The notes under the pieces: generated by a model
The model's database searches: none
Seen by the model: the letters and a program-made list of their open reading frames with translations, nothing else
Told to the model about the DNA's origin: nothing
Origin: Anaerolineae bacterium
GTDB lineage: Bacteria > Chloroflexota > Anaerolineae > Aggregatilineales > Phototrophicaceae
Assembly: GCA_022843385.1 (NCBI GenBank)
Contig: JALHNT010000006.1
Coordinates: forward strand, 34,105-98,104
Direction: 5' to 3'
DNA: 64,000 bases
Shown here: one piece after another, positions 1 to 64,000 of the stretch
Position numbering within the stretch: the stretch's first letter is position 1
Layout of the letters: each line of letters begins with the position of its first letter
Position numbers and translations under genes: made by a program

Positions 1-219
1 AGCGAAAAAGAGATCATGTGAGTTGCTGGCGTAAATGTGCGGTACGGCCCAGTTATCGCGGAACACCTCAACGGTATCCTGTAAGCCGGTGATGGCAATC
101 GTCCCAGAAAGTTGAGGGAGTGGGGCGCGCGTCCAGCGGTTGACGATGATCGAGCCGCCCAGCACCGCAATGGCGATGACGACGAGCAGGCCTAACAATA
201 TCCAGCGTAGTATTTTCAT
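1..219 (-). CDS. Penicillin acylase family protein (N-terminal part only)
   Basis: The gene runs off the left edge, so only the first 73 residues are visible. They show a short basic start, one hydrophobic segment (about residues 5-27, a signal anchor or signal peptide) and then the pattern GTIAITGLQDTVEVFRDNWA followed by VPHIYA and DLFFA. This matches the beginning of the A chain of penicillin amidase/acylase (Ntn hydrolase) family proteins, which hydrolyse amide bonds in N-acyl compounds outside the cytoplasm. The catalytic N-terminal Ser lies beyond the window and cannot be checked. The start lies 31 bases after the stop of the upstream membrane protein, so the two are probably co-transcribed. 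Confidence 0.8.
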   Translation of the reverse strand, partial: MKILRWILLGLLVVIAIAVLGGSIIVNRWTRAPLPQLSGTIAITGLQDTVEVFRDNWAVPHIYASNSHDLFFA

Positions 220-250
220 GGTAATCCCAATTCAGTTTGAATGTAGCCGT

Positions 251-2464
251 TCATGGTTGTAACGCATTTGCCTCAAGCCGCCAATGGAGCAGTGGATAGG
301 CATCGTTGGGCGCGGCCACCGGCAGCCGGGCAAAATCCGGCAGCCGATACCAGCCGATCATCAGGCGGTAGTCGCCTTCAGTCAGAGCCTTCGGATACAC
401 CAACGTGTGTTCCGTCACGTAGGATTCGCCGGGTCGCCAGTAGCGGGTTGGCAGGGCCGGCGGGGCATCACCCTGTCCGACCATCACCTCAGCAGCGTCA
501 AACACCTGAGCGAAGACGGTGTAATCATCGGGCAGTCCGGCTTCGACCTGCCAGTGCAGCGACAGACGATCATCAACGAGCGTATACCCGGTCAGACGCA
601 GCGCCGAACCAAACGTGACTGATGAAACGGGCTGTGCCTCTGCGAGGGTCTGCTGCACCTGTGGCGGTGCATACCCCCCGGCATTCAGCATCACACTCGC
701 TAAGGGTTGCCCAGCCGTATCGACCGCATTGACCAGCGCCCCATCGGCATAGTCCCACCAGCCGACCTGAATTCGCAGCGTAGAAACAGCACCTAGGTCG
801 TCCAGGGGAATGAGATAACTGTCAGCATACAGCGCACCAGTCGGCCAGCGCGAGGTTCGCAGCCGCCCCGCGCCGGGGTAGCTATCGACCTTACCGATGA
901 CCCGACCATCGCTCAGGGTGGCATGAAGATACAGGCTGTAGTCGCGGGCGGATGGCTGGAGGACGCGCCAGTACACCGTGACCGGCACGGCGTCGCCGGG
1001 AGCATAGCGTTGATCGGGCGTCGCATAACCGACCAGCTCAACCTCGCCATAGCGGGCATACACCTGACGGGCCGACTGAGGCAGTTCAGCCAGACTCTCC
1101 GGCAGCGCATACTGTGGCGCGATGCTGGCGACGGGAACGACCAGCGCGAAGACGGCCAGCCCTACGACTAGCATGACCGGCAGCGCCGTCCGAAGTCGTT
1201 GAGGCGGAAGCCAATCGATCAGAGCCAGCCACCCCAGCGCCAGCAGCGGACTGATGGCGGCGACGAAGGGGAACAACAACCGTCCCTGCGAGGCATAAGT
1301 CTGCGCCGTCCAGGAGGCAATGCTGACGAACCCAATGGTGATGAGCGAACCGAGCAGGATGAACTTGATGGCAAATGCCCTGCCCTCACCCCGTCGCCTC
1401 CACCCCACCACAACCAACCCCAGCAACGCCACCAGCGTCAGCGCATCCATCAGATCATAGAACCACCGTAAGGTCATGATGTTGACCGCGCCGAAGAGCG
1501 ACCAATAGGCGAAGCGAAACCCCTGAAACTCGTCGAGCAGGGTTTGCAGGGTGAACGGTTCCAGACGCGGCCCGGCCACCGCGACCATCATGCGCGTCCC
1601 AAATAACTCGCCGTACAGTTGAATGTTACGCAGATACCACCAGCCGGCCAGCGCGGCCCAGACCAGCCCGATCATCAATCCCTGGCTGATCAGCCCGCGC
1701 CAGTTGAATGCACGCCAGAACGATTGCCCCGGCTGATAGGCGGCATACACGGCCGCGCCGGCCACGATGGGCATCAACACCAGGCCACTGAGCTTACTGA
1801 GCGAACCCAGCGCCAGGAGCAGCGCCAACAACAGCCCACGCCACAGGCGCAACTCACGCCGGTTAACCATGACCAGCATCTGCCAGATGATCAGACTGTT
1901 GAGCGCCGTCACCAGATTATCATTATTGATGGCACCAGCGATGAACAGAAACATCGGGTTGAAGGCGGTCACCCCAAGCGCCAGCCCAGCCAGCATCCGA
2001 TTCTGGGACAGCTCCAACGCGGCGTAGTAGACCGCCACCAGCGTCACACAACCGAGCAGCAGGCTGAAGAGACGGATGATGTAAACCGCCAGCAGGGTGC
2101 GTTCCAGCGGAAGGTGTGGCGCGTCGCGCAGCACCATGTTCTTGTTACCCACCGCACCGGGGATGCCCGCCAGCACATGCGGATTGGGTTGGGTCACCCC
2201 TGAAACATCCGAGCGATCAATCCCACTCACCAGAGCGGCTGAGATCAGGTAATACAGCGGCGGCTGACTGCCCTCCTGCATCCAGGGAGTTTCGACATCC
2301 GGGTTCTGCACCGGCAGTTGACCGGTCTCGGCGATGATGTTGACCATACCCCAATGCCACAGCTCATCCGAAGCCTCAAAGGGCGGCGTGGCCCAGATGT
2401 AGAGGAGTCCCCCGATGAAAAAAAGGGGTAGGATGACGAGAAGGGGCTGTCGGAGCAAGGACAT
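251..2464 (-). CDS. Multi-pass membrane protein, DUF2142 / GT39-like glycosyltransferase
   Basis: A 737-residue polytopic membrane protein. The N terminus has one transmembrane segment followed by PPFEASDELWHWGMV, the acidic first-loop pattern (P...DE.WH) of DUF2142 and related GT-C type transferases that use polyprenyl-phosphate sugars. About ten more hydrophobic segments follow up to residue 450. The last 280 residues are a soluble beta-rich region (YARYGEVELVGY, then VYWRVLQP), probably extracytoplasmic. The likely role is sugar transfer to an envelope glycan or protein; substrate unknown. It is the second-last gene in the minus-strand run. A related GT39-type gene lies at 7676-9481 and shares the C-terminal beta-domain architecture. 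Confidence 0.75.
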   Translation of the reverse strand: MSLLRQPLLVILPLFFIGGLLYIWATPPFEASDELWHWGMVNIIAETGQLPVQNPDVETPWMQEGSQPPLYYLISAALVSGIDRSDVSGVTQPNPHVLAGIPGAVGNKNMVLRDAPHLPLERTLLAVYIIRLFSLLLGCVTLVAVYYAALELSQNRMLAGLALGVTAFNPMFLFIAGAINNDNLVTALNSLIIWQMLVMVNRRELRLWRGLLLALLLALGSLSKLSGLVLMPIVAGAAVYAAYQPGQSFWRAFNWRGLISQGLMIGLVWAALAGWWYLRNIQLYGELFGTRMMVAVAGPRLEPFTLQTLLDEFQGFRFAYWSLFGAVNIMTLRWFYDLMDALTLVALLGLVVVGWRRRGEGRAFAIKFILLGSLITIGFVSIASWTAQTYASQGRLLFPFVAAISPLLALGWLALIDWLPPQRLRTALPVMLVVGLAVFALVVPVASIAPQYALPESLAELPQSARQVYARYGEVELVGYATPDQRYAPGDAVPVTVYWRVLQPSARDYSLYLHATLSDGRVIGKVDSYPGAGRLRTSRWPTGALYADSYLIPLDDLGAVSTLRIQVGWWDYADGALVNAVDTAGQPLASVMLNAGGYAPPQVQQTLAEAQPVSSVTFGSALRLTGYTLVDDRLSLHWQVEAGLPDDYTVFAQVFDAAEVMVGQGDAPPALPTRYWRPGESYVTEHTLVYPKALTEGDYRLMIGWYRLPDFARLPVAAPNDAYPLLHWRLEANALQP

Positions 2465-2656
2465 GAGATCATCACGTTGGGTATGGGCCTACGAAGTCCT
2501 CATTCTGACCCAAAACGGACGCCGTGTAAACGCTCAGATCAATTGAGTCAATGACTATGTGAAATCAGCTATCCATAAATGAGGGGAATGGAAAAATTGC
2601 CGATTGAAATATACCCCCCTTTGCTGCTGAATTTGCTGTTTCACGGGAGGATTTGA

Positions 2657-2674
2657 CACTGAAATGATTCAGTG
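2657..2674. terminator. Perfect 7-bp hairpin in the spacer after the DHFR-like gene
   Basis: CACTGAA and TTCAGTG form a perfect stem with a four-base ATGA loop, 28 bases past the stop of the minus-strand reductase gene. No run of T follows on the minus strand, so termination would be weak. It may instead be a protein-binding dyad. The rest of the 2465-2701 spacer shows no gene. Confidence 0.35.
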
Positions 2675-2701
2675 GAAACTGCCATCCGGCAAGTCGCGCG
2701 A

Positions 2702-3232
2702 TTAAGCCGGAACATAGGTCAACCGAATCACATCCTCGCCAATCCGATCATGGGACAGCAGGCGGAGCGGCGACCGGGGTCCGGCGAAATAGGGACTGCC
2801 GTGACCCAGTACGACGGGATGCAGATAGATTCGATACTCATCGATCAGGCCAAGTTCAGTCAGGCTGTGCGCCAGGTTCGGGCCAGCAACTTCGATCTCC
2901 CCGTCGTGCCCGGCTTTCAGCTTGCGGATCGCGCCCTCAAGATCACCCTCAACAAGGGTGGCGTTGGGGCCGACTGACTGCAACGAGCGCGAGACGACCC
3001 ATTTCGGCTGCTTCCGCCACGCCGCCGCGAAGGCGCGTTCGTCTGCACCCCATTCAGCATGATCGTCGTCCCAGTAACGCATGATCTCGTACATTTGGCG
3101 ACCGTAGACGCTGCCCGTCTGCCCCTGAGCCTCTTCGATGAAGTGGCGGAAGAGCGTGGGGTCTGGCGCAAACGCCGTATGGTCAACGTAGCCGTCCAGG
3201 GACTGGTTCATACTGAACACGAGTTTAGCCAT
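2702..3232 (-). CDS. Dihydrofolate reductase family protein (RibD C-terminal fold)
   Basis: A protein of about 176 residues with the fold of the RibD C-terminal/bacterial DHFR-like family (NADPH-dependent reductases such as YyaP/YwjB). Recognisable parts are the N-terminal strand and loop (MNQSLDGYVD), the YGRQMYE helix, the EVAGPNLAHSLTELGLIDE segment and the closing LHPVVLGHGSPYF motif. The physiological substrate of this subgroup is generally unknown and it is not a confirmed folate enzyme. The ATG at 3232 was chosen because AAGGA lies 8 bases upstream; a GTG at 3238 is too close to it. It has its own promoter at 3337-3365 with an overlapping dyad, so it is probably separately regulated. 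Confidence 0.8.
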   Translation of the reverse strand: MAKLVFSMNQSLDGYVDHTAFAPDPTLFRHFIEEAQGQTGSVYGRQMYEIMRYWDDDHAEWGADERAFAAAWRKQPKWVVSRSLQSVGPNATLVEGDLEGAIRKLKAGHDGEIEVAGPNLAHSLTELGLIDEYRIYLHPVVLGHGSPYFAGPRSPLRLLSHDRIGEDVIRLTYVPA

Positions 3233-3336
3233 AGCCACTTTCCTTTTTCACACGACATACCATGAATTGGGCGCGAGATTTCCGTGGCGGGACACCACTG
3301 CATTGCATCACGTACCGTGTCACCGCCCCCTATATC

Positions 3337-3365
3337 ACTATAGAACAAATAGTCTATACAGTCAA
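3337..3365 (-). promoter_or_regulatory. Sigma-70-like promoter with overlapping operator-like dyad
   Basis: On the minus strand TTGACT (3365-3360) and TATAGT (3342-3337) are separated by exactly 17 bases, a near-consensus housekeeping promoter reading into the DHFR-like gene with a leader of about 95 bases. The -35 box overlaps the stop codon of the upstream kinase gene. The spacer and -10 contain the dyad ACTAT-7-ATAGT (3337-3353), extended by outer TATA arms to about 3331-3358. Such a dyad across the promoter is a typical repressor site; the regulator is not identifiable. Confidence 0.7.
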
Positions 3366-3976
3366 GGGGTCAGTTGGGCGACCAGGCGCTCAAGCAAGGT
3401 TTCCCAGGGACGGGACGGGATGACCGGCAGCCCCAGGCGTTCACACTCGCGCTTCAGCCATTCCCCATACAACCCGCTCACCCGCGCCCGAAACGCCTGC
3501 TCCCCCTGCTCCGGTTCACGCCGGGCATAATTGGCGCGTATCTGGGCTTCATCCGGCTCGTATATGAACAGGCTGCGAACCCGCCCCTGGTTTGGGTGGT
3601 CGCCGAAAGTTGCCTGAGCCGCCAGTGTAGGCAGGATGAAATCTCCTTCCAGAACCACCGGTTGGCGTTCATCCAAATGGTTAGCGATGACCGCTTCCAG
3701 CGCCGGGGTCATGGCCGCGCCAATCGCGATCCCCTGTTCGACGATACGTTCCGGCGATAGCGACGTTGGATCAGGATGCGTATTCCAGAAATGGAGCGCT
3801 GGTTGCTGTTCAGGGGTGGTCATCTTCTCCAGAATGACCTGGAAATCATCGACCTCGGTGATGCCCACCCCGAAGTGCTGTGCCAGTCGGTAACTGACGC
3901 TGGTCTTGCCACAACCGGACGCGCCACCGATGAGCAGCACCGTCCAGCGCCGAGTCGTCTCGGCTGCCGGCATCAT
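3362..3976 (-). CDS. P-loop nucleotide kinase-like protein (AAA/zeta-type)
   Basis: 204 residues with a clear Walker A loop, GGASGCGKTSVS (about residues 17-28), followed by VDDF as in small-molecule kinases. Later come the VVLEGDFILPTLAA strand and the basic RANYARRE lid-like helix. The architecture resembles the 2-phosphoglycerate kinase-like/AAA_33 group; the phosphate acceptor cannot be told. Its ATG overlaps the stop codon of the preceding ABC transporter gene (ATGA), which indicates translational coupling, although no functional link is obvious. Confidence 0.7.
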   Translation of the reverse strand: MMPAAETTRRWTVLLIGGASGCGKTSVSYRLAQHFGVGITEVDDFQVILEKMTTPEQQPALHFWNTHPDPTSLSPERIVEQGIAIGAAMTPALEAVIANHLDERQPVVLEGDFILPTLAAQATFGDHPNQGRVRSLFIYEPDEAQIRANYARREPEQGEQAFRARVSGLYGEWLKRECERLGLPVIPSRPWETLLERLVAQLTP

Positions 3977-5799
3977 CCTATCGCTGCCGCGCTGAGGGTA
4001 TGGCGAGCATTCTCGATGTAGTCCAGCGATTGGTGACGAAAATAGGTATTGTACAGCTCGGCATAATGCCCGCGCTGCGCCATCAGCGCCTCATGATTGC
4101 CCTGCTCGATGATATGACCCTGCTGCAACACGATGATGCGATCGGCGCTCTGCACCGTGCTGAGGCGGTGGGCGATCAGGATCGAGGTGGATTGCGACAG
4201 GATTTTGTCCAGCGCCTCCTTGATCTGCATCTCGGTGAAAGGATCGATGCTGGCGGTGGCTTCGTCGAGGATGAAGATGGCCGGGCGCTGCGCCAGCACC
4301 CGCAGCAGGCTGACCAGTTGGCGCTGCCCCATGCTGAGATACGCGCCGCGTTCGCCTACATCGGTGTTCAGACCATCAGGCATCGTCTCCAGCCACTCGC
4401 CATGTCCGATGCTGTTGGCGATGGCTTCAATTTCCTCGTCGGTCGCCTCCGGTCGGGCATAGCGGATGTTATCGGCAATCGTTCCACTGAAGAGAAAGGG
4501 TGACTGCGACACAATACCCAGCTTGCTGCGATAGGATTGCACATCGAAGGTACGGATATCGCGCCCGTCGATGAGGATTTGCCCACCCTGAAATTCGTAG
4601 AAGCGGCTGATGAGCTTTGCCAGCGTGCTTTTGCCAGCACCGGTATGACCGACGATCGCAATGCTCTCGCCGGGGCGAATGGTCAGGTCGAAGTGATCCA
4701 GCACACGGATGCCCTGCTTATACTCAAAGGTGACATCTTTGAACTGAATTTCGCCATGAAGTTTCTCGACCGGCTGGTTATCAATCTGATTGACCGTGTT
4801 ATCCGAGTCGATGAGGGCAAAGATGCGTTCTGCTGCGCTCAAGCCCTGCTGCACCTGGCTCCAGAAACCGGTCAGGTTGATGATGGGGAACCAGAACCGA
4901 TCCACGCTCTGAATGAAGAGATACCACGAGCCGAGGTTGATGGCCGCGCCGATGACCGCCTGCGCCCCGAAGTAGACGACCGAGGCTGTGCCAAAACCCG
5001 ACAGCACATTCAGCGCCGGAAAAATCAGCGCCATCACAAATCCTCGGCGCAGGTTGACGGTGTAGGACTGGTTATTGACCGCCAGAAATTCGTCATAGAC
5101 CAGCGCTTCACGACGGAAGTTCTTCGCCACGCTGATGCCGGAGACGCTCTCCTGAATGTTGTCATTGACGGTCGCCATCGCCCGCGCACCCTGCCGCCCG
5201 ACAATGCGCGCCATATTGCGAAAGAACAGCGCCAACGCCAGGAACACCGGCATCCACAGGATCAGCACCAGCGTCAACGGCCACGAACGAGTGAGCAGCA
5301 CCGCACCCAGGATGATGAGCTGGATGAACTGGACGACAATATCGCCGACAATCTGGAGGACAGTGCTGAATTCCTGAGTGTCGCTGGTTATGCGGCTGAC
5401 CAGCTTGCCCGATTTGTTGTCATCATAAAAGGCCAGGTCACGATTGATTGCCGCGGCAAAGGCATCCTTCCGCATCCGGCTGATGCCATCGCCAATGATC
5501 CGCGCCCGAATACGATCCCGCGTCCAGATCAGCCCGTAATCGAAGATGAAGGTGACCAGAAGCATGACCAGGAGGACGGGGAGCATCTGACCGCCATCCT
5601 CCAGCTTGATCTGATCGACCAGCGAGGCGATCAGGACGGGTATGCCAGCCCCGAAAAAAGCCGCGACGATGAGCAAGCCGACATAGGTGAGCAGGCTGCG
5701 ACGCTCGTGAGCGAAGTAGCGCCCCAGCCGGTTCAGCAGATAGCCATCGCTGTACTGCCGGTCGTATTGATCCTGTGAAAGCTGATTGAAGAAACCCAT
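3973..5799 (-). CDS. ABC exporter half-transporter, consensus ATPase subunit
   Basis: A half-size exporter with six transmembrane helices (about residues 30-320) and one nucleotide-binding domain. Walker A is GHTGAGKST, the signature is LSMGQRQL (the second G of LSGGQ is replaced) and Walker B is IFILDEATASID with the catalytic Glu present. The start MGFFNQL at 5799 is preferred over an upstream in-frame ATG, because that extension overlaps the partner gene and looks non-coding. It lies one base after the stop of the other half-transporter and pairs with it as a heterodimer. This subunit supplies the intact Walker B and the partner supplies the intact signature. Substrate unknown (drug or lipid export is typical). 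Confidence 0.9.
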   Translation of the reverse strand: MGFFNQLSQDQYDRQYSDGYLLNRLGRYFAHERRSLLTYVGLLIVAAFFGAGIPVLIASLVDQIKLEDGGQMLPVLLVMLLVTFIFDYGLIWTRDRIRARIIGDGISRMRKDAFAAAINRDLAFYDDNKSGKLVSRITSDTQEFSTVLQIVGDIVVQFIQLIILGAVLLTRSWPLTLVLILWMPVFLALALFFRNMARIVGRQGARAMATVNDNIQESVSGISVAKNFRREALVYDEFLAVNNQSYTVNLRRGFVMALIFPALNVLSGFGTASVVYFGAQAVIGAAINLGSWYLFIQSVDRFWFPIINLTGFWSQVQQGLSAAERIFALIDSDNTVNQIDNQPVEKLHGEIQFKDVTFEYKQGIRVLDHFDLTIRPGESIAIVGHTGAGKSTLAKLISRFYEFQGGQILIDGRDIRTFDVQSYRSKLGIVSQSPFLFSGTIADNIRYARPEATDEEIEAIANSIGHGEWLETMPDGLNTDVGERGAYLSMGQRQLVSLLRVLAQRPAIFILDEATASIDPFTEMQIKEALDKILSQSTSILIAHRLSTVQSADRIIVLQQGHIIEQGNHEALMAQRGHYAELYNTYFRHQSLDYIENARHTLSAAAIG

Positions 5800-5800
5800 G

Positions 5801-7591
5801 TTAACCCTGTGGGACTGGCAAAGCCGCTGATTTTTCCGGCGCTTCATAGCGGGCGAAGATACGACGATAGGCTTCGGATGAGGCCAGCAGCACATCATGT
5901 TTACCCTGTGCCACCACCCGCCCACGCCGCAGCACAATGATATGATCGGCCCAGCGAATCTGTGACAGACGGTGGGTAATCAGGATGGTAGTACGGCCTT
6001 TGGAAGCGGCCCAGATCGCCTGCTGGATGCGATCTTCGGTAGCGCTGTCAATCGCGCTGGTGCTGTCATCCAGGATCAGAATTGGTGGATCGGCCAGGAA
6101 GGCGCGGGCGATGGCGAGCCGCTGGCGCTGCCCACCGCTGAGGGTCACCCCGCGCTGCCCGACAATGGTGTTGTAGCCGTCGGGGAAGCTGGTGATGAAG
6201 TCGTGCGCCTGGGCTTTTTTGGCGGCCTCGATGACCTGCTCGAGCGTCGCGTCCTGATTGCCAAAGCGGATATTGTCGGCAATCGAGCGGCTGAACAGGA
6301 AGATATCCTGTTCGATGATGCTGATCTGGGAGCGCAGCGCCGCCAGATCCCAGTCGCGCACATCAACATCATCGATCATGACCCGCCCCACATCGACATC
6401 ATAGGTGCGGTTGATGAGCTTGGTGATGGTGCTTTTGCCTGAACCGGTCTGCCCGACGATGGCGACGGTCTTGCCAGCGTAGACTTCAAACGAGACATCG
6501 TGCAGCACTGGGTTACCATCGGTATAGCCGAACGTGACCTGCTCGAAGGTGATCGCGCCGCGCACCGGTTCGGTATAGCCGCCCTTGTTCTGATCGAGAT
6601 CGGTCTCGGTGTTGATGATCGCCAGAATGCGTTTCGCCCCAGCATAACCCAGCGCCACCTGCGACAGCGAGCGCAGTGAGGTGAACACCGGGAACTGGAA
6701 CAGGAATAGCAAACCGGTATAGGCTACGATGCGTCCGGCGTCGATCAGGCCGATCTGATACAGATAAATGGCGTGAACCAGTCCAGCGAAGGTCGCCAGC
6801 CCCAGAAGCAGGAAAGGAATATAGCGCGCTTCGACATAACCCTGCTGCACCGAGTAATTGCGTACCTCTTCAGTCAGGTGGCTGAAATGGTCGATCTCCT
6901 GCTGCTCCCGCGCTGCCCCTTTGACCACCTGCAACCCTTCCAGCGTTTCAGCCAGGCGGGCATTCATCCGTCCGAAGCTGGCGCGCACCCCCTGCGTAAT
7001 CGGGTTGAGGGTGCGGACGAAGCGAACCTGCGCGATGAAGTACACCGTCAGAAAAATGATCGGCGTCAGAACCAGCGCGGGATGCAGGCCGGGGGATGCC
7101 ACCACAGGCATGAGCAGGAAGAAGCCCGAACCGATGATGAGGTTCATGCCGGGGTTCATCATCAGGTTCATCTCGCGCACATCATTGGTCACCCGCGCCA
7201 TGATTTCGCCGACGGGCTGCAAATCATGAAAGGCCATGCTCTTGCCCAACAGACTGCCATACAGTTCCTTACGCACATCGCGTTCGATGCGCTGGGCGAA
7301 GATTTCCGAGGAAAAGTTGCGCATCAGTTGCAACGCGCCGCGCAGCAATTGCGACAGGATGATGGCGATCACTTCTGGCATCACCTCGGCCATGCCACCG
7401 CCATTGATGACGGTATTGACCGCAATCCCGATGAAGTAAGGAACCGCCGCTGCCAGCGCTGCATTGCTGAACGCACCAATGACCATCAGAATACCGACCA
7501 ATGGATGGCGACGAATGTGCGACAGGATGAAGCGCAACGCACTGGCATGGTTGGTCTTAAAGCCAACCTGGGCAACGAACTCCGATGACAT
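5801..7591 (-). CDS. ABC exporter half-transporter, degenerate-Walker-B subunit
   Basis: 596 residues: six transmembrane helices in the first 330 residues, then a nucleotide-binding domain with Walker A GQTGSGKST, a canonical LSGGQRQR signature and Walker B ILILDDSTSAID. The catalytic Glu is replaced by Asp. Such a D for E swap, together with a canonical signature, defines the degenerate-site partner in heterodimeric exporters (TM287/288, BmrCD and LmrCD types). The gene is followed after one base by its partner and preceded by a GT39-type glycosyltransferase 84 bases upstream. The role is inferred to be ATP-driven export from the cytoplasm or inner leaflet. Confidence 0.9.
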   Translation of the reverse strand: MSSEFVAQVGFKTNHASALRFILSHIRRHPLVGILMVIGAFSNAALAAAVPYFIGIAVNTVINGGGMAEVMPEVIAIILSQLLRGALQLMRNFSSEIFAQRIERDVRKELYGSLLGKSMAFHDLQPVGEIMARVTNDVREMNLMMNPGMNLIIGSGFFLLMPVVASPGLHPALVLTPIIFLTVYFIAQVRFVRTLNPITQGVRASFGRMNARLAETLEGLQVVKGAAREQQEIDHFSHLTEEVRNYSVQQGYVEARYIPFLLLGLATFAGLVHAIYLYQIGLIDAGRIVAYTGLLFLFQFPVFTSLRSLSQVALGYAGAKRILAIINTETDLDQNKGGYTEPVRGAITFEQVTFGYTDGNPVLHDVSFEVYAGKTVAIVGQTGSGKSTITKLINRTYDVDVGRVMIDDVDVRDWDLAALRSQISIIEQDIFLFSRSIADNIRFGNQDATLEQVIEAAKKAQAHDFITSFPDGYNTIVGQRGVTLSGGQRQRLAIARAFLADPPILILDDSTSAIDSATEDRIQQAIWAASKGRTTILITHRLSQIRWADHIIVLRRGRVVAQGKHDVLLASSEAYRRIFARYEAPEKSAALPVPQG

Positions 7592-7675
7592 TGATTTTCC
7601 CCGATGGCTTAACGATTGTTTCTCATGGTATCACAGCCATCTCGATGCCATATACGACCATTGACCGGTGCGCCA

Positions 7676-9481
7676 TTAAGGTATCTGGACATTCGTTAAG
7701 ACCGTCTGACTGCTGGCATCGGGTAAGGACAGCGGCTCACCCGTCCGCCAGTCGTAAACCACCAGCGCCAGTTGATAGCTGCCAGGGGTCAAATCCGGTG
7801 GCAGGATCAGCGAACGATGATCCACATAGATCGCGCCAGGAGTCATCGTAGTTGTATCGATCTGAAGGCCATCGGCCTGCTGCACCGGCCCATCAAGCTG
7901 TGTCACAAGCTGACCCGTCTCATCCAGCAGGCGCAGGCTGAACGAATAGCTAGCCGTCAGGGGCGCTTCTACCTGCCACCACAGCCGGCCCTCGATACGC
8001 TCGCGGCTGACCGCATCCAGATCAAACCCACCAAATAACAAGTTTTCGCCGAAACGCAGCGGCTCAGTCAGCGGCGGCGCATCCATCCGTTGAATCAGAT
8101 AACACCAGTAGCGATTGCAATCGCCGATCACCTGCTGCAACGGATGACTGGTCTCGATCTGACGAAAGTTGGCCTGCACGGCCGGGTCGAACCACGCGGC
8201 GGTGACATACCAGATACGACGGGACTGAAGGGCGGCGTCAACGCTTTCAGCCTGACTCTGTTGCAAATAAGCGGGGAGGTAATGGCTCATCTGCCACAGC
8301 ACGACGTTGTTGGTCAAGTCACCCTGATCGAAGTACAGCACATCGCCCGGTTGGGCAGCAGCAGCCGCCTGTTGAAACAGGGCACGATGCGGCACACGAT
8401 CCAACGGGAACTGGGAGGACAGTGACCACAGGCTGATGCCGACCACGATGACGAGCGCTACCCCATTCAGATAACGCGGCAGCCAGGCCAGCGCTGCCCC
8501 GCACACGATGGCGAACCCCAGGCTGAGATAAGCAACATAACGTGGGGTGTAGACGGCTACGATGAGATTGGCGATCAGCGCCAGTGCCGGAACACCCAGC
8601 GCCCACAGCAGCATCAGGTAGAACGACCGCTTGCGCCAGCCATAGAGCAACCCCAGCGCCAGGATGACCGCATACAGGACGGGCTGTCCATTCGTCATCA
8701 GCGACCACAGCCGCAGCACCGCATCCAGCGTCGTGGGTTCGGTGGTGCTGCCGATGCCAGCCAGACCCCGCGCATTGCCGAACTGGGATTCATCAGCCGC
8801 CACATGCTGCACCTGCCCGACAAAGACGACAAACCAGGGCGACCAGATCACGAAGGCCAGTCCGTAAGCCAGCAGCAATTGCCGAAGCGTCTGGCGCGAC
8901 CAGCTCAGCGCATACAAACCCTGTGCCGCCACCAGAAACGCCAGAAAGTAATGGATATAGAACATCAGAGCAACCGTCAGGCCATAGATCAAGGCCGCAC
9001 CAACCGTTCGGAGCTTCAGCCAGTTCTGGAAGGCCAGCATGGACAGGGCCGCTGCCAGCAGGATCAACGGATAGGGACGGATCTCCAGCGAATAGATATG
9101 AAAGTAGGCATTCACCCCTAGAAAGGCCAGCCCAAACCAGCCCATGACAGCCGAGCCAAAACTGCGGCGTGCGATGCGGTAGATGAGCGCCAGGGTCAAC
9201 ATACTCAACAGGATGCCATACACCCGCCCCATGAACTCGCTATCGCCGATGAATTGCTGCCACAGCCAGAATGACATGAACCACAGCGGCGCATGGACAT
9301 CCTGTGTCGCCTGGTACCAGACCGTATAGCTCAGGTCGCGACTGGTGGTGCGAAAAGCAATTTCCTCGTCATCGCGCATATACGTTGTCTGGATGCTGTT
9401 GACGCGAAATGCAGTGATACAGGCGATCAGTGCCAGAGCGATCAGCCAGCCGCGACGTACTGCCATGCCCTTGTTCCCCAT
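7676..9481 (-). CDS. GT39-type membrane glycosyltransferase
   Basis: 601 residues. After the first membrane segment comes TYMRDDEEIAFR, the Asp/Glu-rich first external loop typical of GT-C fold enzymes of the PMT/ArnT clan. The later DVHAPLWFMSFW segment matches the conserved H.PL motif after the second loop. Around ten more membrane segments reach about residue 400. A C-terminal soluble beta domain (from about residue 470) resembles that of the 251-2464 protein. It probably transfers sugars from polyprenyl phosphate outside the membrane. An alternative start at 9466 (MAVRRGW) is possible; neither start has a strong ribosome-binding site. Confidence 0.8.
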   Translation of the reverse strand: MGNKGMAVRRGWLIALALIACITAFRVNSIQTTYMRDDEEIAFRTTSRDLSYTVWYQATQDVHAPLWFMSFWLWQQFIGDSEFMGRVYGILLSMLTLALIYRIARRSFGSAVMGWFGLAFLGVNAYFHIYSLEIRPYPLILLAAALSMLAFQNWLKLRTVGAALIYGLTVALMFYIHYFLAFLVAAQGLYALSWSRQTLRQLLLAYGLAFVIWSPWFVVFVGQVQHVAADESQFGNARGLAGIGSTTEPTTLDAVLRLWSLMTNGQPVLYAVILALGLLYGWRKRSFYLMLLWALGVPALALIANLIVAVYTPRYVAYLSLGFAIVCGAALAWLPRYLNGVALVIVVGISLWSLSSQFPLDRVPHRALFQQAAAAAQPGDVLYFDQGDLTNNVVLWQMSHYLPAYLQQSQAESVDAALQSRRIWYVTAAWFDPAVQANFRQIETSHPLQQVIGDCNRYWCYLIQRMDAPPLTEPLRFGENLLFGGFDLDAVSRERIEGRLWWQVEAPLTASYSFSLRLLDETGQLVTQLDGPVQQADGLQIDTTTMTPGAIYVDHRSLILPPDLTPGSYQLALVVYDWRTGEPLSLPDASSQTVLTNVQIP

Positions 9482-9547
9482 GTTGTTGAAAGTTCCAATC
9501 GAGGATAGATTCTAAGGATGCAGGCCCACCTTGCCTATGGAGAAATC

Positions 9548-10516
9548 ATGCGCCCAACTGTCTTTGTCAGCCGCCGCATTCCTGAAGCCGGTCTGGAACG
9601 GGTTCTGGCTGAATGTGATGCCGAAGTCTGGCCGGAACTGATGCCACCGCCTTATGAACTGCTGTGTGAAAAAGTACAGCGTGTCGATGGTTTGCTCTCG
9701 ACCCTGAATGACCGGATTGATGCCCATCTGATTGCCGCGGCTGGCCCACAGCTCAAGGTCATCAGCCAGATGGCGGTGGGCTTTGACAACATTGATGTGC
9801 GGGCCGCGCAGAATCGTGGCATCGCCATCGGCAACACACCCGGCGTGCTGACCGATGCGACAGCCGATCTGGCGTTTGCGCTGCTGCTGGCGGCGGCGCG
9901 GCGGTTGATGGAAGGCGTGCAGTACATCCGCGAGGGGCAGTGGCAGACCTGGGACCCACGCGCCCTGTTGGGTGGCGACCTGGTTGGGGCAACGCTCGGC
10001 ATCATTGGGCTGGGTCGGATTGGGAAAGCGGTCGCCGGACGCGCCGCTGGATTCGACATGCGCCTGCTGGCTTTCAGCCCACGCACCCCGGCGGAAGAAG
10101 CCAACGCGCTGAAGATACAGTTGACGACACTGGAAACGCTGCTGCGCGAGTCAGATTACGTTTCGCTCCACGTCCCGCTGAATGCCGAAACACGGGGGAT
10201 GATTGGACACGAACAACTGCGGCTCATGAAACCGAGCGCCATCCTCATCAACACCGCGCGTGGCCCCATCGTCAAAGCGCGTGACCTCTACGAAGCGGTG
10301 AGGGATGGCATCATTGGCGGCGCGGCGCTGGATGTGACTGACCCAGAGCCGATCAGCCTGGATGACCCACTGCTCACGCTGCCCAATGTCCTGATCTTGC
10401 CGCACATCGGCAGCGCCAGTCAGCGCACCCGCAACCTCATGGCGACGATGGCTGCTGACAATCTGATCGCCGGAGTCTACGCCAGACCACTGCCCAACGC
10501 GGTTCGGCTACCGTAG
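9548..10516 (+). CDS. D-2-hydroxyacid dehydrogenase (glyoxylate/hydroxypyruvate reductase type)
   Basis: About 322 residues in the D-isomer-specific 2-hydroxyacid dehydrogenase family, reducing glyoxylate or hydroxypyruvate with NAD(P)H. The nucleotide-binding loop is GIIGLGRIGKAVA. The three catalytic positions are visible: Arg in NTARGPIV, Glu in DVTDPEP and His in LPHIGSAS. The sequence MAVGFDNIDV is typical of the GyaR-like branch. The start MRPTVF at 9548 has GGAG a few bases upstream and fits the family; an upstream in-frame ATG at 9518 is less likely. Its 3' end overlaps the convergent glycosyltransferase gene by nine bases. Confidence 0.9.
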   Translation: MRPTVFVSRRIPEAGLERVLAECDAEVWPELMPPPYELLCEKVQRVDGLLSTLNDRIDAHLIAAAGPQLKVISQMAVGFDNIDVRAAQNRGIAIGNTPGVLTDATADLAFALLLAAARRLMEGVQYIREGQWQTWDPRALLGGDLVGATLGIIGLGRIGKAVAGRAAGFDMRLLAFSPRTPAEEANALKIQLTTLETLLRESDYVSLHVPLNAETRGMIGHEQLRLMKPSAILINTARGPIVKARDLYEAVRDGIIGGAALDVTDPEPISLDDPLLTLPNVLILPHIGSASQRTRNLMATMAADNLIAGVYARPLPNAVRLP

Positions 10517-11491
10517 CAGCGGTTCGGAAGTCTCGGCCTGAAGGTCTTGGGCTGATGAGGTCTCATCCGTCACAGCGGCAATCCTTTCGCGCACCACGCT
10601 GGCCGGACGCCCCATGATGCGGACGTGCATCCGCGCCAGATACTCGCCGATGATGCCGAGCGCGAACAACTGCACGCCAGAAAAGATCGCGATCACGGAT
10701 GCGAGGAACGGGAAGCCGGGAACGCTCGGCTCGAAGAAGAGACGCCCAATCACATAAATGAAAATCAGGATGCCGAAGATCGTCAGGATGAAGCCGAGGA
10801 TGCTGGCGATTTGCAGCGGCAGGGTGCTGAAGCCGGTCATCATATTGAGGGCGTGGATAATCAGCTTCCGCAGGGTGTAGTTGGACACTCCGAGCCGCCG
10901 CGCCTCATGCCGCACCGGGATCGCTGCAAAGCGTGTGGTTGCCCAGGTCAGCAACACATCTATCGAGACATAAGGGCTTTCGTAATGGGCAAAGGCCTGA
11001 CGCAGATGGGTATAAAACACGCGGAAAGCGCTCACATTGCGGGCGACATCCACCCCCATCGCGCTCTGCATCGCCAGTTTGGTCACCTGTGAAGCCATGT
11101 CACGCAAAAAACCGTGCTGCTCCTGCTGCGGCGTCCCATAAACCACATCATAACCCTGCGCCAGTTTATCCAGCAGCAATTTGATCTGATCCGGTGGGTG
11201 TTGCAGATCATCATCCATCGTCACGATGATGTCGTAACGCGCCTGTCGCACCCCACACAGAATTGCATTGTGCTGACCGAAGTTGCGCATGTGCTTGAAA
11301 CCCCGAATCCAGGGATGCCGCGCAGCCAACTGGCGAATGACTTCCCAGCTATTGTCCTTGCCATCATCCTCGACAAAGATCAGTTCATACTGGTCGCTCA
11401 ACGTCGGCAAGACCGCGCCCAACTGCTCGACCAGATCAGGCAAACTCAGAGCGCCATTGTAGACCGGAATCACCACAGAAAGGGAAGGCAT
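10508..11491 (-). CDS. GT2 family polyprenyl-phosphate glycosyltransferase (ArnC/GtrB-like)
   Basis: About 327 residues. The N-terminal GT-A domain starts SVVIPVYNGALSLPDLVEQL. It has a metal-binding region VTMDDDLQHPPDQI and the IFVEDDGKD strand, and is followed by two transmembrane helices (about residues 230-300). This is the layout of dolichol/undecaprenyl-phosphate glycosyltransferases such as ArnC, GtrB and DPM1-like proteins, which load a sugar onto the lipid carrier used by GT39-type enzymes like those at 251 and 7676. The start at 11491 (MPSLSVV) was chosen because the 21 residues upstream do not belong to the fold. Confidence 0.88.
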   Translation of the reverse strand: MPSLSVVIPVYNGALSLPDLVEQLGAVLPTLSDQYELIFVEDDGKDNSWEVIRQLAARHPWIRGFKHMRNFGQHNAILCGVRQARYDIIVTMDDDLQHPPDQIKLLLDKLAQGYDVVYGTPQQEQHGFLRDMASQVTKLAMQSAMGVDVARNVSAFRVFYTHLRQAFAHYESPYVSIDVLLTWATTRFAAIPVRHEARRLGVSNYTLRKLIIHALNMMTGFSTLPLQIASILGFILTIFGILIFIYVIGRLFFEPSVPGFPFLASVIAIFSGVQLFALGIIGEYLARMHVRIMGRPASVVRERIAAVTDETSSAQDLQAETSEPLLR

Positions 11492-11564
11492 AGGGACAAC
11501 CTCGATACGCAATTTCGGGAGATTGTAACAGGAAGTCTGAACCACGCGAAGCACAGATGGTGGA

Positions 11565-11599
11565 GAAACAAAAACAGTGGATGAATGTGTCCACTGTTT
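11565..11599 (-). terminator. Intrinsic terminator of the TPR/HTH operon
   Basis: A perfect 9-bp stem (AAACAGTGG with CCACTGTTT) around a 10-base loop. On the minus strand it is followed directly by TTTTTGTTT. It sits 24 bases after the stop of the TPR gene at 11623 and separates it from the downstream GT2. Confidence 0.85.
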
Positions 11600-11622
11600 C
11601 AGTTCAACATGTTATCTTCTGG

Positions 11623-12168
11623 TTAGTCTTTGCCCGTGCCCGTGAGCTTGTTACGGATGCCCAGCAACCCCTTGATGACCTTCTGCCCGGCATTGAGATT
11701 ATCCAGCTCTTCCAGGCCCGCTTCATAGGTGGCGGCACCCTGCATCAGTTTGCCTCCGCGCACCTGAAGATCGGCCATCGCGATCAGAGTCTCGCCGTGC
11801 AGTTTCTTCTCGCCGAGCGCGTCAAACAGGTCAGCCGCCTGACGATAACAGTTATAAGCCTGTTCACGATCACCCAATCCGGCGTAGACGCCACCGAGAT
11901 TGCCCAGGGCCTTGGCGATGCGCATCTGATCGTTCATCTCCTGGAAGGTGTTCAGCGCCTGCTGCATGATCTCCAGCGCCTGTTGATGCTCACCCAGTAC
12001 ACGATGGACCAGGCCAATATTGACCTGCATTTCGCCCGCCAGTTCACGCTTGCCTTCGCTCTCGTAGGCCGTCAGCGCTTGCTGGAAGACTCGTGCAGCC
12101 GCTTCATAATCCTTCTGCTGGAACAACTTTACGCCTTGATCCTGCAATTCCTGGGCTGATGACATCAT
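11623..12168 (-). CDS. TPR repeat protein
   Basis: 181 residues built almost entirely of tetratricopeptide repeats, four to five copies. Examples are GVKLFQQKDYEAAARVFQQAL, MQVNIGLVHRVLGEHQQALE and LGNLGGVYAGLGDREQAYNC. No signal peptide or membrane segment is seen, so it is a cytoplasmic scaffold for protein-protein contacts; the partner is unknown. It follows the HTH gene by 19 bases and is closed by a strong terminator, so the two probably form an operon. The gene may start at the second ATG (12165), which is better spaced from the GAGGTG ribosome-binding site. Confidence 0.85.
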   Translation of the reverse strand: MMSSAQELQDQGVKLFQQKDYEAAARVFQQALTAYESEGKRELAGEMQVNIGLVHRVLGEHQQALEIMQQALNTFQEMNDQMRIAKALGNLGGVYAGLGDREQAYNCYRQAADLFDALGEKKLHGETLIAMADLQVRGGKLMQGAATYEAGLEELDNLNAGQKVIKGLLGIRNKLTGTGKD

Positions 12169-12187
12169 TTCACCTCACACATGGCAA

Positions 12188-12937
12188 CTATCGGGTAATA
12201 TCCAGAATGCTTGCGCCCACTTGCCGGAGGTTTTCCACCGGCATTTTGCTCAACATGATCGCGATTTCAATGAAGCCAATGTTACGCGGGTTGGCCGCGA
12301 ACTTACGTTGTTCATCGGGGAGCTGCATGAAGTGCTTCCACTCTTCGCGCGCCGCCAGCCACTCGCCGATGTAACCCGATGACTCCAGAAAGTAGCTCGT
12401 GTTCTTTTTGACAATACTCGAGAGTACGCTCAACTCGTGCATCGGGATGGGCAGTTCGCCCAGCTCATACTGCTGAATCAGCGCGGGAGTCAGCACGGCT
12501 GCCGTCGCGACATCTTCAATGGATAGGCCGACATCTTCCCTGGCCTGATGCAACAGCGCACCAATCATCCGGTTGCGCAGGTTGACATACTCGGTCTGAA
12601 TATCGAAGTGACGCCCAAACTTGGCCTCCAGCGTATCCATGCCCCAGAAATGACTGACCGGCACACCCAGGTAATAGGCCAGCAGTTCAATCTGCGGCAG
12701 GCTGGGGGCCGAATCGCCATACTCCCACGCCTGAAATTCGTCTTGACTCACACGCAGCAGTTGAGCGCAATCTTCGACGGTTCGTTCGGCATTCAGGCGC
12801 GCATCCCGGATCAACACGCCGATCATTCGGGCGCGAATGCGAAACGACTCGGCGAAGTCCGGGGCTTTCGCTTTGCTCATCTCCTGGGTAGCGGCCTTTT
12901 TCGCCTTGAAGCGCGCCGAAACATCTTTCAGGTCCAT
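12188..12937 (-). CDS. XRE-type regulator with two helix-turn-helix domains
   Basis: 249 residues. Two Cro/C1-like helix-turn-helix modules are seen: about residues 38-92 (IRDARLNAERTVEDCAQLL, then WEYGDSAPSLPQIELLAYYL) and about 122-172 (LHQAREDVGLSIEDVATAA, then YELGELPIPMHEL). A helical tail follows. Duplicated XRE domains in one chain could bind a dyad as a monomer. It is expressed from a promoter with a perfect TATAAT -10 (12975-13003) and co-transcribed with the TPR gene. It is divergent from the histidine kinase at 13137 and may control it. Targets unknown. Confidence 0.85.
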   Translation of the reverse strand: MDLKDVSARFKAKKAATQEMSKAKAPDFAESFRIRARMIGVLIRDARLNAERTVEDCAQLLRVSQDEFQAWEYGDSAPSLPQIELLAYYLGVPVSHFWGMDTLEAKFGRHFDIQTEYVNLRNRMIGALLHQAREDVGLSIEDVATAAVLTPALIQQYELGELPIPMHELSVLSSIVKKNTSYFLESSGYIGEWLAAREEWKHFMQLPDEQRKFAANPRNIGFIEIAIMLSKMPVENLRQVGASILDITR

Positions 12938-12974
12938 CGTTGATCCTTCCGAAAAGGCCTGTCAATCTGGCGGC

Positions 12975-13003
12975 ATTATAGACCTTAACGGCATCGTGAG
13001 CAA
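12975..13003 (-). promoter_or_regulatory. Promoter of the HTH-TPR operon
   Basis: On the minus strand TTGCTC (13003-12998), a 17-base spacer and a perfect TATAAT (12980-12975) read toward the HTH gene, whose ATG is at 12937. GGAAGGA precedes that ATG. Confidence 0.65.
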
Positions 13004-13083
13004 ACGCACCGTGTTCATCGTATCACGAAACGAGCGGTGCTGAATTGAGATTATCTTTACATGTGTGTAACGGGGAAGCGCAG

Positions 13084-13089
13084 TATAAT
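13084..13089 (+). promoter_or_regulatory. TATAAT -10 element upstream of the histidine kinase
   Basis: A perfect TATAAT lies 48 bases before the kinase ATG. No good -35 is found at 16-18 bases (TTTACA is 22 bases upstream), so the promoter may need an activator. This is a low-certainty call. Confidence 0.4.
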
Positions 13090-13136
13090 CGCCCATAAAG
13101 AATGAGTCGCATCTTGATATTGAAGAGCAACCGCTA

Positions 13137-15236
13137 ATGACGACACATGAATTGTTGACACCCGAATTGGAATTGACACAATTACGGGTGCGGGCGCATG
13201 AACTGGAAATCGTCAATCATATCGCGCTGCGCCTTAGCACAGCCCAGGATCTGGCGGCATTCCTCAATGAACTGACGAGCGCCATTGTAGCAGCCGCTAA
13301 CTGTGAGCGAACGATCCTTTTTCTGGTGGATGAACCCAAAATCGATCTGGAATTCAAGGCCAGCAATTACCGGATCAGCCCGGAAAGTGCTATCGCCAAA
13401 TTGCGCTTTCGCCTGTTTGAACCTGAGCCTGGTTCTCTGGTAGACGGCTGGACTAAAGGGGAAAGCCGACTGATCGCCGATGAGAGCAGTCAGCCAAACC
13501 CGCAACAAGAGCTAATATGTAAGGTTCTGGGCACGCACTCGTCCTTCAGCATCCCCCTGCTCTATCAGGGTCAGTTGCTCGGCGTGATCTTCGTCGATAA
13601 TCCTGCCAGCAAGAACCCATTGACCGAAGTACAACAAAACCTGCTCATCAGCGTCAGCCGACATATCCCGCCTGTGTTGGAAAATGCCCGTCTCCATCAA
13701 CAGACGCTGAAGCAACTGGCTGACAATGTGCGCGAGTTGAATATCCTTCAGCAGATTGACCGCGAGTTGAGCGATACCATCAACCTCGATCATGTCTTCG
13801 CCATGACCCTGGATTGGGCGCTGCGCTTTTCTAACTCACAGGCCATCTCCCTGGCACTGTATGACCAGGATAATCATACCCTTCATTATCTGATGGAGTA
13901 TGGTTACGATGTCTCCTCAGAGCAGTTGCATTCACTCCGGCAAACCTATGGCGATGGCGTCACCCGCCGTGTTGCTCATTCAGGCCGCGCTGAAGTGATC
14001 CCGGATGTGACGGCCGACCCTGATTTCGTCCGGTTACTTGCCAGTACCCGCGCCCAAATGTGCGTCCCGGTCACCCGCGAAGATCGGGTTATCGGGGTCA
14101 TCACACTCGAAAGCCGCAAGATCAACGGCTTCACCGACGCCCATCTGGATTTTGTGCAAAAGCTAGCAGCCCGCGCCGCCGTGGCGATTGATAACGCCCG
14201 TCTTTATGAAGAATCGGTGCGTGAGCGAGAGAAGCTTTCTCACATCCTCAACAACACTGCCGATGTGGTGATCCTGGTTGGCACAGATGATCGAGTGAGC
14301 CTCATCAATCAATCGGCGCTGGGCGCACTGCAATTGTATCAACCTCAGGAATATGCCCATCAGATTGCTGTTGATCTGCTCAAGAACACACCACTGCTGG
14401 CTGCCTACCAACGCGCGAAGCAGCGCGGCGACGCCTCCACCGAAGAAATCATCATGCCCAATGAGCGCGTCTTCCATGCCGCTTTTCGTTTCTTTGAGGG
14501 TATCGGGTGGATCATCGTCATGCACGACATCACACCCTTCAAAGAAATGGATCGGCTCAAGAGTGAGTTGATCGGCACGGTGTCGCATGACCTCAAGCAG
14601 CCGTTGAGCGTGATGAACGGCTATGTCGAACTGCTGATGATGCAGCAATCGCTCTCGCCCCGCGCCATGAACTCGGTCAACATGATTAAGCGCTCAGTCC
14701 AGAACATGCGCCAGTTGATAGATGATTTACTCGATCTGACCAAGATTGAGTCCGGAATCAAGCTTGACCTGAAGCCGCTGAACCTGAACGCGGTCGTGGC
14801 GGAATGCATTGATCAGATCAGGCCGAATGCTCAGGCGAAATCGATTAATCTGACCAACCAGATACCGGCTGATTTGCCGCCGGTGATGGCCGATTACGGT
14901 CGCATCAAACAAATCCTGAACAACCTCATCAGCAACGCAGTGAAATATACCCCGGCAGAGGGGTGGGCAAAAGTGACTGCCGAACGGCGCGGCGAGATGA
15001 TCCGCATCGCCATCCAGGACAACGGCATGGGCATGAGTCCAGAAGATCAGATTCATGTATTTGAGCGCTTCTACCGGGTGCGCCGCCCCGAAACCGATAC
15101 GATTGAAGGCACCGGTCTTGGGCTGGCGATTGTGAAGAGTCTGGTGGAAGCCCATCACGGACAGATTGGGCTGGAGAGTAAGCTGGGCGAAGGCTCAACC
15201 TTCTCGGTCATGCTACCATTGGCTACAGCCGAGTAA
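13137..15236 (+). CDS. Soluble sensor histidine kinase, GAF-GAF-PAS-HisKA-HATPase
   Basis: 699 residues without membrane segments, so a cytoplasmic sensor. There are two GAF domains (about 35-180 and 200-355) and a PAS-like region (about 365-475). HisKA has its phospho-acceptor His near residue 484 (VSHDLKQPLSVMNGY). HATPase_c has the N box NLISNAVKYTP, G1 DNGMGMSPEDQ and G2 GTGLGLAIVKSLVE. All catalytic boxes are intact. The GAF domains suggest small-molecule or redox sensing; the ligand is unknown. No cognate response regulator is adjacent: the nearest are at 56.9 and 62.5 kb. A terminator-like hairpin follows the stop. Confidence 0.92.
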   Translation: MTTHELLTPELELTQLRVRAHELEIVNHIALRLSTAQDLAAFLNELTSAIVAAANCERTILFLVDEPKIDLEFKASNYRISPESAIAKLRFRLFEPEPGSLVDGWTKGESRLIADESSQPNPQQELICKVLGTHSSFSIPLLYQGQLLGVIFVDNPASKNPLTEVQQNLLISVSRHIPPVLENARLHQQTLKQLADNVRELNILQQIDRELSDTINLDHVFAMTLDWALRFSNSQAISLALYDQDNHTLHYLMEYGYDVSSEQLHSLRQTYGDGVTRRVAHSGRAEVIPDVTADPDFVRLLASTRAQMCVPVTREDRVIGVITLESRKINGFTDAHLDFVQKLAARAAVAIDNARLYEESVREREKLSHILNNTADVVILVGTDDRVSLINQSALGALQLYQPQEYAHQIAVDLLKNTPLLAAYQRAKQRGDASTEEIIMPNERVFHAAFRFFEGIGWIIVMHDITPFKEMDRLKSELIGTVSHDLKQPLSVMNGYVELLMMQQSLSPRAMNSVNMIKRSVQNMRQLIDDLLDLTKIESGIKLDLKPLNLNAVVAECIDQIRPNAQAKSINLTNQIPADLPPVMADYGRIKQILNNLISNAVKYTPAEGWAKVTAERRGEMIRIAIQDNGMGMSPEDQIHVFERFYRVRRPETDTIEGTGLGLAIVKSLVEAHHGQIGLESKLGEGSTFSVMLPLATAE

Positions 15237-15238
15237 GA

Positions 15239-15270
15239 GTCAGGGGTTATCCGGTGGACAGGCCCCTGAC
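15239..15270. terminator. Terminator hairpin between convergent genes
   Basis: GTCAGGGG and CCCCTGAC form a perfect 8-bp stem with a 16-base loop, overlapping the end of the kinase gene spacer. CTTTTGGG follows on the plus strand. It lies between the convergent kinase and KimA-type genes and may serve both. Confidence 0.6.
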
Positions 15271-15293
15271 CCAGCTTTTGGGATGCTGCCAGC

Positions 15294-17243
15294 TCAATTG
15301 CTGACCATCACCTTTTCGGTCACCAGTTGTCCATGTTCATCGGTATTGATCTGATACGGCACGGTGGTAACCACCACCCGTTCCATACGCGACAGCGCCA
15401 GGTTGAAGATGAACGCGCTGTTCTGGTGAAGCGCCTGCTCCCAGAAGCTATCCATCGCCAGATGCCCCATGATGACATGGACGTATGAACCCGGCACTTC
15501 GGTCTGGAGATGGGCGATGTATTCCTCAATCGGTTCAGCCAATTGACGGAACGGAGACGGCAGGATGACCAGCTCGCCCTCACCGATGCGTTCGTTCCAC
15601 TTCTGCTTGACGATCTCTGCTTTTTCCGGGTTCACCCCAACATGGATGGCTTTCCAGGGGTGACCCAGTGATTTGGCGAAGTTGACCATCCGCACCGTTT
15701 CAGCATGGACGCCGTCAATCAGGATCAAAGTCTGAACAGCGCGACGTTCCGTTTCTGGGGGCGAGCTTTCCCAACTGAGCGCCTGGGCCACAGCCTTATA
15801 GTGATGATGAATGCGGAAGAAGATCCAGACCAGCGCCGGAACCAGGACGATGATGAACCAGGCACCGCCAGTGAACTTGGTCACGGCAAAAACGATCATC
15901 ACGACAAAGGTACACACCGCACCCAGTCCACTGATCGCCACATGAATCCGCCAATGCGGATCATATTCCATTGTAGTTTCCAGACCTTTGACCTTTTCGC
16001 CTGGCTTGAGCTTGCCGATCTTCAGACCGCGCACCACCATACCACTCTGCGACATGGTAAAGCTGAGGAACACACCAATAGCATACAGCGGGATAAGAGC
16101 CGTCGTGCTGGCGTTGAAGAAGACGACGAGCAGGATGGCGAAGAAAGCCAGCACCAGGACGCCCCAGGAAAAGACCAGGCGGCCGCCACGGAAAGTCAAC
16201 TGACGCGGCAGGAAACCATCGCCGGCGTGCAAAGCCGCCAGACGGGGAAAATCGGCGTAGCTGGTATTGGCTGCCATCAGCAGGATGAGCGCCGTACCGG
16301 CCAGCGTGAGCGCGTAGAAGATGCTGTTGTCGCCATGGATGGTGCGGCCTAATTGGGAGATGACCGTTTCAGTGTGGCTTGGCACCGCTTCAATCTGATG
16401 CGCCAGCAGCGTGATAGACAGGAACAGGGTAATCAGAATCGAACTCATCCAAATCAGTGTGACCGCCGCGTTATGACTTTTGGGGTCTTTGAAGGCGGTG
16501 ATCCCGTTTGAGATCGCCTCAATTCCGGTCAATGCCGTACACCCACTGGAAAAGGCACGCAGGATGAGGAAAAGACCAAGCATTTGGAGTTCATTAGCAC
16601 TGTGATGCAGTTCCTCGACATTCTGCACCGTACCCAGCGTACCGGTGAAATACTGGTATGCACCGGCCAACAGCGTCATGAACATCATGCCCAGGAAGAA
16701 ATAGGTCGGGACGGCGAAGATCCGGCCACTCTCTTTGACGCCACGCAGATTGACAATCGTCATGATAACGATGACCGTAACGGCCATATGGACCCGGTAC
16801 GGTTGTAAGTCTCGGAAAGCAGGGAACGACACAATCTGTGCCACCCCCGATGAGATGCTGACGGCTACGGTCAGGATATAGTCGGTCAGCAGCGCCGCGC
16901 CGGCGATCTGCGCCGGAACTTCGCCCAGGTTATCTCGCGCGACAATGTACGCACCACCACCATTGGGGTAGGCATAAATGGTCTGGCGATACGAGACTGT
17001 GACAATCGTCAGCAACACAGCAATGGCAATCGCGATTGGAATCGAAATGCCGAAGATTTCCTGATGAGTCGCTGTAGCAATAGCCGCCAACGAGAGAATG
17101 ATCAGAATTTCTTCCGTCGCATAAGCAGTGGACGACAAGGCATCCGAAGCGAACACGGCCAGCCCTACCACCCGGCTGATCGCCTGGTGCGGCAAATCCT
17201 TTGTTTCCAAAGGCTTGCCAATCAGAATACGCCCTACATTCAT
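15294..17243 (-). CDS. KimA-type potassium/proton symporter (APC superfamily, KUP-like)
   Basis: 649 residues with about 12 membrane segments and a cytoplasmic C-terminal domain (from about residue 480) resembling a universal-stress-protein fold. The start GRILIGKPLETKDL, SDALSSTAYATEE, SYRQTIYAYPNGGGAYIVA, LLTDYILTVAVSIS and SSGCTALTGIEAISN closely follow Bacillus KimA (YdaO) as I recall it. The Asp34 and Tyr41 positions that bind potassium in that family are present. Other APC permeases of this shape are often only called amino acid permease; the KimA match favours potassium uptake. The ATG has AGGGGG upstream. It is transcribed from 17487-17515 through a leader with an intrinsic terminator. 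Confidence 0.85.
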   Translation of the reverse strand: MNVGRILIGKPLETKDLPHQAISRVVGLAVFASDALSSTAYATEEILIILSLAAIATATHQEIFGISIPIAIAIAVLLTIVTVSYRQTIYAYPNGGGAYIVARDNLGEVPAQIAGAALLTDYILTVAVSISSGVAQIVSFPAFRDLQPYRVHMAVTVIVIMTIVNLRGVKESGRIFAVPTYFFLGMMFMTLLAGAYQYFTGTLGTVQNVEELHHSANELQMLGLFLILRAFSSGCTALTGIEAISNGITAFKDPKSHNAAVTLIWMSSILITLFLSITLLAHQIEAVPSHTETVISQLGRTIHGDNSIFYALTLAGTALILLMAANTSYADFPRLAALHAGDGFLPRQLTFRGGRLVFSWGVLVLAFFAILLVVFFNASTTALIPLYAIGVFLSFTMSQSGMVVRGLKIGKLKPGEKVKGLETTMEYDPHWRIHVAISGLGAVCTFVVMIVFAVTKFTGGAWFIIVLVPALVWIFFRIHHHYKAVAQALSWESSPPETERRAVQTLILIDGVHAETVRMVNFAKSLGHPWKAIHVGVNPEKAEIVKQKWNERIGEGELVILPSPFRQLAEPIEEYIAHLQTEVPGSYVHVIMGHLAMDSFWEQALHQNSAFIFNLALSRMERVVVTTVPYQINTDEHGQLVTEKVMVSN

Positions 17244-17285
17244 GATAGAATTCCCCCTCGCTCATGAATACAGAATGCACACAAC

Positions 17286-17320
17286 AAAAAACAATCAGGC
17301 GGCTTGCATAAGCCTGATTG
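17286..17320 (-). terminator. Intrinsic terminator inside the KimA-type gene leader (attenuator)
   Basis: On the minus strand CAATCAGGC and GCCTGATTG form a perfect 9-bp stem around 11 bases, followed immediately by TTTTTT. It lies downstream of a good promoter and 43 bases upstream of the KimA-type start codon, with no gene in between, so it can only act on the leader of this gene. This is the arrangement of a transcription-attenuation device. The upstream leader also has a GTAGAC-7-GTCTAC hairpin (about 17418-17436) and an ACGAC-6-GTCGT stem. The sensed signal is unknown. Confidence 0.8.
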
Positions 17321-17486
17321 AGGCACACTTCAAAATGAACCTGTCTTGTGAATCAGGAAGGCAATCGACGCATATAGGGAGAGAATAGAAGGTCAGCACA
17401 CGACCATTGAGTCGTTACTGTAGACACCGTTGGTCTACGGAGCCGCATAGTGGAAACGTTATCCTTGATAACATTAATCGTTGATG

Positions 17487-17515
17487 AGAATACACCCAAA
17501 CCAACTGAGTGTCAA
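17487..17515 (-). promoter_or_regulatory. Sigma-70-like promoter for the KimA-type gene
   Basis: Minus strand: consensus TTGACA (17515-17510), 17-base spacer, TATTCT (17492-17487). It predicts a leader of about 235 bases before the ATG at 17243, long enough for a structured regulatory RNA. Confidence 0.7.
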
Positions 17516-17591
17516 TTGGTATTTTCAGCTAACCCCAATTGGCTAGATTGAATAGATGATGAGCGCCTCACTACCGGCAGAGGACGGCAAA

Positions 17592-17620
17592 TTGCAGCCA
17601 GTCCGGTTGCAGGTTAAGAT
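17592..17620 (+). promoter_or_regulatory. Possible promoter of the atu-like cluster
   Basis: TTGCAG, a 17-base spacer and TAAGAT, about 47 bases before the carboxyltransferase start. Both hexamers are imperfect, so this is a weak call. No better candidate is seen in the divergent spacer 17516-17666. Confidence 0.35.
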
Positions 17621-17666
17621 AACTCAAAATCAAACGCTTATTTGATAAATGATTGGACACACCACA

Positions 17667-19277
17667 ATGCCCATCATCCGTTCGCAGATTGACCCCCTCA
17701 GCGACGACTTCCGCAAGAATTACGATCATAACTGCCAGCTCGTGCAGACACTGACGGAACGGCAGGCGAAAGTCCGCGCCGGTGGCAGCGAACGCGCCGT
17801 CAAAAAACATCTGGACGCCGGAAAACTCCTGCCCCGCGAACGGGTGGAACTGCTGCTCGATCCAGGAACCCCCTTCCTTGAACTGAGTACGCTGGCCGCC
17901 TGGGGCATGTACAACGATGAGAGTCCCGGTGCCGGGTCGATCAACGGCATTGGCATCATCAACGGTGTCGAGTGTATGGTGAACGCCAACGAGGCTACCG
18001 TCAAAGGCGGGACGGTCTACCCCATCTCGCTGAAGAAATCGCTGCGGGCGCAGTCCATGGCCGAGGAAAACCGCCTGCCCTGCCTGTATCTGGTCGAGTC
18101 GGGTGGCGCGAATCTGCCGCATCAAGCCGATATCTTCGTGGATGGTGGGCGCGGTTTCGCCAATCAGGCGCGCATGAGTGGGTTGGGCATCCCGCAGATT
18201 TCGCTGGTGTTCGGCAACAGCACCGCTGGCGGGGCTTATATCCCTGGCCTGAGCGATTACACCATATTCGTCCGCAAGCAGGCGTTGGCCTTCCTCGGCG
18301 GGCCGCCGCTGGTGAAGATGGCGACAGGCGAAGAAGTGGACGAAGAAACATTGGGCGGCAGCGACATGCACGCACGTGTTTCCGGTCTGGCAGACTATAT
18401 CGCCGAGAATGATGCTGATGCGGTTCGCATCGGGCGCGACATCGTCGGACGCCTGAACTGGCGCAAGACCATTCGGGCTGATGTGCAAACCCCGCGCCCG
18501 CCGCGTTATGACCCGGATGAACTGCTGGGTATTGTGCCGGTGGATACCATCCGCCAGCCATTGGATATGCGCGAAATCCTGGCGCGCATCGTGGATGACT
18601 CGGAATTGGTGGAGTACAAGCCCGACTACGGCAGCACGCTGATCTGCGGCCACGCCCACATCAACGGCTTTCCGGTGGGCATCCTGGCGAATAATGGCAT
18701 CCTGTTTTCCGAAAGCGCCAACAAAGCCGCGTCGTTCATCCAATTGTGTAACCACTCGCGCACTCCGCTCATCTACCTGCAAAATATCACCGGTTTCATG
18801 GTCGGTCAAAAGTATGAGGCCGGCGGCATCATCAAGGATGGTGCGAAGATGATCAATGCCGTTGCCAACAGCACCGTGCCACAGTTCACCGTGCTGATCG
18901 GCGGAGCTTATGGCGCGGGTTACTATGCCATGTGCGGGCGCGCCTATGACCCGCGACTGCTCTTCGCCTGGCCGACCAGCCGCATCGCCGTCATGGGGTC
19001 GGAGCAGGCTGCCGGGGTGTTGGGGATCATCCAGACCGACGCCGCCCGGCGCAAAGGTGAAGAACCCGACCTCCAGCAGATCGAGCAGATGAAGTTCATG
19101 GTCAAATTCAAGTTCGATGAAGAAAGCGATCCCTACTTCGCCACCGCCCGGCTCTGGGACGATGGCCTGATCGACCCGCGTGACACCCGCATGGCGCTGA
19201 CGGTTGGCCTGTCGATGAGCTACAACCGCGATTGGGTGAGCGAGGGGCAGCCACGTTACGGCGTGTTCCGTATGTAG
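17667..19277 (+). CDS. atuC-like: Acyl-CoA carboxylase carboxyltransferase (beta) subunit, geranyl/methylcrotonyl type
   Basis: About 536 residues with the two crotonase-like halves of biotin-dependent carboxyltransferases. The N-terminal half has ARERVELLLDPGTPFLEL-like sequence and VESGGANLPHQADIF; the C-terminal half has GGAYGAGYYAMCGRAYDP and the AVMGSEQAAGVL loop. These motifs match the beta subunits of methylcrotonyl-CoA and geranyl-CoA carboxylases. It would transfer carboxyl from biotin on the alpha subunit (27837) to an unsaturated acyl-CoA. The presence of AtuA in the cluster favours a geranyl-CoA-like substrate, but leucine catabolism cannot be excluded. MPIIRSQ at 17667 is preferred to 17649, though neither has a clear ribosome-binding site. 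Confidence 0.9.
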   Translation: MPIIRSQIDPLSDDFRKNYDHNCQLVQTLTERQAKVRAGGSERAVKKHLDAGKLLPRERVELLLDPGTPFLELSTLAAWGMYNDESPGAGSINGIGIINGVECMVNANEATVKGGTVYPISLKKSLRAQSMAEENRLPCLYLVESGGANLPHQADIFVDGGRGFANQARMSGLGIPQISLVFGNSTAGGAYIPGLSDYTIFVRKQALAFLGGPPLVKMATGEEVDEETLGGSDMHARVSGLADYIAENDADAVRIGRDIVGRLNWRKTIRADVQTPRPPRYDPDELLGIVPVDTIRQPLDMREILARIVDDSELVEYKPDYGSTLICGHAHINGFPVGILANNGILFSESANKAASFIQLCNHSRTPLIYLQNITGFMVGQKYEAGGIIKDGAKMINAVANSTVPQFTVLIGGAYGAGYYAMCGRAYDPRLLFAWPTSRIAVMGSEQAAGVLGIIQTDAARRKGEEPDLQQIEQMKFMVKFKFDEESDPYFATARLWDDGLIDPRDTRMALTVGLSMSYNRDWVSEGQPRYGVFRM

Positions 19278-19289
19278 AAAGGCTAATCG

Positions 19290-19484
19290 ATGAAATCCCG
19301 CTTGCGAGGCTTTGCCCTCCATTCCCGCACCACTTACCGCGTCATCATTGTTGGCATGATTGTGGTGGCAGTGGCCGCTTTTCTGTTCTCACGGGTGGGC
19401 CAGACCGCCCTGTTGGTCTGCTGCGGCGGACTCATCCTGCTGGCTGTTGTCGGCATCCTGTCGGAGCGCGGAATGCGTCGCTAG
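19290..19484 (+). CDS. Small two-helix membrane protein
   Basis: 64 residues beginning 12 bases after the carboxyltransferase stop, with AAAGG upstream. A basic N terminus is followed by two hydrophobic stretches (about residues 18-34 and 39-57) and a basic end (SERGMRR), giving a helical-hairpin topology with both ends inside. Base composition matches the host. No family recognised; it may be a genuine small gene of the cluster. Confidence 0.55.
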   Translation: MKSRLRGFALHSRTTYRVIIVGMIVVAVAAFLFSRVGQTALLVCCGGLILLAVVGILSERGMRR

Positions 19485-19486
19485 GT

Positions 19487-19500
19487 GTTGGTTGTTGGTT
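19487..19500 (-). repeat. Short heptamer repeat (two AACCAAC units)
   Basis: Two tandem GTTGGTT units directly after a stop codon. It is the reverse-strand version of the 7-bp repeat family seen at 40204, 47698, 49388 and 56780. Confidence 0.6.
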
Positions 19501-19577
19501 AGCCGTTCTTGGGAGTGAGTGACGAGAAGGTTGACGGGTGTATAGTGTAAGAGATCATGGCAACGAAGGAGGCTGGC

Positions 19578-19814
19578 ATGAAGTACGAACGCATCACGCT
19601 TGACCGGCACATCATGGTGGGCAAGCCGGTGATTAAGGGAACGAGGATACCCGTCGAGCAAATTATCCGTGAACTGTCTGACGGGATGACATTCGATGAT
19701 GTACTGGATGCCTATCCGCGTTTGACACCAGACGACATCCGCGCTGCAATCGCCTTCGCCGCTGATGCTGTCCGTCAGCTCTATCCGCCTCAGTTTGAGC
19801 GAAAGGGTTCCTAA
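19578..19814 (+). CDS. DUF433 domain protein (antitoxin-like, VapB family fold)
   Basis: 78 residues with the complete DUF433 pattern: YERITLDRHIMVGKPVIKGT, RIPVEQIIREL, FDDVLDAYPRLTPDDIRAAI. DUF433 proteins carry a small helix-turn-helix and usually act as antitoxins for DUF5615/PIN-like toxins. Here the next gene, one base downstream, is a different protein. The ATG at 19578 is chosen because a perfect AAGGAGG sits five bases upstream; an earlier ATG at 19557 has no such site. It marks the beginning of a 3 kb stretch that separates atuC-like from atuD-like genes. Confidence 0.88.
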   Translation: MKYERITLDRHIMVGKPVIKGTRIPVEQIIRELSDGMTFDDVLDAYPRLTPDDIRAAIAFAADAVRQLYPPQFERKGS

Positions 19815-19815
19815 C

Positions 19816-20343
19816 ATGCCCTACGTGGCCGTCAACCTGTCTGAGAAGATCGAGATGAGCCAGTTCGACACCGAGGCCGAAGCGCGTGCCTTCTGCCGCA
19901 AGCGCTACTATCCCTACCACATCATCTTTGAAGGCACCATCAGCGATGCCGTCGAGGACAAAGTGACCACGCCCGTCGCCATTTACGCGCTGGGTCAGGC
20001 GTTTAACTGTACGCCATTGACGGGCAAGGATGTCCCCTACCAAACCTACCGTGTGATCGAGGAACGGCTGCCGAAAGCTGAGGGCTTCGAGGCCATCATC
20101 ATCAACTTGGAAGACCGGGTCAACTGGCATGAACACCGCGAGCGCATCGACACAGCGTTTGATCGCGGCGTTCAACTGCTGTGGATCATCTACGCCGACA
20201 GTATGCACATCGAAGTCGGCACCGCAGCCAACCGACGCGAGCGCCACCTCCCCGGCCCCGACAGCATCGTTGACGGCGGCGATGTCGTCCCCGGTTATTC
20301 CATTCGCGTCCGCGACCTGTTCCGCGAGGTGGAGGTGGAGTGA
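19816..20343 (+). CDS. Uma2-like protein coupled to DUF433
   Basis: About 175 residues. The second half (RIDTAFDRGVQLLWIIYADS, then DGGDVVPGYSIRVRDLF) resembles the C terminus of Uma2/DUF820 proteins (restriction-endonuclease-like fold), where a Gv..vW strand and a dvlPGf...ld.lf end are typical. The N-terminal half does not show the expected Uma2 Glu/PD motifs clearly, so activity is uncertain. The ATG follows the DUF433 stop by one base, so the two are translationally coupled, possibly as an unusual toxin-antitoxin-like pair. No signal peptide. Confidence 0.5.
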   Translation: MPYVAVNLSEKIEMSQFDTEAEARAFCRKRYYPYHIIFEGTISDAVEDKVTTPVAIYALGQAFNCTPLTGKDVPYQTYRVIEERLPKAEGFEAIIINLEDRVNWHEHRERIDTAFDRGVQLLWIIYADSMHIEVGTAANRRERHLPGPDSIVDGGDVVPGYSIRVRDLFREVEVE

Positions 20344-20344
20344 G

Positions 20345-20473
20345 ATGAGCAACACTCATCACGACTATGACAATGTTGACCTCGAAACCGTGTGGCGAGT
20401 AGTTGTCAACCAATTGCCTATTTTGAGGCAACAAATCAAAACTCTGATCAAGCAACTGGACGAAATACAATGA
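20345..20473 (+). CDS. Very small hypothetical protein
   Basis: 42 residues starting one base after the previous stop, with GGAGGTGGAG in range as ribosome-binding site. The sequence is acidic at the start and helical later (VWRVVVNQLPILRQQ). It is AT-richer than its neighbours. No family recognised; called mainly from its tight coupling. Confidence 0.4.
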   Translation: MSNTHHDYDNVDLETVWRVVVNQLPILRQQIKTLIKQLDEIQ

Positions 20474-20498
20474 TGCGATCAGTCCCAACGGAGCAAGT

Positions 20499-21749
20499 GT
20501 GCTGATGTTTAGAGCATTAGGTTTACAGCTTAAGCATCCCAAAGCCGTCGAATTTCACCAAAAAGGTGAGCAAGCGCTCAACCATTGTCAATTTGATGAG
20601 GCATTGGATCTATTTGCCAAAGCCATCGCTGAATATCCAGAATTTAGCACTGCTTTCAGCAATCGCGGGATAGTCTATGTTCTGAACGAAGAATGGGACA
20701 AGGCCATCGAACAGGCAAACATCGCACTAAGCCTCGACAGTAAGTTGCCTCATGCTTATGCGACTCGATCTATGGCGTATGCCGGCAAAAAAGAATATGA
20801 CCTTGCTGTTGCGGATGCCAACGAGTCGACACGATTGGATCCCCGCTATGCCTTTGGGCATCTGGCGCGCGGGAGAGTCTTCTATTGCAATCGACAATTC
20901 GATGATGCCATTGCATCATTTACACGCGCGATAAGCATCAATCCGAAGGCAGCCATCTTCCATTATGAAAAAGCCAATGCATTGTTGGCAAAACAACGTT
21001 TTCAGGATGCTGTCGAAAGCTACAAAGCTGCGATCTCACTTGCGCCCGATTTTCTGACAGCATACGTGAACTTGAGCCTGTGCTACGGAGCTTTGGGCAA
21101 ATTAAAGGAAGCGCTTGCAGCTTCAAACACACTCATCAAACTCGCTCCAAACCGGATAAGTGGCTATCTTTCGCGTTCAACGCTTTACATAATGACTGGT
21201 AATGTGGAAAGCGCAGTAACTGATGTGGAGAAAGCTGCGGAACTCGATCCGCAATCCGCAACAATCCAACAAACACTCGGGTATTACTATGGCATTCAAC
21301 AAAGATGGGATGATGCCTTCGCCCGATACAGCCGATGCCTGGAAATCGACCCCCAGAATACGATGGCACTTGCCAATCGTGGCACCGTTCAAGCGATCCG
21401 AGGGAATTTAGCCGAGGCGCTGGCCGATTATGAGCAGGCTGTTGCCCTTCAACCGAACGAGGCGGACTGCCTCGGAAACCGAGGTCACATCTACTATCTG
21501 CTGGGTCGATACGAAGAAGCCTTAAGCGATTTTGAGAAATCCATTGAGATCAACACCAATTACAAATTCGGCATTGCTGGCCGGGCAATAACGCTCGACA
21601 AGTTAGGCCATACTTACGAGGCGGTTGTTGGGTGGCAGAAGTTGCTGGCATACGATGGAGGATTTATGGAACCGGAACGAATTCAAAACGAACATCGCTG
21701 CGCCCCGGCATTCACTGAAGCAGCTCGGATACTGATTTCAAAATTGTGA
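20499..21749 (+). CDS. TPR repeat protein
   Basis: 416 residues with about eleven consecutive tetratricopeptide repeats. Examples are GEQALNHCQFDEALDLFAKA, AFSNRGIVYVLNEEWDKAIE and LGNRGHIYYLLGRYEEALSD. No signal peptide or extra catalytic domain. The start is GTG at 20499 with GGAG five bases away; an ATG at 20505 is also possible. It is AT-richer than the flanking atu genes, like the next gene, which suggests both arrived together. Probable protein-interaction scaffold, partner unknown. Confidence 0.8.
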   Translation: MLMFRALGLQLKHPKAVEFHQKGEQALNHCQFDEALDLFAKAIAEYPEFSTAFSNRGIVYVLNEEWDKAIEQANIALSLDSKLPHAYATRSMAYAGKKEYDLAVADANESTRLDPRYAFGHLARGRVFYCNRQFDDAIASFTRAISINPKAAIFHYEKANALLAKQRFQDAVESYKAAISLAPDFLTAYVNLSLCYGALGKLKEALAASNTLIKLAPNRISGYLSRSTLYIMTGNVESAVTDVEKAAELDPQSATIQQTLGYYYGIQQRWDDAFARYSRCLEIDPQNTMALANRGTVQAIRGNLAEALADYEQAVALQPNEADCLGNRGHIYYLLGRYEEALSDFEKSIEINTNYKFGIAGRAITLDKLGHTYEAVVGWQKLLAYDGGFMEPERIQNEHRCAPAFTEAARILISKL

Positions 21750-21839
21750 GTTCAATACAGCAACAGATCCCAATTCCCGAAAGGTCATTAAACCTAGAAT
21801 CTGATAAATCAAAGAGGTACTGCGGGAAGCAATTGAGCG

Positions 21840-22502
21840 ATGAAGGATGACCAGCTAGATATGGATAACTTCGATGAAATGCTGTCTCAAGATGACCAGC
21901 AGCGGTGGCTGGAAGATCATAAGGTGTTTGGATCAGGCGGGCCGCGAAAAGATGATTTAGCCCTGCGGCTACAATTTGGCCGACAGTTCGGCAAAATGAA
22001 AACCTATACGATCTATCCAATCATCAAGCTCATCCTGAGAGACTACATCCAGAAATGCATACCCCTGTACGTGGGAACTGAGCAGACATTCTGGAGCATT
22101 AGCTGTTTGCCGAATACAACCAGTCCCGAATGGCCCAGGCTGGCCTGCATCAGCATGTACTTTTTCGAGGCATTTGTTGTCGGTCACTACCGCGATGAGC
22201 CAGATCGCATGTGGGGATTTGTCAATGTATCACGCACACGATTTCAGGATTTCTACCCCGACCTTGATGTACTGACCGATGACTTTGATGAGGTCGAGTT
22301 GCGCTCAGATGCTAACTACAAGGTTTGTAAAGGCGACTGCCTGCAAATCCGGACTGACTCGCCTTATGCACTGGCACGACTGCTGGACAACCAAGCCGTC
22401 CTCGCTGCTGCGCGACAATTGAATCTCCAGGTTATGCGGCAGGGACGCAATCCTTACGCCAAGTATCATTGTTTTGACCTTGCTGATTTATTGGTTGAAT
22501 AG
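21840..22502 (+). CDS. Hypothetical protein
   Basis: 220 residues, no recognised domain. The N terminus is acidic (DMDNFDEMLSQDDQQRW). The middle is aromatic-rich (YIQKCIPLYVGTEQTFWSIS) and the end carries KYHCFDLADLL. No membrane segment or signal peptide. Base composition is nearer to the TPR gene upstream than to the atu genes. It ends 20 bases before the acyl-CoA dehydrogenase, filling the interval exactly. Confidence 0.6.
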   Translation: MKDDQLDMDNFDEMLSQDDQQRWLEDHKVFGSGGPRKDDLALRLQFGRQFGKMKTYTIYPIIKLILRDYIQKCIPLYVGTEQTFWSISCLPNTTSPEWPRLACISMYFFEAFVVGHYRDEPDRMWGFVNVSRTRFQDFYPDLDVLTDDFDEVELRSDANYKVCKGDCLQIRTDSPYALARLLDNQAVLAAARQLNLQVMRQGRNPYAKYHCFDLADLLVE

Positions 22503-22522
22503 TTCGATAAGGAAATCTCACC

Positions 22523-23740
22523 ATGCTTACCCAACACCCGACTATTACCCCGACCTTCGCAGCCACGCCGTTCACCGAGGAACACGAGATGTTCCGCAAG
22601 AGTGTGCGGAATTTTGTCGAGAAGGAACTGAACCCGTATATCGATGAATGGGAGGCCAAAGGCGCGTGGCCGGCGCATGAGGTGCTGAAGAAGATGGGGC
22701 AGCTCGGCTTCCTGGGGCTGAATTACAGCGAAAATGTGGGCGGAGCCAACGCCGACATCTGGTTCACGGTGGTGCTGGCGGAAGAACTGGGGCGCTGCCA
22801 CGCTGCCGGTGTGCCAATGGGCATCATGGTGCATACCGATATGTGTACGCCGGCGCTGGCGAAATATGGCAGCGACGAACTCAAGCAGCGCTTCCTCGCC
22901 CCGGCCATTCGCGGCGAGATGGTCGGCTGCATCGCCGTCACCGAGCCGGGAGCGGGCAGCGACGTGGCTGGGATCATCACCCGCGCCGAAGTAGATGGCG
23001 ATGATTACCTCATCAACGGGGCCAAGATGTATATCACCAACGGCACCCAGGCCGATTGGGTCTGTCTGCTGGTGCGCACCACCCCCGGACGCAGCTACCG
23101 GGGCATGTCGCTGATTATGGTGCCGACCAACACGCCGGGCTTCAGCGTCAGCCGCAAGCTCGATAAGCTGGGCAACTGGTCGAGCGATACCGCCGTGCTG
23201 TCCTTCGAGAATGTGCGTGTGCCACAAACCAACCGCATCGGTGCCGAGGGCATGGGCTTCTACATGCAGATGGAGCAGTTCCAGGTTGAACGGCTGGTCG
23301 GTGCGCTCTCGGCCACCACCGGCATGGAAATGATGGTGCGCGAGACGATGCACTACTGCACCGAGCGTGAAACCTTCGGCCAACCGCTGATCCATAACCA
23401 GTGGATTCAATTCAAGCTGGTCGAGCTGCTGACCGAAATCGAGGCGCTGCGGCATCTGAATTATCACTGCGCCGCCATGATGCAGGCGCAGATGTCGCCG
23501 GAGGAGATCACCAAGATCGCCTCGATGTGCAAGCTCAAGGCCGGGCGGCTGGCGCGAGAAGTCGGCGATGTCTGTCTGCAATTCTACGGCGGCATGGGTT
23601 ATATGAACGAAACCCGCGTCAGCCGCTACTACCGCGACGCCCGCCTGCTCTCGATTGGCGGCGGTGCCGACGAGGTGATGATGGGGATCATCGCCAAACT
23701 GGAGGGGATGATGCCCAGCCGCAAGAAGGTGGAAGGGTAG
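22523..23740 (+). CDS. atuD-like: Acyl-CoA dehydrogenase (AtuD / isovaleryl-type)
   Basis: 405 residues with the full acyl-CoA dehydrogenase layout: helical N-domain, the beta domain with IAVTEPGAGSDVAGI, and the C-terminal four-helix bundle ending FYGGMGYMNETRVSRYYRD. The MCAD catalytic Glu position (.YEGT) is Gly here (IGGGADEVM). A Glu at about residue 256 in FQVERLVGAL sits where isovaleryl-CoA and long-chain enzymes carry their catalytic base, so a branched substrate fits. It would oxidise a citronellyl- or isovaleryl-like thioester to the 2,3-enoyl-CoA using FAD and the electron-transfer flavoprotein. An AAGGAAA site precedes the ATG. Confidence 0.9.
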   Translation: MLTQHPTITPTFAATPFTEEHEMFRKSVRNFVEKELNPYIDEWEAKGAWPAHEVLKKMGQLGFLGLNYSENVGGANADIWFTVVLAEELGRCHAAGVPMGIMVHTDMCTPALAKYGSDELKQRFLAPAIRGEMVGCIAVTEPGAGSDVAGIITRAEVDGDDYLINGAKMYITNGTQADWVCLLVRTTPGRSYRGMSLIMVPTNTPGFSVSRKLDKLGNWSSDTAVLSFENVRVPQTNRIGAEGMGFYMQMEQFQVERLVGALSATTGMEMMVRETMHYCTERETFGQPLIHNQWIQFKLVELLTEIEALRHLNYHCAAMMQAQMSPEEITKIASMCKLKAGRLAREVGDVCLQFYGGMGYMNETRVSRYYRDARLLSIGGGADEVMMGIIAKLEGMMPSRKKVEG

Positions 23741-23775
23741 AGGAGCAGTCAGCAAGATTTCCCAGGAAATGATAT

Positions 23776-23791
23776 GAGGGTTTAAACCCTC
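23776..23791. promoter_or_regulatory. 16-bp perfect palindrome between atuD-like and atuA-like genes
   Basis: GAGGGTTTAAACCCTC is a perfect palindrome without a loop, in the 80-base spacer before AtuA. It is more like a protein-binding site than a terminator, as no T run follows. Confidence 0.4.
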
Positions 23792-23820
23792 GGCGTCCAG
23801 CGAGCGAAAGGCAGGGCAAC

Positions 23821-25188
23821 ATGACCTATCGGATTGGTTCGGCGCAGGGATTTTATGGCGATGATGTGACGCGGGCGCTGCCGATGATCGAAGGCGGCCA
23901 AGTGGATATTGTGTGTTTCGAAGCGCTCTCGGAACTGACGCTGGCGATTCTGCAAAAGGACAAACTGGCAAACCCCAAACGCGGCTACACCTTCGATGTC
24001 AAGATCATCGCCGAGAAGATTCTGCCCCACGCCTTCGCCCGGAAAATCCCGCTCATCACCAACGGCGGCGGCCTCAATCCCCAGGGTGCAGCCGAGATGG
24101 TCAAAGATACGGCGGCGCGGCTGGGGCTGCATGGGCTGAAGATCGCCACCGTCACCGGTGATGATGTGCTGGGGCGGCTGGGGGAATTGCAAGGGGCGGG
24201 CGAGGCGCTGGCGAATCTGGAAACTGGCGAGGCGCTGGCCGCCAGCAGCAACCAGAACTTCATCACCGCCAACGTCTACCTGGGGGCGCAGCCGATTGTC
24301 GAGGCGCTGCGGAACGGCGCGGATATGGTCATCACCGGGCGCGTCGCTGACCCGTGTCTGTTTCTAGCGACGCTCATCGCCCATTATGACTGGAGCTGGG
24401 ATGATTGGGATAAGCTGGCGAGCGGCATCGTCGCCGGCCATCTGCTGGAATGCACCGGTCAGGTGGTGGGCGGCAACAGTCTGGCGCGCATCCATGAGAC
24501 CGACGCCGCCACCCTGCCCTACCTGGGTTATCCGATTGCCCATGTCGAAGCCGACGGCTCGTTCATCCTGACCAAAACCGCCAACACCCCCGGCTGTGTG
24601 ACGCTGGAGACGGTCAAGGAACAGCTCCTCTATGAAATTCATGACCCGGCCCATTACATCACACCCGATGTCGTCGCCGATTTGACCACGCTGCGCCTGG
24701 AGGCCGTCGCGCCCGATCAGGTGCGGGTGAGCGGAGTCACTGGCCGGCCGCGCACCCCGACGCTCAAGCTCAACCTGGGGCGGCTGGAAGGCTTCAGCCG
24801 CGAGTTGATTTTCACCATCGGCTGGCCGGAAGCCTGGCGCAAAGTCGAGCAGATGAAGACCATGCTCAACCAGTTCTTTCAGCGCAATCCGGCGGTGGAA
24901 CGGGTGGATTACAGCTACCTGGGACTGAACAGCCTGTATGGCTCCGTCGCGCCGCTGCCCGATGACCCGTTGGAGGTGCTGGTGCGGGTGATGTTCACCG
25001 CGCCGGATCAGGATACCCTCAAGAATGTGGTGCGCCAGATTCTCACCACCGGCCTGAGTGGGCCAGCCGGTATGAGCGTCAGCGGCACGACCGTTGGCGG
25101 CGAACCACGCTACGTCATCGGACTGTGGCCGACCCTCGTCCGCCGCGAACTTATCCAGCCAATGGTGGAATATGTGGAGGTCACATGA
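23821..25188 (+). CDS. atuA-like: Acyclic terpene utilisation AtuA family protein (DUF1446)
   Basis: 455 residues starting YRIGSAQGFYGDDVTRALPM, the characteristic opening of AtuA/DUF1446 proteins. VDIVCFEALSELTLAIL, TNGGGLNPQGAAEMV, VITGRVADPCLFLATLI and GQVVGGNSLARIHE-like segments follow. AtuA is needed for growth on citronellol/geraniol in Pseudomonas, but its exact reaction is unsettled. Its stop codon overlaps the ATG of a now truncated copy of the small AtuA-like gene (ATGA at 25185-25188). The intact copy lies 625 bases further on, past an inserted gene. Confidence 0.9.
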   Translation: MTYRIGSAQGFYGDDVTRALPMIEGGQVDIVCFEALSELTLAILQKDKLANPKRGYTFDVKIIAEKILPHAFARKIPLITNGGGLNPQGAAEMVKDTAARLGLHGLKIATVTGDDVLGRLGELQGAGEALANLETGEALAASSNQNFITANVYLGAQPIVEALRNGADMVITGRVADPCLFLATLIAHYDWSWDDWDKLASGIVAGHLLECTGQVVGGNSLARIHETDAATLPYLGYPIAHVEADGSFILTKTANTPGCVTLETVKEQLLYEIHDPAHYITPDVVADLTTLRLEAVAPDQVRVSGVTGRPRTPTLKLNLGRLEGFSRELIFTIGWPEAWRKVEQMKTMLNQFFQRNPAVERVDYSYLGLNSLYGSVAPLPDDPLEVLVRVMFTAPDQDTLKNVVRQILTTGLSGPAGMSVSGTTVGGEPRYVIGLWPTLVRRELIQPMVEYVEVT

Positions 25189-25216
25189 CCAAACGACTTT
25201 ATGACCTGGCCTACGG
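25176..25216 (+). repeat. Upstream copy of a 41-bp direct repeat flanking an inserted gene
   Basis: It covers the GGAGGTC ribosome-binding site and the first ten to eleven codons of the AtuA-like small gene. It is repeated at 25801-25841 with 4 mismatches in 41 bases. The three differences within codons are all silent. Confidence 0.85.
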
Positions 25217-25244
25217 ACCGAAATCAAGTTTACACATGAGTTGA
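25185..25244 (+). pseudogene. Truncated 5' end of the AtuA-like small protein gene
   Basis: The first eleven codons (MTKRLYDLAYG) are the same as in the intact gene at 25810. The frame then runs into unrelated sequence and stops after eight more codons. It keeps the ATGA overlap with atuA, so it marks the original position of the gene before the 625-base insertion. Confidence 0.85.
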
Positions 25245-25249
25245 GGAAA

Positions 25250-25801
25250 ATGACCCAATCAGATGGAGTTTTCTTGTTTGACGAAAGCAATCGTGCATTC
25301 GTGAATGGCGATTCGCCTTACATTGGTGATTTAGCACCTCTCAGACGCACATTGAGGTGGGCAAAGAGCAACAGAGGAATGTGGTTGGCATGTCTTCTGG
25401 GCACGAGCATAGGACTGATGTTTATCTATCTGATGGGTAGAGATCTCGATCTCGATCCGGTAATAGAAGTAGTTGCCATTACATACCCAGCAGTGATTTT
25501 TGTGGGAGTGGTTGTTCTAAAACAATATTACGTCAATCGCGTCGCAAACTCTGGGGTAGTAGTTGAAGCGACCATTGTTACTTACGAGTCAAAGTCTATT
25601 CGCCTTAATGGAGCATACAGGAAGCCGACGCCCACAACAGTTGCACACTTCAACTTTTCATCACCCCAGGGACAACAAATTACAGGAACAGCAATTGTCA
25701 GTATTAATCAATCAACACTGCTGGATGGGAGACCCATTCCACCAGAGGGAACCAAGATCGCCCTGTCATACGTGAATGATCGAAAGTATTTTGTCCTCTA
25801 G
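25250..25801 (+). CDS. Inserted DUF3592-like membrane protein
   Basis: 183 residues. Two hydrophobic segments (about residues 45-65 and 72-92) are followed by a small beta-rich domain (VVVEATIVTYES, then VAHFNFSSPQGQQITGTAIV). This resembles DUF3592 proteins, whose function is unknown. The gene is clearly AT-richer than the atu genes on both sides and lies exactly between the two copies of the 41-bp repeat. Its TAG stop is directly followed by the regenerated ribosome-binding site GGAGGT of the next gene. A TTG start at 25241 is possible. It appears to be a recent arrival unrelated to acyl-CoA catabolism. Confidence 0.65.
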   Translation: MTQSDGVFLFDESNRAFVNGDSPYIGDLAPLRRTLRWAKSNRGMWLACLLGTSIGLMFIYLMGRDLDLDPVIEVVAITYPAVIFVGVVVLKQYYVNRVANSGVVVEATIVTYESKSIRLNGAYRKPTPTTVAHFNFSSPQGQQITGTAIVSINQSTLLDGRPIPPEGTKIALSYVNDRKYFVL

Positions 25802-25841
25802 GAGGTCTCATGACCAAACGACTCTACGACCTAGCCTACGG
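25801..25841 (+). repeat. Downstream copy of the 41-bp direct repeat
   Basis: It contains the working ribosome-binding site and start of the intact AtuA-like small gene; see 25176-25216. Confidence 0.85.
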
Positions 25842-26118
25842 GCGCGCCGGGGATAAAGGCAACATCGCCAACCTGAGCGTCATCGCCCGGACACCGGAAG
25901 CCTATCAGGAGATCAAGGCCAGGCTGACCGCCGAGCGCGTCAAAGCCCATCTCGGTGATCGGGTGAAGGGCAAGGTCATCCGCTACGAACTGGATAACAT
26001 CGAAGCGCTGAACTTCGTCTGTTACGAGGCGTTGGATGGCGGTGCCACCCGTTCCCTGCGAATCGACAACCTGGGTAAGTCTTTAGCCGGTGCGCTGTTG
26101 TATATGGAGTGGGAGTAG
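25810..26118 (+). CDS. AtuA-like small protein (ferredoxin-fold C-terminal domain)
   Basis: 102 residues: TKRLYDLAYGRAGDKGNIAN, LSVIART, YELDNIEALNFVCYEALDGG, LGKSLAGALLYME. This is the domain that forms the C terminus of longer AtuA proteins or is encoded separately next to them. A complex with the 23821 protein is therefore likely. It is an intact copy restored by the duplication of its start downstream of the inserted DUF3592-like gene. GGAGGT lies four bases before the ATG. Confidence 0.85.
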   Translation: MTKRLYDLAYGRAGDKGNIANLSVIARTPEAYQEIKARLTAERVKAHLGDRVKGKVIRYELDNIEALNFVCYEALDGGATRSLRIDNLGKSLAGALLYMEWE

Positions 26119-26221
26119 ATTGGTTCTGGCCGAACTGGCGATTGCCCCACCGTTACACCATGACGATTCGTAGTGACGGGCAACGGCAGACCGGCCTGTG
26201 TTTTTCCAGACAGGACACACT

Positions 26222-27037
26222 ATGCGAGCATTCGAGCGCATCACCAAAGATCCAGCAGTCAAGAACGGACTGCCCTGTATCCGCGATACCGGCATCAGCG
26301 TGACCGAAGTCGTGCGGCAGGTTGTCTATGCGAAACCACTGGACGAGGTGTTGCTGGATTATCCCCAACTCACCCGCGACGATCTGGAAGAGGCACTGGC
26401 GTTTGAGGTAGGCGGGACACAAAGAATGCTCAGTGGCTTGGTTCATGATTTCAGAGCACCAGTAAGTTCATTTCGCACAGTAAGTCAAATGATGGAAGAG
26501 CTATTTGATGACACATCCAATAACACACAACACCAATTACTGAGAGTGATAGACAATGTCGGTAATGGTATCCAGTTGAAAGTCTCCCAAATCGAAGCCT
26601 GGGCGAGTATTTACCCTTTGGATCACCAGAAAAGCCTCGTCAGGTACAACGAACTGATAGATAAAATTGAAAAGAAACTATCTCTCACTATTCATGGAGA
26701 CTCCTATCTGCTCAAATCGCAGTCGATCTATTGTGAAGAGTGGCAGATTGAACTCCTGTTTGACCAGTTGGCACTTTCACAGGAATGGGAGGGTGTCGTT
26801 AGCCCAGGCAGAATTGAGGTTTCAACAAACCTCTCACACCTTGTACATTTCATAATTGAACGAAACACTATCAATAAGTTTCACCCAGGGCAGTATCGCG
26901 TTGGATTGGGTATTCACCCTTTAGGCATCGCCGCCCTTATCCTGGAAAATCACCAGAGCGAACTCATCCTATCCGAAACTGAAACCGGCGTGCGCTTTGA
27001 ATTCGATCTACCCATCTGGCAGGGCGACCAAGCCTGA
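26222..27037 (+). CDS. DUF433 fused to a degenerate histidine-kinase-like module
   Basis: About 272 residues. Residues 1-65 are a complete DUF433 domain (AFERITKDPAVKNGLPCIRD, then DYPQLTRDDLEEAL). From about residue 70 a HisKA-like helix begins, LVHDFRAPVSSFRTVSQMM, with a His at residue 75 in the phospho-acceptor place. The C-terminal 100 residues end in a G2-like stretch YRVGLGIHPLGIAALI and the strand GVRFEFDLPI. The ATP-binding N box is not recognisable: RIEVSTNLSHLVHFIIERNT replaces the usual N..NA pattern. Kinase activity is therefore doubtful. The DNA shifts from GC-rich to AT-rich at the domain junction (about 26425), which suggests a recent fusion. AGGA precedes the ATG. Confidence 0.75.
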   Translation: MRAFERITKDPAVKNGLPCIRDTGISVTEVVRQVVYAKPLDEVLLDYPQLTRDDLEEALAFEVGGTQRMLSGLVHDFRAPVSSFRTVSQMMEELFDDTSNNTQHQLLRVIDNVGNGIQLKVSQIEAWASIYPLDHQKSLVRYNELIDKIEKKLSLTIHGDSYLLKSQSIYCEEWQIELLFDQLALSQEWEGVVSPGRIEVSTNLSHLVHFIIERNTINKFHPGQYRVGLGIHPLGIAALILENHQSELILSETETGVRFEFDLPIWQGDQA

Positions 27038-27051
27038 AAGCGAGACTTAAC

Positions 27052-27840
27052 ATGACACCCACCTATGAAACCCTGGCTCTAAGCCTGACGCCGCCCTTCG
27101 CCCACGTCACGCTCAACCGGCCAGCCGTCAAAAATGCCATGAATACCCAGATGGTGCTGGACCTGACCGCCTGCTTCGAGTGGCTGCACAGCAACCGCGA
27201 CATCCGGGCGGTGGTGTTGTCTGGCGCGGGCGGGACTTTTTGCGCCGGCGGTGACATCAAGGAGATGGCGCTGGCCTTCCAGAGCGACCAAACGGACACG
27301 TTCGCCGCGCCGCTGGATACGATGCTGCGCCGCGTTAATGAAGCGCCCCAGGTCGTGATCGCTCGCGTCGAGGGGGCGGCGCTGGGCGGGGGCTTTGGCC
27401 TGATCTGCGTCTCAGACATGGTGATCGTCAGCGACGACGCCAGGATGGGGCTGCCGGAAGTCCGGCTCGGCCTGGTGCCGGCGCTCATCTCCCCCTATGT
27501 CATCCAGCGCATCGGCTTCACCCGCGCCCGCGAACTGATGCTGACCGGTCGCCGCTTCGATGGGCAAGCCGCGAAAACCTATGGCATCGCCCAGGAAGCC
27601 GTGCCAACCGACCAACTGGATGGGCGCATCGCCAGCCTGCTGGATGAGCTGCGCCAGTGCAGCCCGAATGCCCTGGCCGCCTGCAAACAACTGCTGTTCA
27701 CCGTCAGCCGCCAAGCATTGGATGAGTCGCTGGATTACCGCGCCCGGCTGCTGACCGAACTGCGCCGCAGCCCGGAGGGTCAGGAAGGGATGCTGGCCTT
27801 CGTCGAAAAACGTTCCGCCTCATGGACAAGGACATCATGA
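27052..27840 (+). CDS. atuE-like: Enoyl-CoA hydratase/isomerase family protein (AtuE-like)
   Basis: 262 residues of the crotonase fold. The CoA-binding and oxyanion segments are GGTFCAGGDIKEM and VEGAALGGGFGLICVSDMV. The Glu-bearing loop is MGLPEVRLGLVPALI, and the C-terminal helical region is normal in length. In the Atu and Liu pathways a crotonase hydrates the glutaconyl-CoA product made by the carboxylase, and this gene directly precedes the carboxylase alpha subunit. Its TGA overlaps the ATG of that gene. Host-like composition. Confidence 0.88.
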   Translation: MTPTYETLALSLTPPFAHVTLNRPAVKNAMNTQMVLDLTACFEWLHSNRDIRAVVLSGAGGTFCAGGDIKEMALAFQSDQTDTFAAPLDTMLRRVNEAPQVVIARVEGAALGGGFGLICVSDMVIVSDDARMGLPEVRLGLVPALISPYVIQRIGFTRARELMLTGRRFDGQAAKTYGIAQEAVPTDQLDGRIASLLDELRQCSPNALAACKQLLFTVSRQALDESLDYRARLLTELRRSPEGQEGMLAFVEKRSASWTRTS

Positions 27841-29816
27841 TCCACAAAATACTGATCGCCAATCGTGGAGAAATCGCCTGCCGCATCATCCGCACCTGCC
27901 GCGAGATGGGCATCCGCACAGTCGCCGTGTATTCCGATGCCGATGCCCAGGCGCTGCACGTCGAGCTGGCCGATGAAGCGGTGCATCTCGGCCCCAGCCC
28001 GGCCAGGGATAGCTATCTGCATATCGAGAAACTAGTCGCAGCGGCGCGGCGAACCGGAGCCGATGCGGTGCATCCGGGTTATGGCTTCCTGGCAGAAAAC
28101 GCGGCCTTCGCCCAGGCCTGTATCGATGCCGGGCTGATCTTCATTGGCCCCTCCCCCAGCGCGATCGCGGCGATGGGCAGTAAACGCGGTGCCAAGCTCA
28201 TGCTGAAGGGCATCCCCACCGTGCCGGGCTACACCGACGAGGATCAATCGAATGCACGGCTGATCGCGGCGGCGGACGAGATCGGCTTCCCCATCATGGT
28301 CAAAGCATCTGCCGGTGGGGGTGGCAAAGGGATGCGCCAGGTGAGCGCAGCCGATGAACTGCCAGAGGCGCTAAATGCCGCCCGGCGCGAGGCGCTGCAA
28401 GCCTTCGGCGATGATACCCTGATTCTGGAGAAAGTCGTCCGCAACCCGCGCCACATTGAGGTGCAGATATTTGGCGACCAGTCCGGTCAGGTGATCGCGC
28501 TGGGCGAACGCGAATGCACCATCCAGCGGCGGCATCAGAAGATCATTGAAGAAACGCCATCGCCCATCATGACGCCCGAACTGCGCGAGAAGATGCTCGA
28601 AGCCGCTGTCAGCATCGGCCAGCAGTTGAACTACACCAGCGCCGGTACGGTGGAATTCCTGGTAGACGATGAGCTGAACTTCTACTTCATGGAGATGAAC
28701 ACGCGCTTACAGGTCGAGCATCCGGTCACCGAAGAAACCACCGGCGTCGATCTGGTGCGCTGGCAGATCATGGTGGCCGAGGGACATCCCCTGCCCGACA
28801 CCGACATCTATCCCGCCGGTCATGCCATCGAAGTCCGCATCTATGCCGAAGACCCGGCTACCGATTTTCTGCCGGCTATCGGTACGATTCTCCACTGGCA
28901 GCCGCCGGCTGATGTGCGCGTCGAAGCCGGTATCCGCAGCGGCGATGCCGTCAGCCAGTATTACGATCCGATGGTCGCCAAGATCATCGCCTATGGCGAA
29001 CATCGCGGTGGAGCCATTCGCCGGCTCGACCACGCCCTGAGCCAGTTACAACTGCTGGGGCTGCGGAACAACATCGCCTTCCTGCGCCGCGTCTTGCTGC
29101 ATCCCGATCATCTGGCCGGGAACTTCACCACCGCCTTCATCAGCCAGCACCCCGAACTGCTGTCGGAGAACGAGTCCCCTCCACCAGCGGCGATGGTCGC
29201 AGCAGCCATCATGAAGTCAGGTGGCCCACAGTTTGCCGACTTTGTCCCCGCCTCCAAAAGCCGCCCGACCTCGATGGCCGGTTCGATGGCACAGCATTGG
29301 CGCAACAATGCCTTTCGCCCCTTGCGCCAGGAATTCACCTTCGCCGGTCAAGCCTATGCCGTTGGCCTGACGCCGCAGGGCAGCGGTCAGTATCAGGCGA
29401 CGATCAACGGCACAACGTATGCAGTACAGGTCTGGTCAGCCGATGAGGTGCGCCTGTCACTCTCGCTGGATGGACATCGCCAGTCGGTGACCGTCGTCGA
29501 AGGGGGGAACAACGAGTGGTGGCTGCACATCAATGGTCAGGCACATGCCCTCAAGTGGCTATCGCCGCTGCCGGAAGCCGGGCGCTCCAAAGTGGCCGAA
29601 GGGTCGCTGCACGCCCCCATGCCGGGTCAGGTGCGTCTGGTGAATATCATCGTCGGGCAGCAAGTGAACGAAGGTGATGTGCTGATGATTCTTGAAGCGA
29701 TGAAGATGGAACATCGCATCAAAGCGCCCTATCGCGGTGAGGTCAAAGTGGTGTATTTCCAGACCGGACAGCAGGTGCAGGCCGATGCCGTGCTGCTGGA
29801 GTTAACGCCGCTGTGA
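27837..29816 (+). CDS. atuF-like: Biotin carboxylase / BCCP (alpha) subunit of an acyl-CoA carboxylase
   Basis: About 659 residues. The biotin carboxylase domain (1-445) starts HKILIANRGEIACRIIRTCR. Its ATP-grasp loop is ASAGGGGKGMRQV, and it contains EVQIFGDQSGQ, EMNTRLQVEHPVTEE and the RIYAED segment. A linker (about 450-575) resembles the BT domain. The C-terminal biotin carboxyl carrier domain carries LEAMKMEH, whose Lys is biotinylated. It works with the beta subunit encoded 10 kb upstream at the other end of the cluster. The ATG at 27837 overlaps the hydratase stop; a start at 27822 would overlap more. Confidence 0.92.
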   Translation: MIHKILIANRGEIACRIIRTCREMGIRTVAVYSDADAQALHVELADEAVHLGPSPARDSYLHIEKLVAAARRTGADAVHPGYGFLAENAAFAQACIDAGLIFIGPSPSAIAAMGSKRGAKLMLKGIPTVPGYTDEDQSNARLIAAADEIGFPIMVKASAGGGGKGMRQVSAADELPEALNAARREALQAFGDDTLILEKVVRNPRHIEVQIFGDQSGQVIALGERECTIQRRHQKIIEETPSPIMTPELREKMLEAAVSIGQQLNYTSAGTVEFLVDDELNFYFMEMNTRLQVEHPVTEETTGVDLVRWQIMVAEGHPLPDTDIYPAGHAIEVRIYAEDPATDFLPAIGTILHWQPPADVRVEAGIRSGDAVSQYYDPMVAKIIAYGEHRGGAIRRLDHALSQLQLLGLRNNIAFLRRVLLHPDHLAGNFTTAFISQHPELLSENESPPPAAMVAAAIMKSGGPQFADFVPASKSRPTSMAGSMAQHWRNNAFRPLRQEFTFAGQAYAVGLTPQGSGQYQATINGTTYAVQVWSADEVRLSLSLDGHRQSVTVVEGGNNEWWLHINGQAHALKWLSPLPEAGRSKVAEGSLHAPMPGQVRLVNIIVGQQVNEGDVLMILEAMKMEHRIKAPYRGEVKVVYFQTGQQVQADAVLLELTPL

Positions 29817-30074
29817 TTGTAATCATTAGTAAGGGTACGAATCGCTTTTTCGCTCAAACCATTGATTACGCATGAAAACCTTAACCCTAATCCATGCTTT
29901 TTTAAGCCCCTGTCCTTGCAATTTTGCGCTCATCCGGTAGAGTTGGAACAGGGGTTCTTTTCATTGGTGGATGCACAGGCATCCATTCGGCAGCCTTTCA
30001 CTGTAACGATCGCAGCTTCATCGGCGTCTAATCGTTTATCAGTCCCATTTGTTCAGCCTACAAGGGAGTTCGCT
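29817..30074 (+). other. Spacer before the ABC transporter binding protein
   Basis: 258 bases with no convincing gene. It contains an interrupted repeat CCCCTGT (29907) / ACAGGGG (29948) with a 34-base loop followed by TTCTTTTC, which might be a weak terminator for the atu-like cluster. There is also a small hairpin TGGATG-6-CATCCA (29968-29985). A possible promoter TTGCAA-16-TAGAGT overlaps the interrupted repeat. Confidence 0.4.
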
Positions 30075-31607
30075 ATGAAACGAGCAGTCATTCGCCCCGC
30101 CCTGGTGGTGATGGTCCTATTCTTCCTTTTGGGAAGTCTATTGAGCGCGCAGGCACAATCGGTGCTGCGTATCGGCATGGTCGCGCCACAGGTGCTGGAC
30201 CCGGCCCAGGGATCGAACGACTCGGAAGTCCTGTTCAATCGCAGTATCTATGACTACCTGGTTGAAGCCAAACCGGATAAGACCATCGCCCCCAATCTGG
30301 CAACCGAGTGGACGGTCAGCGAAGATGGTTTGACCTACACCTTCAGCCTGCGCGAAGGCGTTACCTTCCACGATGGCGCGGCCTTCAGCTCCGCCGATGT
30401 CGTTTACACATTTGAGCGTCTGCAAACCATTCAGTCGCCCGCGCTCAATCTGCTGGGCGAATTCACCGTCAGCGCGCCGGACGCCCAGACCGTCGTCTTC
30501 AGCCTGACCAGCCCCAACGCCGACTTCTTGTATGGCGTGGCGGATCGTTTCGCCCTGATCGTCAAGGATGGCGCAACCGCACCCAATGAACTGACCGATG
30601 GGGAAAACCCGTATATCAACTTCAATGGCACCGGGCCGTTCATCCTGACCGAATACCGCGAAGGCGAACGCGCCATCGTCAGCAAGAATCCCAGTTACTG
30701 GCTGGAGGGTCAGCCGGCGGTTGATAGCATCGAGTTCGTCTTCATCAACGACCCGGTGACCCAGGTCAATGCCCTCCGCAGCGGCGAGGTCGATTTCATC
30801 TTCAAGATCAGCCCGGATCAGATCAGCGCGTTGGAAAGCGAAAGCGGCATCAAGCTGATCCAGAAAGCCACCAACCAGCACCCGGTCATCCGACTGCGGA
30901 CCGATGTTGGCCCTGGGCAGGATGTGCGGGTGCGCCAGGCCTTCAAATATGCCACCGACCGCGAACAGTTGAATGATCTGGTGCTGGAAGGGCGTGGCGT
31001 CATCGGCAATAACGATCCGATTGGCCCCGGCTTCGGCGTGTTCTTCGCCAGCGCGATTGAGAATCCATCCTATGACCCAGCTAAGTCGTGTGAGTTGTTA
31101 GCCGAAGCGGGCTACCCCGATGGCTTGAGCATGACCCTCCAGACCATCAACGTCCTGGGTTACGATCAACTGGCAACTGTGCTGCAACAGCAGTGGGAAC
31201 CGGCCTGCATCAACGCCGAAATTCAGGTGAATGAGGAAGGCTTCTACTACTCGGATGACAATCCCGACAACTGGCTGCAAGCCGAGCTGGGCATCACCGG
31301 TTGGGGAGATCGTCCGGTGCCGCAGGGTTATCTGGCGCAGGCGTACATCAGCACCGGCATCTATAACGAAACCCACTGGTCAGATGCCGAACTCGACGCG
31401 CTGATCAACGAAGCGGCAGTCACCAGCGACACGACGGCCCGTGCCGCTATCTATGCCCAGATCGCCGCGATTTTCAACGAGCGCGGCCCCATCATCGTCC
31501 CCTGGTTCGCACCGGTCTTCGGGGCAACCCGCGAAGGTGTCAGCGGCCTGGATATGGCACCGTTCCCCGGCCTGACCGACCTGCGCGCGGTGTCGATCAG
31601 CGGGTAG
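30075..31607 (+). CDS. Peptide/nickel-type ABC transporter substrate-binding protein (family 5)
   Basis: About 510 residues. A signal peptide (MKRAVIRPALVVMVLFFLLG, ending around AQAQ) lacks a lipobox Cys, so it is either released or held by the uncleaved helix. The mature part has the SBP_bac_5 hallmarks: APNLATEWTVSEDGLTYTF, LREGVTFHDGAAFSSADVVY, then RQAFKYATDREQLNDLVL. The ATG at 30075 with AAGGGAG upstream is chosen over 29862, since the upstream stretch lacks coding character and would hide the signal peptide. Binds oligopeptides or related solutes outside the cell; substrate unknown. A hairpin separates it from its permease gene. Confidence 0.92.
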   Translation: MKRAVIRPALVVMVLFFLLGSLLSAQAQSVLRIGMVAPQVLDPAQGSNDSEVLFNRSIYDYLVEAKPDKTIAPNLATEWTVSEDGLTYTFSLREGVTFHDGAAFSSADVVYTFERLQTIQSPALNLLGEFTVSAPDAQTVVFSLTSPNADFLYGVADRFALIVKDGATAPNELTDGENPYINFNGTGPFILTEYREGERAIVSKNPSYWLEGQPAVDSIEFVFINDPVTQVNALRSGEVDFIFKISPDQISALESESGIKLIQKATNQHPVIRLRTDVGPGQDVRVRQAFKYATDREQLNDLVLEGRGVIGNNDPIGPGFGVFFASAIENPSYDPAKSCELLAEAGYPDGLSMTLQTINVLGYDQLATVLQQQWEPACINAEIQVNEEGFYYSDDNPDNWLQAELGITGWGDRPVPQGYLAQAYISTGIYNETHWSDAELDALINEAAVTSDTTARAAIYAQIAAIFNERGPIIVPWFAPVFGATREGVSGLDMAPFPGLTDLRAVSISG

Positions 31608-31618
31608 TGGATCAACAA

Positions 31619-31644
31619 TGGGATGGGACTAACACCCCATCCCA
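31619..31644 (+). other. Intergenic mRNA hairpin between binding protein and permease genes
   Basis: TGGGATGGG and CCCATCCCA form a perfect 9-bp stem with an eight-base loop and no following T run. In ABC operons such stems often protect the 3' end of the binding-protein message, giving more binding protein than permease. It also makes the ATG within the stem (31623) an unlikely permease start. Confidence 0.6.
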
Positions 31645-31652
31645 ACAACGCG

Positions 31653-32558
31653 ATGGCAGCCTTTGACCAGACCAGCCAGGCGGACAGCCGCGCCACTCCA
31701 TCGGGGCTTGGACGCATCAGCCGCACCGTCTTCAGCGTGGTGCGGCAGCTTGCCGTCCGTCCGCTGTCCTTGCTCGGCCTGCTGATCGTCAGCCTGTTCT
31801 TCCTGATGGCGCTCTTCGGGCCTATGCTCGCCCCTTACGAATACGACGAATTGATTCGCGGCGCGGCGCGTCAACCGCCATCGGCAGATTACCTGTTCGG
31901 CACGGATAAGCTGGGACGGGATGTCTTCAGTCGTGTGCTGTGGGGTGCGCGGGAGATCATCACCCTGCCCGGAATCGCGACGGCGCTGGCCGTGATGCTG
32001 GGGGCCAGTCTGGGGCTGCTGCTGGGTTATGTCGGTGGCTGGCTGGATGAAATCGTCTCGCGCATTCTGGACAGCCTGCTGGCAATTCCGGCGCTGCTGC
32101 TGGCGCTGGTGATGCTGGGGACGATTGGCACCTCGTCGGTGGGCATCGTCATCGTCATCGTCCTGCTTTACCTGCCGATTGTGACGCGCGTCATCCGCAG
32201 CGCCACGCTCAACATTCGCAGCAGCGGCTATATCGAAGCGGCGCGGTTGCGCGGCGAATCAACCTTCTACATTCTGTTCCGTGAAATCCTGCCAGGGGTG
32301 CTGCCGGCGCTGACAGTCGAGGCGGCGCTGCGCTTTTCCTACGCCATCTTTCTGACGGCATCGCTCGGTTTTCTCGGATTAGGGGTACAGCCGCCCTCGC
32401 CCGATTGGGGACGGATGGTCAATGAAGCGCGTGAAGGGTATGCCCGGACGCCCTGGGCGTTGTGGTTCCCGGCTGGCGCGATTGCTATGCTGGTGATCGG
32501 CGTCAATCTGTTGGCGGATGGATTGCGGCGGGTGTTCCGTTATGAGGGACAGGCGTGA
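31653..32558 (+). CDS. ABC transporter permease, DppC/OppC type
   Basis: About 301 residues with an N-terminal cytoplasmic segment, the OppC N-terminal region (LAPYEYDELIRGAARQPPSA, then FGTDKLGRDVFSRV) and five to six membrane helices. The EAA loop, YIEAARLRGESTFYILFREI, contacts the ATPase. LGFLGLGVQPPSPDWGRM is the usual C-terminal motif. It forms the channel with the DppB-type permease at 34986. A perfect palindromic terminator follows five bases after the stop, so the transcription unit ends here although the rest of the transporter lies further on. Confidence 0.9.
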   Translation: MAAFDQTSQADSRATPSGLGRISRTVFSVVRQLAVRPLSLLGLLIVSLFFLMALFGPMLAPYEYDELIRGAARQPPSADYLFGTDKLGRDVFSRVLWGAREIITLPGIATALAVMLGASLGLLLGYVGGWLDEIVSRILDSLLAIPALLLALVMLGTIGTSSVGIVIVIVLLYLPIVTRVIRSATLNIRSSGYIEAARLRGESTFYILFREILPGVLPALTVEAALRFSYAIFLTASLGFLGLGVQPPSPDWGRMVNEAREGYARTPWALWFPAGAIAMLVIGVNLLADGLRRVFRYEGQA

Positions 32559-32562
32559 AATT

Positions 32563-32592
32563 AAACGGGCGACTCATATGAGTCGCCCGTTT
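32563..32592. terminator. Bidirectional terminator, 30-bp perfect palindrome
   Basis: Arms 32563-32577 and 32578-32592 are perfect complements with a GC-rich core (ACGGGCGACTC) and AAA/TTT ends. It lies between the convergent permease and pilin genes, 4 and 23 bases from their stops, and can serve both strands. Confidence 0.9.
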
Positions 32593-32615
32593 GCCCAAGG
32601 AGGAAACCGAGAAAG

Positions 32616-32762
32616 CTAGATGTTGCGGACCAGGTTCGAGAAGATGTTGCCGATGGCCGGGCCGAGCAGCGCCAGGATGACGATGACGACGACGGCGACC
32701 AGAACCAGGATGAGCGCGTATTCGACCAGACCCTGACCTTCTTCACGAGGCATGTACAGCAT
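32616..32762 (-). CDS. Flp/Fap family type IVb pilin
   Basis: A 48-residue protein: MLYMPREEGQGLVEYALILV, then a continuous hydrophobic helix and a short polar tail (FSNLVRNI). The G followed by four residues and EY (G-QGLV-EY) is the prepilin peptidase site of Flp pilins. The following helix with ALLGPAI matches the family. AGGAGA sits seven bases before the ATG. It would be the major subunit of Tad-type adhesive pili. No tad genes are in the window. It lies on the opposite strand inside an otherwise standard dipeptide transporter cluster. Confidence 0.9.
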   Translation of the reverse strand: MLYMPREEGQGLVEYALILVLVAVVVIVILALLGPAIGNIFSNLVRNI

Positions 32763-32832
32763 GATGAGTTCTCCTAAAATCGCAGACCGGATAAATGCAA
32801 AGCGTCTTAATTTCAGAATATGACGTTATGCG

Positions 32833-32859
32833 TTGAGAGTCAATTGAGAAGCATTGAGA
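32833..32859. promoter_or_regulatory. Three phased TTGAGA direct repeats
   Basis: TTGAGA occurs at 32833, 32844 and 32854, that is at 11- and 10-base intervals, in the divergent spacer between the pilin and the ATPase gene. Helically phased hexamers are typical of tandem binding by OmpR/PhoB-type regulators. Confidence 0.45.
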
Positions 32860-32867
32860 TTCTTCAG

Positions 32868-32885
32868 GGTTAGAGTATTCTAACC
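32868..32885. promoter_or_regulatory. Palindrome GGTTAGA-4-TCTAACC
   Basis: A perfect 7-bp dyad 22 bases before the ATPase GTG, followed by TTTTA on the plus strand. It may be an operator or a small attenuator for the fused ATPase gene. Confidence 0.4.
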
Positions 32886-32907
32886 TTTTAGCGAAAGCAG
32901 GTGAGCC

Positions 32908-34989
32908 GTGAGCTTCATCATCGAAGCGGATCAGGTCTGCATCGACTATCGCCTGGGTCAGCAGTGGGTGAACGCCGTTCGTCAGGTCTCGCTCCAGATC
33001 GCGCCGCTGGAAATTCACGGGCTGGTCGGGGAAAGCGGCAGCGGCAAATCCACCCTGGCGCTGGCGCTGATGGGCTATCTGGCGAAGAACTCGCGCATCA
33101 GCGATGGCGATATTCGCTTTGAAGGCCAAAGCCTGCTCCAAAAAACTGCTGCCGAGATGCGGCACATCTGGGGCAAGTGCATCAGCCTGGTGCCGCAGGA
33201 CCCGTTAGCGGCACTGAATCCGTCACAGCGCATCGGCGACCAGATCGCCGAGGTCACCCAACTGCATGACCGACTGGCTTCTCGCGCGGCCTGGCGCAAA
33301 GCGGTTGAAATGCTGGAACGGGTGCGCATCGCCGACCCGGAGTCGGTGGCGCGTAAGTATCCGCATCAACTCAGCGGCGGGATGCAGCAGCGGGTGACGA
33401 TTGCGATGGCGCTCAGCACCCAACCTAAACTGCTAATTTTGGATGAGCCGACGACAGCGCTGGATGTGACCACCGAAGCCACCATCCTCGACCTGTTCCG
33501 CGATCTGATCCGCGAGAACGAAGCGGCAGCTCTGTATGTTTCCCATAATCTGGGCGTGATCGCGCAGATGTGTGACCGCATGACGGTGTTATACGCCGGC
33601 GAAGTCATGGCAAGCGGCACCGTCGAACAGCTCTATTCCAGACCGATCCACCCCTATACGATTGGCCTGCTGGCGAGCATCCCCCGCCCCACCAGCGGTC
33701 ACGAAACCCGCCTGCCGACGATGGATGGCATCGCCCCCTCGCTCAGTCAGCGCCCCTCGGCCTGCGTCTTCGCGCCGCGCTGCCCGGTTGCGCAACCGAT
33801 CTGCTTCAGCGAGAAACCGCCGCTGGAAACGATTGGTGAAGGACGCCGGGTGAAATGCCATCGCTGGCAGGAGATTGCCCAGGGCGAGCTGATGCTATCG
33901 AACCAGGTGATGGCGCTGGCGGACGAAACCCCAGCCCCGTCGCCACATGAAACCATCCTGGAAGCCGCCCACCTCGTCAAACAATTCGGCAGTGGAAACC
34001 TGCTGCAACGGCTCATGGGGCGGGGGAGCAGCAAGTTAACCGCTGTTGATGATGTCAGTATCGCTGTTCACAAGCAATCCACCCTCGGTCTGGTCGGGGA
34101 AAGCGGCAGTGGCAAGACCACGCTGGCGCGCTGCATCATTGGCCTGGAAACAGCCGATCACGGCACGCTGGATCTGCTCGACATGCCGGTTCCGCCCGCG
34201 CTGGCCGGGCGTTCGCAGACCTTGCGCCGCAATCTCCAGATGGTCTTTCAGAATCCCAATGACACACTCAATCCCTATCGCACAATAGGACAGGCGCTCG
34301 AACGAACGATCCGCCAGTTATCGGAAGCGCCGCCCACCAGCGAAGCCGTGCGTGAACAGGTCAGCGCCCTGCTCAACCGGGTACGCCTGCCTGACGATTA
34401 CCAGCATCGGTATCCCAGCGAGTTGAGTGGCGGCGAAAAACAGCGCGTCGCCATTGCCCGCGCCTTCGCCACCCAGCCAGCGCTGGTCATCGCCGATGAG
34501 CCAACCTCAGCCCTGGATGTTTCGGTGCAGGCGGTCATCCTCAATCTGCTCAAGGATTTGCGCGGTCACGATGGCGCGTCATATCTCTTCATCTCGCATG
34601 ATCTGCGCGCCGTCAGCTACCTGGCCGACTGGATCGCCGTCATGTACCTGGGACAGATTGTCGAAGAAGGCACGGTCGATCAGTTCAACCAGGCTCCCTC
34701 GCACCCCTATACCGAAGCCCTGCTCTCTGCCATCCCGGAGCCAGACCCCACCCGTCGTCAGGGTCACATCCGATTGGACGGCGACATCCCTAGCGCACGA
34801 GATATTCCACAGGGCTGTCGCTTCCACACCCGTTGCCCGCGCAAGGTTGGCTCGATCTGCGAACAGCACGCTCCCCCCTGGCAGGACGCCGGCGACGGCC
34901 ATCACATCCGCTGCCATATCCCAGCCGAGGAACTGGCGCTGTTGCAGACGAATCCGCTTCCGTCACTTGCCGAGAGGGAGCCTTCATGA
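32908..34989 (+). CDS. Fused double ATPase of a peptide ABC transporter (DppD-DppF fusion)
   Basis: 693 residues carrying two complete nucleotide-binding domains. The first has GESGSGKST (about residue 42), LSGGMQQRV and LILDEPTTALD; the second has GESGSGKTT (about 400), LSGGEKQRVAIA and VIADEPTSALD. Each is followed by the oligopeptide-transporter C-terminal domain with its Cys pattern (CVFAPRCPVAQPIC and CRFHTRCPRKVGSIC). One chain therefore replaces the usual DppD/DppF pair and powers the permeases at 31653 and 34986. The start is GTG with AGGTGA upstream. The stop overlaps the start of the DppB-type permease. Confidence 0.93.
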   Translation: MSFIIEADQVCIDYRLGQQWVNAVRQVSLQIAPLEIHGLVGESGSGKSTLALALMGYLAKNSRISDGDIRFEGQSLLQKTAAEMRHIWGKCISLVPQDPLAALNPSQRIGDQIAEVTQLHDRLASRAAWRKAVEMLERVRIADPESVARKYPHQLSGGMQQRVTIAMALSTQPKLLILDEPTTALDVTTEATILDLFRDLIRENEAAALYVSHNLGVIAQMCDRMTVLYAGEVMASGTVEQLYSRPIHPYTIGLLASIPRPTSGHETRLPTMDGIAPSLSQRPSACVFAPRCPVAQPICFSEKPPLETIGEGRRVKCHRWQEIAQGELMLSNQVMALADETPAPSPHETILEAAHLVKQFGSGNLLQRLMGRGSSKLTAVDDVSIAVHKQSTLGLVGESGSGKTTLARCIIGLETADHGTLDLLDMPVPPALAGRSQTLRRNLQMVFQNPNDTLNPYRTIGQALERTIRQLSEAPPTSEAVREQVSALLNRVRLPDDYQHRYPSELSGGEKQRVAIARAFATQPALVIADEPTSALDVSVQAVILNLLKDLRGHDGASYLFISHDLRAVSYLADWIAVMYLGQIVEEGTVDQFNQAPSHPYTEALLSAIPEPDPTRRQGHIRLDGDIPSARDIPQGCRFHTRCPRKVGSICEQHAPPWQDAGDGHHIRCHIPAEELALLQTNPLPSLAEREPS

Positions 34990-35936
34990 TCGCCTACATC
35001 CTGCGCCGCGCCGCCCTGCTGGTGGTGACGATGCTCATCACCTCGGCGCTGATTTTTGCCCTCACCCAACTGGTCCCCGGTGACATCGCCAAACTAATCC
35101 TGGGACGCGAGGCCTCGGAGGAACAGTTACAGGCGCTGCGACAGGAGTTCGGGCTGGATTTGCCCGCGCCGCAGCAATACATCAACTGGCTGATGGGCTT
35201 CGTGATGGGCGACTGGGGGCGCTCATTCACCGGTGCCAATCAGGATGTGCGTCCACAGGTGCTGGAACGGCTGGGCAACTCGATGAAACTGGCGCTGATG
35301 ACGCTGCTCATCAGCATTCCGCTGTCGGTCTTCCTGGGTATCATCGCCGCCCTCTATGAAAACTCGTGGCTGGACAGTCTGATCTCCCTGACGGCGCTGG
35401 CAGTGGTCGGGCTGCCCGAATTCGTCACCGGGCTGCTGCTCATCAACGGGCTGGCACTCGGCTTGCGCGGGCTAGGATTACCGGCTACCTCATCGGTGCC
35501 GGATAACACCATCGGCGACTGGATCAATCAATTGATCCTGCCCGCCATCACCGCCACCTTTGTCCTGCTCGGCTACATCTCGCGCCTGACCCGCGCCGGT
35601 GTCATCGACGAACTCAAGAAACCCTATGTCCGCACCGCCCTGCTCAAGGGTCTTCCCTGGCGCACAGTGATCTTGCGCCATGTCCTGCGTAATGCCCTGC
35701 TGCCAACCATCACGGTCATTGCCATCAGCTTCGGCTGGCTGATCGGCGGGCTGGTGGTGATCGAGAATGTCTACAATTATCCAGGGTTGGGTGCACTGCT
35801 GGTGGATGCCGTCAAGCAGAAGAATCTGTTTCTGTTGCAAGCGATTGTCATGGTCATCATTTTCTTTTTCGCCGTCGCCAACCTGACCGCCGATATTCTC
35901 TACGCCCTGCTGAATCCGCGCATCCGCCTGGAATAG
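34986..35936 (+). CDS. ABC transporter permease, DppB/OppB type
   Basis: 316 residues, six membrane helices. The typical OppB beginning is MIAYILRRAALLVVTMLITS, then LVPGDIAKLILG and GLDLPAPQQYINWL. The ATPase-contact loop is ELKKPYVRTALLKGLPW, and YPGLGALLVDAVKQKNLFLL is the usual end motif. The ATG overlaps the ATPase stop codon (ATGA). Together with the genes at 30075, 31653 and 32908 it completes a peptide importer, but in an order (A-C, then DF-B) unlike the common ABCDF. Confidence 0.92.
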   Translation: MIAYILRRAALLVVTMLITSALIFALTQLVPGDIAKLILGREASEEQLQALRQEFGLDLPAPQQYINWLMGFVMGDWGRSFTGANQDVRPQVLERLGNSMKLALMTLLISIPLSVFLGIIAALYENSWLDSLISLTALAVVGLPEFVTGLLLINGLALGLRGLGLPATSSVPDNTIGDWINQLILPAITATFVLLGYISRLTRAGVIDELKKPYVRTALLKGLPWRTVILRHVLRNALLPTITVIAISFGWLIGGLVVIENVYNYPGLGALLVDAVKQKNLFLLQAIVMVIIFFFAVANLTADILYALLNPRIRLE

Positions 35937-35995
35937 CCAAAGGCGCGGGAAGACCGCTATAATGAAACCAACTGCATCATGGAGAGAAAAACATC

Positions 35996-36301
35996 ATGCC
36001 GCTCTATGATTATCGCTGCGAAGTCTGTAGCCAGCCGTTTCAGGCACGGCATGGCTTCAATGACCCAACACCGGCCTGCCCCCATTGTGGTCAGGCTGCC
36101 GTTCAACGCCTGATCGTCAAGGCACCCAGTATCGCGGGCGGAATGCTCACCAACGCTGGGGATTCGCGCCACGCCTCAAAAGAGCAGCTCAAGGATAAAT
36201 GGGCTGAAGAGACGCCGAAACTCCGCAAGAAGCTAGTCGATAAGCTGGGCGAAGATACCGTCAGCAAATATGCGCCCACGCTGGGCAGTGGAAACGAATA
36301 G
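35996..36301 (+). CDS. FmdB-type zinc ribbon protein
   Basis: 101 residues starting MPLYDYRCEVCSQPFQARHG with CEVC and CPHC knuckles (about residues 8-11 and 32-35), the FmdB/CxxC regulatory zinc ribbon. A charged helical tail (DKWAEETPKLRKKLVDKLGE) resembles the extension in actinobacterial and Chloroflexota homologues. Family members are putative regulators without a defined role. A TATAAT at 35958-35963 may be its -10. GAGAG lies before the ATG. The methyltransferase gene follows after one base. Confidence 0.88.
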   Translation: MPLYDYRCEVCSQPFQARHGFNDPTPACPHCGQAAVQRLIVKAPSIAGGMLTNAGDSRHASKEQLKDKWAEETPKLRKKLVDKLGEDTVSKYAPTLGSGNE

Positions 36302-36302
36302 C

Positions 36303-37082
36303 ATGACCCAATCCGTCGTCTTTGATCGCGCTGCTGAATTCTATGACGAGACACGCGCTTTTCCACCGGGTGTCGAAACGCCGGCTGCGGCACTGATCGC
36401 CCAGGCCGGGCAGTTCACCCCACACAGCCAGGTGTTGGAAATCGGCATCGGCACCGGGCGCATCGCGCTGCCGGTTTCGCAGCACGTCGGCGCATACTTT
36501 GGGTTAGATCTCTCACGTCTGATGATGAACCGTCTGCGCCTCAAGCAGAATGGCGAGGCCATCTTTCCGGTTCAGGGCGATGCGACCCGCCTGCCCTACC
36601 CCACTCACTCGCTCGACGCCGTGATCGCCGTGCATGTCTTTCACCTCATCCCCAACTGGCAGGATGCCGTCAATGAAGTCGGACGGGTGCTGAAACCGGG
36701 CGCACCACTGATCCACTGCTGGACCAAATCCGACGATATATTCAGCAATCTGTTGGATGCCTGCCGGTCGGCTCTGCCCAAGACTCGTGAAATCGATGTT
36801 GGGGTGCGTTTCGAGCATAATGACACCTTCCTGATTGAACACGGTTGGCGCGAGGGCGACATTCATCAACTGGACTATGCCTTTGAGCGTGCGCCGCGGG
36901 AATTGCGCGAGGCCATGAAGAACCGCATCTGGTCGCATACCTGGCGGCTCAGTGATGAGGAGCTAGCGCTCGGACTAGCGGCGATGGACGAGGTGATGGC
37001 GCGTGAGTATCCGAACCCGGAGGAACCTCAAACGGTTAAGAACCTGTTCCTGGCTCGCGCCTTCTATCCACCAGCTGCCTGA
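36303..37082 (+). CDS. Class I SAM-dependent methyltransferase
   Basis: About 259 residues (Methyltransf_11 type). Motif I is VLEIGIGTGRIALPV and the acidic turn is FGLDLS. Post-motif sequence FPVQGDATRLPYPTHSLDAV is followed by the HVFHLIPNW helix. MTQSVVFDRAAEFYDETRAF is a common start in this group of unknown-substrate enzymes, often small-molecule or lipid methylases. The ATG lies one base after the FmdB stop, so the two are co-transcribed. An ATG 33 bases upstream would overlap FmdB and is rejected. Confidence 0.85.
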   Translation: MTQSVVFDRAAEFYDETRAFPPGVETPAAALIAQAGQFTPHSQVLEIGIGTGRIALPVSQHVGAYFGLDLSRLMMNRLRLKQNGEAIFPVQGDATRLPYPTHSLDAVIAVHVFHLIPNWQDAVNEVGRVLKPGAPLIHCWTKSDDIFSNLLDACRSALPKTREIDVGVRFEHNDTFLIEHGWREGDIHQLDYAFERAPRELREAMKNRIWSHTWRLSDEELALGLAAMDEVMAREYPNPEEPQTVKNLFLARAFYPPAA

Positions 37083-37087
37083 CGAAA

Positions 37088-37117
37088 TTGGTTTCAGCGG
37101 GCAGCACCGACTATAAT
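37088..37117 (+). promoter_or_regulatory. Promoter before the amidohydrolase gene
   Basis: TTGGTT, an 18-base spacer and a perfect TATAAT (37112-37117) lie 26 bases before the amidohydrolase ATG. They give a very short leader and define a new transcription unit after the methyltransferase. Confidence 0.6.
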
Positions 37118-37142
37118 CTGCGTCCATAGATTGTCAGTTGGG

Positions 37143-38321
37143 ATGCATGAGTCGATGGTTCAACCGCTGCACATTCGCGGGGCGCACATCAGGAATGGCA
37201 AACAGGAGGTGGCACAGGAGTTGTTCACCGATGGCGAGCGCTTCAGCGCCGAGCGCCATCCAAACGCGCTGACGGTTGATCTCGAAGGCTCTACGCTCTA
37301 TCCCGGTCTGGTCAACGCCCACGACCACCTCGAACTCAATCATTATCCGCGCAGCAAGTTTCGCGAGACCTACGACAACGCCCGCCAGTGGGGCGAAGAC
37401 ATGAATGCCCGACTGAATGAAGAACCCTATCGATCCCTGCGCGCCTATCCGCTGGAAGATCGATGTTTCATCGGCGGGCTGAAGAACCTGCTGTGTGGGG
37501 CGACCACCGTCATCCATCACAATCCGCCGCACAAGTGCCTCTTTCGTCCTGACTTTCCGGTGCGGGTCTACAAGAATTACGGTTGGGCGCATTCGCTGCG
37601 CTTCAGCACCGAGCAGGAAATCCGCGACTCTTTTCAGCGCACGCCCCCTGATGGGCTGTGGTTCATCCATCTGGCCGAAGGCACTGACTCAGTCGCCGCC
37701 AGCGAGTATCAACGACTGAAAGCACTGGGCTGCATCAGCCCAAAAACAGTGTTGATTCATGGTGTCGGGCTGACGCAAGAGGACATCGGCGACGCTGCCC
37801 CCCGCGTCCGCGCCCTGGCCATCTGCCCCACCACCAATCGCTATTTGCTGAACGCCGTCGCCAACATCAAAGCCTGGGTGGATGCCGGCGGAAAGTATGC
37901 CATCGGCAGCGATTCGCGGCTGACGAGCGCTGGCGATCTGACGCACGAATTCCCGTCTCTCATAGACGAACTCGATAAACAGGGTATCATGGATGATCGC
38001 GGCCTGGAGACAAACCTGTTCACCACTGACCCGTTCGCGCCGGGTGCGGCTGCCGACTTCTTCATCCCAGGCCATCCCGGCTGGAACCGCAAGTTCACCG
38101 CGCTGGTGGTGAAGGGCGGTCTTCCCCAGATTGGCGATCCAGCAATCATGCGGAAGTTCACCCATATCCAGACGGTTGAGGCACAGCTTGACGGCAAACT
38201 CAAAGCCATCCAGCGCAGCCTGGCGCGGCGTATTCATCAGTGTGGCCTGAAAGAAACCGGGCTGGAGGTTGAAGCGCCGCCCAAAGGGAAATGGTTCAGC
38301 TTCATCCGGCAGCAGGCTTAG
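37143..38321 (+). CDS. Amidohydrolase superfamily protein
   Basis: About 392 residues of the metal-dependent amidohydrolase fold. The metal-binding HxH is in YPGLVNAHDHLELNHY, further His are seen in TTVIHHNPPHK, WFIHLAEG and LIHGVGLT, and the Asp candidate is in AIGSDSRLTSAG. This resembles the adenosine/cytosine deaminase-like and chlorohydrolase branch (ring deaminases or dechlorinases), but I cannot assign a substrate. It is followed after 15 bases by a radical SAM gene, so it may belong to the same pathway. ATGs at 37143 and 37155 are both possible. Confidence 0.8.
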   Translation: MHESMVQPLHIRGAHIRNGKQEVAQELFTDGERFSAERHPNALTVDLEGSTLYPGLVNAHDHLELNHYPRSKFRETYDNARQWGEDMNARLNEEPYRSLRAYPLEDRCFIGGLKNLLCGATTVIHHNPPHKCLFRPDFPVRVYKNYGWAHSLRFSTEQEIRDSFQRTPPDGLWFIHLAEGTDSVAASEYQRLKALGCISPKTVLIHGVGLTQEDIGDAAPRVRALAICPTTNRYLLNAVANIKAWVDAGGKYAIGSDSRLTSAGDLTHEFPSLIDELDKQGIMDDRGLETNLFTTDPFAPGAAADFFIPGHPGWNRKFTALVVKGGLPQIGDPAIMRKFTHIQTVEAQLDGKLKAIQRSLARRIHQCGLKETGLEVEAPPKGKWFSFIRQQA

Positions 38322-38336
38322 AGAAAGACATCGTTT

Positions 38337-39854
38337 GTGACCACTGACATCCTGTTTGGACAATCTTACTACCTGCGATTCGACCCCAAGCTATGGGATG
38401 CCATGCAGCCGTATCCCCCATTGGGGACGCTGTACGCCGCCAGCTATGTCCGGGCAAAAGGCTATCGGGTCGCGCTGTTCGACGCCATGCTGGCCGAGGG
38501 GCCGTCGGAATGGGCAACCGCGCTGCGCCAGCATCAGCCACGTTATGCCGTGCTGTTCGAGGATAGCTTCAATTACCTGAGCAAGATGAGCCTGCTGCGG
38601 ATGCGCCAGGCCGCTTTTGAGATGATTGCCGCTGCCAAAGCCCAGGGCTGCACGGTAATCGCCTGCGGTTCAGACATGACTGACCATGCCGAAGCCTATC
38701 TGGAGCAGGGCGCGGATTATGTGCTGCTCGGCGAAGGGGAAGCCACGCTCGGTGAGCTGCTGGATGTGCTGCGCGACACGCCCCAACCGGGCGATGCCGA
38801 ACTCTACCGCATCCAGAGTCTGGCATACCGGCATGATGGCCGCGTCGTCAAAACACCGACCCGTCCCGTCATCCGTGATCTGAACGCCCTGCCCTTCCCC
38901 GCCTGGGAACTGGTGGATCGTGATCGCTATCGCCGCGTGTGGCAGGATCATCACGGTTACTACTCGATGAATCTGGTGACGACGCGCGGCTGCCCCTTTC
39001 ATTGTAACTGGTGCGCCAAACCCATCTGGGGACAGAAGTACAATGTCCGCAGCCCACAAAATGTGGTCGAGGAAATGGCCTGGCTCAAAGACACTTTTGA
39101 CCCCGATCACATCTGGTTCATGGATGACATCATGGGCATTCAGGATCGCTGGATCGAGGAGTTCGCCGACCTGCTCGATCAGCGCCGGCTGCGTATTCCC
39201 TTCAAAAGCCTGAACCGGGTTGATCTGCTGCTGCGGGGCAAGACGATCCCGGCGCTGGCACGGGCGGGGGCAAAAATCGTCTGGGTCGGGGCGGAAAGCG
39301 GCTCGCAGAAAATCCTGGATGCGATGGAAAAAGGAACCCAGGTGACGCAGATTTATGAGGCGACGCGCCAGCTCCACGCCCATGGGGTGAAGGTGGCCTT
39401 CTTCCTGCAATTCGGCTATCCCGGTGAAACCCGCGAAGACATTGAACTCACGCTCAAAATGGTGCGCGACCTCATGCCAGATGACATCGGCATCAGCGTC
39501 AGTTATCCGCTGCCCGGCACAACCTTCTACGAGAAGGTCAAACATGAATTGGGCGAACGGGTCAACTGGCTGGACAGCGCCGACCTGGCGATGCTCTACA
39601 AGGGCCCCTTCGCCACCGAGTTCTATCGCCAGTTGCACACGGTCGTGCATAAGGATTATCGCTCGCGCAAGACCTGGAATGAACTCAAAGGCTTAATCCG
39701 CCACCCCGCTAATCTGCACGCCGGGCATCTCAAACAGACCGCAGCCATGATCTATCACCGCCTGACGCTGGGGCAGGCGCAGGCCAGATTGGATACGCTG
39801 GCGAAGCTGCCCCATGAGCCGACGCGGGTGAGCAATGTGACGATCGGCGGATAG
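38337..39854 (+). CDS. B12-binding domain radical SAM protein
   Basis: 505 residues. The N-terminal Rossmann-like cobalamin-binding domain (about 1-150) contains PYPPLGTLYAASYVRAKGYR and GADYVLLGEGEATLGELLD. The radical SAM domain follows, with the cluster motif CPFHCNWC (Cys 219, 223 and 226), GAESGSQKILDAMEKG and a C-terminal helical tail. The class includes methylases acting on unactivated carbons and ring-forming enzymes; this one's substrate is unknown. Starts with GTG. It is similar in layout to the protein at 40253, the two flanking a HicB-like gene. Confidence 0.9.
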   Translation: MTTDILFGQSYYLRFDPKLWDAMQPYPPLGTLYAASYVRAKGYRVALFDAMLAEGPSEWATALRQHQPRYAVLFEDSFNYLSKMSLLRMRQAAFEMIAAAKAQGCTVIACGSDMTDHAEAYLEQGADYVLLGEGEATLGELLDVLRDTPQPGDAELYRIQSLAYRHDGRVVKTPTRPVIRDLNALPFPAWELVDRDRYRRVWQDHHGYYSMNLVTTRGCPFHCNWCAKPIWGQKYNVRSPQNVVEEMAWLKDTFDPDHIWFMDDIMGIQDRWIEEFADLLDQRRLRIPFKSLNRVDLLLRGKTIPALARAGAKIVWVGAESGSQKILDAMEKGTQVTQIYEATRQLHAHGVKVAFFLQFGYPGETREDIELTLKMVRDLMPDDIGISVSYPLPGTTFYEKVKHELGERVNWLDSADLAMLYKGPFATEFYRQLHTVVHKDYRSRKTWNELKGLIRHPANLHAGHLKQTAAMIYHRLTLGQAQARLDTLAKLPHEPTRVSNVTIGG

Positions 39855-39899
39855 TCGCTACAATCGGTTGTGGCAAACGAGTAAATCGAGGTCAGGCGA

Positions 39900-40127
39900 A
39901 TGGACATTAATCCCAACCAGGTTGCAGAACTGAGCAAGCGACAGGTCATCATCTATCTGGATGAAGATGGCAATGGCTATTGGGCTGATTGCCCCAGCTT
40001 ACCCGGTTGTCAAGGCCAGGGTGACACCCGGGAGGAAGTAACGACCAACATCAAGGAAGCCATCGAGCTATGGATCGAAGTCGCTCTGGAACGTGGCGAG
40101 GAAATCCCAAATGATGTCGGGATGTGA
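39900..40127 (+). CDS. HicB-like antitoxin domain protein, without HicA
   Basis: 75 residues: VIIYLDEDGNGYWADCPSLP, GCQGQGDTREEVTTNIKEAI, ELWIEVALERGEEIP. This is the partial RNase H-like HicB fold that neutralises HicA mRNA interferases. No HicA-like small gene (double-stranded-RNA-binding fold) is found on either side; it stands alone between two radical SAM genes. Such solitary HicB proteins are common and could bind DNA or cellular RNases. GGTCAGGCG precedes the ATG. Confidence 0.88.
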   Translation: MDINPNQVAELSKRQVIIYLDEDGNGYWADCPSLPGCQGQGDTREEVTTNIKEAIELWIEVALERGEEIPNDVGM

Positions 40128-40203
40128 TACAACAATCGTCTGGAAACATTGGCAACAGTCCTGAAGAACTCATGACAGTCGTGGACAGACCTGATCTGAA
40201 CAA

Positions 40204-40238
40204 ACAACTAAGAACTAGCAACTAACAACGAGCAACTG
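40204..40238 (+). repeat. Heptamer repeat array, five units
   Basis: Five tandem degenerate 7-mers: ACAACTA, AGAACTA, GCAACTA, ACAACGA, GCAACTG. It fills the end of the 125-base spacer before the second radical SAM gene and belongs to the family seen at 19487, 47698, 49388 and 56780. Confidence 0.85.
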
Positions 40239-40252
40239 CACCAGGACGCAAC

Positions 40253-41695
40253 ATGGACATTCTGCTGGCACACGGGTACTTCCTCTATGACGACCCGCAC
40301 GAACTGAAAGTGATGAAGCCCTACCCACCGTTGGGTATCCTGTACATCTCATCCTACCTGAAAAAACAGGGCTTCGATGTCGGTGTGTTCGACTCGACCT
40401 TCAGTTCGCTCGAAGCCTTCAGCGCGCTGCTGGCACAGGCAAAGCCAACGGTCGTCGGCCTTTACACCAACATGATGACCAAGCGCAATGTGCTGGCAAT
40501 GGCACACCTGTGCAAGCAACACGGAGCCATCGTCATCCTGGGCGGGCCGGAGCCGCCCTACTATGCCGAGGATTACCTCAAGCGTGGGGCCGACATCATC
40601 GTAAAGGGCGAGGGCGAGCTGACTCTGGCGGAGCTGCTGCCGCATCTGGCACAGCATGGGTTGACCCAACTGGATTTCATCAACGGCATCGCCTTCCTCA
40701 ATGGCGAGGGCAAACTGGTCGAGACGCTGCCGCGCGCCTTCATTCAGGATTTGAGCGCCAACCCCTGGCCGGATCGGGAAGCGATTGATATTCCGCAGTA
40801 CATGAAGATCTGGAAGGACAATCACGGTCAAAGCTCGGTCTCGGTCATCCAGGCGCGGGGCTGTCCTTATACCTGCCGCTGGTGCAGCCACTCGGTCTAT
40901 GGCAACACCCACCGCCGCCGCACCCCCGCCGACGCTGCCGACGAGGTGCTGTGGATCAAAGAGCGCTACAACCCCGACCTGATCTGGTATGCCGACGATG
41001 TGTTCACCATCAATTTCCGCTGGTTCTTCCAGTACGCCGAGGAACTCAAGCAGCGCGGCGTCCGCATCCCTTTTGAGTGCATCTCGCGGGCAGATCGCCT
41101 GAATGAAGAGGTGGTCAAAACGCTGGCCGAGATGGGCTGCTATCGGCTGTGGAACGGCTCGGAAAGCGGTTCGCAGCGCGTGTTGGATGCGATGGATCGT
41201 AAGGTACAGGTCAAGGATGTGCAGGAAAAGACCCACTTGCTCCAGCGTTATGGCATCGAAACCGGCATGTTCATCATGCTCGGCTACGACGGCGAGACGA
41301 TTCAGGATTTGCAGGAGACGGTCGATCACCTCAAGATTTCCAACCCGGACATCTTCCTGACCACGGTGGCCTATCCCATCAAAGGCACGGCTTACTACGC
41401 CGAGGTCGAAAGCCGCATCCTGAGCGACAAGAACTGGGATGACCGTAGTGACCGCGACCTGACGGTATCCGGGCGTTACTCGCGCCGCTTCTACCAATTT
41501 GCCACTCGCTGGATGGTCAGCGAGGTCGCGCTCAACCGGGCGCGGCTGAAAGGCGGCGTCTCACCCCAACGGCGACTCAAGCTGTGGGCCAACGCCAGGA
41601 TCGGGCGGCTGGGCATGGAACTGACCAAAGGCAGTCAGGAACAGCAAGGGCAGCCGATCACACCGGCCATCGCTTCAGTCTCACATGACCACTAA
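40253..41695 (+). CDS. B12-binding domain radical SAM protein
   Basis: 480 residues. It has a cobalamin-binding domain (PYPPLGILYISSYLKKQGFD, then VILGGPEPPYYAEDYLKRGA), then the radical SAM core with CPYTCRWC (Cys 204, 208 and 211), a SESGSQRVLDAMDRK segment and a GYDGETIQDLQETVDHL helix. It begins the tight five-gene unit 40253-44608: its end overlaps the next methyltransferase by 11 bases. It is paralogous in layout to 38337-39854 but clearly diverged. Substrate unknown; a methylation or rearrangement of a lipid or glycan precursor is possible given the neighbouring flippase. Confidence 0.9.
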   Translation: MDILLAHGYFLYDDPHELKVMKPYPPLGILYISSYLKKQGFDVGVFDSTFSSLEAFSALLAQAKPTVVGLYTNMMTKRNVLAMAHLCKQHGAIVILGGPEPPYYAEDYLKRGADIIVKGEGELTLAELLPHLAQHGLTQLDFINGIAFLNGEGKLVETLPRAFIQDLSANPWPDREAIDIPQYMKIWKDNHGQSSVSVIQARGCPYTCRWCSHSVYGNTHRRRTPADAADEVLWIKERYNPDLIWYADDVFTINFRWFFQYAEELKQRGVRIPFECISRADRLNEEVVKTLAEMGCYRLWNGSESGSQRVLDAMDRKVQVKDVQEKTHLLQRYGIETGMFIMLGYDGETIQDLQETVDHLKISNPDIFLTTVAYPIKGTAYYAEVESRILSDKNWDDRSDRDLTVSGRYSRRFYQFATRWMVSEVALNRARLKGGVSPQRRLKLWANARIGRLGMELTKGSQEQQGQPITPAIASVSHDH

Positions 41696-42488
41696 CCACG
41701 CCTTCGACCCGCTGGCGGCAACCTACGACGCGGCCTTCACCGATACCATCATCGGGCGCTATCTGCGCGATCAGGTGCAGGCGCGGCTGGCGCAGCATTT
41801 CAACGCGGGCGACCATGTGCTGGAACTCGGTTGTGGCACCGGCGAGGATGCCCTCTGGCTGGCACAGCGCGGCGTACGCGTCATAGCCACCGACGCCAGC
41901 CCGCGCATGTTAGCCGTTGCCCAGGCCAAGTGCGCCGCGCAGCCGACGGTTCGGGTTGAGCCGCTCGACTTGCAGCAGCTTTCAAGCGACAGCAACCCAA
42001 ACTTTTCCCTCAGCACTTCACCTTTTGACGGCGTGTACAGCAGCTTCGGCCCGCTCAATTGCCTGACCGAATGGCGCGAACTGGCTGAATGGCTGGCGCA
42101 GCGGGTCAAACCAGGCGGCATCATCGGGCTGGGCGTGATGAGTCCGTTCTGCCTGTGGGAGCCGCTGTGGCATGGACTGCACGGGACTCTCAGGATCGCC
42201 ACCCGGCGCTGGCGACGCTCTACCCGCTTTCAACCGGATGACAACGCCACCCCGATCACGGTCACCTATCCTACCCTGCGCCGTCTCAACCGCGACTTCG
42301 CGCCCCATTTCCGCCCGGTTTACGTCCGTCCGCTGGGATTGTTCCTGCCGCCGAGCGATGTCTTCGGCGTCATCGAGAAGCGACCGCGTTTGCTCCGGCT
42401 GCTGTTGAGTCTGGAGCAGCGTTTCGGTCATGTTCGTCAACTGGCCTTGCTGGCCGATCATTATTGGGTGGAGTACCAAAAGACATGA
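41685..42488 (+). CDS. Class I SAM-dependent methyltransferase
   Basis: 267 residues. Motif I is HVLELGCGTGEDALWLAQRG, followed by VIATDASPRMLAVAQ and FDGVYSSFGPLNCLTEWREL, and then a basic C-terminal region (TRRWRRSTRFQ). The FGPLNC loop is typical of a small group of methyltransferases with unknown substrates found next to B12-radical SAM proteins. It overlaps the radical SAM gene at its start and the dioxygenase lipoprotein (ATGA) at its end, which suggests the products are made together. Confidence 0.85.
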   Translation: MTTNHAFDPLAATYDAAFTDTIIGRYLRDQVQARLAQHFNAGDHVLELGCGTGEDALWLAQRGVRVIATDASPRMLAVAQAKCAAQPTVRVEPLDLQQLSSDSNPNFSLSTSPFDGVYSSFGPLNCLTEWRELAEWLAQRVKPGGIIGLGVMSPFCLWEPLWHGLHGTLRIATRRWRRSTRFQPDDNATPITVTYPTLRRLNRDFAPHFRPVYVRPLGLFLPPSDVFGVIEKRPRLLRLLLSLEQRFGHVRQLALLADHYWVEYQKT

Positions 42489-43060
42489 AGCACATCAGAT
42501 TATTGACCCTCGTCATCGTTCTGCTGGTTTCCGCTGGCTGCGGCATCCTCGATTCATTTACCGTCCCCGCCCCGGACAGCCTGACCGGGGAAGCCTGTTT
42601 TCCTACGCCATCGGATATGGAAGGCCCGTACTACATCGCTGATGCGCCCTTCAAAGACAACATCGCACCACCGGGCGTCAGCGGGGAGCGCCTCATCATC
42701 TCCGGCACGGTCTATGGCCCCGGCTGTGCCACTGTCTACGGCGGAGCGATCATTGACATCTGGCAGGCCGATGCCAGCGGCCAGTACAATTTCTCCGACC
42801 AGTACATTCTGCGCGGCAGGGTGCGAGCCGATGAGAACGGGCGCTATCAATTCGAGACCATCCTGCCCGGCATCTATGAACCGCGTCCTCGCCATATTCA
42901 TCTGAAGATCAGCCACCCGGAGGCCCAGCTCCTCACGACACAGCTTTACTTTGAAGGCGGTGACAATCGCGGTGCCGACCCGGCGCTGCTCATCCCGCTC
43001 GTCGAAAACAGCGACCAGACCTTGACCGGAACCTTTGACATCGTGCTGGAAGCACAGTGA
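42485..43060 (+). CDS. Secreted lipoprotein with intradiol ring-cleavage dioxygenase domain
   Basis: 191 residues. A lipoprotein signal peptide with lipobox VSAGC (Cys about residue 18) anchors it outside the membrane. The rest is an intradiol dioxygenase beta-sandwich: EGPYYIADAP, GGAIIDIWQADASGQYNF, LRGRVRADENGRYQFETILP, then IYEPRPRHIHLKI. The four Fe(III) ligands of protocatechuate/catechol dioxygenases appear to be kept: Tyr in SGQYN, Tyr in GIYEP, and both His in RHIHLK. It could therefore cleave a catechol outside the cell, or act on an aromatic envelope compound. Its ATG overlaps the methyltransferase stop. Confidence 0.88.
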   Translation: MKHIRLLTLVIVLLVSAGCGILDSFTVPAPDSLTGEACFPTPSDMEGPYYIADAPFKDNIAPPGVSGERLIISGTVYGPGCATVYGGAIIDIWQADASGQYNFSDQYILRGRVRADENGRYQFETILPGIYEPRPRHIHLKISHPEAQLLTTQLYFEGGDNRGADPALLIPLVENSDQTLTGTFDIVLEAQ

Positions 43061-43080
43061 CCAACTGCCAGGAGCGTATC

Positions 43081-43302
43081 ATGCCTTCAGAACCCACTGG
43101 CAAGTGGCCGCGCGTCCAGTTCGTCTTTCATTGCAAGAGCTGCGACCAGACCATCACCTTCAGCATCTACTACGGCGCGAAGGAAATCTGGAATCACAAG
43201 GATGGGAGCAAGCTGGCGGCCTGGGTCGAGCATGAGGGCCATGACACCACGCTGACCTACGAGTTTTTTGCCAGGCGCAAATCGCAAGCTCAGTCCTGGT
43301 AA
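43081..43302 (+). CDS. Small hypothetical protein with one CxxC
   Basis: 73 residues starting at 43081, with AGGAG seven bases upstream. VQFVFHCKSCDQTITFSIYY carries a CxxC pair, but no second pair is seen, so a complete zinc ribbon is not formed by the chain alone. The remainder (YGAKEIWNHKDGSKLAAWVE) is unassigned. It sits between the lipoprotein and the flippase (one-base gap), so it probably belongs to their unit. Confidence 0.65.
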   Translation: MPSEPTGKWPRVQFVFHCKSCDQTITFSIYYGAKEIWNHKDGSKLAAWVEHEGHDTTLTYEFFARRKSQAQSW

Positions 43303-43303
43303 G

Positions 43304-44608
43304 ATGCGCCGCCTCAGTCGCAACACCCTCGCCCTGCTCATCAGCAATGTCGGGGGCGCTTTCCTCTCATTCCTGTTATCGGTGCTGATCGGGCGGGGGC
43401 TGGGGCGCGAGGCGTTGGGCATCTACGCCAGCGCTCAGGCCTGGGTCTTCCCATTGGCATTGTTGGCGGAGTTCGGACTCGGCACCTGGATGACCCGCGA
43501 GATCGCCCGCGAACCGCAGCAGGCAGAACATCATCTGCGGGCGACGATGGCGCTTCGTCTGGCGTTAGGGTTCGCCCTTACCGGGGTGCTGTTCCTGGCC
43601 GCGCCCCTCATCGCCGCTGATCCGAGGCTGATTGCCGGTCTGCAAATCTCCGCCCCCTTCATCCTCATCCTGCCCTTCTTCGGTGCCTTCACCGCCATCT
43701 TCCGTGCCCAACAACGCATGGAGTCAATCCCGCTGCTCAATCTGGGGATGCTCATCGCCCAGGTCATCCTCACGCTGGGGGTCGTGCTGGTAGGCGGCGA
43801 TGTGATGGCCGCGCTGGTCGTCAACACCCTCACCTCAGCCGGGCAACTGGCAGCGGCCTGGTGGGTCTACCGAAGTGCGAAGTGGAAAGTGCAAAGTGCA
43901 AAGGATAAAGATACTCAGACAGTGGATGATGTGAAAGATGGAGCAACTTCTGCCGACCCACTTTCAACTTTTCACCTGGCACTTAGCACTTCCTCGCTGC
44001 TGCGAGCCGCCTGGCCGTTCGCGCTGGCGGGCATCCTGGCGGCCATTCAAACACGCTCAGGCACCATCCTGCTCGAACAACTCACCAGCAGCGCACAGGT
44101 CGGTTACTATGCTGCCGCGACCCGCTTTGTCGAAGCCGGGCGCATGATCCCCAATGCCCTGTTCGGCGCCCTGTTCCCGGCGCTGACAATGCTGGCACAG
44201 CAGCCCGATCAGATGCGCCAGAGCTTGCGCCGGATGCTGCTGGGACTGACCCTGTTTGGCAGCAGTCTGGGAGCGATAACAATGCTGGTCGCGCCACTCA
44301 TCATCCGTCTGACCTACGGCGACGATTTCACCCCGGCCATCCCGGTCTTGCAGGTCACCATGTGGGGGTTGCTGCCCTCGCTGCTGCGCGGCGGACTGAC
44401 GCTGTATGCCTACGCCATTGGTCGTGAGCAGATCACCAATTCGGTCATGGTATTGACGATTATCACGCAGATGATTCTGATTCCACCGCTGATCGGCGCT
44501 TACGACGTCAGCGGGGCGGCATTGGCGCTGCTGATGAGCGATGCGGTTGGCTGTGCGCTGCTGGTCTGGTCATTGCAAAAAAGTGCATCAAGCGCCAGGA
44601 TTGTTTAG
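43304..44608 (+). CDS. Polysaccharide/lipid flippase (Wzx/MurJ-like, MOP superfamily)
   Basis: About 434 residues with 12 or so membrane helices. NVGGAFLSFLLSVLIGRGLG, EFGLGTWMTREIAREPQQAE and TRFVEAGRMIPNALFGALFP are typical of polysaccharide_synt/Wzx proteins, which flip undecaprenyl-linked units. Residues about 190-230 form an abrupt hydrophilic insertion encoded by a palindromic repeat (43872-43992), between membrane segments, without breaking the frame. It ends the coupled unit that starts with the radical SAM gene, suggesting that the modified product is moved across the membrane. Confidence 0.85.
   Translation: MRRLSRNTLALLISNVGGAFLSFLLSVLIGRGLGREALGIYASAQAWVFPLALLAEFGLGTWMTREIAREPQQAEHHLRATMALRLALGFALTGVLFLAAPLIAADPRLIAGLQISAPFILILPFFGAFTAIFRAQQRMESIPLLNLGMLIAQVILTLGVVLVGGDVMAALVVNTLTSAGQLAAAWWVYRSAKWKVQSAKDKDTQTVDDVKDGATSADPLSTFHLALSTSSLLRAAWPFALAGILAAIQTRSGTILLEQLTSSAQVGYYAAATRFVEAGRMIPNALFGALFPALTMLAQQPDQMRQSLRRMLLGLTLFGSSLGAITMLVAPLIIRLTYGDDFTPAIPVLQVTMWGLLPSLLRGGLTLYAYAIGREQITNSVMVLTIITQMILIPPLIGAYDVSGAALALLMSDAVGCALLVWSLQKSASSARIV
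43872..43992. repeat. In-frame palindromic repeat element inside the flippase gene
   Basis: The left arm is an array of 7-mers (GAAGTGC, GAAGTGG, AAAGTGC, AAAGTGC, AAAGGAT). The right arm, read on the other strand, is GAAGTGC, TAAGTGC, CAGGTGA, AAAGTTG, AAAGTGG. The arms are about three quarters complementary over 34 bases and enclose a core of about 55 bases. The element adds about 40 codons (SAKWKVQSAKDKDTQ and onward) without stops. Confidence 0.8.
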
Positions 44609-44650
44609 AATGTCGCACCAACCAAACACCCTAGCCGATGAAGGATGAAC

Positions 44651-45166
44651 ATGGCAAAGCTGGATAACTACATGATACGCAAAGCTCAGGCGCTCCAGGA
44701 ACGACAGATGGATTGGACCGTCAACCCGGACAAAGCCGTTGTCAGCATCAAGGCCTCGTCCAAAGTCGCCGGCATCACCGGGGCGCGCCCGACCCGTATG
44801 GGCGATCACGTCATCATCAGCGACTCGGCTCCGGGGTTGGCCGGTCATGCGCTGGGGCCGACCTCGCCGGAGATGCTGCTGGGCGCGTTGGCAAGCTGTC
44901 TGCTGCACACCTATCTGATCGAAGCCGCCATGAAACAAATCCCCATCGACCATGTGGAGGTCGAAGTCAGCGGCACATTGGATTACAAGGGCGTGGTCGG
45001 ACTGCCGGTTGATCTGCCGCCGGCCCTGCGCGACATCCGCTACACCGCCCACCTCGAATGCTCCGCATCAGCCGAGACGATTGACCAGATGCATCTGGCG
45101 GTCGAGATGAATTGTCCGGTGCTGAACACGCTGCGCTTGCCGACTGTGGTCCAGCGCATCGAATAA
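44651..45166 (+). CDS. OsmC/Ohr family protein
   Basis: About 171 residues with the OsmC fold. The two redox Cys are in LGALASCLLHTYLIEA and AVEMNCPVLNTL. These proteins reduce organic hydroperoxides with a Cys pair. The Glu/Arg environment cannot be judged fully by eye. A start at 44651 is preferred because AAGGA lies six bases upstream; 44645 is also possible. Its stop overlaps the GT4 start (TAATG), a coupling without an obvious functional reason. Confidence 0.85.
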   Translation: MAKLDNYMIRKAQALQERQMDWTVNPDKAVVSIKASSKVAGITGARPTRMGDHVIISDSAPGLAGHALGPTSPEMLLGALASCLLHTYLIEAAMKQIPIDHVEVEVSGTLDYKGVVGLPVDLPPALRDIRYTAHLECSASAETIDQMHLAVEMNCPVLNTLRLPTVVQRIE

Positions 45167-46296
45167 TGCGTGTTGGTCTGTTGCTGCCCGGCTTCAGCAG
45201 CGATGAGCAGGATTGGGCGATTCCAGTACAACTCAACCTCGTCCGCGAGATGGCGCAGGCCGATGCGGTACGGGTGCTGGCGCTCCGTTATCCCCATCGC
45301 CGGGATCGTTACCCCATTCACGGCGCAACCGTTCATTCGCTCGGCGTTGGACAGGTGCGCGGCTGGTCACGCTTGCGGCTGTGGTGGGATGCCATGCGGA
45401 CACTCCGGCAGTTGCATCAGCAGGAACCATTTGATGTCCTCCATGCCATGTGGGCTGATGAGACCGGGTTGCTGGCGGTCTGGGCCGGGCGTTGGCTCGG
45501 CATCCCCAGCGTGGTCTCCATCGCTGGCGGTGAATTGATCGGGCTGGATGATATTGCCTATGGCTTGCAGCGCAGCCGCTTCAGCCGCTGGGTCGTCGGC
45601 CAGGCATTACGGGCCGATTGCGTGACAGCCGCCTGCGCTTATGTCCGTCAGTTGATCGTTCGCTGCGGCTACGAAGTCCCGGATAAGCGCCTCAGAACAG
45701 TCGTGCTGGGCGTCGATCCAGCGGTCTTTCACCCGGCTGACAATCCCGATCAACCAACTGAACATCGTCTGATTCATGTGGCGTCGCTCGTCGGGGTGAA
45801 AGATCAGGCCACCCTGCTGCGGGCACTCGCGCGACTACCGGCCTCGGTGAATCTGGACATCGTCGGGACTGGCCCGGAAGAAATGCGGTTGCGAACGCTC
45901 GCCACCACGCTGGGCATCGCTGACCGGGTGCGGTGGGTCGGCGCGGCGCAGCATCTCGACCTGCCCCATTGGTATCGGCAAGCGGCTCTCAATCTGCTCA
46001 CCTCGCGTCATGAAGGATTGGGGATGGTCACGCTGGAAGCAGCCGCCTGTGGGGTGCCGACCATCAGCACGGCCGTCGGACTATTGCCGGATGTCCCGGA
46101 ACTGGGATTGACCGTGCCGGTGGGTGATGATGCTGCGCTAGCGGCTGCGATTGAAACGCTGCTCCACCATCCGGGGCAGCGCCTCGCCCTCGGACAGTCT
46201 GCCCTCAAAGCCGTCCGCGAACGCTTCACCATCCAGCATACCGTCGAACAATTCCGGGCGATTTATGCTGAACTGGGCCTGATAAACAGGCAATAA
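45166..46296 (+). CDS. GT4 family glycosyltransferase (GT-B fold)
   Basis: About 376 residues. The N-terminal acceptor domain starts MRVGLLLPGFSSDEQDWAIP. The hinge and donor domain contain VVLGVDPAVFHPADN, LIHVASLVGVKDQATLL, DIVGTGPEEMRLR and the donor-site E..G..ME-like motif SRHEGLGMVTLEAAACGVPT. It transfers a nucleotide-activated sugar in the cytoplasm, plausibly to a lipid-linked glycan exported by the flippase at 43304. Start overlaps the OsmC stop. Confidence 0.9.
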   Translation: MRVGLLLPGFSSDEQDWAIPVQLNLVREMAQADAVRVLALRYPHRRDRYPIHGATVHSLGVGQVRGWSRLRLWWDAMRTLRQLHQQEPFDVLHAMWADETGLLAVWAGRWLGIPSVVSIAGGELIGLDDIAYGLQRSRFSRWVVGQALRADCVTAACAYVRQLIVRCGYEVPDKRLRTVVLGVDPAVFHPADNPDQPTEHRLIHVASLVGVKDQATLLRALARLPASVNLDIVGTGPEEMRLRTLATTLGIADRVRWVGAAQHLDLPHWYRQAALNLLTSRHEGLGMVTLEAAACGVPTISTAVGLLPDVPELGLTVPVGDDAALAAAIETLLHHPGQRLALGQSALKAVRERFTIQHTVEQFRAIYAELGLINRQ

Positions 46297-46317
46297 CAGG
46301 TAAAATTTCGATTCACA

Positions 46318-47022
46318 TTACAGAACAACCTTAGACCACACGCCGGTGCATTCCGGCAGGATGACCCAGTTGCGCCGCACGACCTCATCAGCCAGTTCCG
46401 CGCCGAAGAAAAAGCGCGTCAATTTCTCCGCCTCCGCCAGCGACTCGAACTGATAATCGGTGCGAATCGCCTGACGGGTAAAGCCGTGTTCGCTTTCGAT
46501 CCAGGCATAGTAATCGGCCAGACCTTGTGTCGGCGGCTGCGGTGTTTCGCGCCCGGTGCCGAGCGTTTCCAGCATGATGATCGTGCCGCCGGGTCGCAGC
46601 ACCCGTTCCATCTCCGCCAACGCTTTTCCGATCTCATCCCGCCAGCTCTCCGGGTACCAGCTGCAGTAATGACCAAAACTCCAGCCCTGAATCGACAGAT
46701 CCGCGCTGTGATCGGCAGCCGGCAGCGACCGGTTATCGGCCGCTTCGGCCTGCCAGTGGGTGAAGCCACTACCTTTGAGTTTGGCAATCGCCACATCCAG
46801 CATGTGCTGGGATCCGTCATAGGCGCGGATGGATTTCACCAGCGGCGCGAGCAGCAGCGTCAGCCGCCCCGTCCCGGCCCCAAACTCCACCACATCCAGC
46901 CCATCCAGCCGACGAATCTGGCTCAGGGTTTTGAGGATGTTACCCTCATAATCCTCGCGGGCGATCAGCGCTTCATACTGGTCGGCGTGATGTGCATAAA
47001 TGGTCTGGAAATGGTCGGTCAT
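46318..47022 (-). CDS. Class I SAM-dependent methyltransferase
   Basis: About 234 residues. Motif I is VVEFGAGTGRLTLLLAPLV, followed by RAYDGSQHMLDVAIAKLKG and the WSFGHYCSWYP and MERVLRPGGTIIMLETLGTG segments. It belongs to the general Methyltransf_25/11 group; substrate unknown. Convergent with the GT4 gene (21-base gap). MTDHFQTIYAHH at 47022 is a typical start; an upstream ATG at 47034 is also in frame. Confidence 0.85.
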   Translation of the reverse strand: MTDHFQTIYAHHADQYEALIAREDYEGNILKTLSQIRRLDGLDVVEFGAGTGRLTLLLAPLVKSIRAYDGSQHMLDVAIAKLKGSGFTHWQAEAADNRSLPAADHSADLSIQGWSFGHYCSWYPESWRDEIGKALAEMERVLRPGGTIIMLETLGTGRETPQPPTQGLADYYAWIESEHGFTRQAIRTDYQFESLAEAEKLTRFFFGAELADEVVRRNWVILPECTGVWSKVVL

Positions 47023-47077
47023 TTTGGTTCTCAATCATCAAAATGGGCTAAAGACTGGGTCTATCGAAAAGATCCGC

Positions 47078-47347
47078 TTATTCATCATATACCTCGCGTC
47101 GATGTCCAACGATCTCTACCATCACAACCCGATTGAGATGATCGAGGCTGTAGATCACACGGTAATCACCAACGCGCAGTCGATACAAGCCACGCCACTC
47201 TCCAGTCAATGCCTTGTGCGATACCAGATCAACGGTACGGGCTAGACGAAGTAATTTGTCTACTATTGCCTCGATTACACTGCGATCTAATTTGAGAAGT
47301 TGATTGAATGAAGTCTTGCTAAAGCTGATGACATATGCATTGGTCAT
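47078..47347 (-). CDS. RelE/ParE-type toxin
   Basis: 89 residues: AYVISFSKTSFNQLLKLDRS, then LTGEWRGLYRLRVGDYRVIY and VMVEIVGHRREVYDE. The basic G.YRLRVGDYRVIY strand-loop and the final GHR..VY are the RelE/YoeB-ParE hallmark, an mRNA interferase cutting at the ribosome or a gyrase inhibitor. Its ATG overlaps the antitoxin stop (ATGA), the usual antitoxin-first arrangement on the minus strand. Confidence 0.9.
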   Translation of the reverse strand: MTNAYVISFSKTSFNQLLKLDRSVIEAIVDKLLRLARTVDLVSHKALTGEWRGLYRLRVGDYRVIYSLDHLNRVVMVEIVGHRREVYDE

Positions 47348-47589
47348 TCATCCAGCTTTCGTTTCAGGTCATCCAACGTGTATCGTTCACCGGACTCATC
47401 CAAAGCCAGTTGCAGCTTCGCAATAAACGCCGGTTTCATCGGGCGATCACCGTCTGGATCGGGCAACTCTTGCTGTAATTCAAATACCGCTTGAGCGACA
47501 ACATCTTCCACAATCTCGCGGAACAATGCTTTGAATTCGCCAACCGTTAAATCGCTCAGTCGGGTATCATCCTTCAATAGCACAGTCAC
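47344..47589 (-). CDS. Antitoxin of the RelE-type toxin
   Basis: 81 acidic residues: an N-terminal beta/helix part (MTVLLKDDTRLSDLTVGEFK, ALFREIVEDVVAQAVFEL) and a C-terminal tail (ALDESGERYTLDDLKRKLDE) that would wrap the toxin. The type is not Phd or RHH-like by eye. It is recognised mainly by its position and the overlapping toxin. Such antitoxins usually repress their own promoter, which would lie in the 47590-47697 spacer. Confidence 0.75.
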   Translation of the reverse strand: MTVLLKDDTRLSDLTVGEFKALFREIVEDVVAQAVFELQQELPDPDGDRPMKPAFIAKLQLALDESGERYTLDDLKRKLDE

Positions 47590-47697
47590 ATCACTACCCT
47601 TCGCGCCTTTACAGGCAACTCAGAACGAGACAACAGGGGTGCATGATAACACACCCCTCAAGCCATTCCTGTTCCACGATCAAAGTCAGATGTGTGA

Positions 47698-47725
47698 ACA
47701 ACTAAGAACTAACAACCAGGAACTA
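47698..47725 (+). repeat. Heptamer repeat array, four units
   Basis: ACAACTA, AGAACTA, ACAACCA, GGAACTA in tandem, ending three bases before the stop codon of the convergently read phosphohexomutase gene. Confidence 0.8.
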
Positions 47726-47727
47726 CA

Positions 47728-49143
47728 CTAGCTGAACGCCTTGATCTGGTCGAGCAGCTTGCCCTGGTCAACTTCGGGATGTTTATCCAGTTCGGCCTTG
47801 AAGATATGCATATACTCGACGATCTGCGGCTTGGTATAGGCTTCAAAGCGCAGCGTGATCGCTGGCTGGGTGTTGCTGGCGCGCACCATACCCCAACCGC
47901 CCTCAAACGACGCCCTAACGCCGTCAAGGGTGATGACCTGGTAGCGGCTCGACAGGATGTCAGTGATCTCCTGAATGATCTGGAACTTGACCGCATCCGG
48001 CGCGGAGAGGATGATTTCCGGCGTGGCGAACAGCTTGGGAATCTCGTCGAAAATCTGGCTCACGGTTTTGTCGGTCTTGGAGATGATCTCCAGCGTCTTG
48101 AGCGCGATCAGCGGCGCGTCGTCAAAGCCGTAATAATTCTCGCCAGTGAACAGATGACCACTGACCTCGCCCCCCAGCGGCGACCCGATTTCGTGCATCT
48201 TCTTCTTCATCAGGCTGTGACCGGTCTTCCACATCACCGGCACGCCGCCGTACTTCTTGATCTCATCCGGCAGCGCCTGCGACGCCTTGACATCGAACAC
48301 AATCGAGGCTCCCGGCATACGGCTCAACAGATCGCGCGCCAGCAGCGCCAGCAGTCGATCCGCCGCGATATGATGCCCGTGATCGTCGATGAAGCCGCAG
48401 CGATCCGAGTCGCCGTCGAAGCCCAGCCCCAGGTCCGCTCCAACTTCGACCACTTTGGCTTCCAGGTCTTTGGTCGTCTCCGGGTCCTCCGGGTTGGGCA
48501 GATGATTGGGATAGGTGCCATCTGATTCGAGGTACAGCCCCACCACTTCGACCCCCAGTTTCTTCAGCACCGCCGGCACATACGACCCGCTCAGACCGTT
48601 GCCCGCGTCCAGCACCACCTTCAGCGGGCGGTGAATCGTCACTTTGGAACCGATGGTGTCCATGTGTTTGTGGATCATATCCGGGTCGTGGCTGACCGTC
48701 CCCTGACCGCTGGCAAAGGCATCAGTCTGAATGATCTTGAGCAAATCCTGAATCTGCTGGTCAGCCAGCGCCAGCGCCCCATACGCCATCTTGATACCGT
48801 TATAGCGGGTATCCAAATGGCTGCCAGTAATCATCACACCCGCGCCGCGCTCGCCATAGCTGGCCGAGGCGAAGTACACCGTCGGCGTCAGCACCGCGCC
48901 AATATCGGTCACATTCATGCCAGCAGCGGTCAAGCCATCGATCAGCCCTTGCTTCAGCCCCGGCGACGACTCGCGGTTATCACAGCCGACGAACACGCGC
49001 TCGGTCTGGAACTGCTGTGGCAGATAGGTGCCGAGCGCCTGCCCCACCAGACGGGTGAAAGCCGGAGTCAATTGCGCGTCTGCGCCGGAAACCGTGCCGC
49101 GAATATCATACTTGCGAAAGATGGTGGTATTGACCGGTGGCAT
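47728..49143 (-). CDS. Phosphomannomutase/phosphoglucomutase
   Basis: 471 residues with four alpha-D-phosphohexomutase domains. The start is FRKYDIRGTVSG. The active-site Ser is at about 108 in TGSHLDTRYNGIK; the usual form is TASHNP..YNG, so the two residues after SH are changed. The metal loop is GFDGDSDRCG, the sugar loop is GGEVSGHL, and the phosphate-binding loop is RASNTQPAITLRFE. It interconverts hexose 1- and 6-phosphates for sugar-nucleotide synthesis, which suits the nearby glycosyltransferases. AAGGAGA precedes the ATG. Confidence 0.9.
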   Translation of the reverse strand: MPPVNTTIFRKYDIRGTVSGADAQLTPAFTRLVGQALGTYLPQQFQTERVFVGCDNRESSPGLKQGLIDGLTAAGMNVTDIGAVLTPTVYFASASYGERGAGVMITGSHLDTRYNGIKMAYGALALADQQIQDLLKIIQTDAFASGQGTVSHDPDMIHKHMDTIGSKVTIHRPLKVVLDAGNGLSGSYVPAVLKKLGVEVVGLYLESDGTYPNHLPNPEDPETTKDLEAKVVEVGADLGLGFDGDSDRCGFIDDHGHHIAADRLLALLARDLLSRMPGASIVFDVKASQALPDEIKKYGGVPVMWKTGHSLMKKKMHEIGSPLGGEVSGHLFTGENYYGFDDAPLIALKTLEIISKTDKTVSQIFDEIPKLFATPEIILSAPDAVKFQIIQEITDILSSRYQVITLDGVRASFEGGWGMVRASNTQPAITLRFEAYTKPQIVEYMHIFKAELDKHPEVDQGKLLDQIKAFS

Positions 49144-49222
49144 TCCTATTTTCTCCTTGATGGTGAATCAGAGCAAACTGACTGAATGATCGTCGTATCG
49201 GTTGACCTTACCATAGCTTTTC

Positions 49223-49284
49223 GGACGTGCCGTTGCACGTCCCTACAAACATTCCGCTGTGTAGGGACACCCAATGGGGTGTCC
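49223..49284. repeat. Compound hairpin repeat (two stem-loops in a nested inverted pair)
   Basis: GGACGTGC-CGTT-GCACGTCC and GGACACCC-AATG-GGGTGTCC are perfect 8-bp stems with tetraloops. Between them CCCTACA and TGTAGGG pair as well. Similar GTAGGGACAC... hairpins are scattered in many environmental bacterial genomes, so it is probably a small mobile or MITE-like repeat in the 286-base spacer upstream of the mutase. The spacer shows no gene. Confidence 0.75.
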
Positions 49285-49387
49285 GCACGGCATCGATCAC
49301 GGATCACTGAACCGATACAATCGTCTGGCAAAAGCGCTCACAACAATTCTTGAAAGCTATCAATAGCTGCAAACAGACCCTATCTGA

Positions 49388-49408
49388 ACCAACAACCAAC
49401 AACTAACA
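49388..49408 (+). repeat. Heptamer repeat array, three units
   Basis: ACCAACA, ACCAACA, ACTAACA in tandem, 19 bases downstream of the minus-strand hypothetical gene end. Same family as 40204. Confidence 0.75.
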
Positions 49409-49429
49409 ACTCGATTGACCGAACCATCG

Positions 49430-49993
49430 TCACCGCTCATTGTCCTTGTTATTCATGACCGACGCCTGGGCGGTCTGACGATAGAGTTCGCGGCACAGAT
49501 CGCGCAGCGTCGCGGCCTGAGCCTGCGTCGTCCGCCCTGGCCGGACAACCTCACCCACAAAACGTTCGGTGGCAACCTCGGATGGCGTGTAGGTGGCGAC
49601 GAACTGCCACTGCGCCGGCGCTAAAGTGTTCAATAGTTGCAGCAACCGTTCCAGCATCACCTGCGTTTCGAGGTCGAGCCATTCCTGATCGCCATAATTG
49701 ACCGGACGCTTGATGAGCGCCTCGCGGCTGGCGAAGATCAGATGTCTGGCATCGATGTCGCGCCAGAGATCGCGTAGCGCGGCCATCAGACTCGGCTTAT
49801 CGGCTATTGTTTCCTGATTATCGCCCCACAGCGCCGTCGCCCCCCAACTGATCGCGGCACCTGCCGATGCGCGAATGACCAGATGCGCTTCCATCCCATA
49901 TTGCTTGTGGATGTAACCGATCGTGGCCTGCCAGGCCAGCAGCCCATTGGCCGGGCGCTGCGGCAGCGGACGCGAGACATGCGTTTCGGGCAT
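49430..49993 (-). CDS. Hypothetical protein, last gene of the ClpB-TIR-hydrolase operon
   Basis: 187 residues, no recognised domain. The N-terminal part (RPANGLLAWQATIGYIHKQY, then AHLVIRASAGAAISWGATAL) looks alpha/beta. The middle is helical with charged pairs (ALRDLWRDIDARHLIFASRE). No membrane segment or Cys pair. Its ATG is two bases after the hydrolase stop, so translation is coupled. Composition matches the host. Possible function unknown. Confidence 0.65.
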   Translation of the reverse strand: MPETHVSRPLPQRPANGLLAWQATIGYIHKQYGMEAHLVIRASAGAAISWGATALWGDNQETIADKPSLMAALRDLWRDIDARHLIFASREALIKRPVNYGDQEWLDLETQVMLERLLQLLNTLAPAQWQFVATYTPSEVATERFVGEVVRPGRTTQAQAATLRDLCRELYRQTAQASVMNNKDNER

Positions 49994-49995
49994 TG

Positions 49996-51168
49996 TCAGC
50001 CTTCCCGGTAAAAACTCCAGGCCAGAAATCGATCGAGATGATACTGGATGAGCTGCGCCCCCAGCCCAAACGACAGCGCATCAAAGCCATGACGCGCCCA
50101 GGGAACCCGCAGGAACACATAGCGAGTGTTGGTCGCCAGCAGTCGCTTGAGCATCAGGTCGCCATGCACATACGGCACCAGCGTGTCCTGCATCGCCTCG
50201 ACCAGCAGCAGCGGCGGCAGATCATCCCGCACCCAATCCAGCGGGTTGGCGTCGGTGTAAGCATCGGCTTTCTCCGGGTAGCGCCCACCCACCAAATCAA
50301 TGATAGCCGAGTCTGGTTCCAGATCAGGCCACTTCATATTCAGTGGTCCGTAGATCGAGACCACCGCCTGCACCTGAGTATCCGCCTCGGCCCGCATCGC
50401 CGCCATCAGCGCCAGATGCCCACCGGCTGACCGCCCCAGCAGCGCCACCCGGTTCGGGTCAATCCGGTACTGGTCGGCATGAGCCTTCACCCAACGGATA
50501 GCCGACTGAACATCATGCAACTGCGCCGGCCATTTCACCCGATTCGAGAGCCGGTACTGCACATCGAACACTTTGTAGCCCTGCTGCGCCAGCAGACGGT
50601 TGCTGGCCTCGAACCAGCCCCCCCGATCACCCTCGCGCCAGCCGCCGGGATGCAGCACGATGACCGCCGCATACCGATCCCCGACTAAGGGCGGCAGTGA
50701 TGGCTCATACACATCCAGCAGCAGCGGGTGACCATCCGGACATGCATACTCGAGGTCACGCCAGATGCCGACACGGGTCGAGCGTTCGCGCGCCCCCAGC
50801 GCATTCGGCAGCGACCACACCGTATCCAACAGACGCAGCCGCACGGCGGAGGGAATGCGGCTCTCGTAATCGCGTCCCAGACCCATCCGCATAGCCGACG
50901 CCATGTCCTCAGCCGCTGCCCGATGATCGATGAATGGCTTGAGCGAGAGCAGCGTCCCGGCCCCGCCCAGCAGCAGCGGCAGCCATAACCAGGGCGATCC
51001 CAGAATCGCCAGCAGCACCGCCAGCAACCCCAACGACGCTGGCAGCCACGACAGCTCATTCAGGCCAATTTGCAGTTGGCGCAGCCGACCCTCCCGATCC
51101 GGTCGATGGATCAGAATACCGCCTGCCAGCGCCATGCCACCCAGAACCAGCGCCAGAAGCCGTCGCAT
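49996..51168 (-). CDS. Membrane-anchored alpha/beta hydrolase (esterase/lipase, BD-FAE-like)
   Basis: 390 residues. Three hydrophobic segments lie in the first 80 residues (MRRLLALVLGGMALAGGI; WLPASLGLLAVLLAIL; PLLLGGAGTLLSL). The hydrolase domain follows (about 135-390) with oxyanion motif VLHPGGWREGD, nucleophile GRSAGGH, Asp in VEAMQDTLVP and His in ARHGFDAL. Substrate unknown. The start codon shares its A with the TIR gene stop (TAATG). The upstream ribosome-binding site therefore lies inside the TIR coding region. Confidence 0.85.
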   Translation of the reverse strand: MRRLLALVLGGMALAGGILIHRPDREGRLRQLQIGLNELSWLPASLGLLAVLLAILGSPWLWLPLLLGGAGTLLSLKPFIDHRAAAEDMASAMRMGLGRDYESRIPSAVRLRLLDTVWSLPNALGARERSTRVGIWRDLEYACPDGHPLLLDVYEPSLPPLVGDRYAAVIVLHPGGWREGDRGGWFEASNRLLAQQGYKVFDVQYRLSNRVKWPAQLHDVQSAIRWVKAHADQYRIDPNRVALLGRSAGGHLALMAAMRAEADTQVQAVVSIYGPLNMKWPDLEPDSAIIDLVGGRYPEKADAYTDANPLDWVRDDLPPLLLVEAMQDTLVPYVHGDLMLKRLLATNTRYVFLRVPWARHGFDALSFGLGAQLIQYHLDRFLAWSFYREG

Positions 51169-51980
51169 TATTGTGAGAATTCCTCTTTACGAGAAAAATG
51201 GCCCAATGCTTTGATCAATTCATTTTCTATCTGAGATAAACTATCGTCAAAAGGAATGTAATGCAAACTCTGCATGTAATACGGAAGTTTTGATCCGTCT
51301 CTACTTACAAGTGGAATCACTTTCTTTCTCTCAGATATAGCATATTCCACTTCTAGATTAACCTCTTCGGACTTTGCAGCATCAGAAGTCCAAATGACAA
51401 CAACACAGTCAGACTGATCAAGTGCGATCTGAATTTGCTGACGCCAACTTTCACCTGGCTTCATAACTCTGTCAAAAAACACTAAGAAGCCGTTGTCTAT
51501 TAGCATCCTGTACAGTTGATTAGCCAAGAAATGTTGTTTGTGAGAATATGCAATGAAGATAAACGGACTATGACTCGCACGAGTCTGTGGGCCAGGGAGA
51601 TAGTCCAAAATATGCTTTGTCCAATCATCGCCGTCGAATGCGGGGATATCAAGGACAGGCTTATCCAGTAGCAAGTCGGGGAGGGACATAGTCTGAGTCA
51701 ATACGCAAACTATGGGTTTCTTCAGATCCAAAGCAACTAACATCTCATATTGTGCAACAAGTGACTTAGAGAAGTAACTTGAGACAAATACAACACACAA
51801 GTCTACTGAAGCAATTGTGTGTATGCGATGTTGCTTCCAATCGATATCGACCGGAACACCATGCCCATACCAAATCTGCATATATTCACTATAGAAGGCC
51901 TCCGTCATTATTTGAAGGTAGTACGGGTAACTATCATCAGTCTCGGAAGAGATGGGATATACCTTAGAGATATGGGACAT
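51168..51980 (-). CDS. Tandem TIR-domain protein
   Basis: 270 residues. The C-terminal half (about 135-255) is a clear TIR domain: FIFIAYSHKQHFLANQLYRM, LVFFDRVMKPGESWRQQI, DCVVVIWTSDAAKSEEVNLE, VEYAI. The Glu in the S..V..E..YA pattern matches the catalytic Glu of NAD-cleaving TIRs. The N-terminal half is a shortened, diverged TIR-like unit (DLCVVFVSSYFSKSLVAQYE, then KKPIVCVL), also with Glu. The gene is markedly AT-richer than its neighbours and lies exactly between the ClpB-like gene (6 bases) and the hydrolase (overlap). A role in NAD-based defence or signalling is inferred, not shown. Confidence 0.8.
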   Translation of the reverse strand: MSHISKVYPISSETDDSYPYYLQIMTEAFYSEYMQIWYGHGVPVDIDWKQHRIHTIASVDLCVVFVSSYFSKSLVAQYEMLVALDLKKPIVCVLTQTMSLPDLLLDKPVLDIPAFDGDDWTKHILDYLPGPQTRASHSPFIFIAYSHKQHFLANQLYRMLIDNGFLVFFDRVMKPGESWRQQIQIALDQSDCVVVIWTSDAAKSEEVNLEVEYAISERKKVIPLVSRDGSKLPYYMQSLHYIPFDDSLSQIENELIKALGHFSRKEEFSQ

Positions 51981-51986
51981 AATGTG

Positions 51987-54227
51987 TTACTGCCCCACGC
52001 TGATCTCTTTGCCGTCCACCAGCGCGGCGAAGGTCAGGCCGCTGTCGGTCGCATCCACCCGCACCAGCGTCCCGGCGGGCGGGTTGGCCTTCAGCAGATA
52101 ATCGGCCAGCGGTTCGCGCACAAAGCGGCGGATGATGCGTCGCAGCGGACGCGCGCCATACTGCGGTTCGTCATTCTGCGCCAGCATCCAGGCCACCGAC
52201 GCATCGGTGAAATCCAGTTCCAGGCCGCGCTCGGAGGCCATCTTGGTTTCCTTTTTCAAGAGCAGCAGCAGGATGTCGTGCAGGCTGTCTGCCGACAGGG
52301 CATTGAACATGATGACTTCATCAAGACGGTTGAGGAATTCCGGACGGAACCAGGTGCGCACCTCTTCCATCGCCTCTTCGCGGATTTCATCGGTCACCAC
52401 CGGCACCGCCAGATATTCCGAGCCGAGGTTGCTGGTGAGGATGACAACCGTCTCGCTGAACTGCGTCTGATTGCCCCGCCCATCGGTCAGGCGGCCTTCC
52501 TCGATCACCTGCAACAGAATGTCCATGATGCGCGGGTGGGCTTTTTCCACCTCATCGAACAGCACGATGATGTAGGGCTGCTGCCGCACCCGTTCGGTCA
52601 ACTGACCGCCCGCCTCGCTATCCACATAACCGCTGGGCGACCCGATCAGCCGGTTCAGGCTGGACTCGTCTTTGAACTCGCTCATATCCAGCGGCAGCAT
52701 GGCGTCTTCGCTGCCGAACATGAACTCGGCCAGCGCCCGCGCCAGTTCGGTTTTACCGACGCCGGTCGGCCCCAGGAAGAGGAATGCCCCAATCGGGCGC
52801 TTGGCATCCTTCAGCCCCACCCGCGCCGTCTTGATGGCACGGCTGACCGACAGCACCGCTTCGTCCTGCCCGATCAGGCGCTCCTTGAGATGCTCGACCA
52901 TGCTGGCGTAGCGCAGCCGTTCATCCTCACCCAGCTTGTTCACCGGAATGCCGGTCATCTGGCTGGCTGTGAGCGTCACATCCTCAGCATCCAGGCTGGT
53001 ATCGCCGGTGCGCTGACTGGTGAAGGGAAGTTGACTCTGGTGGCTCATGGCGACCATCGCCGCCGACCGGTGGATGAGCTGCTCGGCGCTGCGCGGCAGG
53101 GGCGTGCTGCTCAGATAGCGCTTTGCCAGCCGAGCGGAGAGTGTCAGCGCTTCATCAACAATGTGCAGCTTGTAGTCGGCTTCGAGATGCGGCTTGAGGA
53201 TTTTCAGAATCTCGATGGTCTCGTCCATTGACGGCTCCGGCACCCGGATCACCTGGCTGTTCTCAGCGATCGCGCTGACCACCGCCAGCCGTTCCTTATA
53301 ATCCTGTTCGCTGGAGGTACCGATGATGACCGGATCATCCGCCAGGAAGGCTTTCTGGATCAGCGGCGTGGCCTTGCCAAACTCAGCCTTGATCGGCCCG
53401 CCGAAGAAGCGATGCAGATGCGGGATGAAGAGGATGCCCCCGGCGGCCTTGCTCATGCCGGCGCGCACCGCCTTCTGGTCGCTGTCGAGCAGTGCCGTCT
53501 CGTCGATCTGCACCAGATTCGACAGGCCGAACGGCCCCTTGCCTTCGGACATCAGCAGCCCCAGGCTGTAGGCCAGCGTCCGCTTGCCCACGCCATCCGG
53601 CCCGATCAGGATGATATGCCGGTTGACCGCCTGCGACAGGATGTTCACCATATCGCGCAGCAGATCATTGCGGAAATACACCGCTCGCAGCTTGCCGGCT
53701 TTGGCCTGCGCCACCACATCCTGCGTCGTCCCATCCGGGCGCAGCCGCACCTGGCTGTTATCGGTCAGCAGATCGCTGATCGCCTTGGGGGTGATGCCGT
53801 GCTGCCGCAGTAACCCGCTGGTGGACATCGACGGCTCGGCCATGACCGAGAGGAGATGGTCGGTATCAACCCGCACCTCATCCTGCGAATTCGCCAGACT
53901 GAGCGAGTCATCAATCAGGATGATAGCCTGCTTGGAAAGCGGAACCTGCCGGTTGCCCTTCGCCACAAAGTCCAGGTTGCCGTTCTGATCGGCGCGACCC
54001 TCCACCGCCAGATGCACCTGACGATCCAGCTTCTCCATATCGACGCCGCGGCTGCTCCTGAACACTTCCAGCAGTCGCGCCCCGGCGGTATCCTTGCGCC
54101 GCAGCAGCGCCAACAGGATCACTTCCGGGATGATGGTCGGTTTGCGATACTGATCTTTCAGCGCCACCGCGTCATTCAACACGGCGTCAAGGTCCTTCGA
54201 AAGCAAATCGGGGTTCAACGTTCCCAT
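51987..54227 (-). CDS. ClpB/ClpC-like AAA+ ATPase with inactive first ATPase domain
   Basis: 746 residues from MGTLNPD (54227). There is a double Clp N-domain (about 5-160). The first AAA+ domain has Walker A GPDGVGKRT (Ser/Thr after Lys replaced by Arg) and Walker B ILFIPHLHRF, where the Asp-Glu pair is lost; it probably cannot hydrolyse ATP. There is no long ClpB middle domain. The second AAA+ domain has intact GPTGVGKTELARALA (about 486), IIVLFDEVEKAHP and the RPEFLNRLDEVI arginine region. It could remodel protein complexes with one working ring. It is the first gene of the operon that contains the TIR protein. AGGAC precedes the ATG. Confidence 0.88.
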   Translation of the reverse strand: MGTLNPDLLSKDLDAVLNDAVALKDQYRKPTIIPEVILLALLRRKDTAGARLLEVFRSSRGVDMEKLDRQVHLAVEGRADQNGNLDFVAKGNRQVPLSKQAIILIDDSLSLANSQDEVRVDTDHLLSVMAEPSMSTSGLLRQHGITPKAISDLLTDNSQVRLRPDGTTQDVVAQAKAGKLRAVYFRNDLLRDMVNILSQAVNRHIILIGPDGVGKRTLAYSLGLLMSEGKGPFGLSNLVQIDETALLDSDQKAVRAGMSKAAGGILFIPHLHRFFGGPIKAEFGKATPLIQKAFLADDPVIIGTSSEQDYKERLAVVSAIAENSQVIRVPEPSMDETIEILKILKPHLEADYKLHIVDEALTLSARLAKRYLSSTPLPRSAEQLIHRSAAMVAMSHQSQLPFTSQRTGDTSLDAEDVTLTASQMTGIPVNKLGEDERLRYASMVEHLKERLIGQDEAVLSVSRAIKTARVGLKDAKRPIGAFLFLGPTGVGKTELARALAEFMFGSEDAMLPLDMSEFKDESSLNRLIGSPSGYVDSEAGGQLTERVRQQPYIIVLFDEVEKAHPRIMDILLQVIEEGRLTDGRGNQTQFSETVVILTSNLGSEYLAVPVVTDEIREEAMEEVRTWFRPEFLNRLDEVIMFNALSADSLHDILLLLLKKETKMASERGLELDFTDASVAWMLAQNDEPQYGARPLRRIIRRFVREPLADYLLKANPPAGTLVRVDATDSGLTFAALVDGKEISVGQ

Positions 54228-54329
54228 TGAATTTGTCCTGTGGTCGTGCAGACGAACGCTACTAAAGTTAACCTGAAAGCGCACCAGAAACAAGCGTGAG
54301 TCGGGTTCTGGCGCGGGTCAAGCCTGTGT

Positions 54330-54335
54330 TATAGT
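54330..54335 (+). promoter_or_regulatory. Possible -10 (TATAGT) before the esterase-CapA gene
   Basis: TATAGT lies 32 bases before the ATG in the divergent spacer with the ClpB-like gene. No convincing -35 is found at the right distance. Confidence 0.35.
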
Positions 54336-54366
54336 AAGCTGAATTGAAACAGCCTGGGTCAGAAAT

Positions 54367-56535
54367 ATGACGATCTCACATCACCGAGTCATCCCACTCT
54401 ATACGTGTATTGTACTGTTTTTGTTCGCTGGCGCTGCCCAGTCCGCCATCTGTGACGCCACCCAGGGCAGCATCACGCGCGGCCAGTATCGCAGCCTCAT
54501 CGCCGAGACCAACATGTATTTCTCGGTCTATACCCCACCCTGCTATGACCAGGAGACGCGCACCTACCCGGCGCTGTACCTGATGCACGGCTCCAACGAG
54601 GATGACGGACAGTGGGGGCGGCTGGGGATTCAGGAGCATCTGGATCGCGGGATCACCGACGGAACGCTGCCGCCAATGATCGTGGTCATGCCGTTCGGCG
54701 AGTGGATCGCCAATCAGAATCAATTTGATCGCGTTTCCTGGGAGAATGTCTTTCTCGAAGAACTGCTGCCGCTGGTCGAAAGCAGCTACCGCATCGACCC
54801 GCGCCGTGAAGCCCGCGCCATCGGCGGCATCTCGCGCGGCGGCTTCTGGGCCTTCGAGCTGGCCTTCCGCCATCCCGACCGGTTCAGCGCCGTCGGTGGA
54901 CACAGCGCCTTCTTCGCTGAAGGCAACGCCCCGCCCGATTACGACCCGCTGAAGCTGGCGCTCAACGCGCCCGATCTCGATACGCTGGCGATATGGCTGG
55001 ATCGGGGCGCACAGGATTACGCCGCCCCCGGCCTCGATCTGATGCGCGAGCGACTGACGACGCGCGGCATCCCCCATCAATACACCATCTTTCCCGAAGG
55101 GCAGCACGCCAACAGCTACTGGCGGCAGCATGTGCTGACTTATCTCCAGTTCTACGCCGCCAGTTGGGCCGATCAGGTGCCCGCGCCGACGCTCACGCCC
55201 GTGCCGCTGATCTTCGCCACCAACACCCCCTTCCTGACCGCCACCCCGATCCCCGCCGCCAGCTATGATCTGTTCGTGCCAGCCGTCGCCTTCCCCAGCC
55301 TTCAGACCGGCATCATGACCCAGACGCTCATGGACATCCGTACCGGACAGGCGGTGCCGAAGCTGGCGCTATCTGAATCGGCTGCCGCCCGCTTGAACGC
55401 CTATGGCATGTGGACGAATGGCATCACCACCGTCGCCGATGATGCCCTCCTCAATACCCTGTGGCGAGACCGCTCGCTCTTCACCCTACTGCCCTTCGAC
55501 CAGTTGACTCCGCGCTACCGGATGCTGACCGTCGATGGCACGCTGCCAATTGACCTCGATCTGGCGACCTATCCGCTGGCCTTCAGTTCAGCCACGCCGA
55601 ATTATCAACCCGATCAGTTGACGCGCATCATGGCCTCCGGCGTGACCGCCCTGACGCGGGTGACACGCGAGACAATAAACCGCAACGGCGTCACCTGGGC
55701 AGGCGAAGCGCTGCGCCCGTATGTCGAGCAGGTCGATTTCTTCCACACCAGCAACGAAGTCTCGTTCTCGCCCCTCTGTCCCCAGGCCGATGGCGAACAA
55801 CTCGGCGCGTTCTGCTCCAAAGAAGCTCACTTCAGCCTGTTGACCGATCTGGGGCTGGACATCGTGGAACTCAGCGGCAACCACAACCTCGACTTCGGCA
55901 GCGAGAATTATCTCACGACGCTGGAGTGGTATCGTGAGCGCAACATCCTCACCGTTGGCGGCGGCGAAACGCTGAAACAGGCGCGGCAGCCCCTGACGCT
56001 GGAACATCACGGCAACCGCATCATCTGGCTCAGTTGCAACGCCGTCGGCCCCTACTACGCCCTGGCCGAAGCCGATACGCCCGGTGCCGCCGATTGTGAC
56101 TGGGGCTGGCTGCGAACCGCGCTGCCGGAACTGGATGCGGCCTCCGATGTCCTGATCGTCAGTGTGCAGTATCTCGAAGTCGAGGACTACCAACCGCTGC
56201 CGCAGCAGGTGAGCGACTTTCGCGGCCTGGCCGACCTGGGCGCGGATGTCGTCCTCGGCACCCAGGCACATAAACCCCAGACCTATGAGTTCTACACCGG
56301 CCGGGGCGGCAAACCGACCTTCATCCATTATGGACTGGGCAATCTGTTCTTCGACCAACCCTTCTGGGGCAACATGCGCTTCTTCATGGATCAGTTGTTG
56401 ATTTATCAGGGGCGGCTGCTGACGGTGGATGTGTTCACCGGCATCATCGACGACAACGCCCGTCCCCGCCCGATGACCGCCGAGGAGCAGCTCAACTTCC
56501 TCGCCTTCATGTTCAACACCCAGGGGCGCTTCTGA
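54367..56535 (+). CDS. Secreted esterase fused to a CapA-like metallophosphatase domain
   Basis: 722 residues. A signal peptide ends near AQSAIC. Residues about 35-275 are an esterase-D/enterochelin-esterase-like alpha/beta hydrolase: TYPALYLMHGSNEDDG, nucleophile GGISRGGFWAFEL, then FPEGQHANSYW with the catalytic His. A Pro/Thr-rich linker follows. Residues about 430-700 are a PGA_cap (CapA) domain: GLDIVELSGNHNLDFGSENY, ADVVLGTQAHKPQTYEFYTG, FIHYGLGNLFFD. CapA proteins act in poly-gamma-glutamate or capsule processing. Joining both in one exported chain is unusual and suggests a two-step action on an envelope polymer. Confidence 0.85.
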   Translation: MTISHHRVIPLYTCIVLFLFAGAAQSAICDATQGSITRGQYRSLIAETNMYFSVYTPPCYDQETRTYPALYLMHGSNEDDGQWGRLGIQEHLDRGITDGTLPPMIVVMPFGEWIANQNQFDRVSWENVFLEELLPLVESSYRIDPRREARAIGGISRGGFWAFELAFRHPDRFSAVGGHSAFFAEGNAPPDYDPLKLALNAPDLDTLAIWLDRGAQDYAAPGLDLMRERLTTRGIPHQYTIFPEGQHANSYWRQHVLTYLQFYAASWADQVPAPTLTPVPLIFATNTPFLTATPIPAASYDLFVPAVAFPSLQTGIMTQTLMDIRTGQAVPKLALSESAAARLNAYGMWTNGITTVADDALLNTLWRDRSLFTLLPFDQLTPRYRMLTVDGTLPIDLDLATYPLAFSSATPNYQPDQLTRIMASGVTALTRVTRETINRNGVTWAGEALRPYVEQVDFFHTSNEVSFSPLCPQADGEQLGAFCSKEAHFSLLTDLGLDIVELSGNHNLDFGSENYLTTLEWYRERNILTVGGGETLKQARQPLTLEHHGNRIIWLSCNAVGPYYALAEADTPGAADCDWGWLRTALPELDAASDVLIVSVQYLEVEDYQPLPQQVSDFRGLADLGADVVLGTQAHKPQTYEFYTGRGGKPTFIHYGLGNLFFDQPFWGNMRFFMDQLLIYQGRLLTVDVFTGIIDDNARPRPMTAEEQLNFLAFMFNTQGRF

Positions 56536-56917
56536 CCGGTCACTGGTACAGCGCGGCATACGGGGTCAACCCCCTCCTGCTAATTCTTTCTGACAAACGC
56601 ACCAAAGAGGCTGCCCGTCTACTCTCTTCAGCGCCTTTAGTGCGCTTACCGAATTCCCGGTAGCTGGGCGGCTTTAGCCCCCAGCGCCATCATCTGCTTT
56701 CACGCCATCACTTGCAGAGTAACTCTCCCGCAGAGCGCGAAGAGAAAATCACGGCTTAGAATTGAGCATCGCCGCACCAACAACTATGAACTAATAACTA
56801 ACAACTAACCCCTCCCCTATCCACCTGACCAGGCCACCTCACCAGCAAAATCTAGCCACCTATCCGATAGGAAAATCCGCCTATTGACCTTACAATCTAT
56901 TACAATGTCAGTGTTCG
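56536..56917. other. 382-base spacer with repeats, no gene
   Basis: No open frame with coding character. It holds a hairpin GCTGGGCGGC-TTTA-GCCCCCAGC (56663-56685, one bulge), a 7-bp repeat array (56780-56807), a CCTATC-C-GATAGG dyad (56859-56871) and a doubled TTACAAT (10-base step) just before the response regulator. The last two may be regulatory. Confidence 0.6.
56780..56807 (+). repeat. Heptamer repeat array, four units
   Basis: ACAACTA, TGAACTA, ATAACTA, ACAACTA in tandem. Same family as 40204, 47698 and 49388. Confidence 0.8.
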
Positions 56918-57325
56918 ATGGATAAGCGCATGAACCCCATTCGTACCGTACTGCTGTTGGAAGACAACCCGTCGCTGGCCGAGATGTTCACCAAGATCGT
57001 CCGTAAGGCCGGCTACGAAGTATTCACCACCACGTCGCTGGAGAATGCCCGCGTGCTGCTGCGTCATATCAGCTTCGATGTCTTTCTCTGCGATATGCGG
57101 CTGGGCGATGGCTATGGTATCGACCTGCTGATCGAGCAGCAGGCCATCCTGTATGCCAATCACACCCGTGTCATCGTCATCTCGGCTGAAGATCAATTCC
57201 GCGAAGCCTGTGCAGCGGTGGGCGTCGAGTTCTATCTGGAAAAGCCAGTCTCGCCGCGCATGTTGACCGACCTGCTCAGTCGACTGGGGCAGCCATCCCC
57301 GACCATCGCCGCCCTGTCGTCATGA
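56918..57325 (+). CDS. Single-domain response regulator
   Basis: 135 residues forming only a receiver domain: TVLLLEDNPSLAEMFTKIVR, phospho-acceptor Asp about 59 in VFLCDMRLGDGYG, the Ser/Thr switch in VIVISAEDQ, and Lys in FYLEKPVSP. No output domain follows, so it would act by protein contact or as a phosphate shuttle. No kinase is adjacent. ATG at 56930 is an alternative start. Preceded by a small dyad and a doubled TTACAAT. Confidence 0.9.
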   Translation: MDKRMNPIRTVLLLEDNPSLAEMFTKIVRKAGYEVFTTTSLENARVLLRHISFDVFLCDMRLGDGYGIDLLIEQQAILYANHTRVIVISAEDQFREACAAVGVEFYLEKPVSPRMLTDLLSRLGQPSPTIAALSS

Positions 57326-57326
57326 A

Positions 57327-57360
57327 GGGGGCGATTTTCGCTCCCTCACACCTCGTTTTT
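57327..57360 (+). terminator. Probable terminator after the response regulator
   Basis: GGGGGCGA and TCGCTCCC make an 8-bp stem (one G-U pair) with a TTT loop directly after the stop. A TTTTT run follows ten bases later, a suboptimal distance. Confidence 0.5.
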
Positions 57361-57392
57361 CCAAACCCTTCTCTAACCTTTCACCGACCGGC

Positions 57393-57422
57393 TTAACCGT
57401 TGCCCTCCCGCAAAACGGTTAA
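57393..57422. promoter_or_regulatory. Perfect 9-bp inverted repeat TTAACCGTT-12-AACGGTTAA
   Basis: The half-site centres are 21 bases apart (two helical turns), with no T run, in the spacer before the truncated propeller gene. This looks like a dimeric regulator site. A TATAAT at 57533-57538 further down is a candidate -10 for that gene. Confidence 0.45.
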
Positions 57423-57571
57423 CGCCGTCTGACCGTAACCCGTACCAAAAAGTTTACCAAAAGTTCACCCGTAAGCGGGCAATCGATGCTAGGCTGGTGG
57501 ATAACAGTCGTCAGATCGAAGGGGTCTGGCGCTATAATCCGTGCCATCAGACAGCGATTGAGGGGATGACC

Positions 57572-57946
57572 ATGTTCCGCCACATGATCAGGACGCCGTA
57601 TCGACTATTGGGCCTGTTGAGCATTCTGCTGCTATTCCCCTTCCACCCGGCTTTTACCCAATCGACAACCGATCAACTGGTGATTGAGTGGGAGCAAATT
57701 CTCAATAGTGATATCTCGTATGTCGATTGGAGTCCTGACAGCCAGTATTTAGCCTATCAACTCACTGGCACAATCAATACAGTGTCCATTCTTCATATTG
57801 ACACCCGTACTTCGCGTGAAATCACCCTTCCGTCACAGTCCGAGGAAATCACTTCAGTTTTCCCGGTTGGATTCGAAACGGATATCTATTCATATTATGT
57901 ATGTAAGTGCACCAAAGTGAAATGCGTCGCTACCTTTCCCAATTAG
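57572..57946 (+). CDS. Exported WD40/TolB-like beta-propeller protein, truncated
   Basis: 124 residues. A signal peptide (RTPYRLLGLLSILLLFPF, then HPAFTQS) is followed by a single propeller-blade-like unit, ISYVDWSPDSQYLAYQLTGT, INTVSILHIDTRTSREI, where full proteins have six or seven. The last 20 residues (YYVCKCTKVKCVATFPN) do not fit a blade, and AT-rich sequence follows at once. The gene therefore looks cut off by the 58-59.5 kb island. The ATG at 57572 has GAGGGG six bases upstream. It may be a pseudogene. Confidence 0.5.
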   Translation: MFRHMIRTPYRLLGLLSILLLFPFHPAFTQSTTDQLVIEWEQILNSDISYVDWSPDSQYLAYQLTGTINTVSILHIDTRTSREITLPSQSEEITSVFPVGFETDIYSYYVCKCTKVKCVATFPN

Positions 57947-58031
57947 CTGAAATCAGATCCAAAAGTACGATTTTCGTTGTCGGTAAATGTTTGAGGTTGT
58001 ATAATCAGATAAGTTGGAAAGGATAAGCTTT

Positions 58032-58589
58032 TTGTTCGACTTAGAGCAACGCCGCACTATACATGATGCAGTAATTATCGTCATTCGCAAGAGTCTTGAA
58101 TTGGCTAATGCGATCCCGCCTAGCGATCTGAAGGATCAAATTGATATAGTAAATGTTATCACTCTGGAGTTAAGGCTTGCCATAGAGGTCGATTCTTATT
58201 CTAAATCAAGCGATGCTGACTGGCGATTTCGGATAGATCGTTTATTAGAAAACCTTTCCGAATTGCTATACATAATATCACTATATAGTAATAATGATAC
58301 AGAGATAGAAACAGGATCTACGCTACTGAGAAGTGTTGAAGCTTTACAATTCTCGATAAGAGCATACGAGGAAGCGGTAAGACTCGATAGGAACAAACGT
58401 TCCTTAAGGTATATTTTTCTCAGGCGAGATGCATTCCCAGCCTTTGCTGCACTTTTTGCAATCATGCTTTCCTTATTTGATTCATTCGGCATTGACAACT
58501 CACCCTTTTATGCATTCACTGTAGTAATGATCACTATTATGCTTGTATTATCTTTAGCTCAATCCTATGAATTTCTCAAAAGGAGATAG
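58032..58589 (+). CDS. AT-rich hypothetical membrane protein (first gene of island)
   Basis: About 185 residues from a TTG start at 58032 with AAAGGA eight bases upstream; TTG at 58014 is the only earlier option. A mainly helical, charged soluble part (RTIHDAVIIVIRKSLELANA, WRFRIDRLLENLSELLYIIS) is followed by two C-terminal membrane helices (AFAALFAIMLSLFDSF and FTVVMITIMLVLSLA). No family recognised. Base composition is far AT-richer than the chromosome around it. Five bases separate it from the next gene. Confidence 0.6.
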   Translation: MFDLEQRRTIHDAVIIVIRKSLELANAIPPSDLKDQIDIVNVITLELRLAIEVDSYSKSSDADWRFRIDRLLENLSELLYIISLYSNNDTEIETGSTLLRSVEALQFSIRAYEEAVRLDRNKRSLRYIFLRRDAFPAFAALFAIMLSLFDSFGIDNSPFYAFTVVMITIMLVLSLAQSYEFLKRR

Positions 58590-58594
58590 CAAGT

Positions 58595-59467
58595 TTGTCC
58601 CAACACAATATTGAGAACAGCTTGCCCAAGCGCATCGAACAGATGGGTTACAGCTTCAAAGTACGTATATTCAATGAAGCACTTCAGATTGTTGATGGAG
58701 ATGTAGAGAAACTCACTGATCAAATTTACGATAGCGCACTCACTAAAGTAATACAACAATACATAAATGATCATTCTCCTCAACTTATTTCACAATTAGA
58801 TGACTATAAAGTAGTACAAGATAATCAACGTAAACAAATAGACGCACTAGAGATTCAGTTGCAACTTGAAGTAACACAGTCACGTGAATTAGAAAAGCAT
58901 TTTGAGCAAGAACTAGAAACGCAACGAAGCGCTCTAAACCATACTACAGATTTACTGACAAAAGCCAATGAAAATAACGGATCGCTTAAGCGAGAACTTG
59001 TATCTGTACACAAGAGACTTAAGACCACACGAAACGCATTAATATCTGAGCGAGGAGTATCAAATAATTTAAACGCATTGCTAGAGAGAGCTTCAAACAA
59101 ACCGCAAAAAACACCCTCGCAAAGAATTTTGGGGTTAGCTTTGACATTAATTGGAGGAGGTGTGGCATTCACTTGGGCGTTACCAGTATTTGTTAACAGT
59201 TTAATTACAGGTAATAGCGATACAGCTATTCAAGCTGGTCTACTGGCTTTAGGTGGCTTCATAGCTGTATCAGCAGTTGAAAATAACTTTTTAGGATTAT
59301 TTGAAACCAAAGAGCAAGTACCTAAAACTCATCGTCTTAGACTCAATCTACTTAATACTCTACAGAATCACGAAACATCGTCTCAAACAGATTCACCAGC
59401 AGATGACGTTTCTGACTCACCTACAGCAACAGGCCACAACAGTAAGATGTCAGGTAAGCGTATGTGA
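58595..59467 (+). CDS. AT-rich coiled-coil membrane protein (second gene of island)
   Basis: 290 residues from TTG with AAAGGAG upstream. The N-terminal 55 residues are globular. A long coiled coil follows (about 65-160; QRKQIDALEIQLQLEVTQSR, RELVSVHKRLKTTRNAL), then two membrane helices (ILGLALTLIGGGVAFTWALP and AGLLALGGFIAVSA) and a polar Ser/Thr-rich tail. No domain recognised. With the gene at 58032 it forms a two-gene unit of membrane proteins, each with a cytoplasmic helical part. This is reminiscent of paired defence or signalling genes, but nothing proves it. Confidence 0.65.
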   Translation: MSQHNIENSLPKRIEQMGYSFKVRIFNEALQIVDGDVEKLTDQIYDSALTKVIQQYINDHSPQLISQLDDYKVVQDNQRKQIDALEIQLQLEVTQSRELEKHFEQELETQRSALNHTTDLLTKANENNGSLKRELVSVHKRLKTTRNALISERGVSNNLNALLERASNKPQKTPSQRILGLALTLIGGGVAFTWALPVFVNSLITGNSDTAIQAGLLALGGFIAVSAVENNFLGLFETKEQVPKTHRLRLNLLNTLQNHETSSQTDSPADDVSDSPTATGHNSKMSGKRM

Positions 59468-59694
59468 GAGCGACTGATCCTGATCGCCATCCATGTTCTC
59501 TGCGCCATAGTGATGTGACTTCCCGCCAGCGCATCACTCCTGTGGTGGTTGGTGGTGCCACGCAAACATCAATGGACAAGCGAGAAATGGTGCGAAGAAC
59601 GTACATCTGGCTGACGACTGTCGTCTATTTGGCGGTTGTGTCGCTCCGACAACGACGACACAAAACGGAGTTGCACAAAAAAGAGAGTCATGCA

Positions 59695-59721
59695 GTTGCA
59701 ACACTTGCAACTTTTGCAACA
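59695..59721 (+). repeat. 9-bp tandem repeat, three units
   Basis: GTTGCAACA, CTTGCAACT, TTTGCAACA. Confidence 0.75.
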
Positions 59722-59762
59722 CTTTCACCGGATCAGGGAAATGTCACAAAAGGCAGTTTTGC

Positions 59763-59789
59763 ATTTGACGACTTTGACGACTTTTCGCA
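59763..59789 (+). repeat. 9-bp tandem repeat, three units (different motif)
   Basis: ATTTGACGA, CTTTGACGA, CTTTTCGCA; same period as 59695 but another core. Confidence 0.7.
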
Positions 59790-59880
59790 GTAAGTCCACC
59801 GTCATCAATCATCAGAAAAAGAATGCATCATGCGTGACTCGTTTCTAATAGAGAGCAAATCTGCAAAACACAGGCTGGTG

Positions 59881-59907
59881 CAGTTGCAGCATTTGCAGAA
59901 TCTTGTG
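59881..59907 (+). repeat. 9-bp tandem repeat, two to three units
   Basis: CAGTTGCAG, CATTTGCAG, AATCTTGTG; related to the TTGCAA core at 59695. Confidence 0.65.
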
Positions 59908-60057
59908 AATCAACGCGGTGACTTGATCGACTCTGTAACAGGTCGCGTGAATACCCGCGCATCTCAGGGAGCGATCCGCCACCGCAACGGTCGATCCGCC
60001 GGCGGCAATCAGGTCGTGCGAAGTACGAAGTTGAAAGGAAAAGACCTCTGATTTCTC

Positions 60058-60081
60058 TCTGTTTCCTCTGTGCCTCTGTGG
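60058..60081 (+). repeat. 8-bp tandem repeat around CCTCTGTG
   Basis: CTCTGTTT, CCTCTGTG, CCTCTGTG followed by GT. The same CTCTGTG-rich string is, from general experience, widespread in unrelated environmental genomes. Confidence 0.65.
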
Positions 60082-60263
60082 TCAATTCTTCGTCTTTTTC
60101 TCGTGATGGTGGTGTTTTGACCGTGAGCTCGCGGCTTCAATCAGCAAAATCAGCAGCAAACCCCGGTGTTATGAAACAGCAGCAAAAAATGACTCGCCCC
60201 ACTTCCAGACTCTCGCTACAATTTTGGACATCGTGTTCAACAAGTCATGGGAGCAATGACCGG

Positions 60264-60737
60264 ATGGGATTACAGGATACACTGATGCGCGTCGGAGCCA
60301 CCTTCTTCCTCGAACGCCCTGCCCGCTCCAGCACCCCGGTCGACCTGGCGGGACGGATGGAACGGGATGGCGCGGCACTATACAACCGGGTTCGCAGCCT
60401 GGGCGACAGTCCGTATCATCGCAAAGTCCTCAGCCATGTCATCGGCATCGAACGCTGGGGGCAGCGCCGGCTGAAGGTCTTTCTGGGTGAACCCTTCGTC
60501 CGCGACGAGTACGACGCCTACCGTCCGACCCAGGACACTGGCTGGGATGATCTGCTCAATCAGTTTCAGATCGCCCGCGCCGAGACCATCGCCCTGGCGC
60601 GGCAGTTGGGCAGCCATCCCCCGGCATCAACCCAGGTCGAACACAATATGTTCGGCGGCCTGACGATAACCGGTTGGCTCCATTACCTAAACTTCCATGC
60701 CAACGCCGAGAGCAAGCGGATGCGCCCCGGCAACTAA
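60264..60737 (+). CDS. DinB/YfiT-like four-helix-bundle protein
   Basis: 157 residues from MGLQDTLMRVG (60264). LAGRMERDGAALYNRVRSLG, the His-bearing helix KVLSHVIGIERWGQRRLKVF and the closing GWLHYLNFHANAES-like segment fit the DinB superfamily. In that family three His bind a metal, and members act as thiol transferases or damage-inducible proteins. Upstream in-frame sequence back to 60078 belongs to the repeat spacer and is excluded. Host-like composition. Function unknown. Confidence 0.75.
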   Translation: MGLQDTLMRVGATFFLERPARSSTPVDLAGRMERDGAALYNRVRSLGDSPYHRKVLSHVIGIERWGQRRLKVFLGEPFVRDEYDAYRPTQDTGWDDLLNQFQIARAETIALARQLGSHPPASTQVEHNMFGGLTITGWLHYLNFHANAESKRMRPGN

Positions 60738-60761
60738 AACGAAGACTCGTTCACAACCGCT

Positions 60762-60786
60762 CCCCTTCGCCCGGTGGGAGAAGGGG
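60762..60786. terminator. GC-rich hairpin repeat between convergent genes
   Basis: CCCCTTC and GAAGGGG form a stem with inner CCC/GGG pairing, followed by CGGGGGGATGAGGG. This string recurs in many GC-rich genomes as a small interspersed repeat. Placed between the DinB-like and GH3 genes, it can work as a terminator for both. Confidence 0.55.
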
Positions 60787-60812
60787 CGGGGGGATGAGGG
60801 CTAAAGAGCATT

Positions 60813-62456
60813 TCAGGGCAGATTATCCAGCGTCAACGAAAGCTGACCGAGCGCTGGCGAGGCACCAAACAAAACGGCGCAGGCAGCGGGAACGGCCGGA
60901 CGCAGCGGACTGTAGGTCAACAGATAGGCGGCGACATCCGGGAACACATCCCAATCATAGGGCGACCACAAGGCCACCGCGATCACTTTTTCCGGGGGCA
61001 GCGCCCGCACCAACGCCTGCTGCGCCGGCGAGTCAACCGCGTTCTGGGTGAAGACCACCACCTGATCCGCCTGCTGCGCTGCTACCCGCGCCCACTCAAT
61101 CTCCTCGCTGGTCGGTGCCTCGGAGACTCCCAGCCCTTTCACTGCCGGGGCGTGGATGCGACACTCGTTCATGATCTGGATGCGGGTCGCCGGATAAATC
61201 AGCAGGGTGTTGCCTTCCGGGTTGAGCGGTATCCACCCGTTCCGGTCAACCGCCACCGTCACCCCTTTGAGGAAGAGTTCATCCACCAGGGCGGCGTGGC
61301 TTTCCAGATCAATCCGCGCAACCGCCCCGGCCGGGTCAAGCGGCTGCCAGTTCAACAGGCCAAAACGGGCTTTGGTATCCAGGATGCGCTGTACCGAGGC
61401 ATTGATCTGGGCTTCGTCGAGCGTCCCGTTCTCAACCGCTGTGACCACCGCCTGGATCGCCGCCACCTGTGACTCCAGACTCATGTGCGCCGTCAGCACC
61501 AGATCAGCCCCGGCGCTGATGGCCGCGACCACCGCTTCAGGGTAGCTGTAGACCGTGTCTATCGCGTCCATATCGAGGGCGTCGGTCACGACCAACCCCT
61601 GATAACCCATCTCGCCGCGCAGCACATCCTGTATCACGCGCGGGGAAAGTGAAGCAGGACGATCAGCCTGTTCATCCAAAGCCGGATACCAGATATGCGC
61701 CACCATGATCGCCGCGATCTCGGCCTCAATCGCTGCCCGAAAGGGTGCCAGCTCCACCGCCTGCAGCCGTTCGCGGCTCAGGTCAATCACCGGCAGGGTG
61801 GTATGCGAGTCCTCGGCGCTGTCGCCATGACCGGGGAAATGTTTGGCGGTCGCCAGCACCCCCGCCGCCTGTGTCCCCTGAACGAAAGCGCCGAGCATCG
61901 GGCTGACCTGTGCGGGATCGCTGCCGAAGGAACGACGGGTGATGATCGGGTTCTGTGGATTGGTCTCCAGGTCGGCCACCGGTGCCAGGTTCATATTGAT
62001 CCCCACCGCGATCAATTCCCGCGCCAGCGCCTCGCCCACCCAGTAGGCCATCTCCGGCTCACCGGTTGCGGTCAAGAGCGAGGGTGTGGGAAAAATGGTG
62101 AAGCCATCGCGCAGCCGGGCAATCGGCCCCATCTCCTGATCGACGGCGATGAACAAGGGGAAGCCACCGACCTCGAGCATCGTCTGTTGATAACTGTTGG
62201 TCAGGCTGGTGATCTGTTCCGGGGTCACGATGTTATCGGGGAGGAGGACGAGTCCGCCGGGTTGGTAGCGCGTCAGGAACTCGCGTCCCGTCTGAGTCAA
62301 CTGACTGCCGTAGATGTTGACGATGAACATCTGCGCCACCCGTTGTTCCAGCGTCAGCGCCTCAACCGATTGCGCCTGGGCTGTGCCAGCCAGCAGCAGC
62401 GCCATCAGGCAAAAAAGAAGGGACTGGCGCAACCAGTCCCTGATGTATACGACCAT
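60813..62456 (-). CDS. Glycoside hydrolase family 3 (beta-N-acetylhexosaminidase-like)
   Basis: About 547 residues. A signal peptide (SLLFCLMALLLAGTAQAQ) exports it. The GH3 barrel shows YQPGGLVLLPDNI, AVDQEMGPIARLRDGFT, NLAPVADLETNPQNP, and KHFPGHGDSAEDSHTTLP. The last is the NagZ loop whose Asp-His dyad is the acid/base. The nucleophile Asp is in VVTDALDMDAI. A C-terminal domain (about 400-547) resembles the GH3 C-domain. It probably removes N-acetylglucosamine from peptidoglycan or glycans. Start 62456 is preferred: 62498 would overlap the response regulator. Confidence 0.88.
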   Translation of the reverse strand: MVVYIRDWLRQSLLFCLMALLLAGTAQAQSVEALTLEQRVAQMFIVNIYGSQLTQTGREFLTRYQPGGLVLLPDNIVTPEQITSLTNSYQQTMLEVGGFPLFIAVDQEMGPIARLRDGFTIFPTPSLLTATGEPEMAYWVGEALARELIAVGINMNLAPVADLETNPQNPIITRRSFGSDPAQVSPMLGAFVQGTQAAGVLATAKHFPGHGDSAEDSHTTLPVIDLSRERLQAVELAPFRAAIEAEIAAIMVAHIWYPALDEQADRPASLSPRVIQDVLRGEMGYQGLVVTDALDMDAIDTVYSYPEAVVAAISAGADLVLTAHMSLESQVAAIQAVVTAVENGTLDEAQINASVQRILDTKARFGLLNWQPLDPAGAVARIDLESHAALVDELFLKGVTVAVDRNGWIPLNPEGNTLLIYPATRIQIMNECRIHAPAVKGLGVSEAPTSEEIEWARVAAQQADQVVVFTQNAVDSPAQQALVRALPPEKVIAVALWSPYDWDVFPDVAAYLLTYSPLRPAVPAACAVLFGASPALGQLSLTLDNLP

Positions 62457-62481
62457 GTACCGCCTCGCCGTGAAATCAGGT

Positions 62482-63348
62482 CTATTGTCCGGTTTCACTC
62501 AGACGATAACCGATCCCACGCACATTGACAATCAGATCAGCATCCTTGCCGGTCTGTTTCAGCTTACGTCGCAGATTACTGACGTGTGGACGAATGACCT
62601 CACGGGCTTCGGCTTCATCGACCGCATAGCCGCGCACCTCGCGCACCAGCTCATGGCACGAGACCACCCGCCCGCGATGCGCCGCCAGATACAGCAGCAG
62701 GTCAAATTCGGTCGGGGTCAGGTCAATCGGCTGGTCGCCCACCGAAATCTGGTAGCGTCCGGGATAGATCGTCAGCGGCCCCAGCGTCATGTTCCCGGTG
62801 ACGGGTTCACCCATCGACGCAATAGGCGTGGGTTCATAGCGCGACTCCGGCATCGGAGCCGGTTCGTTTTCTTCAAAGACAGCCGCCAGTTTGTCCACAT
62901 CCGACCGCGCCAGCTCGAAGACATTGCTGCGGATGGCATCCAACAGGGAACGCCGACGCTTAAGGTTGCGCGCCCGATCCACGCCACGCGCCACACTCTG
63001 CCGGATGTCCTGGCTGGAGCTGGGCTTAATCAGGTAATCGTGCGCCCCCAGTCGCAAGCTCTCGACCGCTGTCCCCAGGCTTGCATAACCGGTCATCAGA
63101 ATGACGATGGCATCGCTGGAAATGTCCTTGATCCGCTTGAGCAGATCAACGCCCGTCAGCCCTGGCATCCGAATATCCGTCAGGATGACATCGTACTCGC
63201 GCTTGCTAATCATGTCGAGCGCGTCTTCGCCGCTGGCCGCTTCATCCACCTGATAGCCGATGCGCTGAAGCGTTTTGCTGACCGAGTAGCGGATGGCACC
63301 TTCATCATCAACAACGAGAACAGTGGCCGCCTCAGTGGTTATATCCAT
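62482..63348 (-). CDS. Response regulator with winged-helix output domain
   Basis: 288 residues. The receiver domain (1-125) has VLVVDDEGAIRYSVSKTL, Asp 58 in VILTDIRMPGLTG, VILMTGYAS and LIKPSS; it is closest to NtrC-type receivers. A linker of about 75 residues is followed by an OmpR/PhoB-type winged helix (about 195-288) with IDLTPTEFDLLLYLAAHRGR, then RPHVSNLRRKL and IVNVRGIGYRL. This mix of receiver and output type is a little unusual. It is followed after 25 bases by the GH3 gene, its likely co-transcribed neighbour. No kinase is adjacent. Confidence 0.9.
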   Translation of the reverse strand: MDITTEAATVLVVDDEGAIRYSVSKTLQRIGYQVDEAASGEDALDMISKREYDVILTDIRMPGLTGVDLLKRIKDISSDAIVILMTGYASLGTAVESLRLGAHDYLIKPSSSQDIRQSVARGVDRARNLKRRRSLLDAIRSNVFELARSDVDKLAAVFEENEPAPMPESRYEPTPIASMGEPVTGNMTLGPLTIYPGRYQISVGDQPIDLTPTEFDLLLYLAAHRGRVVSCHELVREVRGYAVDEAEAREVIRPHVSNLRRKLKQTGKDADLIVNVRGIGYRLSETGQ

Positions 63349-63478
63349 AATTGCCCACCCTATACGGTAGATAAGTTATGACTTACTTCATCTTTCCTTA
63401 AGGATACAGGGTTCAATCTTTTTTCGCAACATACCGAACGTCTTACTGAGGGTGTTTTTCACAAGTTTTCCAAAAGAT

Positions 63479-64000
63479 TCATGAATGCTGGCGAAAGTGA
63501 AAATAGATTGTGGAAGAGTCACTATTCCCTACTGCGAATTTATCGGCGATAGTCCAGGGATCACCATAGACGACCGCAGCTACCTCATCATCGATACAGA
63601 GGATCGGGATCTGCTCGCGCATCTTCACTGAAATCTTGCGGTTTATCATCCACCGATTGAGTTTTTGCGTGTGTCCCTTCATGCCCAACGGCGCAAACCG
63701 ATCGCCGGCCCGGCGCGTCCGCAGCGTGATCGTTGCACCGGCTGGAATCGCCAACCGCGTCACTGCCTCGTTTGTATCTGACAGACGAGAATCGATAACC
63801 AGTTCCCAACCCTCAAGCGTTACCAACCCCGGAATCGTCACCGGGTACTCATCCCCGGCAGAGAGCAGCGGTATATCAGGCACAATATCGGGTGATGACT
63901 GGCTTTCAATCACAATCGCATGATAATCGACCCGCAGCCGCACATCACCGGTCAGGAGCGCCAAAGCCCCCTGCCGGCCATGCAGCCCGATCTCCACCGC
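63479..64000 (-). CDS. tilS: tRNA(Ile)-lysidine synthase, C-terminal part
   Basis: The gene enters from the right edge; only its last 174 residues are seen. The segment TITLRTRRAGDRFAPLGMKG, then HTQKLNRWMINRKI and REQIPILC is the conserved TilS C-terminal domain that holds the tRNA. TilS adds lysine to C34 of tRNA-Ile so that it reads AUA; the ATP-pyrophosphatase domain lies outside the window. This is the only informational gene here. Confidence 0.9.
   Translation of the reverse strand, partial: AVEIGLHGRQGALALLTGDVRLRVDYHAIVIESQSSPDIVPDIPLLSAGDEYPVTIPGLVTLEGWELVIDSRLSDTNEAVTRLAIPAGATITLRTRRAGDRFAPLGMKGHTQKLNRWMINRKISVKMREQIPILCIDDEVAAVVYGDPWTIADKFAVGNSDSSTIYFHFRQHS

Follow-up and report, generated by a model that had tools for sequence, protein, structure and literature searches.

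TIR effectors are known from several genetic contexts, in which they are coupled to nucleotide cyclases, Argonautes, NACHT proteins, reverse transcriptases, or SIR2 proteins (PMC10952713). In most bacterial TIRs, NADase activity depends on a motif holding the Glu that corresponds to E208 of AbTir (PMC11374754), and the NADase function of SPARTA, which joins a TIR-APAZ protein to a short prokaryotic Argonaute, requires TIR assembly (PMC10474274). Literature searches for an operon combining ClpB with TIR returned no paper title on one among the matches listed.

Such a combination is found in a 64,000-nt stretch of DNA (hereafter the window) from a draft Phototrophicaceae genome (G000) with 7% estimated contamination. 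Here, four genes packed on the minus strand from 54227 to 49430 encode a ClpB-like ATPase, a TIR protein, an alpha/beta hydrolase, and a 187-aa protein (Table 1). In gene order, 6 bases separate the first pair, the second pair overlaps by 1 base (TAATG), and 2 bases separate the third, which is the single-strand spacing given by the first-pass annotation of the window, whose interval (51168–54227) leaves the hydrolase and the 187-aa gene outside. The TIR gene has a GC content of 41%, as against 61–63% in the other three, and is flanked by the operon genes on a 189-kb contig. Of the 16 same-genus regions upstream of the operon, 10, including that of the window, have a CTTGTT promoter-like element; a search of the window for the CIRCE heat-shock operator, tolerating up to 3 mismatches, gave no hit.

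Table 1. Features of the ClpB-like/TIR operon and its surroundings, in window coordinates.
Feature	Coordinates	Strand	Basis
ClpB-like AAA+ ATPase, 746 aa, degenerate D1, intact D2, without ClpB-length middle domain	51987..54227	-	Pfam, NCBIfam, motif reading
Tandem-TIR protein, 270 aa	51168..51980	-	Pfam, family alignment, AlphaFold2, structure matches
N-terminal TIR domain, residues 1-132, diverged, fast-evolving	51585..51980	-	Structural matches to MyD88, AbTir, SARM1 TIR
C-terminal TIR domain, residues 138-264, conserved, SPARTA/SARM1-like	51189..51569	-	
Glu210 codon, aligned with catalytic-type Glu (AbTir E208); Glu206 at AbTir Trp204 place	51351..51353	-	45/45 rows
Alpha/beta hydrolase (BD-FAE/Abhydrolase_3), 390 aa, hydrophobic N-terminus	49996..51168	-	BD-FAE 142 bits
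187-aa protein, no Pfam match	49430..49993	-	
Phosphoglucomutase/phosphomannomutase (PGM), downstream of operon	47728..49143	-	Pfam
Intergenic region upstream of ClpB-like gene, promoter-like element	54228..54366	-	Alignment of same-genus regions

For the TIR protein, Pfam lists TIR-type and Nuc_deoxyrib_tr families only, with TIR_2 the best match (residues 141-250). An AlphaFold2 model built on a 45-row family alignment, which replaced a single-sequence model with a pLDDT of 38.1, reached a mean pLDDT of 86.7 and contains two domains, each with matches among solved TIR structures. The best structural matches of the C-terminal domain include SPARTA and SARM1. All 26 invariant columns of the alignment lie in the C-terminal half, where the most frequent residue makes up on average 79% of a column, versus 46% in the N-terminal half. 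The earlier description of one complete and one diverged TIR domain therefore stands, the C-terminal domain being complete and conserved and the N-terminal one diverged.

The expected catalytic-type Glu is likewise in place: Glu210 occurs in 45/45 rows and aligns with AbTir E208. At the position of the Trp in WxxxE, however, every row carries Glu206, so that the motif reads ExxxE and WxxxE itself is not found. The family thus has the TIR fold and the aligned Glu in common with AbTir, other bacterial WxxxE TIR NADases, and SARM1, but differs from them in the Glu for Trp replacement and in an architecture of two tandem TIR domains with little else in the chain. Because ExxxE stands in place of WxxxE, a hydrolase releasing an ADP-ribose-type product is, on sequence grounds, more likely than a maker of cyclic ADP-ribose.

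Comparison with SPARTA reveals further differences. The window protein lacks APAZ and ends with its second TIR domain, having an extra one in front; no Argonaute gene adjoins it, and its neighbours are an AAA+ ATPase of the Clp type, the hydrolase, the 187-aa gene, and the PGM gene. With Thoeris ThsB, Retron-TIR, and the Pycsar/CBASS TIR effectors it shares the TIR effector domain, at the level of weak profile matches. The NCBIfam model for Thoeris ThcB4, for example, scores 32.2 bits against a cut-off of 220 (residues 141-224), and 44 of the 45 family rows match it at E <= 1e-5. Unlike in those systems, none of the four operon genes scanned had a Pfam match to a SIR2/SLOG-type partner, a reverse transcriptase, or a cyclase, and neither Pfam nor NCBIfam showed a reverse transcriptase fused to the TIR protein or adjoining it.

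The ATPase shares with ClpB/ClpA disaggregases and unfoldases a double AAA+ layout, a Clp_N match, and an intact D2 with a pore loop, but lacks both the D1 Walker B acidic residues and a middle domain of ClpB length. It also scores well below both equivalog cut-offs in NCBIfam (ClpB, 492 bits versus 1232; ClpA, 385 versus 993). In D1, all of the 60 loci read retain the GK of Walker A, followed by Arg, and have lost the Walker B Asp-Glu pair, with Pro (59 loci) or Ala (1) at the first position and mostly His at the second. The D2 motifs, namely Walker A, Walker B, Arg finger, and sensor 2, are intact in 60/60. The dead D1 proposed earlier is thereby confirmed, and the two ATPase-competent rings of the ClpB disaggregase are not predicted here. 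By its motifs, the protein belongs to the Clp group, with D1 dead and the D2 motifs intact. Matches to its gene at E <= 1e-180 came from 138 of the 154 genomes in the order and, in a sample of 249 from the class, from 69; a looser search of the family matched 98/98 genomes, partly via an ordinary Clp paralogue. It is a core protein and by itself no sign of defence.

To place the operon among its relatives, one ClpB-like locus was taken from 96 of the 98 family genomes, the omitted ones being G020 (a fragment) and G044 (no orthologue). Downstream of the ClpB-like gene, PGM stands alone in 46 loci, preceded by the 187-aa gene in 21 and by the hydrolase and the 187-aa gene in 15; hydrolase and 187-aa gene without PGM occur in 3, the 187-aa gene only in 2, TIR-187-aa-PGM in 2, TIR-hydrolase-187-aa-PGM in 1, and none of these genes is seen in 6. 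The stable pair is therefore the ClpB-like gene with PGM (85 of 96 loci), and both flanks are highly conserved. The 187-aa gene (44/96) and the hydrolase (19/96 in the ClpB slot) are operon members in part of the family only. A TIR gene is present in 3 of the 96 loci, or 3 of the 85 with PGM in view; 90 have none at E < 1e-15, and 3 end at a contig edge, the contigs of G001, G023, and G084 stopping an unreadable 2, 2, and 183 bases past the ClpB-like gene. More than 4.6 kb is visible past it in G019, G021, and G053, with none of the partner genes.

These gene orders bear on two proposals of the first-pass annotation. The first, that the AT-rich TIR gene is a late addition to an older operon of ClpB and hydrolase, is backed by the GC contrast and by same-genus relatives, 10 of 16 of which carry the hydrolase behind the ClpB-like gene without a TIR gene; the gap between the two is 7-13 bases in eight of these and 64 and 142 bases in the others, too short for a TIR gene. 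The second, a defence system of ClpB, TIR, hydrolase, and the 187-aa protein acting as one unit, was dropped: the window's own locus is the only one of 96 to hold the whole set, the hydrolase is missing from the slot in the other two TIR-bearing loci (G037 and G045), and the ClpB-like gene, the 187-aa gene, and the hydrolase all occur without the TIR gene. With 90 of 96 loci lacking the latter, the ClpB-like protein does not depend on it.

As sole query, the window TIR protein matched only itself in a protein search. Its best relatives in the family genomes are those of G037 and G045, each 48% identical over the C-terminal half. In G045 the order is ClpB-TIR-187-aa-PGM; in G037 it is ClpB-Uma2-TIR-187-aa-PGM, where the TIR stop codon and the following start codon overlap. 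Members thus occupy the ClpB slot in three genera, with one Uma2 gene between in G037. The link between ClpB and TIR is accordingly real, and the recurrence of relatives in the same operon slot of two other genera makes a chance pairing unlikely. A database search with the three aligned slot proteins returned 43 proteins, 42 besides the window's own; one of them, P0002, is nearly the same as the G037 protein, so that the 45 rows represent 44 distinct proteins, and P0003-P0042 are metagenomic members. Family members have about 270-306 aa and two TIR domains, apart from two rows that are shorter, at 208 and 249 aa. With its two TIR domains and C-terminal TIR signature, the window protein belongs to this tandem-TIR family as its most diverged member.

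The family is rare. When the best candidates (at most 15 per genome) were scored in the order's 154 genomes, four members were found at E < 1e-60 (G045, G037, G466, and G000), the next match being at 1.4e-37, and three of the four sit in the ClpB slot. The G466 member lies outside the slot, about 25 kb from the ClpB-like gene on the same strand. Going by putative names assigned from sequence starts, it ends an apparent run of cell-shape genes and adjoins a DNA-methylase-like ORF. The G045 and G037 genes were the two loci recovered when 84,980 species genomes were scanned; the G466 gene was not among them. Searches of the class (396 genomes) and the phylum (400 genomes) found only the window's own gene, which is weak as a negative because few candidates, the best 6 or so per genome, were scored. 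Carriage as phage or plasmid cargo was rejected after the G045 protein found no match among 50,697 records of phages and 72,556 of plasmids; no relative was found in viral contigs either (query A2).

Could a single decaying, functionless TIR gene simply have inserted by chance in the source genome? The window copy has no close homologue, has the longest branch in the TIR tree (2.69 versus a median of 0.21), and deviates at 26 of the 68 positions where the other members are at least 90% conserved, the next worst deviating at 13. Given these deviations and the very long branch, it may be decaying or functionally changed, and it may be inactive even if the family is active. Nevertheless, its reading frame is intact, its operon junctions are neat, and 42 of the 68 positions are kept, Glu206, Glu210, Trp179, and Trp197 included. 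The first-pass annotation had allowed for a chance insertion should homologous operons almost always lack the gene and the protein have no NADase pocket; the operons do mostly lack it (90 of 96), but the NADase-type fold and the Glu are present. Reuse of one slot by relatives further argues against chance, and plain insertion, which we consider the least probable of the accounts weighed here, was dropped as the main reading because the same family holds the same slot in two other genera.

How the gene came to this slot was approached with a ClpB tree of 68 rows, 29 of 97 loci being omitted; it was built by a quick method under LG+G4, with flags on long branches. In this tree, each of the three genomes that carry the TIR gene forms an isolated tip, at least 3 changes are needed, and the sisters G008 and G038 carry no TIR gene. 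An ancestral tandem-TIR gene, inherited vertically and lost in most lineages, would explain the shared slot in three genera and the GC match in G045 (56.2% for TIR, 56.9% for ClpB). A single origin would, however, cost 11 losses on this tree, the AT-rich copies in G000 (41.0% versus 62.0%) and G037 (40.4% versus 59.7%) point to recent arrival, and the three slot proteins stand far apart in the TIR tree, in which the place of the window copy is unsure because of its long branch. Vertical inheritance is thus improbable, if marginally less so than chance insertion. The simplest reading is that one rare family arrived repeatedly at one slot, two of the arrivals being recent; the TIR gene is a late accessory, and the ClpB-like gene an old core gene.

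Repeated arrival could also reflect the slot rather than the ATPase. Under this alternative, the TIR protein is a self-sufficient effector, the ClpB operon is a well-expressed, permissive landing site, and its core flanks provide homologous tracts for swapping the slot between species. The conserved ClpB-like and PGM flanks, the absence of a TIR gene there in 90 of 96 loci, and the position of one in four members outside the slot are all in keeping with it. So are other newcomers: a survey of gaps above 330 bases for ORFs of at least 70 aa found Uma2-type genes in the slot of G037 and G049 and, in G059, a gene that we take to be DUF421-like. Further Uma2-type genes occur in G038 and, before the hydrolase, in G032, with PGM out of view; Pfam confirmed the Uma2 assignment for the G037 gene only. 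Against it, such newcomers in the ClpB-PGM interval are few (3 of the 85 loci in which PGM is visible), and TIR-type genes are plentiful, with 34 matches in G000, its own TIR gene included, and 189 at E <= 1e-8 in 55 of the 98 family genomes, yet the sole TIR type seen in the slot is the rare tandem-TIR family. A mere landing site remains a serious contender, somewhat less probable than the reading we favour.

That reading, to which we give roughly an even chance, holds that a tandem-TIR accessory family has settled repeatedly, probably by horizontal transfer, behind a core D1-dead ClpB-like gene, and that its product is a predicted NAD-cleaving effector checked by, or read out through, the unfoldase. 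The TIR protein would be made from the ClpB operon mRNA, its stop overlapping the start of the next gene. The variable N-terminal TIR domain would sense or assemble, and on stacking of TIR domains the conserved C-terminal domain would begin to cleave NAD(P)+. The ClpB-like unfoldase, with one ring predicted to be active, would prevent such assemblies from forming until it is overloaded or diverted by infection or protein stress. A functional tie between effector and unfoldase probably exists. Doubtful, in contrast, is a full chaperone-gated suicide system, in which the half-dead ClpB-like protein would police a tandem-TIR NADase and phage infection or protein damage occupying the unfoldase would free TIR to drain NAD. 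The 90 loci that lack the gene, the G466 member outside the slot, the entry of unrelated genes, the deviations of the window copy, and the missing WxxxE Trp count against the favoured reading.

The return of a rare TIR family behind a D1-dead Clp ATPase makes protein quality control a further possible trigger or brake of NAD-depleting immunity. The tandem-TIR and ClpB-like proteins offer a concrete, testable pair, and their pairing may represent a new way to arm bacterial self-sacrifice or a stress response.

Uma2-type genes were found between the ClpB-like gene and the gene for a 187-residue protein in three relatives (genomes G037, G038 and G049; ClpB-like loci L118, L133 and L120), the identity being confirmed with Pfam for that of G037 only. 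These genes are a second family reusing the slot behind the ClpB-like gene. The content of the interval between the phosphoglucomutase/phosphomannomutase (PGM) gene and a methyltransferase gene, one interval beyond this slot, also differs among relatives. In relative G050 it holds the gene for a TIR protein of a different kind; in the window, a low-GC patch flanked by these two genes contains a ParE/RelE-like toxin gene, with a small partner gene lacking a Pfam match upstream.

Features near the ClpB-like locus in the window and relatives (L-numbers, relatives' ClpB-like loci)
Feature	Position	Strand	Basis or property
ParE/RelE-like toxin gene	47078-47589	-	PF05016 match (Pfam)
Promoter-like element upstream of ClpB-like gene	54228-54366		Alignment of same-genus regions
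Esterase (PF00756) and capsule-synthesis PGA_cap (PF09587) domain fusion gene	54367-56535	+	Pfam
AT-rich block	57500-59900		GC 37-46%
Uma2-type gene, G037	L118:7395-7997	-	Pfam
TIR protein gene, G050 (374 aa)	L121:3594-4718	-	TIR_2 + SH3_3 (Pfam)

In many same-genus relatives, the esterase-PGA_cap fusion gene is divergently oriented beside the ClpB-like gene. Of the 16 regions upstream of the latter that were aligned from this genus, 10 carry CTTGTT, among them that of the window, with a GGTTAA-like stretch downstream of it in the same alignment. The AT-rich block, whose open reading frames of 191 and 290 aa gave no convincing Pfam match, looks like another recent insertion.

Across the whole draft genome containing the window (G000), 34 TIR-type matches were detected, many falling within long open frames; this lineage is TIR-rich.
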